Below are positions 1 to 15,509 of a stretch of DNA of 15,509 bases, one piece after another; the stretch's first letter is position 1; every line of letters starts with the position of its first letter. The stretch is from NCBI GenBank assembly GCA_017616675.1, contig JAFZXR010000017.1, positions 1-15,509 of the forward strand, in the 5' to 3' direction. A model generated the notes under the pieces. It was not told where the DNA came from and did no database searches. It was given only the letters and a program-made list of their open reading frames with translations. The translations under genes were made by a program, and so were the position numbers. The DNA is from Bacteroidales bacterium. GTDB lineage: Bacteria > Bacteroidota > Bacteroidia > Bacteroidales > F082.

Positions 1-1082
1 ACATAGATCAGCTTCTTCGGATGGAACTCGTCATAACGCAGTTGAGCGGTTCACAGGTCTTGAGTCATATAAACGGAGGTGCCGTCACGACGCAGCAACA
101 GTTTCTCGTCCAATCCCTCATCGCGGAGGTCACACCACACTGAGTTGTCATCTCTTTGATACAGAACGCCTTTCTTCAAGCCATCCATCACCGTGCTCTT
201 ACCTAAAAGATAGGTCTGCGACTCGTAATAAATCTTGTCGAACGACACTCCGAGACGTTTGTACGTCACGTCAAAGCCTTCGTAAACCCAGTTGTTCATC
301 ATCTCCCAAAGTTGGCGCACCTCTTTGTCGCCGGCCTCCCATTTACGCAGCATCTCGCGAGTCTCCTGCATCAGCAGAGAAGCGTTTTCGGCTTCTGCTT
401 TCGCCTTTTCTTTGTCCTCATCGCTGAGTTGGTCGTAGTTGGCTGGCAGCAGCTGTTTCACTTCTTCTTTGAAATGCTTGTCGAACATCACGTAGAAGTC
501 GCCGATTAGGTGGTCGCCCTTCTTCCCTGTCGATTCCGGAGTGCATCCGTTACCCCATTTCTGCCATGCTATCATGCTCTTGCAGATATGTATTCCGCGG
601 TCGTTCACGAGGTTCACGCGAACCACGTTTTCGCCGTTGGCTTTGAGGATTTCCGACACGCTCCAGCCGAGCAGGTTGTTACGGATATGGCCGAGGTGCA
701 ACGGTTTGTTGGTATTCGGTGAGGAATACTCCACCACTACCGGCTTGCCTGAAACCTCTTTTCGTCCGAATCGTTCGTCGAGATGGTTTTTCTGCATGAA
801 GTCGATCCAATAGCTGTCGGAAATGAGCAGGTTGAGGAAGCCTTTCACCACGTTGTATTTTGCGATGAATGCGCTTTCTTTCATCATCTCTGTTCCGAGC
901 TCATTGGCCAGTGCTTCGGGTGCTTTTCCTGCCATTTTCACGAACGGGAAGACCACGATGGTCATGTCGCCTTCAAATTCGGGGCGAGTCTTCTGGAAGC
1001 TCACGTTTTGCGCAGGAGGTTCCTGTCCGTAGAGTTTCTTGAAGGCATCAACAAAAAGTTGTTTCAAAATCAATTCCAGCAT
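1..1082 (-). CDS. argS: Arginyl-tRNA synthetase, N-terminal part; interrupted by an in-frame TGA and cut by the window edge
   Basis: Class I aminoacyl-tRNA synthetase that charges tRNA-Arg with arginine in the cytoplasm. The start is the ATG at 1082-1080. Residues 1-85 or so form the ArgRS N-terminal additional domain that contacts the tRNA. The catalytic domain follows, with the ArgRS-type HIGH motif HLGH at residues 129-132 inside SSPNTNKPLHLGHIRN, then VNDRGIHICKSM (159-170) and the conserved GTSVYMTQD segment ending near residue 342. The open frame stops at TGA (51-53) after 343 residues, while the family usually has close to 600. Reading through it, bases 50-1 continue in the same frame as TAQLRYDEFHPKKLIYV, which is the expected ArgRS continuation; a glycine normally stands where the TGA is. 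So this is a single-codon nonsense change (GGA to TGA is the simplest), not a natural end. The KMSKS loop and anticodon-binding domain lie outside the window. Identity is certain; whether the gene is functional is not. Confidence 0.93.
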
Positions 1083-1110
1083 AGTAACAAATCGTTAAAA
1101 TATTTGGGTG

Positions 1111-1118
1111 CAAAGATA
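1111..1118 (-). promoter_or_regulatory. Bacteroidota -7 element of an argS promoter
   Basis: On the minus strand this reads TATCTTTG, a full match to the Bacteroidota TAnnTTTG -7 consensus. It lies in the 58-base gap between the RHS gene and argS, about 29 bases before the argS ATG. I do not see a good TTTG -33 element at the usual 19-21 base spacing, so the promoter is incomplete by that test. It suggests argS can be transcribed independently of the RHS cassette upstream. No hairpin terminator is visible in the gap, so read-through from the cassette is also possible. Confidence 0.6.
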
Positions 1119-1140
1119 GTAAAAAAACGCTAATTATTCT

Positions 1141-4100
1141 CTAATTATTTAAAAATAAAGCACGAATTTGACTATAACAATAGTCGGCATCGCTGCCAAA
1201 TTTACTCATCACGCCCTTTAAGTCGAAACCAAGCAGCTTGTCGTTGATTTTGCTTAGCGTTTCGGAGCTTCCGCTGATTGTGACATTGTCGGAAACAATA
1301 TCAAGAGCGCATTCCAGATAAGGCACGATATCCTCCAGATTGTCTTTAGTGATGCCAAAACCGCTGAAAATCTTTCTTCCTGCAAAGAGATTTCCCATGA
1401 TTTTCTTCGATGCCGTCAAGAGCAGAATCTGGTTGTGTTTTTCCTTGCAAAGCATATTGCAGATATTCTTACCATCCTCAGAATCAGTAGGTTGCGTGAA
1501 ATATGAGGTCAGTATCGACTTTGCCAGATTCGATCCGCAGGCATAGAGCACCTCGTCTTTATATTTGTCGGTTTTCATCACGTTCCAGTCCAAGCCATCG
1601 CCGGTGTTTCGTTTGACGAAGCTATTGACGCCGGTCTTGACGGTAGCTCCTGCCACTCCCCCGGCAACCTGCCAAGCCCACGAGCATTCCGACAGCCCTT
1701 CAGTGAGACATCCTTGTATAAAACCTGCGCCAAACGCCAGAGCGCCTTCTGCAAATGAGTCAATTTCCTGGATATTCCATATCACATTGACCGCACCGTT
1801 AAAGATTCCGTACATAAACCATTCAACCCATTCGCCCGACGGGTCGGAATAGCTCAAAGGATTGTTGAAACAGTAAGCATAACGGTTGTAATTCTGCGAA
1901 AAATCAGGGTTTTGGATGTAACTGTCGGGACTCATCATCATCGAGACAAAAGGATCGTATGCTCTGCCATTCATATTAATGATTCCAAAGCCGCGCAAAT
2001 GTTCATGCCCGGTAAAGCCTCTGTCGCACATCAGATCACCACTCGGATTACCCCAGGCATCGTAGCTTGTCCGCTGCACAACGTCGCCTTTTTCATCTGT
2101 AATCAAGCACCACGATTCAAGATTATCTTTGTGGATGTAGAAAATCGAAGAATTGCCTCTATCGTCGGTACAACAAACGGCAAACACGCCCATCGGACCT
2201 TTGAGATATGTGTAAATGACACGACCTCCGCCATCCGTAACATATTCACAGTCACCAGCATACACCTTTTGACGCATTGTACCGTCGACTATTTCAGTCG
2301 AACTGATTCTTTCATGATTAAAGCCATAATCTATTGATAATGAATTATTTCCGGATTTAACAGATGACATCTTATCAAAAGTTGTGTAACTGATATTTTG
2401 GCTCATCCCTGCAAAATCGTCCGAATCGGTCTGCATCTTCTTGATTTCATACGGACAAGCGCCATCGTATTGAGCATCATAGAACACATTGTGTCCGTCG
2501 ATGGTTTTTGAGATGATATTTCCGTAGTCGTCGTAAACCATTTCACCCGTGTTGACTCCGTTGAGACTTATCCCGACAAGGCGGTTGAAAGCGTCGTAGG
2601 TGAAATCTTCGCTTATTCTAGTGCCGACTTTACTCGTCCGGTTTATCAGATTGCCAAATCCGTCGAAACTATACGATAAATTCTGGTAGTGTTTGCCGTT
2701 AAAATCAGTGACGATACCGCTCAGCAGACATGTAAGCTCATCATAGTCACGATGTGTTTCAATACCATTACCGACTTGATAATCAGTGATATAGCCCATC
2801 GCATCGGCTGCATTGGTATGCCACAGCACCGTCTCATTTTGCGGATTTGTCATCGTATTATAATAGCCTGAATTGGAATACGATTTTTGAATCGTCAGTC
2901 CGCTCGGATAAGTCACAAATTCTTCGCGATTTGCTCCATCGTAAGAATAATTGGTAACAAACTCCTCGCCTTTTATCGTCTCTTTAGTTTTAACCAATCT
3001 TAGAAGATCGTCATAATCGTAGGAAACGCTATGCGAATCGCCATAAACGACGCTCGACAGGGTGCCCAGTTTGCCCATTGAACTATCATAAACCCATTGG
3101 GTAACAACGGCATTCCCTCCGTTTTGGTCAGTCTCGCGTCGTTGAACCATCTCGCCACGGTCGTCATACTCATATGTAGTCACGCAATTTTTCGCTGTTT
3201 TTTTCATCTTCAATTCACCGTAAGCATTGTATTCATAATGAGTTTCACCGCTTGACGGGTCCTTCATTTTTGACATATTTCGTCGACCATCATATTCATA
3301 TTCGACTTTGGTCAATGGGTTACCTCCTATTAAAGTATTTTTTAGCTTTCCATCGCTATAATACTCATAATCAATGACATTACCACCAATATCGACAACT
3401 TGGACACGCCAGCCCATCGGGTTATAAGTCTCGACCACAACATGCGAGACGCCATCAGGCGATACTGTGTTTATAGTCTTCTGGAGTCCGTTATAGCTGT
3501 AGTCTTTCACCAAACCGTTCGGATAGACTTCCTCCACTAGTCTGTTATCGTTATCATAAAGATAATAATAACGCTTAACCTCATCGCCAGCGATGTAAGG
3601 CATTGATTTTGAAGCCATATTGCCTCTATCATCATACTGCATATCTACATATATGGCCTCCCCGTTGATTCCGACGGTGACGTCACGCAACAGCTGCCCG
3701 TTTTTATTGTAAAACGACATCTTTTCGGCGTATCCCGATGTCTTCTCCCAAGTGTAATAAGATGCATCGGCCGGTGCGTTTTTATTACCGTCGGCCCAAC
3801 GTCGTGCCTTGACATTCTTAGTACCATCGGGCAGAACCATCTCCTTGGTAATCTCGAACGGATCTGACTCAATATCAGTTGCAAATTGGTTGTAATCCAC
3901 TGTCGACAATACATTACCATAGTCATTATCATAAAGCACGTTGACCGCCCAGCCGTTTTCGTTGATCTTGGATGTCGAAAATCGATAGTTATATTCTTTG
4001 CCATATTCCGTCCTCGTCACCCGTTGATTACGCTCCGACGGCGATGTCAGCGACTGCTGTATGACATGGCCAAGTTCGTCGTACGAATACTCGGCGACAA

Positions 4101-7100
4101 TCTTAAGCGGATCGGCATAATTCATCGAGGTGTTTGGCAAGACTGTTCTTTTCGTAACTTGATATGGGTTGGCGCCCGAATACTCCATGATCTCGCATTC
4201 GCCCACTTCGTCATTGTCGTCATAATGCATTGATTTCCTGACAGTTGAAAGGCGTGATACCACCCATTGCGAAAGATTGTTATCATACGAAAAATCATTT
4301 GTCGCCCAATAAGAACAAGAAGCGGCGTCATCGCCGAGATAACTGCCGTCAACACCATCGACAGACCGACTTATATTGACTATATCGGAATACAAATCAC
4401 CAGACATATCACTTTGATAATCAATATTTTGTATATTCGTTTTTAAAATCGAACCAGGCGCACCGCTGTCATACAAAACTGATTTTTTTGTCGTCATCAA
4501 AGGCATTATCACCTTATCATTATGTGAGCAAATGTATCTGTCGTAATGATACTGTTCTGACGATACAACTTGATTGTTATTGTCGTATTTTGTCAGCATT
4601 TCGGGTAATAAAACATAGCTGTCATCCATCATATCGAGGTCTTTTTCAAGCAAAGACCTTTCATGTATCATATTGTTAATCAGCAACTTACGCTCAGATG
4701 TTTCAAAACCGAGAAGACCACGTCCTTTTGTATGATAAAAAGCATTGTCATACGAATATTGTGTCACAAACGGTTTGTCGTTTAAGTAAACCGTATCGGC
4801 TGCAAGAGCTCGAACTGGTAATGCCACAGTTCTTATATCATCGCTAACGCATTGATAATCATAGTTATAAAAATCATCATCCGGTATCATGTATTCATAT
4901 TTAAAACCATGAGCAGCGCCCATTCCATCAGTGATACGTTCCACACCGTATTTTGAAGAGTGAGGATTCAGCGACACAATTTTAGGGATTTCGCTGCTTA
5001 CCGGATTGTTTCTGACACTTCCGAGAATGCTCGCGTTTTCGTGTCCCAGGAAATTACCTATATGGATATACTGATGAGAGTTGTTGATATTTGTATAAAA
5101 ATAACGTATGTCGCTGAACTCGCAGCTATTTTCAGCATTTTTGCGCGGCTGGAATCCCACCTCAAGACGATAGTTGCCTCCGGTGTTTTTAAAAACGCCG
5201 ACATCGGTTTTGCCATCACCGTCAAAATCGACGGTTCTGATAGTTACCGAAGGCGACGACAAAGCTTTCAACGAACAGTAATATCTGTCGACGGGTGCCA
5301 AAGTAACGCCTCTGAGCAGATTGTTATCCATACATGAGATTGGTGTCGTAAAGCCGCGACCTGTCGAGAATGCGATTTTCCAATAGGTTCGGTTGTCGTA
5401 TTTCAACAAATCGGTATAGCCGTCACCGTTGAAATCGCCGGGAAACAGAAAGTCATCGCTGTCGAAAATATCATCCGCCCTCAGGTGGTAAAACACGTAC
5501 AGGCCGTTTCTTTTGATGATTTTCGCTGTCACCGAGGAATTCTCCATAAGATACATAATTTCGGAGCATCCGTCGCCGTTGACATCTTCCACGAAGACAC
5601 GCTCCGGGACGAACGTGTACGATTCAACACCAAGCGTTTGCGTCAATAGACTGTTGTTCTCGTAATAAACATATCGCGGATAATAAGTACTGTAATAGCC
5701 GTCGTTGTTATGTTCAAGGAAGAACCCTACCCTCCTATTGCCTAAAAAATCGCCCGGATAAACCGTAAAAAACCTGCTACTGCTATATTCTCCAAGATAA
5801 GAAAAAGTGTTACCCTTATTCAGATAGACACATATTTTCGACTTCCAGCTGCTGTTCTCACTATAATCGGCATAATATGGCACTACATCATCGCGTCCAT
5901 CGCCATCAAAATCAACGACATACACCCATTCAAGAGTTTTGTCGAAACTGAAACTATAGAAAGCGTTTGCGTCGAAAATGCCGCCTCCTTTATTAATATA
6001 AACAGACGCCTGAACATTCGACGGATAAGTGTTGCTCAGCTTATACGGGACAGTGATCACATCGGAAAGGCCGTCGCCGTTGAAATCGCCGACAAATGGC
6101 ACCTTGTTGAAGACATTCTGACTCAATGGATAAGACAATAATTTATCTGGGTAATGGCTGCTTTTGTTCCAACTTATTATCGTTGGATTCAGTTTCATTC
6201 CATTTGCCGACAGACCTATTGTTTTGAGTCTGTAATACATTGATTTATAATCGTTTGAATAACTTCCTGGCTCTAGATAAGTGAACGAATAATCATACAA
6301 AATGTCTCCCGAAACCATGTTTTTAATGGTTATGTTTTTCAAAATCTTTTTGATTTGAACTACATTTCCATAAACATAAAACGATTCTTCATCGAGTCGG
6401 TCGTCGTAGATAAAACTCACACGATACATCGAGGTCAGTCCGGCGCGGTCGTTGAGGGTATAGTCGATGCTTCCGACATATGACTCACCTGTACTATGGT
6501 TCTCTAAATAATTGAATATTATTGAGTTACCATCAGGGTCAGTGATCTTGTTGACGTGCCACATCAATGCTGTGTTATTAAGGTTTTGCGGCTCGACTCT
6601 CGAGTCGGTGGTGCCGCCATACTCCCAAACAGTGCCGTCGCTTTTATGGACAACGAACCGCGCCGGGCCGTTGTAACCCTCGGTAAACGCTACGATCTTG
6701 CTCATCTCGTCAATCTCTGTCTTATAAACCGAGCCGTTACCACCGTAGGTGCCCGAACATAGCATAAGCCGCTTGCCGTCGAGGACAAATCTATCATCGG
6801 TAAAATTCACAACAGATTGATTATCATCGTGATACAACGTCCGACCAGTCCTGGTTATCGATGACAATCCCGACAGGTTCCACCCCCAGCCGAGCAGTCC
6901 GTTCCCAGCCTGATTGTTATAGGTCACGGTTATTTGCGGAGTCATATTGCCAATGCCCGGAGGCATCATTATTGGGATGGAATAGACGGCTGCGCCAAGA
7001 TCGCTGACATTCAGCTGACCCGGGAGAGCTCCTACGACTCCGTCTTTATTAGATGTCGCCGGGCCTCCTATCAAGCCTTCATCGGGCGGGAAAACACCGA

Positions 7101-7305
7101 ATCTGTTGATAGAGAACATCGCCGAATGTCCTTCCTGCGGGTTACAGTGAAACCCGGGCAGCATCTTAATCGACGTCGATGCTTCGCATAATAAATTCTC
7201 GTCTTTCGGAATCTCAGCATCGAGTTCCATATAAGTCTGCTGACAAGTCTGCGAGCACAATGACGACGCGACTGACAACATTATTATTAAAATAATCTTT
7301 TTCAT
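1141..7305 (-). CDS. Large secreted SpvB/FG-GAP/RHS-repeat protein with a unique C-terminal tip
   Basis: Predicted exported protein of 2054 residues. Order of parts: a Sec signal peptide (1 to about 18); a short segment at 42-68 with LPGFHC and SAMFSI that resembles the small GFH motif domain common in secreted Bacteroidota proteins; an SpvB/TcdB-type N-terminal domain (about 90-390, including YNNQAGNGLLGWGW near 129-142 and SSITRTGRT); five FG-GAP/VCBS calcium-type motifs D-x-N/D-G-D-G-x-x-D/E near 407, 465, 574, 624 and 693; GRGLLGF at 861-867, typical of the middle region of SpvB/TcdB proteins; many YD repeats from about 1070 to 1660 (YDDRGN, YDAFNRL, YDDYGN); and the RHS-associated core (about 1690-1824: IHKDN, SYDAWGNP, GFTGHEHL, NMNGRAYDP, NNPLSYSDPSG). 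In related RHS and Tc C proteins such a core closes a shell and cleaves itself near DPxG; that is inferred here. After it come a Gly/Ala-rich stretch (about 1840-1900) and an unrecognised tip (about 1900-2054). It has no T9SS sorting domain. Stop codon TAG. It lies 11 bases after the small gene before it. Toxin, adhesin or wall-associated roles are all possible. Confidence 0.9.
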   Translation of the reverse strand: MKKIILIIMLSVASSLCSQTCQQTYMELDAEIPKDENLLCEASTSIKMLPGFHCNPQEGHSAMFSINRFGVFPPDEGLIGGPATSNKDGVVGALPGQLNVSDLGAAVYSIPIMMPPGIGNMTPQITVTYNNQAGNGLLGWGWNLSGLSSITRTGRTLYHDDNQSVVNFTDDRFVLDGKRLMLCSGTYGGNGSVYKTEIDEMSKIVAFTEGYNGPARFVVHKSDGTVWEYGGTTDSRVEPQNLNNTALMWHVNKITDPDGNSIIFNYLENHSTGESYVGSIDYTLNDRAGLTSMYRVSFIYDDRLDEESFYVYGNVVQIKKILKNITIKNMVSGDILYDYSFTYLEPGSYSNDYKSMYYRLKTIGLSANGMKLNPTIISWNKSSHYPDKLLSYPLSQNVFNKVPFVGDFNGDGLSDVITVPYKLSNTYPSNVQASVYINKGGGIFDANAFYSFSFDKTLEWVYVVDFDGDGRDDVVPYYADYSENSSWKSKICVYLNKGNTFSYLGEYSSSRFFTVYPGDFLGNRRVGFFLEHNNDGYYSTYYPRYVYYENNSLLTQTLGVESYTFVPERVFVEDVNGDGCSEIMYLMENSSVTAKIIKRNGLYVFYHLRADDIFDSDDFLFPGDFNGDGYTDLLKYDNRTYWKIAFSTGRGFTTPISCMDNNLLRGVTLAPVDRYYCSLKALSSPSVTIRTVDFDGDGKTDVGVFKNTGGNYRLEVGFQPRKNAENSCEFSDIRYFYTNINNSHQYIHIGNFLGHENASILGSVRNNPVSSEIPKIVSLNPHSSKYGVERITDGMGAAHGFKYEYMIPDDDFYNYDYQCVSDDIRTVALPVRALAADTVYLNDKPFVTQYSYDNAFYHTKGRGLLGFETSERKLLINNMIHERSLLEKDLDMMDDSYVLLPEMLTKYDNNNQVVSSEQYHYDRYICSHNDKVIMPLMTTKKSVLYDSGAPGSILKTNIQNIDYQSDMSGDLYSDIVNISRSVDGVDGSYLGDDAASCSYWATNDFSYDNNLSQWVVSRLSTVRKSMHYDDNDEVGECEIMEYSGANPYQVTKRTVLPNTSMNYADPLKIVAEYSYDELGHVIQQSLTSPSERNQRVTRTEYGKEYNYRFSTSKINENGWAVNVLYDNDYGNVLSTVDYNQFATDIESDPFEITKEMVLPDGTKNVKARRWADGNKNAPADASYYTWEKTSGYAEKMSFYNKNGQLLRDVTVGINGEAIYVDMQYDDRGNMASKSMPYIAGDEVKRYYYLYDNDNRLVEEVYPNGLVKDYSYNGLQKTINTVSPDGVSHVVVETYNPMGWRVQVVDIGGNVIDYEYYSDGKLKNTLIGGNPLTKVEYEYDGRRNMSKMKDPSSGETHYEYNAYGELKMKKTAKNCVTTYEYDDRGEMVQRRETDQNGGNAVVTQWVYDSSMGKLGTLSSVVYGDSHSVSYDYDDLLRLVKTKETIKGEEFVTNYSYDGANREEFVTYPSGLTIQKSYSNSGYYNTMTNPQNETVLWHTNAADAMGYITDYQVGNGIETHRDYDELTCLLSGIVTDFNGKHYQNLSYSFDGFGNLINRTSKVGTRISEDFTYDAFNRLVGISLNGVNTGEMVYDDYGNIISKTIDGHNVFYDAQYDGACPYEIKKMQTDSDDFAGMSQNISYTTFDKMSSVKSGNNSLSIDYGFNHERISSTEIVDGTMRQKVYAGDCEYVTDGGGRVIYTYLKGPMGVFAVCCTDDRGNSSIFYIHKDNLESWCLITDEKGDVVQRTSYDAWGNPSGDLMCDRGFTGHEHLRGFGIINMNGRAYDPFVSMMMSPDSYIQNPDFSQNYNRYAYCFNNPLSYSDPSGEWVEWFMYGIFNGAVNVIWNIQEIDSFAEGALAFGAGFIQGCLTEGLSECSWAWQVAGGVAGATVKTGVNSFVKRNTGDGLDWNVMKTDKYKDEVLYACGSNLAKSILTSYFTQPTDSEDGKNICNMLCKEKHNQILLLTASKKIMGNLFAGRKIFSGFGITKDNLEDIVPYLECALDIVSDNVTISGSSETLSKINDKLLGFDLKGVMSKFGSDADYCYSQIRALFLNN

Positions 7306-7316
7306 AAACTACAGTT

Positions 7317-7745
7317 TTATTGTTTTAAAACTATCTTTGAAATAATATCATCGCCGTTGGTGATCTTCAACAGATACACACCCGCGGGATGATCTCCAAC
7401 ATCAATGTCGGTCTCGAATTCAAATATTTCGCCGGCCGATATCAGCACGCCGTTGATATCGTACAGTTCATAGCTCGAGTTTTCGTTTTTGATGTCTGCC
7501 GGAATCAGCACCTTAAAGCTTCCGTCTGTCGGATTCGGATACACTCTCACCTCTTTGTCAGAAATAGTGTTTCCTTGATCTTCCACGAGTTTTCGCACTC
7601 CCTGACAATCAGTTGTCACCATCCTGCCGATTCTGTTGCCGTCAGCATCATAATCAAACACGAGACATCTCTGCGCAAAAGCTTTATTATTGAAAACAAA
7701 AGACAATAGAAGCGCTAGAAATATCAAATAATATTTCGTTTCCAT
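7317..7745 (-). CDS. Small secreted protein with one YD-like motif and a T9SS type-A sorting domain
   Basis: Protein of 142 residues. A signal peptide spans residues 1-24 (hydrophobic LIFLALLLSFVF, probable cleavage at AFA-Q). The mature N-terminus holds VFDYDADGNRIGRMV (29-43), which looks like a single RHS/YD repeat unit (YDxxGNR). From about residue 67 it is a typical T9SS C-terminal sorting domain: VYPNPTDGSFKV, YELYDINGVL, PAGVYLLKI and a basic end IVLKQ. Known family knowledge says such domains direct proteins across the outer membrane through T9SS and are then cleaved and attached to the surface. The gene is nearly all export signal plus one repeat and sits 11 bases before the RHS gene, so a role in export or anchoring of the RHS protein is plausible but inferred. 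It could instead be a remnant of a larger protein. Start ATG at 7745. Confidence 0.85.
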   Translation of the reverse strand: METKYYLIFLALLLSFVFNNKAFAQRCLVFDYDADGNRIGRMVTTDCQGVRKLVEDQGNTISDKEVRVYPNPTDGSFKVLIPADIKNENSSYELYDINGVLISAGEIFEFETDIDVGDHPAGVYLLKITNGDDIISKIVLKQ

Positions 7746-7765
7746 AGCAAATATGTTTTTGATGG

Positions 7766-8752
7766 TTACTTACTATTTCTCAAGCAATCAATGATTGACC
7801 GTTGGTTTTCAAGCTCCCGCTGCAGTTCAATAGTGTATAGAGTGAGTTCTTCTATCTTTTTCAGCAGGATTCCTTCCATCTCGACCACATTATAACCATT
7901 CTCAAGTACAGCAGCCTCCGACGGAACGTCGGGAAGATGTCCGTTGGCCTGAATATATTCCTCTAAATCGCTGAGCGGCAAGAGGTTATACTCATTTGAA
8001 AAGACATCGTCGTGCCACTCTCCGACTTCTTTCACAAACACCTCGCTCGTGAGTATGCCTCCTTTCACTGCCAAAGCGTAGTCGTAATCGCCTGCGTAGT
8101 CATTGTCGATATTGACTCCCACCTTGCCGCTCAGTTTGATGTTACCTGCATCGAAAAACATCGCGTCGTCGGCTGCCGTGATACGCATCCCCTCTTTCGA
8201 GACTACAATTTTATGCTTGTCGTCGTAAAACTGCAAAAACGCGTTTTTGTTGGTTTTGTTTGACGTCTCCAATATCAATCCGGCATCCTCGTTCGAGTCG
8301 GCCAACATGTGCAGCTTTGCCTGAGGATTGGTGACATTGCCTATACCTATCTTGCCAGTCGTTGACAGACCGCTTGAAGAACCGACAAACAAGGTCGGTT
8401 TGTTGCTGTTAAAGCCCACCATCAAGCTGCCTGAATAATTGTTAATCAACGCTTTAGCTTCGGCATCACCCATGCCGCTTCCGATAACAACGGCGTTGGT
8501 GGCTTTAGCCCAGGCGAACTTTCCTAACGCGAACGAGGCGGCGCCATACGTCTTGTTCGCTTGCCCGACAGCCAACGAATTAGCTCCATTTGTGATGTTA
8601 CACATTCCAACCGTGGCCGAATAGTTGCCCTTCGCCTGGTTCTGCGATGTTCCCGATGGCCCGCACAAATCGCAGCCACCCTTGTCCTGCGCTCTTGTCA
8701 CGCCACCAAGGGCAAGCGACAAGACCATAAATAATAAAATACGTGGTTTCAT
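7766..8752 (-). CDS. Secreted protein with YadA-like head repeats and a tail-fibre-like C-terminus
   Basis: Protein of 328 residues with a signal peptide (1 to about 21, cleavage near TRA-Q). Just after it is a Cys pair (CDLC). Residues about 43-95 carry short repeats ending in hydrophobic-x-hydrophobic-G (SATVG, SLAVG, SFALG, AVVIGSG), the pattern of trimeric YadA-like left-handed beta-roll heads. The middle (about 130-240) resembles phage tail-fibre and spike stalks (KIGIGNVTNPQAKLHM, GKVGVNID, YALAVKGGILTSEV). The C-terminus from about residue 246 (WHDDVF, LLPLSDLEEYI, NGHLPDVPS, NVVEMEGILLKKIEELTLYTIELQ) is a domain common in Bacteroidota, placed near the S74-type chaperone end of tail spikes; it ends in a likely coiled coil. 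Trimerisation is inferred from these families. No T9SS sorting domain is seen. It lies 24 and 20 bases from its neighbours in the same operon. Substrate or partner unknown. Confidence 0.85.
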   Translation of the reverse strand: MKPRILLFMVLSLALGGVTRAQDKGGCDLCGPSGTSQNQAKGNYSATVGMCNITNGANSLAVGQANKTYGAASFALGKFAWAKATNAVVIGSGMGDAEAKALINNYSGSLMVGFNSNKPTLFVGSSSGLSTTGKIGIGNVTNPQAKLHMLADSNEDAGLILETSNKTNKNAFLQFYDDKHKIVVSKEGMRITAADDAMFFDAGNIKLSGKVGVNIDNDYAGDYDYALAVKGGILTSEVFVKEVGEWHDDVFSNEYNLLPLSDLEEYIQANGHLPDVPSEAAVLENGYNVVEMEGILLKKIEELTLYTIELQRELENQRSIIDCLRNSK

Positions 8753-8776
8753 AATAAAACAAATTGAAAGTTAATA

Positions 8777-10255
8777 CTAGTTTTTTATAAATCTACCTTT
8801 TTGTGTGCTACGCCCGTCAACGGTGACCTCATAAAAATACGTCCCGGCCTCGAGTTTCGACACGTCAAGAGTCAGCATGGCGCCGCCTCGTTCAAATCTA
8901 CGCTCGAAATACTTCCGCCCTAACAAGTCAAATACACTCACCCTACACTCGCCTTCAACATCATTCATACTGATATTCAAAAGGTTACGTGTAGGATTCG
9001 GATACGCATTCTGGTGTTGCAAGACCTCCGGCTTCTCATCCAAAGTCCATGGAATCACAAAGTCTTCCGGCGACAAATTCCAAACACAAACCATCTCACT
9101 CCCATAGCTTTTCTTGCATTGTCCATAAACCAGACAACTTCCTTCCGATGTCTTCTGACAATGCATCAGCCTTATCTTAGTGTTATCGATTTTTAGTCGT
9201 TTTGTCCCTTTCAGATTTAAGTCATTGTCTATCAAGCATATAACAGCATCCGATGGCACTTCGTCGTTTCCACTGTCCCAATACGTAGCAATGTAAATAT
9301 CCGCGTCATCAACGTAAACCATGCTTCCAAATTGAGCGATATAGTCCGACGTATCGGCCCTATCGTACACCAACGTGTCAACATAATGCCCCGTTGCATC
9401 AACTTCAAATACAGCCGTATAAAGATTATTTCCCGCCATCCCGTGATGATGCGTCATCGATGACATCAAAAAATGACCGTTATCCTTCCAACAAGCCGTG
9501 TGATTTCTGATATTCTCATACAACGGCAACGGATATGCGCCAATCTTGTTCAAGTTATTGTCAATGTAACAGATACTGTGACTGTTCGACACATTAAAAC
9601 CTTTTCCAAGCATCATCATGTTATCGCTATCCGGGACTCTAATCAAACCGGAAGGTCTCGCACCATTCAACCCGTGTCCTTCTGTAAAATACTGACTATC
9701 AATAAGATTTCCATTTGTATCACATTTGAACACAGCGTACACACCATTCGTCATGCTAGGATAATCATATTCGCTAACAGATGTAAGCACTATGACATTG
9801 CCATAACTGTCAAACTCCGGATAAACATCTGTAGTCCAAGTAATATACGGCTCCGCCAACGGATAGTTATGCTCTTCAACAATCTCCAGATTTGGATTCA
9901 TTATCGATATCCATAATGTATCATAAAGATGATTCATCGTCGTGCCACCTTTCACTCCAACGACAAAAGCATTGCCATCATCGCGACAGACAGCATTACA
10001 CAGATATGCTTTATATCCTTCAAAACTTATCGTTCTATCGACATAATCACCGTTATTATCAACATACATGACATAAGCGTCCTTATAACCAAAATCACCT
10101 TGTTTGTTGCAGGCACCGACAATAAAATTGCCACATCCGTTACAATCGCCGCCAACAAGCACTACCCCTTCCTCAACAGGATACGATACCACCCATTGTT
10201 GCGACTGCAGTCTTACAACTATCAAGCAAAATGCCAAAAACAATATCCTTTTCAT
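8777..10255 (-). CDS. Secreted protein with a T9SS type-A C-terminal sorting domain, probable beta-propeller
   Basis: Protein of 492 residues. The signal peptide is residues 1 to about 18 (MKRILFLAFCLIVV, cleavage near LQSQ-Q). The body has repeated short beta-rich blocks with a hydrophobic strand followed by D-x-N/D-G or N-x-N turns (YVDNNGDYVD, CRDDGNAFVVG, YPEFDSYGNVIVL, FKCDTNGNLID, YIDNNLNKIG, VFEVDATGHYVD, LIDNDLNLKG), the look of a seven-bladed-type beta-propeller as found in Bacteroidota surface proteins; the blade number is not established. Residues about 414-492 form the T9SS sorting domain (AYPNPTRNLLNIS, VSVFDLLGRK, LEAGTYFYEV, final basic GRFIKN). It should be carried across the outer membrane and displayed or released. 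Function otherwise unknown. Stop codon TAG. It is the second gene of the cassette, 24 bases after the lipoprotein gene. Confidence 0.85.
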   Translation of the reverse strand: MKRILFLAFCLIVVRLQSQQWVVSYPVEEGVVLVGGDCNGCGNFIVGACNKQGDFGYKDAYVMYVDNNGDYVDRTISFEGYKAYLCNAVCRDDGNAFVVGVKGGTTMNHLYDTLWISIMNPNLEIVEEHNYPLAEPYITWTTDVYPEFDSYGNVIVLTSVSEYDYPSMTNGVYAVFKCDTNGNLIDSQYFTEGHGLNGARPSGLIRVPDSDNMMMLGKGFNVSNSHSICYIDNNLNKIGAYPLPLYENIRNHTACWKDNGHFLMSSMTHHHGMAGNNLYTAVFEVDATGHYVDTLVYDRADTSDYIAQFGSMVYVDDADIYIATYWDSGNDEVPSDAVICLIDNDLNLKGTKRLKIDNTKIRLMHCQKTSEGSCLVYGQCKKSYGSEMVCVWNLSPEDFVIPWTLDEKPEVLQHQNAYPNPTRNLLNISMNDVEGECRVSVFDLLGRKYFERRFERGGAMLTLDVSKLEAGTYFYEVTVDGRSTQKGRFIKN

Positions 10256-10279
10256 GACTAATTCTTAATTTTTACCTGA

Positions 10280-11362
10280 TTAATTCAATAAATCTCTTAG
10301 CGGAGGAAGCTCCTGACTTGGAATAGTCCATTTACAACCGTAAATAACATAGTTTTCATGATGATAATAGCTATTGTTATTGACATATCCCATTAATCCG
10401 ACAATGTCGACTTCAATAAAAGCCGGTGCCATTGGCAATGCATTTTGCGCAACAAGGTCAGTCGGCAACAAATGAAGCAGCACTTCGAGCTCTCTGGTGT
10501 AAAAATAGTTGAGCAAATCGCCGCCCAAATAAAGTGGCGGATCGCTGTCAACATCATAAAAATAAAGGTAAGGATTGCCTTCCTCATCATAATACTCATT
10601 ACCGTCAAGAGCAATCATGAACATTCCCGTATTCATGCGTCTGAATCCTGGCTGAGGCACTAATGTACCACTATAATAATAGTTTATTGAATCTTCAATT
10701 ATTTCTGCCGCATCACCGAAAATCGAAGGGTCGCTACACGTCCCGCCATATTCTCCATAATACCAGCAGTCACGGGAGCTGAAAGGACCAGTGACAGGAT
10801 CTTTGACCGTACTGTTCGTATCCATCTTTCCGGAAACGACGTGTACTTTGATCTCCACTCTATTCCCAACAGTCTCGCCTTTATCAACAACCACAGCCAT
10901 CAGCGACTTATCATAGCCAATGCCGTCGTTGGAATAAGCCTGTCGCACAGCGGCAGTGATATCGTCGTACAAATCGGCGACGACACCGAAAGGAGCCTCA
11001 TTGTTAGCATCAACATCAACAAAAAACTCCAGTTCTTGCCTTACCGTCTCAAGATACTTGCGATCATAAAACGCATATTCAGCATTGAATAACGCCTCGA
11101 CATTCCAGATTATACTATCAATTGGCATATACAGCCCACTGCGAGTAACGTTCTCTCTATCAATGAGTTGACTCTTAAATTTCATTATTTTACCCGCCAA
11201 AGCTTTTGCCTCGTCTGTATATCCCGGATAGTCGTTAACCTGCCCTATATTATTAATAGGTGTAATAATTTCTTTTTTGCACGCTGCAAAATAAACGGCA
11301 ACGCCAATCGCCATAAGCAGCACAAATGCAAAACCTCTAAAATTCTTTCGTTTCATAAACAT
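10280..11362 (-). CDS. Predicted lipoprotein of unknown function, first gene of the RHS cassette
   Basis: Protein of 360 residues. The N-terminus has a basic start, a hydrophobic stretch (FAFVLLMAIGVAVYF) and a lipobox with the modified cysteine at residue 28 (FAAC-KKE), so it should be a signal-peptidase-II lipoprotein. An in-frame ATG two codons later (11356) gives MKRKNF and could be the true start; the lipobox is unaffected. The mature region has no motif I can name. It is rich in acidic and aromatic residues (YYDEEGNPYLYFYDVDSDPPLYLGG near 255-280, YHHENYVIYGCKW near the end), and three mature-region cysteines, two of them in CWYYGEYGGTC. It opens the cassette, about 137 bases after the predicted transcription start. 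It may tether or assist the exported partners, but that is only inferred from position. Confidence 0.8.
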   Translation of the reverse strand: MFMKRKNFRGFAFVLLMAIGVAVYFAACKKEIITPINNIGQVNDYPGYTDEAKALAGKIMKFKSQLIDRENVTRSGLYMPIDSIIWNVEALFNAEYAFYDRKYLETVRQELEFFVDVDANNEAPFGVVADLYDDITAAVRQAYSNDGIGYDKSLMAVVVDKGETVGNRVEIKVHVVSGKMDTNSTVKDPVTGPFSSRDCWYYGEYGGTCSDPSIFGDAAEIIEDSINYYYSGTLVPQPGFRRMNTGMFMIALDGNEYYDEEGNPYLYFYDVDSDPPLYLGGDLLNYFYTRELEVLLHLLPTDLVAQNALPMAPAFIEVDIVGLMGYVNNNSYYHHENYVIYGCKWTIPSQELPPLRDLLN

Positions 11363-11416
11363 GATCTATGAAAATTAATAATTAGTTGATTGCCGCACAA
11401 ATTCCAGTTTTTCATC

Positions 11417-11447
11417 GCCCGCGATTTCTTGTGCACACATCACGGGC
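11417..11447 (-). other. Hairpin in the 5' leader of the exported cassette
   Basis: In the minus-strand RNA, GCCCGUGAU (from 11447-11439) pairs with AUCGCGGGC (11425-11417), nine pairs with one G-U wobble, around a 13-base loop containing GTGCAC. It lies between the predicted start and the lipoprotein ATG. No U-run follows, so it is not a terminator. Part of the loop (11429-11434) could pair instead with GCACAA at 11395-11400, giving an alternative fold. It may affect mRNA stability or translation. Confidence 0.45.
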
Positions 11448-11503
11448 TCAAGCGAATCGTTTTTAAAATCCGTTTCATAACTTTTAGTAATTAATTATCG
11501 CTG

Positions 11504-11535
11504 CAAAAATATAATGATTTTTTTTATTTGTCAAG
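11504..11535 (-). promoter_or_regulatory. Promoter of the five-gene exported cassette
   Basis: On the minus strand the -33 element CTTG (11535-11532) is followed after 20 bases by TATTTTTG (11511-11504), a full match to TAnnTTTG. This is the Bacteroidota primary sigma factor pattern. The start would fall near 11498, giving a leader of about 135 bases before the lipoprotein gene. I see no equally good promoter in the short gaps of the cassette, which supports one operon. Confidence 0.65.
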
Positions 11536-11655
11536 AACTTTTTTCTTAAATTTTATTTAGATTTCTTTCATTTTCATGCAATTAATGTTAAAATTTTTTT
11601 ACAAATCTTCGCTTTCCCATTGTTAATATCATGTTTAAAAAAATTAAAAAATTAA
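11536..11655. other. AT-rich divergent spacer without visible genes
   Basis: This stretch between the two divergent promoters is very rich in A and T runs, including A and T tracts that could bend DNA and act as upstream promoter elements. I see no open frame, RNA gene, operator-like dyad or mobile-element end in it. Confidence 0.5.
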
Positions 11656-11686
11656 TTTCCAGATAACGAAATTTGTCGTAACTTTG
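11656..11686 (+). promoter_or_regulatory. Promoter of pyrBI
   Basis: TTTC at 11656-11659 (one mismatch to the -33 TTTG), a 19-base spacer, then TAACTTTG at 11679-11686, a full match to the Bacteroidota -7 TAnnTTTG. The transcript would start near 11691, leaving a leader of about 130 bases before pyrB. Confidence 0.75.
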
Positions 11687-11689
11687 CAA

Positions 11690-11719
11690 TCCGATGATAC
11701 TACAAAAAACATTATCGGA
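11690..11719 (+). other. 5'-terminal hairpin of the pyrB leader
   Basis: TCCGATGAT (11690-11698) pairs with ATTATCGGA (11711-11719), nine pairs with one G-U, around a 12-base A-rich loop. It would stand at the very 5' end of the pyrBI transcript and may stabilise it or order the fold of the attenuator that follows. Confidence 0.55.
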
Positions 11720-11730
11720 CAAGCGCCAAT

Positions 11731-11763
11731 ATGGCGTCAAAAAAGGATTTGACGGACTTTTGA
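11731..11763 (+). CDS. Putative 10-residue pyrB leader peptide
   Basis: ATG at 11731 opens a frame encoding MASKKDLTDF, ending at TGA 11761-11763. The stop lies in the apex of the terminator hairpin at 11750-11771, so a ribosome finishing this ORF would cover the hairpin and stop it forming. This geometry recalls the enterobacterial pyrBI leader, where translation coupled to transcription relieves attenuation at low UTP. The start codon overlaps a small hairpin (11723-11727 with 11733-11737). No Shine-Dalgarno site is visible, which is usual in Bacteroidota. Too short to be certain from sequence alone. Confidence 0.4.
   Translation: MASKKDLTDF
11735..11754 (+). promoter_or_regulatory. Candidate antiterminator hairpin of the pyrB leader
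   Basis: CGTCAAA (11735-11741) pairs perfectly with TTTGACG (11748-11754) around a six-base loop. The 3' arm is the same TGACG needed for the terminator stem, so the two folds exclude each other. A preceding hairpin GCGCC/GGCGT (11723-11727 with 11733-11737) would in turn sequester the 5' arm. This gives a three-way switch typical of attenuators. Confidence 0.5.
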
Positions 11764-11779
11764 AGCCGTCATTTTTTTT
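11750..11779 (+). terminator. Intrinsic terminator (attenuator) upstream of pyrB
   Basis: TGACGG (11750-11755) pairs with CCGTCA (11766-11771). After a bulged A, CTT/AAG continues the stem to a three-base TTG loop, and eight T follow (11772-11779). It lies 44 bases before the pyrB ATG inside the pyrB transcript, so it must be bypassed for pyrBI expression. There is no upstream gene on this strand for it to end, which argues for an attenuator. Confidence 0.75.
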
Positions 11780-11823
11780 GCTTGAAAATCATATATTTAA
11801 CAAACAAATAAATTATCACCACA

Positions 11824-12744
11824 ATGTCAATCTCTTTGAAAAATCGTAGCCTGATTTCAATCAGCGACTACACGCCGGAAGAAATATGCCACGTTCTGGA
11901 TGTTGCCGAAGACTTTGAGCGCAACCCGCACCAGAACCTGCTCAACGGACGTATCATCGCCTCGCTGTTCTTCGAGCCTTCAACACGTACACGCCTCAGT
12001 TTCGAGACCGCCATCCAGCTGCTCGGAGGTAACGTCATCGGATTCAGCAGCACCGCTGGAACAAGCGTCCAGAAAGGCGAATCGCTCGCCGACACCATCA
12101 CCATGGTGGCCTCTTACGCCGACCTCATCGTCATGCGTAACCCTATCGAAGGCTCGGCCCGCTTCGCATCGGAAGTATCGAAAGTGCCAGTCATCAACGC
12201 AGGCGACGGCGCCAACCAACACCCTACACAGTGCATGCTCGACCTTTACAGCATCCGCAAAACCCAGGGAACACTGGAAAACCTCGAGATCACTCTCGTC
12301 GGCGACCTGAAATACGGCCGCACAGTGCACAGCCTCGTCGAAGCCATGTGTAACTTCAACGCCAAGTTCAACCTCGTCTCCCCTGTCGAGCTCAAACTGC
12401 CGAGCGTGGTGAAACAGCATATCAAAGACAAACACCTTGAGTATCACCAATATACAGAGCTCGAAGAAGCCATCCCGCACAGCGATATCATCTATATGAC
12501 ACGTATCCAGCGCGAACGCTTTCCAGATCCTGAAGAATACGAAAAGGTCAAGAATTCCTACGTGTTGCGCAACGCTATGCTTGAGAATTCGAAGCCTAAC
12601 TGCCGCGTGCTGCACCCGCTTCCGCGCGTCAACGAAATCCATGTCGACGTCGATGCCAACCCGAAGGCTTACTACTTCCAACAGGCACAAAACGGCGTCT
12701 ACGCCCGTGAAGCTTTAATCGCTACAATTTTAGGATTAAAATAA
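11824..12744 (+). CDS. pyrB: Aspartate carbamoyltransferase, catalytic subunit
   Basis: Joins carbamoyl phosphate and aspartate to give N-carbamoyl-aspartate, the committed step of de novo pyrimidine synthesis. The 306 residues match the usual length of about 300-310. Visible motifs: carbamoyl-phosphate loop [13 protein letters not shown] (49-61, with S-T-R-T-R at 53-57), the mobile loop lysine K84 in SVQKGES that reaches across the trimer, HPTQ (133-136), [14 protein letters not shown] (158-171), TRIQRERF (226-233, aspartate loop R and Q) and HPLPRVNEI (264-272). Catalytic trimers should combine with PyrI dimers, whose gene follows 80 bases downstream. Transcription is likely controlled by the leader at 11690-11779. 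Codons are richer in G and C than in the exported cassette, as expected for a well-expressed core gene. The ATG is preceded by an A-rich, unstructured stretch. Confidence 0.97.
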
Positions 12745-12824
12745 TTCAAAATTTAAAATTTAAAATTCAAAATTAAGAGTCAGAAATTTAAATCTTTAAA
12801 TTTTAAATCTTTAAATGAAAAATT
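12745..12824 (+). repeat. AT-only short repeats between pyrB and pyrI
   Basis: The left part repeats an AAAATTT/AAAATTC unit about four times, the right part repeats TTTAAATCTTTAAAT twice, separated by a short AAGAGTCAG segment. The two halves are largely self-complementary and could form A-U stems in the pyrBI message. Such AT repeats are frequent in Bacteroidota intergenic DNA; no function is established. Confidence 0.6.
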
Positions 12825-13292
12825 ATGGAAAAGAAAAAAGAATTGACAGTTTCAGCCATTGAGAATGGCACCGTCATCGATCATATTCCGGCCGACAAAG
12901 TGTTCCAAGTCGTTAAGATCTTGGGACTCGAAAAAGTCAGCACCCCAGTGTATTTCGGCACCAACGTCGACAGTAAGAAATACGGAAAGAAAGGCTTCAT
13001 CAAGGTTTCAAATAAGTATTTCAACATCGAAGACTTGAATAAAATCGGTTTGGTCGCCCCTACCGCCTCAATAATCGAGATTAAGGACTTCGAAGTCATT
13101 AAGAAACAGCCGGTTACGCTTCCCGACAGCATCGAGCACATTGTGAAATGCTTCAACCCGAACTGCGTCACCAACAAGGAACACGACGTTCCGACCAAAT
13201 TCAGAGTCATCAGAGACGCCGAAGGCAACATCAAACTACATTGCCATTATTGCGAAAAAAATACGACACAGGACAAACTGGAATTTATTTAA
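12825..13292 (+). CDS. pyrI: Aspartate carbamoyltransferase, regulatory subunit
   Basis: Allosteric subunit of aspartate carbamoyltransferase; in the known family it binds CTP/UTP (inhibition) and ATP (activation) and links two catalytic trimers in a dodecamer. Length 155 residues, normal for PyrI. The N-terminal nucleotide-binding domain holds VSAIENGTVIDHI (9-21) and the KVFQVVKILGL helix (25-35). The C-terminal zinc domain has all four ligands: C109 and C114 (CFNPNC), C140 and C143 (CHYC), spaced as in the Escherichia coli protein. It follows pyrB in one operon and ends at the strong terminator at 13293-13333. Confidence 0.97.
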   Translation: MEKKKELTVSAIENGTVIDHIPADKVFQVVKILGLEKVSTPVYFGTNVDSKKYGKKGFIKVSNKYFNIEDLNKIGLVAPTASIIEIKDFEVIKKQPVTLPDSIEHIVKCFNPNCVTNKEHDVPTKFRVIRDAEGNIKLHCHYCEKNTTQDKLEFI

Positions 13293-13333
13293 GCATAAAA
13301 AAAGCCTGCCGAAAGGCAGGCTTTTTTTTATGC
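13293..13333. terminator. Bidirectional intrinsic terminator between pyrI and the DUF3467 gene
   Basis: GCCTGCC (13304-13310), a GAAA tetraloop (13311-13314) and GGCAGGC (13315-13321) form a perfect seven-pair stem, with seven A on the left and eight T on the right, so it works in both directions. Outer GCATA and ATGC extend the palindrome. It starts directly after the pyrI stop codon and contains the stop codon of the convergent DUF3467 gene (13328-13330). Confidence 0.93.
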
Positions 13334-13630
13334 CTCTCCAGCTGACCCCATTGTGAATGGAGTCGCCACGTCGTTGATGTCCTTAATCGGTCCGAAGTTC
13401 TGCTCATATTTCTGCAGATTCTCGGCCAACGCACGGAATAACCTCTTGGCATGCTGAGGCGTCATGATGACTCTCGAACGTACCTTCGCCTTCTGGATGG
13501 CCGGTGCAATCTGTGCAAAATCAATGACAAACTCTGTCGGAGAATGGCTGATGATAGCCAAATTTGAATAAACGCCGTCGGCAACAGCCTCCGGAATGTC
13601 GATATTCAATTGTTTCTTGTTGTTTTCCAT
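13328..13630 (-). CDS. DUF3467 family protein, next to rpoC
   Basis: Small protein of 100 residues of the DUF3467 type, whose molecular role is not known to me. Recognisable parts: GVYSNLAIISHSPTEFVIDF (19-38), then RSRVIMTPQHAKRLFRALAE (51-70) and NFGPI near 78-82. No signal peptide or membrane segment, so it should be cytoplasmic. In Bacteroidota such a gene often follows rpoC, as here, 94 bases after the rpoC stop, so it may be part of the rpoBC transcription unit. No good TAnnTTTG element is visible in the gap, though a hairpin is. Start ATG at 13630. Confidence 0.85.
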   Translation of the reverse strand: MENNKKQLNIDIPEAVADGVYSNLAIISHSPTEFVIDFAQIAPAIQKAKVRSRVIMTPQHAKRLFRALAENLQKYEQNFGPIKDINDVATPFTMGSAGEA

Positions 13631-13665
13631 AATGATTTCTATTTTTTATTCTTTGGTTTTAAAAT

Positions 13666-13694
13666 GTAGAGACGCCACAATGTGACGTCTCTAC
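13666..13694. repeat. Palindromic GTAGAGACG element downstream of rpoC
   Basis: GTAGAGACG (13666-13674) pairs with CGTCTCTAC (13686-13694); after one C/A mismatch CAC/GTG continues to a three-base loop. Only a weak T run follows on the minus strand, so it is at most a poor terminator for rpoC. Palindromes with this GTAGAGACG core recur in intergenic DNA of several phyla, which suggests a mobile REP-like element. Confidence 0.65.
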
Positions 13695-13722
13695 TAATGT
13701 CTAACGTCTAAAGACTAAGGTC
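13695..13722. repeat. Short GTCTAA/TTAGAC repeats
   Basis: Four closely spaced GTC or GAC triplets occur here in the settings GTCTAAC, GTCTAAAGAC and GACTAAGGTC, so the segment can fold as AGAC/GTCT stems. It lies between the palindrome and the rpoC stop codon. Probably part of the same non-coding repeat region. Confidence 0.4.
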
Positions 13723-13724
13723 TT

Positions 13725-15509
13725 TTACGCCTCTTCGGCCTCTTCTGTCACCAACTCAGGCTGCAGGTCTTCCTTCGAACCGACTATCAAATCGTCGTAT
13801 TCGCGCAAACCTGTACCTGCCGGGATCTTGTGACCCACGATGACGTTCTCCTTCATACCCTCGAGATAGTCGGTCTTTGCGCTGATAGCAGCCTGTGTCA
13901 AGACCTTCGTTGTCTCCTGGAATGAAGCAGCCGAGATGAAGCTGTCGGTCTGCAAAGCGGCACGGGTGATACCCTGAAGCACCTGGTGTGCTGTTGCCGG
14001 CTGTGCGTCACGAGCCTCAACAAGCTTCATGTCGCGACGTTTCAACGATGAGTTTTCGTCACGCAGTCTTCTTGCCGAGATAATCTGTCCCACGAACAAT
14101 GCCTCCGAGTCACCCGGATCGGTAACAACAACCTTTCCGAAGATGTCGTCGTTGGTCTCCTGGAATGCGATCTTGTTGACAAGCTCTCCTTCGAGGTATC
14201 TTGTGTCACCTGGATCGTCGATTTCAACCTTACGCATCATCTGACGAACGATGACCTCAAAGTGCTTACCATTGATGGTAACACCCTGTGAACGATACAC
14301 TTCCTGGATGTTGTTCACGATGTATTCCTGGACCTTCATAGGACCTTCGATAGCCAAGATGTTGGCAGGTGTGATGGCACCTTCCGACAATGGCTGACCT
14401 GCTTTCACGTAGTCGTTTTCTGAAGCCAAAACCTCCTTTGTTGTCGGGATGAGATACTTCTTCACCTCACCTGTCTTCGATGTGACAACCAACACACGGT
14501 TACCACGGAGGAGCTTCTTCTCGAACGAGACCTCACCATCAATCTCAGAAATGATGGCCGGCTCGGATGAGTTACGGGCCTCAAACAACTCGGTGACACG
14601 TGGCAGACCACCGGTGATATCGCCCAAACCTCCAGTAGCACGCGGCTTCTTGGTAAGGATGTCACCAGCCTTGATCTTGTCACCATCCTCAATCATGATG
14701 TGAGCGCCAACAGGTAAGTCATACGACTTGATCACCTCGCCGGCCTTGTCGACGATGGCAATCGACGGGTTCTTCGAGAACTTACGGCCCTCGATGATAA
14801 CACGCTCGTTGTATCCTGTCTGCTCATCCGACTCATTACGGAATGTGACGTTCTCGACGATGTTGTCGAAACGTGCTTTACCGTCATGCTCAGAGATGAT
14901 GAGTGAGTTGTACTTATCCCATTCGCAGATAATATCGCCCTGGTTGACGTCGCTGCCAGCAGGGATGTATAACTTCGAACCGTAAGGGATGTTCTCTGTC
15001 ACGAGAGCCACACCTGTGTTGTGGTCCAAAATCTTCATCTCAGAGGCACGGCTAACCACGACCTGGTACTTGTTGCCTTCTTTGTCTTTATAGTCAACAG
15101 CACGTAAGTCGTTGATAATCATCTTACCGCTGTAATCAGCCTTAATCATTGAGTCTTCCGATGTGCTCGATGCTGTACCACCTTGGTGGAAGGTACGCAG
15201 TGTCAACTGAGTACCAGGCTCACCGATTGACTGTGCTGCGATGACGCCGACGGCCTCACCACGCTGCACGAGCTTACCTGACGACAGGTTACGTCCGTAA
15301 CAGTTGGCGCAAACACCCTTCTTCGACTCGCAAGTCAACACGGAACGAATCTCAATGGTCTGGTCTTTCAAAGGTGAATCGCAAATCTTCTTTGCGATGT
15401 CTTCGGTAATCTCCACACCACCGTTGCAGAGCAATTCGCCTGTCTGTGGATGGAAGATGTCGTGCAATGCCACACGGCCGAGGATACGGTCGTACAACGA
15501 CTCCACGAT
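13725..15509 (-). CDS. rpoC: RNA polymerase beta' subunit, C-terminal part (5' end outside the window)
   Basis: C-terminal portion of beta', about 594 residues of a protein that is usually around 1400 in Bacteroidota. The frame is open to the window edge, so the gene starts further on. Near its beginning are three ligands of the second beta' zinc site (CESKKGVCANCYGR, fragment residues 59, 66 and 69; the fourth lies outside). Next is the trigger-loop region VGVIAAQSIGEPGTQ to RTFHQGG (87-110), which closes on the incoming nucleotide. The beta-rich insertion and hybrid-motif region follow (DITGGLPRVTELFEAR), then the end segment with ITRAALQTDSFISAASFQET, DYLEGMKENVIVGHKIPAGTG. It ends in a short acidic tail (EEAEEA) and TAA. 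All seems intact. Confidence 0.97.
   Translation of the reverse strand: MVESLYDRILGRVALHDIFHPQTGELLCNGGVEITEDIAKKICDSPLKDQTIEIRSVLTCESKKGVCANCYGRNLSSGKLVQRGEAVGVIAAQSIGEPGTQLTLRTFHQGGTASSTSEDSMIKADYSGKMIINDLRAVDYKDKEGNKYQVVVSRASEMKILDHNTGVALVTENIPYGSKLYIPAGSDVNQGDIICEWDKYNSLIISEHDGKARFDNIVENVTFRNESDEQTGYNERVIIEGRKFSKNPSIAIVDKAGEVIKSYDLPVGAHIMIEDGDKIKAGDILTKKPRATGGLGDITGGLPRVTELFEARNSSEPAIISEIDGEVSFEKKLLRGNRVLVVTSKTGEVKKYLIPTTKEVLASENDYVKAGQPLSEGAITPANILAIEGPMKVQEYIVNNIQEVYRSQGVTINGKHFEVIVRQMMRKVEIDDPGDTRYLEGELVNKIAFQETNDDIFGKVVVTDPGDSEALFVGQIISARRLRDENSSLKRRDMKLVEARDAQPATAHQVLQGITRAALQTDSFISAASFQETTKVLTQAAISAKTDYLEGMKENVIVGHKIPAGTGLREYDDLIVGSKEDLQPELVTEEAEEA

Follow-up and report, generated by a model that had tools for sequence, protein, structure and literature searches.

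A predicted transcription attenuator with a near-leaderless leader frame before pyrBI in Bacteroidales

Results and discussion

The pyrBI locus and its leader

The window, i.e., the whole stretch of 15,509 nucleotides that was analysed, carries the genes of the catalytic and the regulatory subunit of aspartate carbamoyltransferase, pyrB and pyrI, on the forward strand, see Table 1. In front of pyrB there is a promoter box, an inverted repeat at the predicted 5' end of the RNA, a second hairpin and an intrinsic terminator. The initial annotation of this DNA had listed all four of these elements, and each is present where it was placed. What it had overlooked is a conserved reading frame that starts at 11694.

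Table 1. Coordinates of genes and leader features in the window.
Feature	Position	Strand	Basis or remark
Bacteroidota -7 promoter box TAACTTTG	11679..11686	+	Read directly; TAnnTTTG kept across relatives
Predicted transcription start region TCCGA	11690..11694	+	From the box position in Flavobacterium and YYYG before ATG
5'-terminal inverted repeat/hairpin	11690..11719	+	Arms 11690-11698 and 11711-11719; leader AUG within the 5' arm; fold
Leader ORF, 51 codons + stop	11694..11849	+	Crosses the terminator; overlaps the pyrB start by 26 nt
Second hairpin GCGCC/GGCGT	11723..11737	+	Within the leader ORF; 5/5 pairs kept in 10/10 near leaders
10-codon ORF of the initial annotation	11731..11763	+	In the window; ATG start in 4/9 near relatives
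Antiterminator CGTCAAA/TTTGACG of the initial annotation	11735..11754	+	In the window; not conserved
Junction of in-frame 33-nt absence	11746..11747	+	Alignment A2, U fraction, tree
Intrinsic terminator	11750..11779	+	Stem TGACGG 11750-11755/CCGTCA 11766-11771, T8 11772-11779
pyrB, aspartate carbamoyltransferase catalytic subunit	11824..12744	+	TIGR00670, 368 bits (cut-off 237)
pyrI, aspartate carbamoyltransferase regulatory subunit	12825..13292	+	TIGR00240, 149.9 bits (cut-off 148.55)

The nearest sizeable ORF upstream of pyrB (10280-11362, minus strand) is divergent from it, and thus no same-strand upstream gene is seen that the terminator could end. This terminator is not among the hits of a generic terminator scan, which was limited to loops of 3-8 nt; the loop here has 10 nt. 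In folding, the 96-nt leader reaches -31.2 kcal/mol (z -5.3), and 0 of 200 dinucleotide shuffles are as good. The predicted energy of the 5' fold is -8.6 kcal/mol when the RNA begins at 11690, -2.2 from 11693 and 0.0 from 11694. Rfam gives zero matches at gathering score across the window; two sub-threshold matches in 11640-11830, RAGATH-22 (19.1 bits, gathering score 120.3, E 0.097) and snR11 on the other strand (E 0.11), were taken as chance. Elsewhere in the window there is a 2054-aa ORF (1141-7305, minus strand), whose repeats resemble those of the RHS/YD kind.

Box and AUG are kept at constant spacing

Relatives were collected by a PyrB protein scan of species genomes, from which the best 80 of 524 loci were taken. 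Among these best 80, the nearest relatives are Bacteroidales MAGs, e.g., 'bacterium F082', Candidatus Limimorpha and Lentimicrobiaceae. The leader set consists of the window and L001-L062 minus eight sequences: L003 and L009 are without leader ATG and terminator, L005 and L036 are truncated, in L040 and L061 the promoter box was not found (each has a terminator-like hairpin before pyrB), and L032 and L059 are duplicates. This leaves 55 distinct leaders.

The 66 upstream sequences of the window and L001-L065 were searched for TAnnTTTG followed by an ATG at 2-12 nt. The spacing is exactly 7 nt in 57 of them and no other spacing occurs; the nine without a match are L003, L005, L009, L036, L040, L061, L063, L064 and L065. 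All 55 distinct leaders have the 7-nt spacing, and in all 55 the ATG is directly preceded by YYYG. The background is 400 kb of G012, a single genome of the same genus, with 314 genes. There, none of 315 ORFs from a simple ORF count has the box 7 nt from its ATG, and of the 112 boxes in the 145 nt ahead of these ORFs, 57 are 15-34 nt from the ATG.

In a Flavobacterium, TAnnTTTG was located at -12 to -5 by transcriptome analysis (PMC9723704). Carried over between families, this would put the +1 of the window at C11691, three bases before the AUG, with C11692, G11693 and A11694 as alternatives. The leader ORF therefore seems to be near-leaderless, with its AUG about 3 nt from the predicted 5' end of the RNA, and 7 nt from the -7 box there is no room for a Shine-Dalgarno site. 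The phylum has been noted for lacking such sites, and leaderless transcripts, reported as rare, make up 5.5% in F. psychrophilum (PMC9723704). In B. thetaiotaomicron, about 3.7% of the 5' UTRs are shorter than 10 nt (PMC7366714).

The leader frame is open into the terminator

A terminator with a T-run of 7-9 is found in 53 of the 55 leaders, including the window. In the two others, L033 and L039, promoter, 5' inverted repeat and ATG are still present. As L003, L009, L033 and L039 do without it, the terminator is dispensable; these four are located on several branches of the pyrB tree.

Within the 53 leaders that have a terminator, the frame set by the ATG contains only 9 stops before the T-run (in 8 leaders), compared with 145 in the +1 frame (53 leaders) and 93 in the +2 frame (41 leaders). 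In 52 of the 53, including the window, the frame runs at least into the terminator hairpin before its first stop; the exception is L037, with a stop no more than 15 nt ahead of the stem. In 25 leaders this first stop is found in the gap between terminator and pyrB, in 19 past the pyrB start, in seven in the hairpin and in one in the T-run. When dinucleotides are shuffled (in 16 leaders), the frame stays open with P 0.05-0.6 per leader, and the product of about 1e-8 over 12 representatives overstates the significance because the leaders share ancestry. In the window all three frames are open up to the stem, so by itself it is no proof of a leader frame.

The peptide itself shows no visible selection. 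The pN/pS of the leader frame is 0.72, 0.90, 0.84, 0.77 and 0.53 in five groups, which is not consistently lower than in the other frames (0.47-1.19), and peptide conservation is therefore not available as evidence of translation. A frame that is kept without visible selection on its peptide would fit a coupling to the terminator but is not positive proof of translation.

Stem conservation and covariation

Pairing was tested against 500 shuffles each, using alignment A2 of the ten nearest leaders and, for the 5' hairpin, 54 rows. In the ten leaders the four stems (5', second, pause-type and terminator) were taken together. They have 97.6% of their cells paired, a value that 1 of 500 shuffles matches; their covariation score is reached by none and their number of both-side-changed cells by 3. 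The remaining two of the five measures do not exceed shuffles (both-side-change pairs 183/500, pair types 497/500). The covariation comes from one pair in the second hairpin, C-G in five rows and U-A in five, and one pair in the terminator, whose stem has a top pair that varies on both sides. The antiterminator of the initial annotation gains nothing from this test.

The 5' hairpin has 82.3% of its cells paired over the 54 rows, against 27-48% in slid controls. Its covariation is not above shuffles, as 457 of 500 do as well, and was set aside as evidence of RNA pairing. A CC in the 5' arm goes with GG in the 3' arm in 42 of 42 rows; among the 12 rows with TT, five keep GG and seven (L046-L051 and L054) do not. 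The spacing of the arms is gap-free in 52 of 54 rows. It is plausible that the repeat forms a hairpin in the RNA.

Leader geometry and probable loss of the U-rich stretch

The distance from AUG to terminator stem is 87-89 nt in 34 of the 53 leaders and 82-89 nt in 39, and in 42 the U fraction over the 30 nt before the stem is 0.30-0.67. In the window the distance is 56 nt and the U fraction 0.10. A clade of ten leaders is similarly U-poor (44-48 nt, U fraction 0.07-0.23), while only the length is unusual in L023 and L025 (77 nt) and in L060 (115 nt).

Compared with its nearest relatives in alignment A2, the window lacks 33 nt after 11746, comprising a pause-type hairpin and the U-rich stretch. 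This is a multiple of three, and the leader frame remains open. The pyrB tree pairs the window with L008 as its sister, in a group that also includes L001 (support 0.99); L008 and L001 have the long U-rich leader, and the ten-member U-poor clade is placed elsewhere (0.97). From this placement, the U-rich stretch was probably lost at least twice, and the U-poor state of the window is probably derived. The earlier description of the region as A-rich rather than U-rich is thus correct for the window but describes a minority state. Similarly, the doubt that had been raised about UTP pausing is justified for the window and the ten-member clade, but not for the 42 leaders that have the stretch.

Relation to known attenuators

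The closest known system is pyrBI of E. coli. In both, a pyrB-pyrI operon is preceded by a short leader ORF spanning an intrinsic terminator with T8; the stem follows a U-rich stretch (here in 42 of 53 leaders), and the leader stops near the pyrB start. In E. coli K-12 the pyrL ATG is 88 nt from the terminator stem, as compared with 87-89 nt in 34 of 53 leaders here, and the U fraction in the 30 nt before the stem is 0.40. The E. coli pyrBI terminator is stated to lie inside the leader gene of 135 bp and to be unrepressed at normal UTP (PMC4824070); for this terminator to be prevented, coupling has to be tight across pyrL (PMC5021804).

There are also differences. While pyrL has the Shine-Dalgarno site GGGAGG, the leaders here have none and a predicted 5' end about 3 nt from the AUG, which is moreover located within a 5'-terminal inverted repeat. 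In the window and one clade the U-rich stretch is missing and the AUG is 44-56 nt from the stem. By eye, the leader peptides look unrelated to PyrL. In the window, a frame overlapping the terminator is found but neither the U-rich stretch nor a Shine-Dalgarno site, and strict pyrL-type membership is therefore not claimed.

The pyr operon of B. subtilis is also controlled by attenuation, through binding of PyrR to the RNA. Here, the PyrR family NCBIfam NF003549 has a match above its cut-off in none of 60 relatives, compared with 6 of 14 control genomes, and no Rfam family reaches its gathering score in the window. Weak matches occur in 48 of the 60; for the two inspected, the best scores belong to ComF and hypoxanthine phosphoribosyltransferase. 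Regulation by PyrR was rejected on this basis, in agreement with the initial annotation, which had recognised no PyrR-type binding loop.

Amino-acid operons of the trp/his type are controlled by leader-peptide attenuators, which share a leader ORF and a terminator with the present leaders. However, here the frame enters the terminator, the window leader has no run of three like residues, and the proposed antiterminator is not conserved in the ten near leaders. Within the phylum, strong clues for leader-peptide attenuation were reported for amino-acid operons of F. psychrophilum (PMC9723704), and small ORFs reminiscent of leader peptides in long 5' UTRs of B. thetaiotaomicron (PMC7366714). The relevant passages of these two papers concern amino-acid operons and BT_4401 rather than pyrB, and describe no near-leaderless frame overlapping a terminator. 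No pyrB or pyrBI attenuator in Bacteroidota was found among the open-licence papers listed in literature searches, going by titles and the beginnings of abstracts.

Proposed mechanism

That pyrBI is preceded by an attenuator as such, as had been proposed initially, is well supported by the sequences: promoter, leader frame and terminator are conserved in dozens of species-level genomes. We suggest, with a probability of about 0.7, that it works like pyrBI/pyrL of E. coli, with coupling through a near-leaderless leader ORF. The direct basis is the anatomy of the leader, the constant spacing between box and AUG, the frame that is open into the terminator, the terminator itself and the U-rich stretch in most relatives; from these we infer the transcription start, translation, read-through and the pyrimidine signal.

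According to this model, RNA polymerase would start within a few bases of the AUG, and ribosomes would load at the near-leaderless 5' end and translate the leader frame into and across the terminator. A closely following ribosome would cover the stem and block the terminator so that pyrBI is transcribed, whereas with a lagging or absent ribosome transcription would end at 11772-11779. A shortage of pyrimidines would slow the polymerase, in most relatives at the U-rich stretch just before the stem, and favour read-through. The sequence of the peptide would be of little weight, as it is the act of translation that counts.

For the U-rich majority, the obvious reading by analogy is that the polymerase slows down at low UTP. 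As the window lacks this stretch, its response to pyrimidines would be weaker or come from another step. Two options are conceivable for the U-poor forms: a general slowing of the polymerase, or a choice of the start base that controls access to the AUG.

Alternative explanations

The second of these options leads to an alternative in which the start base itself is the switch. Nucleotide-sensitive start-site selection with a 5' hairpin is known from pyrC and pyrD of E. coli and Salmonella. Where transcription is predicted to start, the leaders here likewise have pyrimidines ahead of a purine, and the CC-type leaders among them have a predicted 5' hairpin that depends on the first bases; the difference is that the hairpin would hide the AUG of the leader ORF and not the ribosome site of a structural gene. 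Start-site selection is treated in PMC5730371. Applied to pyrB, ample CTP and UTP would let transcription start at the pyrimidines of YYYG, the hairpin would hide the AUG and the terminator would act; at low CTP and UTP, transcription would start at G or A, the hairpin would be lost, the leader translated and pyrBI read, i.e., the switch would feed the attenuator. The YYYG before the ATG in all 55 leaders, compared with 3 of 81 boxes located 12-60 nt before G012 ORFs, fits this idea, as does the predicted fold of the 43 CC-type leaders, whose median energy weakens from -8.5 kcal/mol for a start at the first Y to -2.0 at the G and -1.2 at the A (the window follows the same order). The AUG, the inverted repeat and the terminator are also kept in two U-poor lineages, where start-site switching could be the only pyrimidine sensor. 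However, the 12 TT-type leaders fold at only 0.0 to -5.0 kcal/mol, several of them into another structure, the covariation of the 5' hairpin is within the range of shuffles, and the CC could be kept for pairing alone. For 12 hand-picked leaders outside the genus, the predicted +1 is a pyrimidine in 9 (P about 0.05 against 0.47), which is weak evidence; most of them are without the CCG repeat. We consider start-site switching feeding the attenuator rather unlikely. A combination of both mechanisms is put forward only tentatively: in such a two-stage switch the first base of the RNA would set whether the 5' hairpin hides the AUG, translation of the leader would set the terminator, and the first stage would be the sole sensor where the U-rich stretch is lost, as in the window.

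The same inverted repeat could instead be a DNA operator for a repressor of the promoter, with the attenuator, if there is one, being secondary. From centre to centre its arms are separated by 21 nt, which is about two turns of the helix, and this spacing is maintained although the intervening sequence varies. Further, L033 and L039 retain the repeat when the terminator is missing, and the shuffle result for the 5' hairpin would fit an operator as well. Yet the strict CC-GG correspondence, and the way GG is kept in some TT rows and not in others, are what pairing would allow; the CC-type motif with promoter is found at pyrB only (23 sites in 22 of 60 genomes); and both the open frame and the terminator would be left unexplained, all of which makes an operator an improbable reading. 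It is even harder to believe that the terminator has no regulatory role and that the leader frame serves only reinitiation at pyrB. Leader stops are often near the pyrB start, 19 of 53 being past it, and a role of leader genes in reinitiation has been argued, with a distance peak in Bacteroidetes too (PMC4833913), but one would hardly expect an unused terminator, complete with T7-T9, to separate promoter and gene in 53 of 55 leaders. Hardly any credence is left for the mechanism of the initial annotation, in which antiterminator and terminator exclude each other and a 10-codon ORF ends in the apex of the terminator. All its elements exist in the window, and in three of nine near relatives (L004, L016 and L021) a 21-codon version of the ORF ends in the terminator loop. 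The antiterminator, however, is not maintained in the relatives: its pairs 54-96 and 55-95 are possible in only 1 and 2 of 10 rows and pair 52-98 in 7, and the 70% of cells paired are no excess over shuffles. The ATG of the ORF (11731) is found in only 4 of the 9 other near rows, and in L008 the ORF stops after two codons.

If coupling in the manner of pyrL is correct, a mechanism worked out in E. coli would be placed in a phylum noted for its lack of Shine-Dalgarno sites, and the near-leaderless start, reported as rare in this phylum, would gain a role. The matching geometry of about 88 nt, combined with apparently unrelated peptides, suggests convergence on the distance that the polymerase runs before the ribosome catches up. 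The long U-rich leaders, the short U-poor leaders of two lineages and the terminator-less relatives would form a natural series for studying coupling in Bacteroidales.

Distribution beyond the genus and search for a regulon

A wide sample contains 106 pyrB loci, 105 of them distinct (L165 repeats L111); 104 are from outside the genus, 103 of them distinct. The strict test asks for the box, an ATG at 5-12 nt and a frame that reaches a terminator before the gene. It is passed by 11 of the 106 loci, two of which (L158 and L159) are from the same genus. The other nine (L076, L120, L210, L211, L213, L217, L220, L222 and L223) represent five families and one MAG, and the remaining 95 of the 104 leaders outside the genus do not follow this strict plan. 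Among the 314 G012 genes there is one match, pyrB itself. A terminator-like site within 130 nt upstream is found at 71 of the 106 pyrB loci, compared with 58 of the 314 genes. In a phylum-wide comparison, a pyrB match at E <= 1e-60 was obtained in only 2 of 148 genomes, one of them G001.

Some arrangements were noticed by eye and are not part of the strict count. A leader frame with a longer 5' UTR is seen at L063, L066 and L208; in L063 and L066 an inverted repeat CCGGTT...AATCGG lies right 3' of the box, and the ATG is 22 nt from the box and opens a frame through the terminator. In several loci (L111-L115) pyrB is located behind a co-oriented gene, and in these and L064, from other Bacteroidales families, it begins a few dozen bases past the terminator of that gene. 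In L111 and L113 a promoter would have little space, and transcription of pyrB may therefore rely on read-through at these loci as well.

A search pattern limited to CC-type leaders, TANNTTTGCANTCCGATGA, has 23 sites in 22 of 60 genomes, all at pyrB by coordinates. In six same-genus genomes, the 220 nt upstream of pyrE and pyrD, inspected by eye, contain no such leader, and three of the six pyrE genes have an ordinary promoter box 27-52 nt from the ATG. A shared pyr regulon is therefore unsupported. In G020 two contigs each carry a pyrB copy with the same leader (L031 and L032), either from duplication or from assembly redundancy. In all six of the same-genus genomes G010, G012, G017, G021, G025 and G034, the carbamoyl-phosphate synthase small subunit (TIGR01368) has no match at E <= 1e-40; the family is matched in 14 of 14 control genomes, and pyrD and pyrE are matched in all six.
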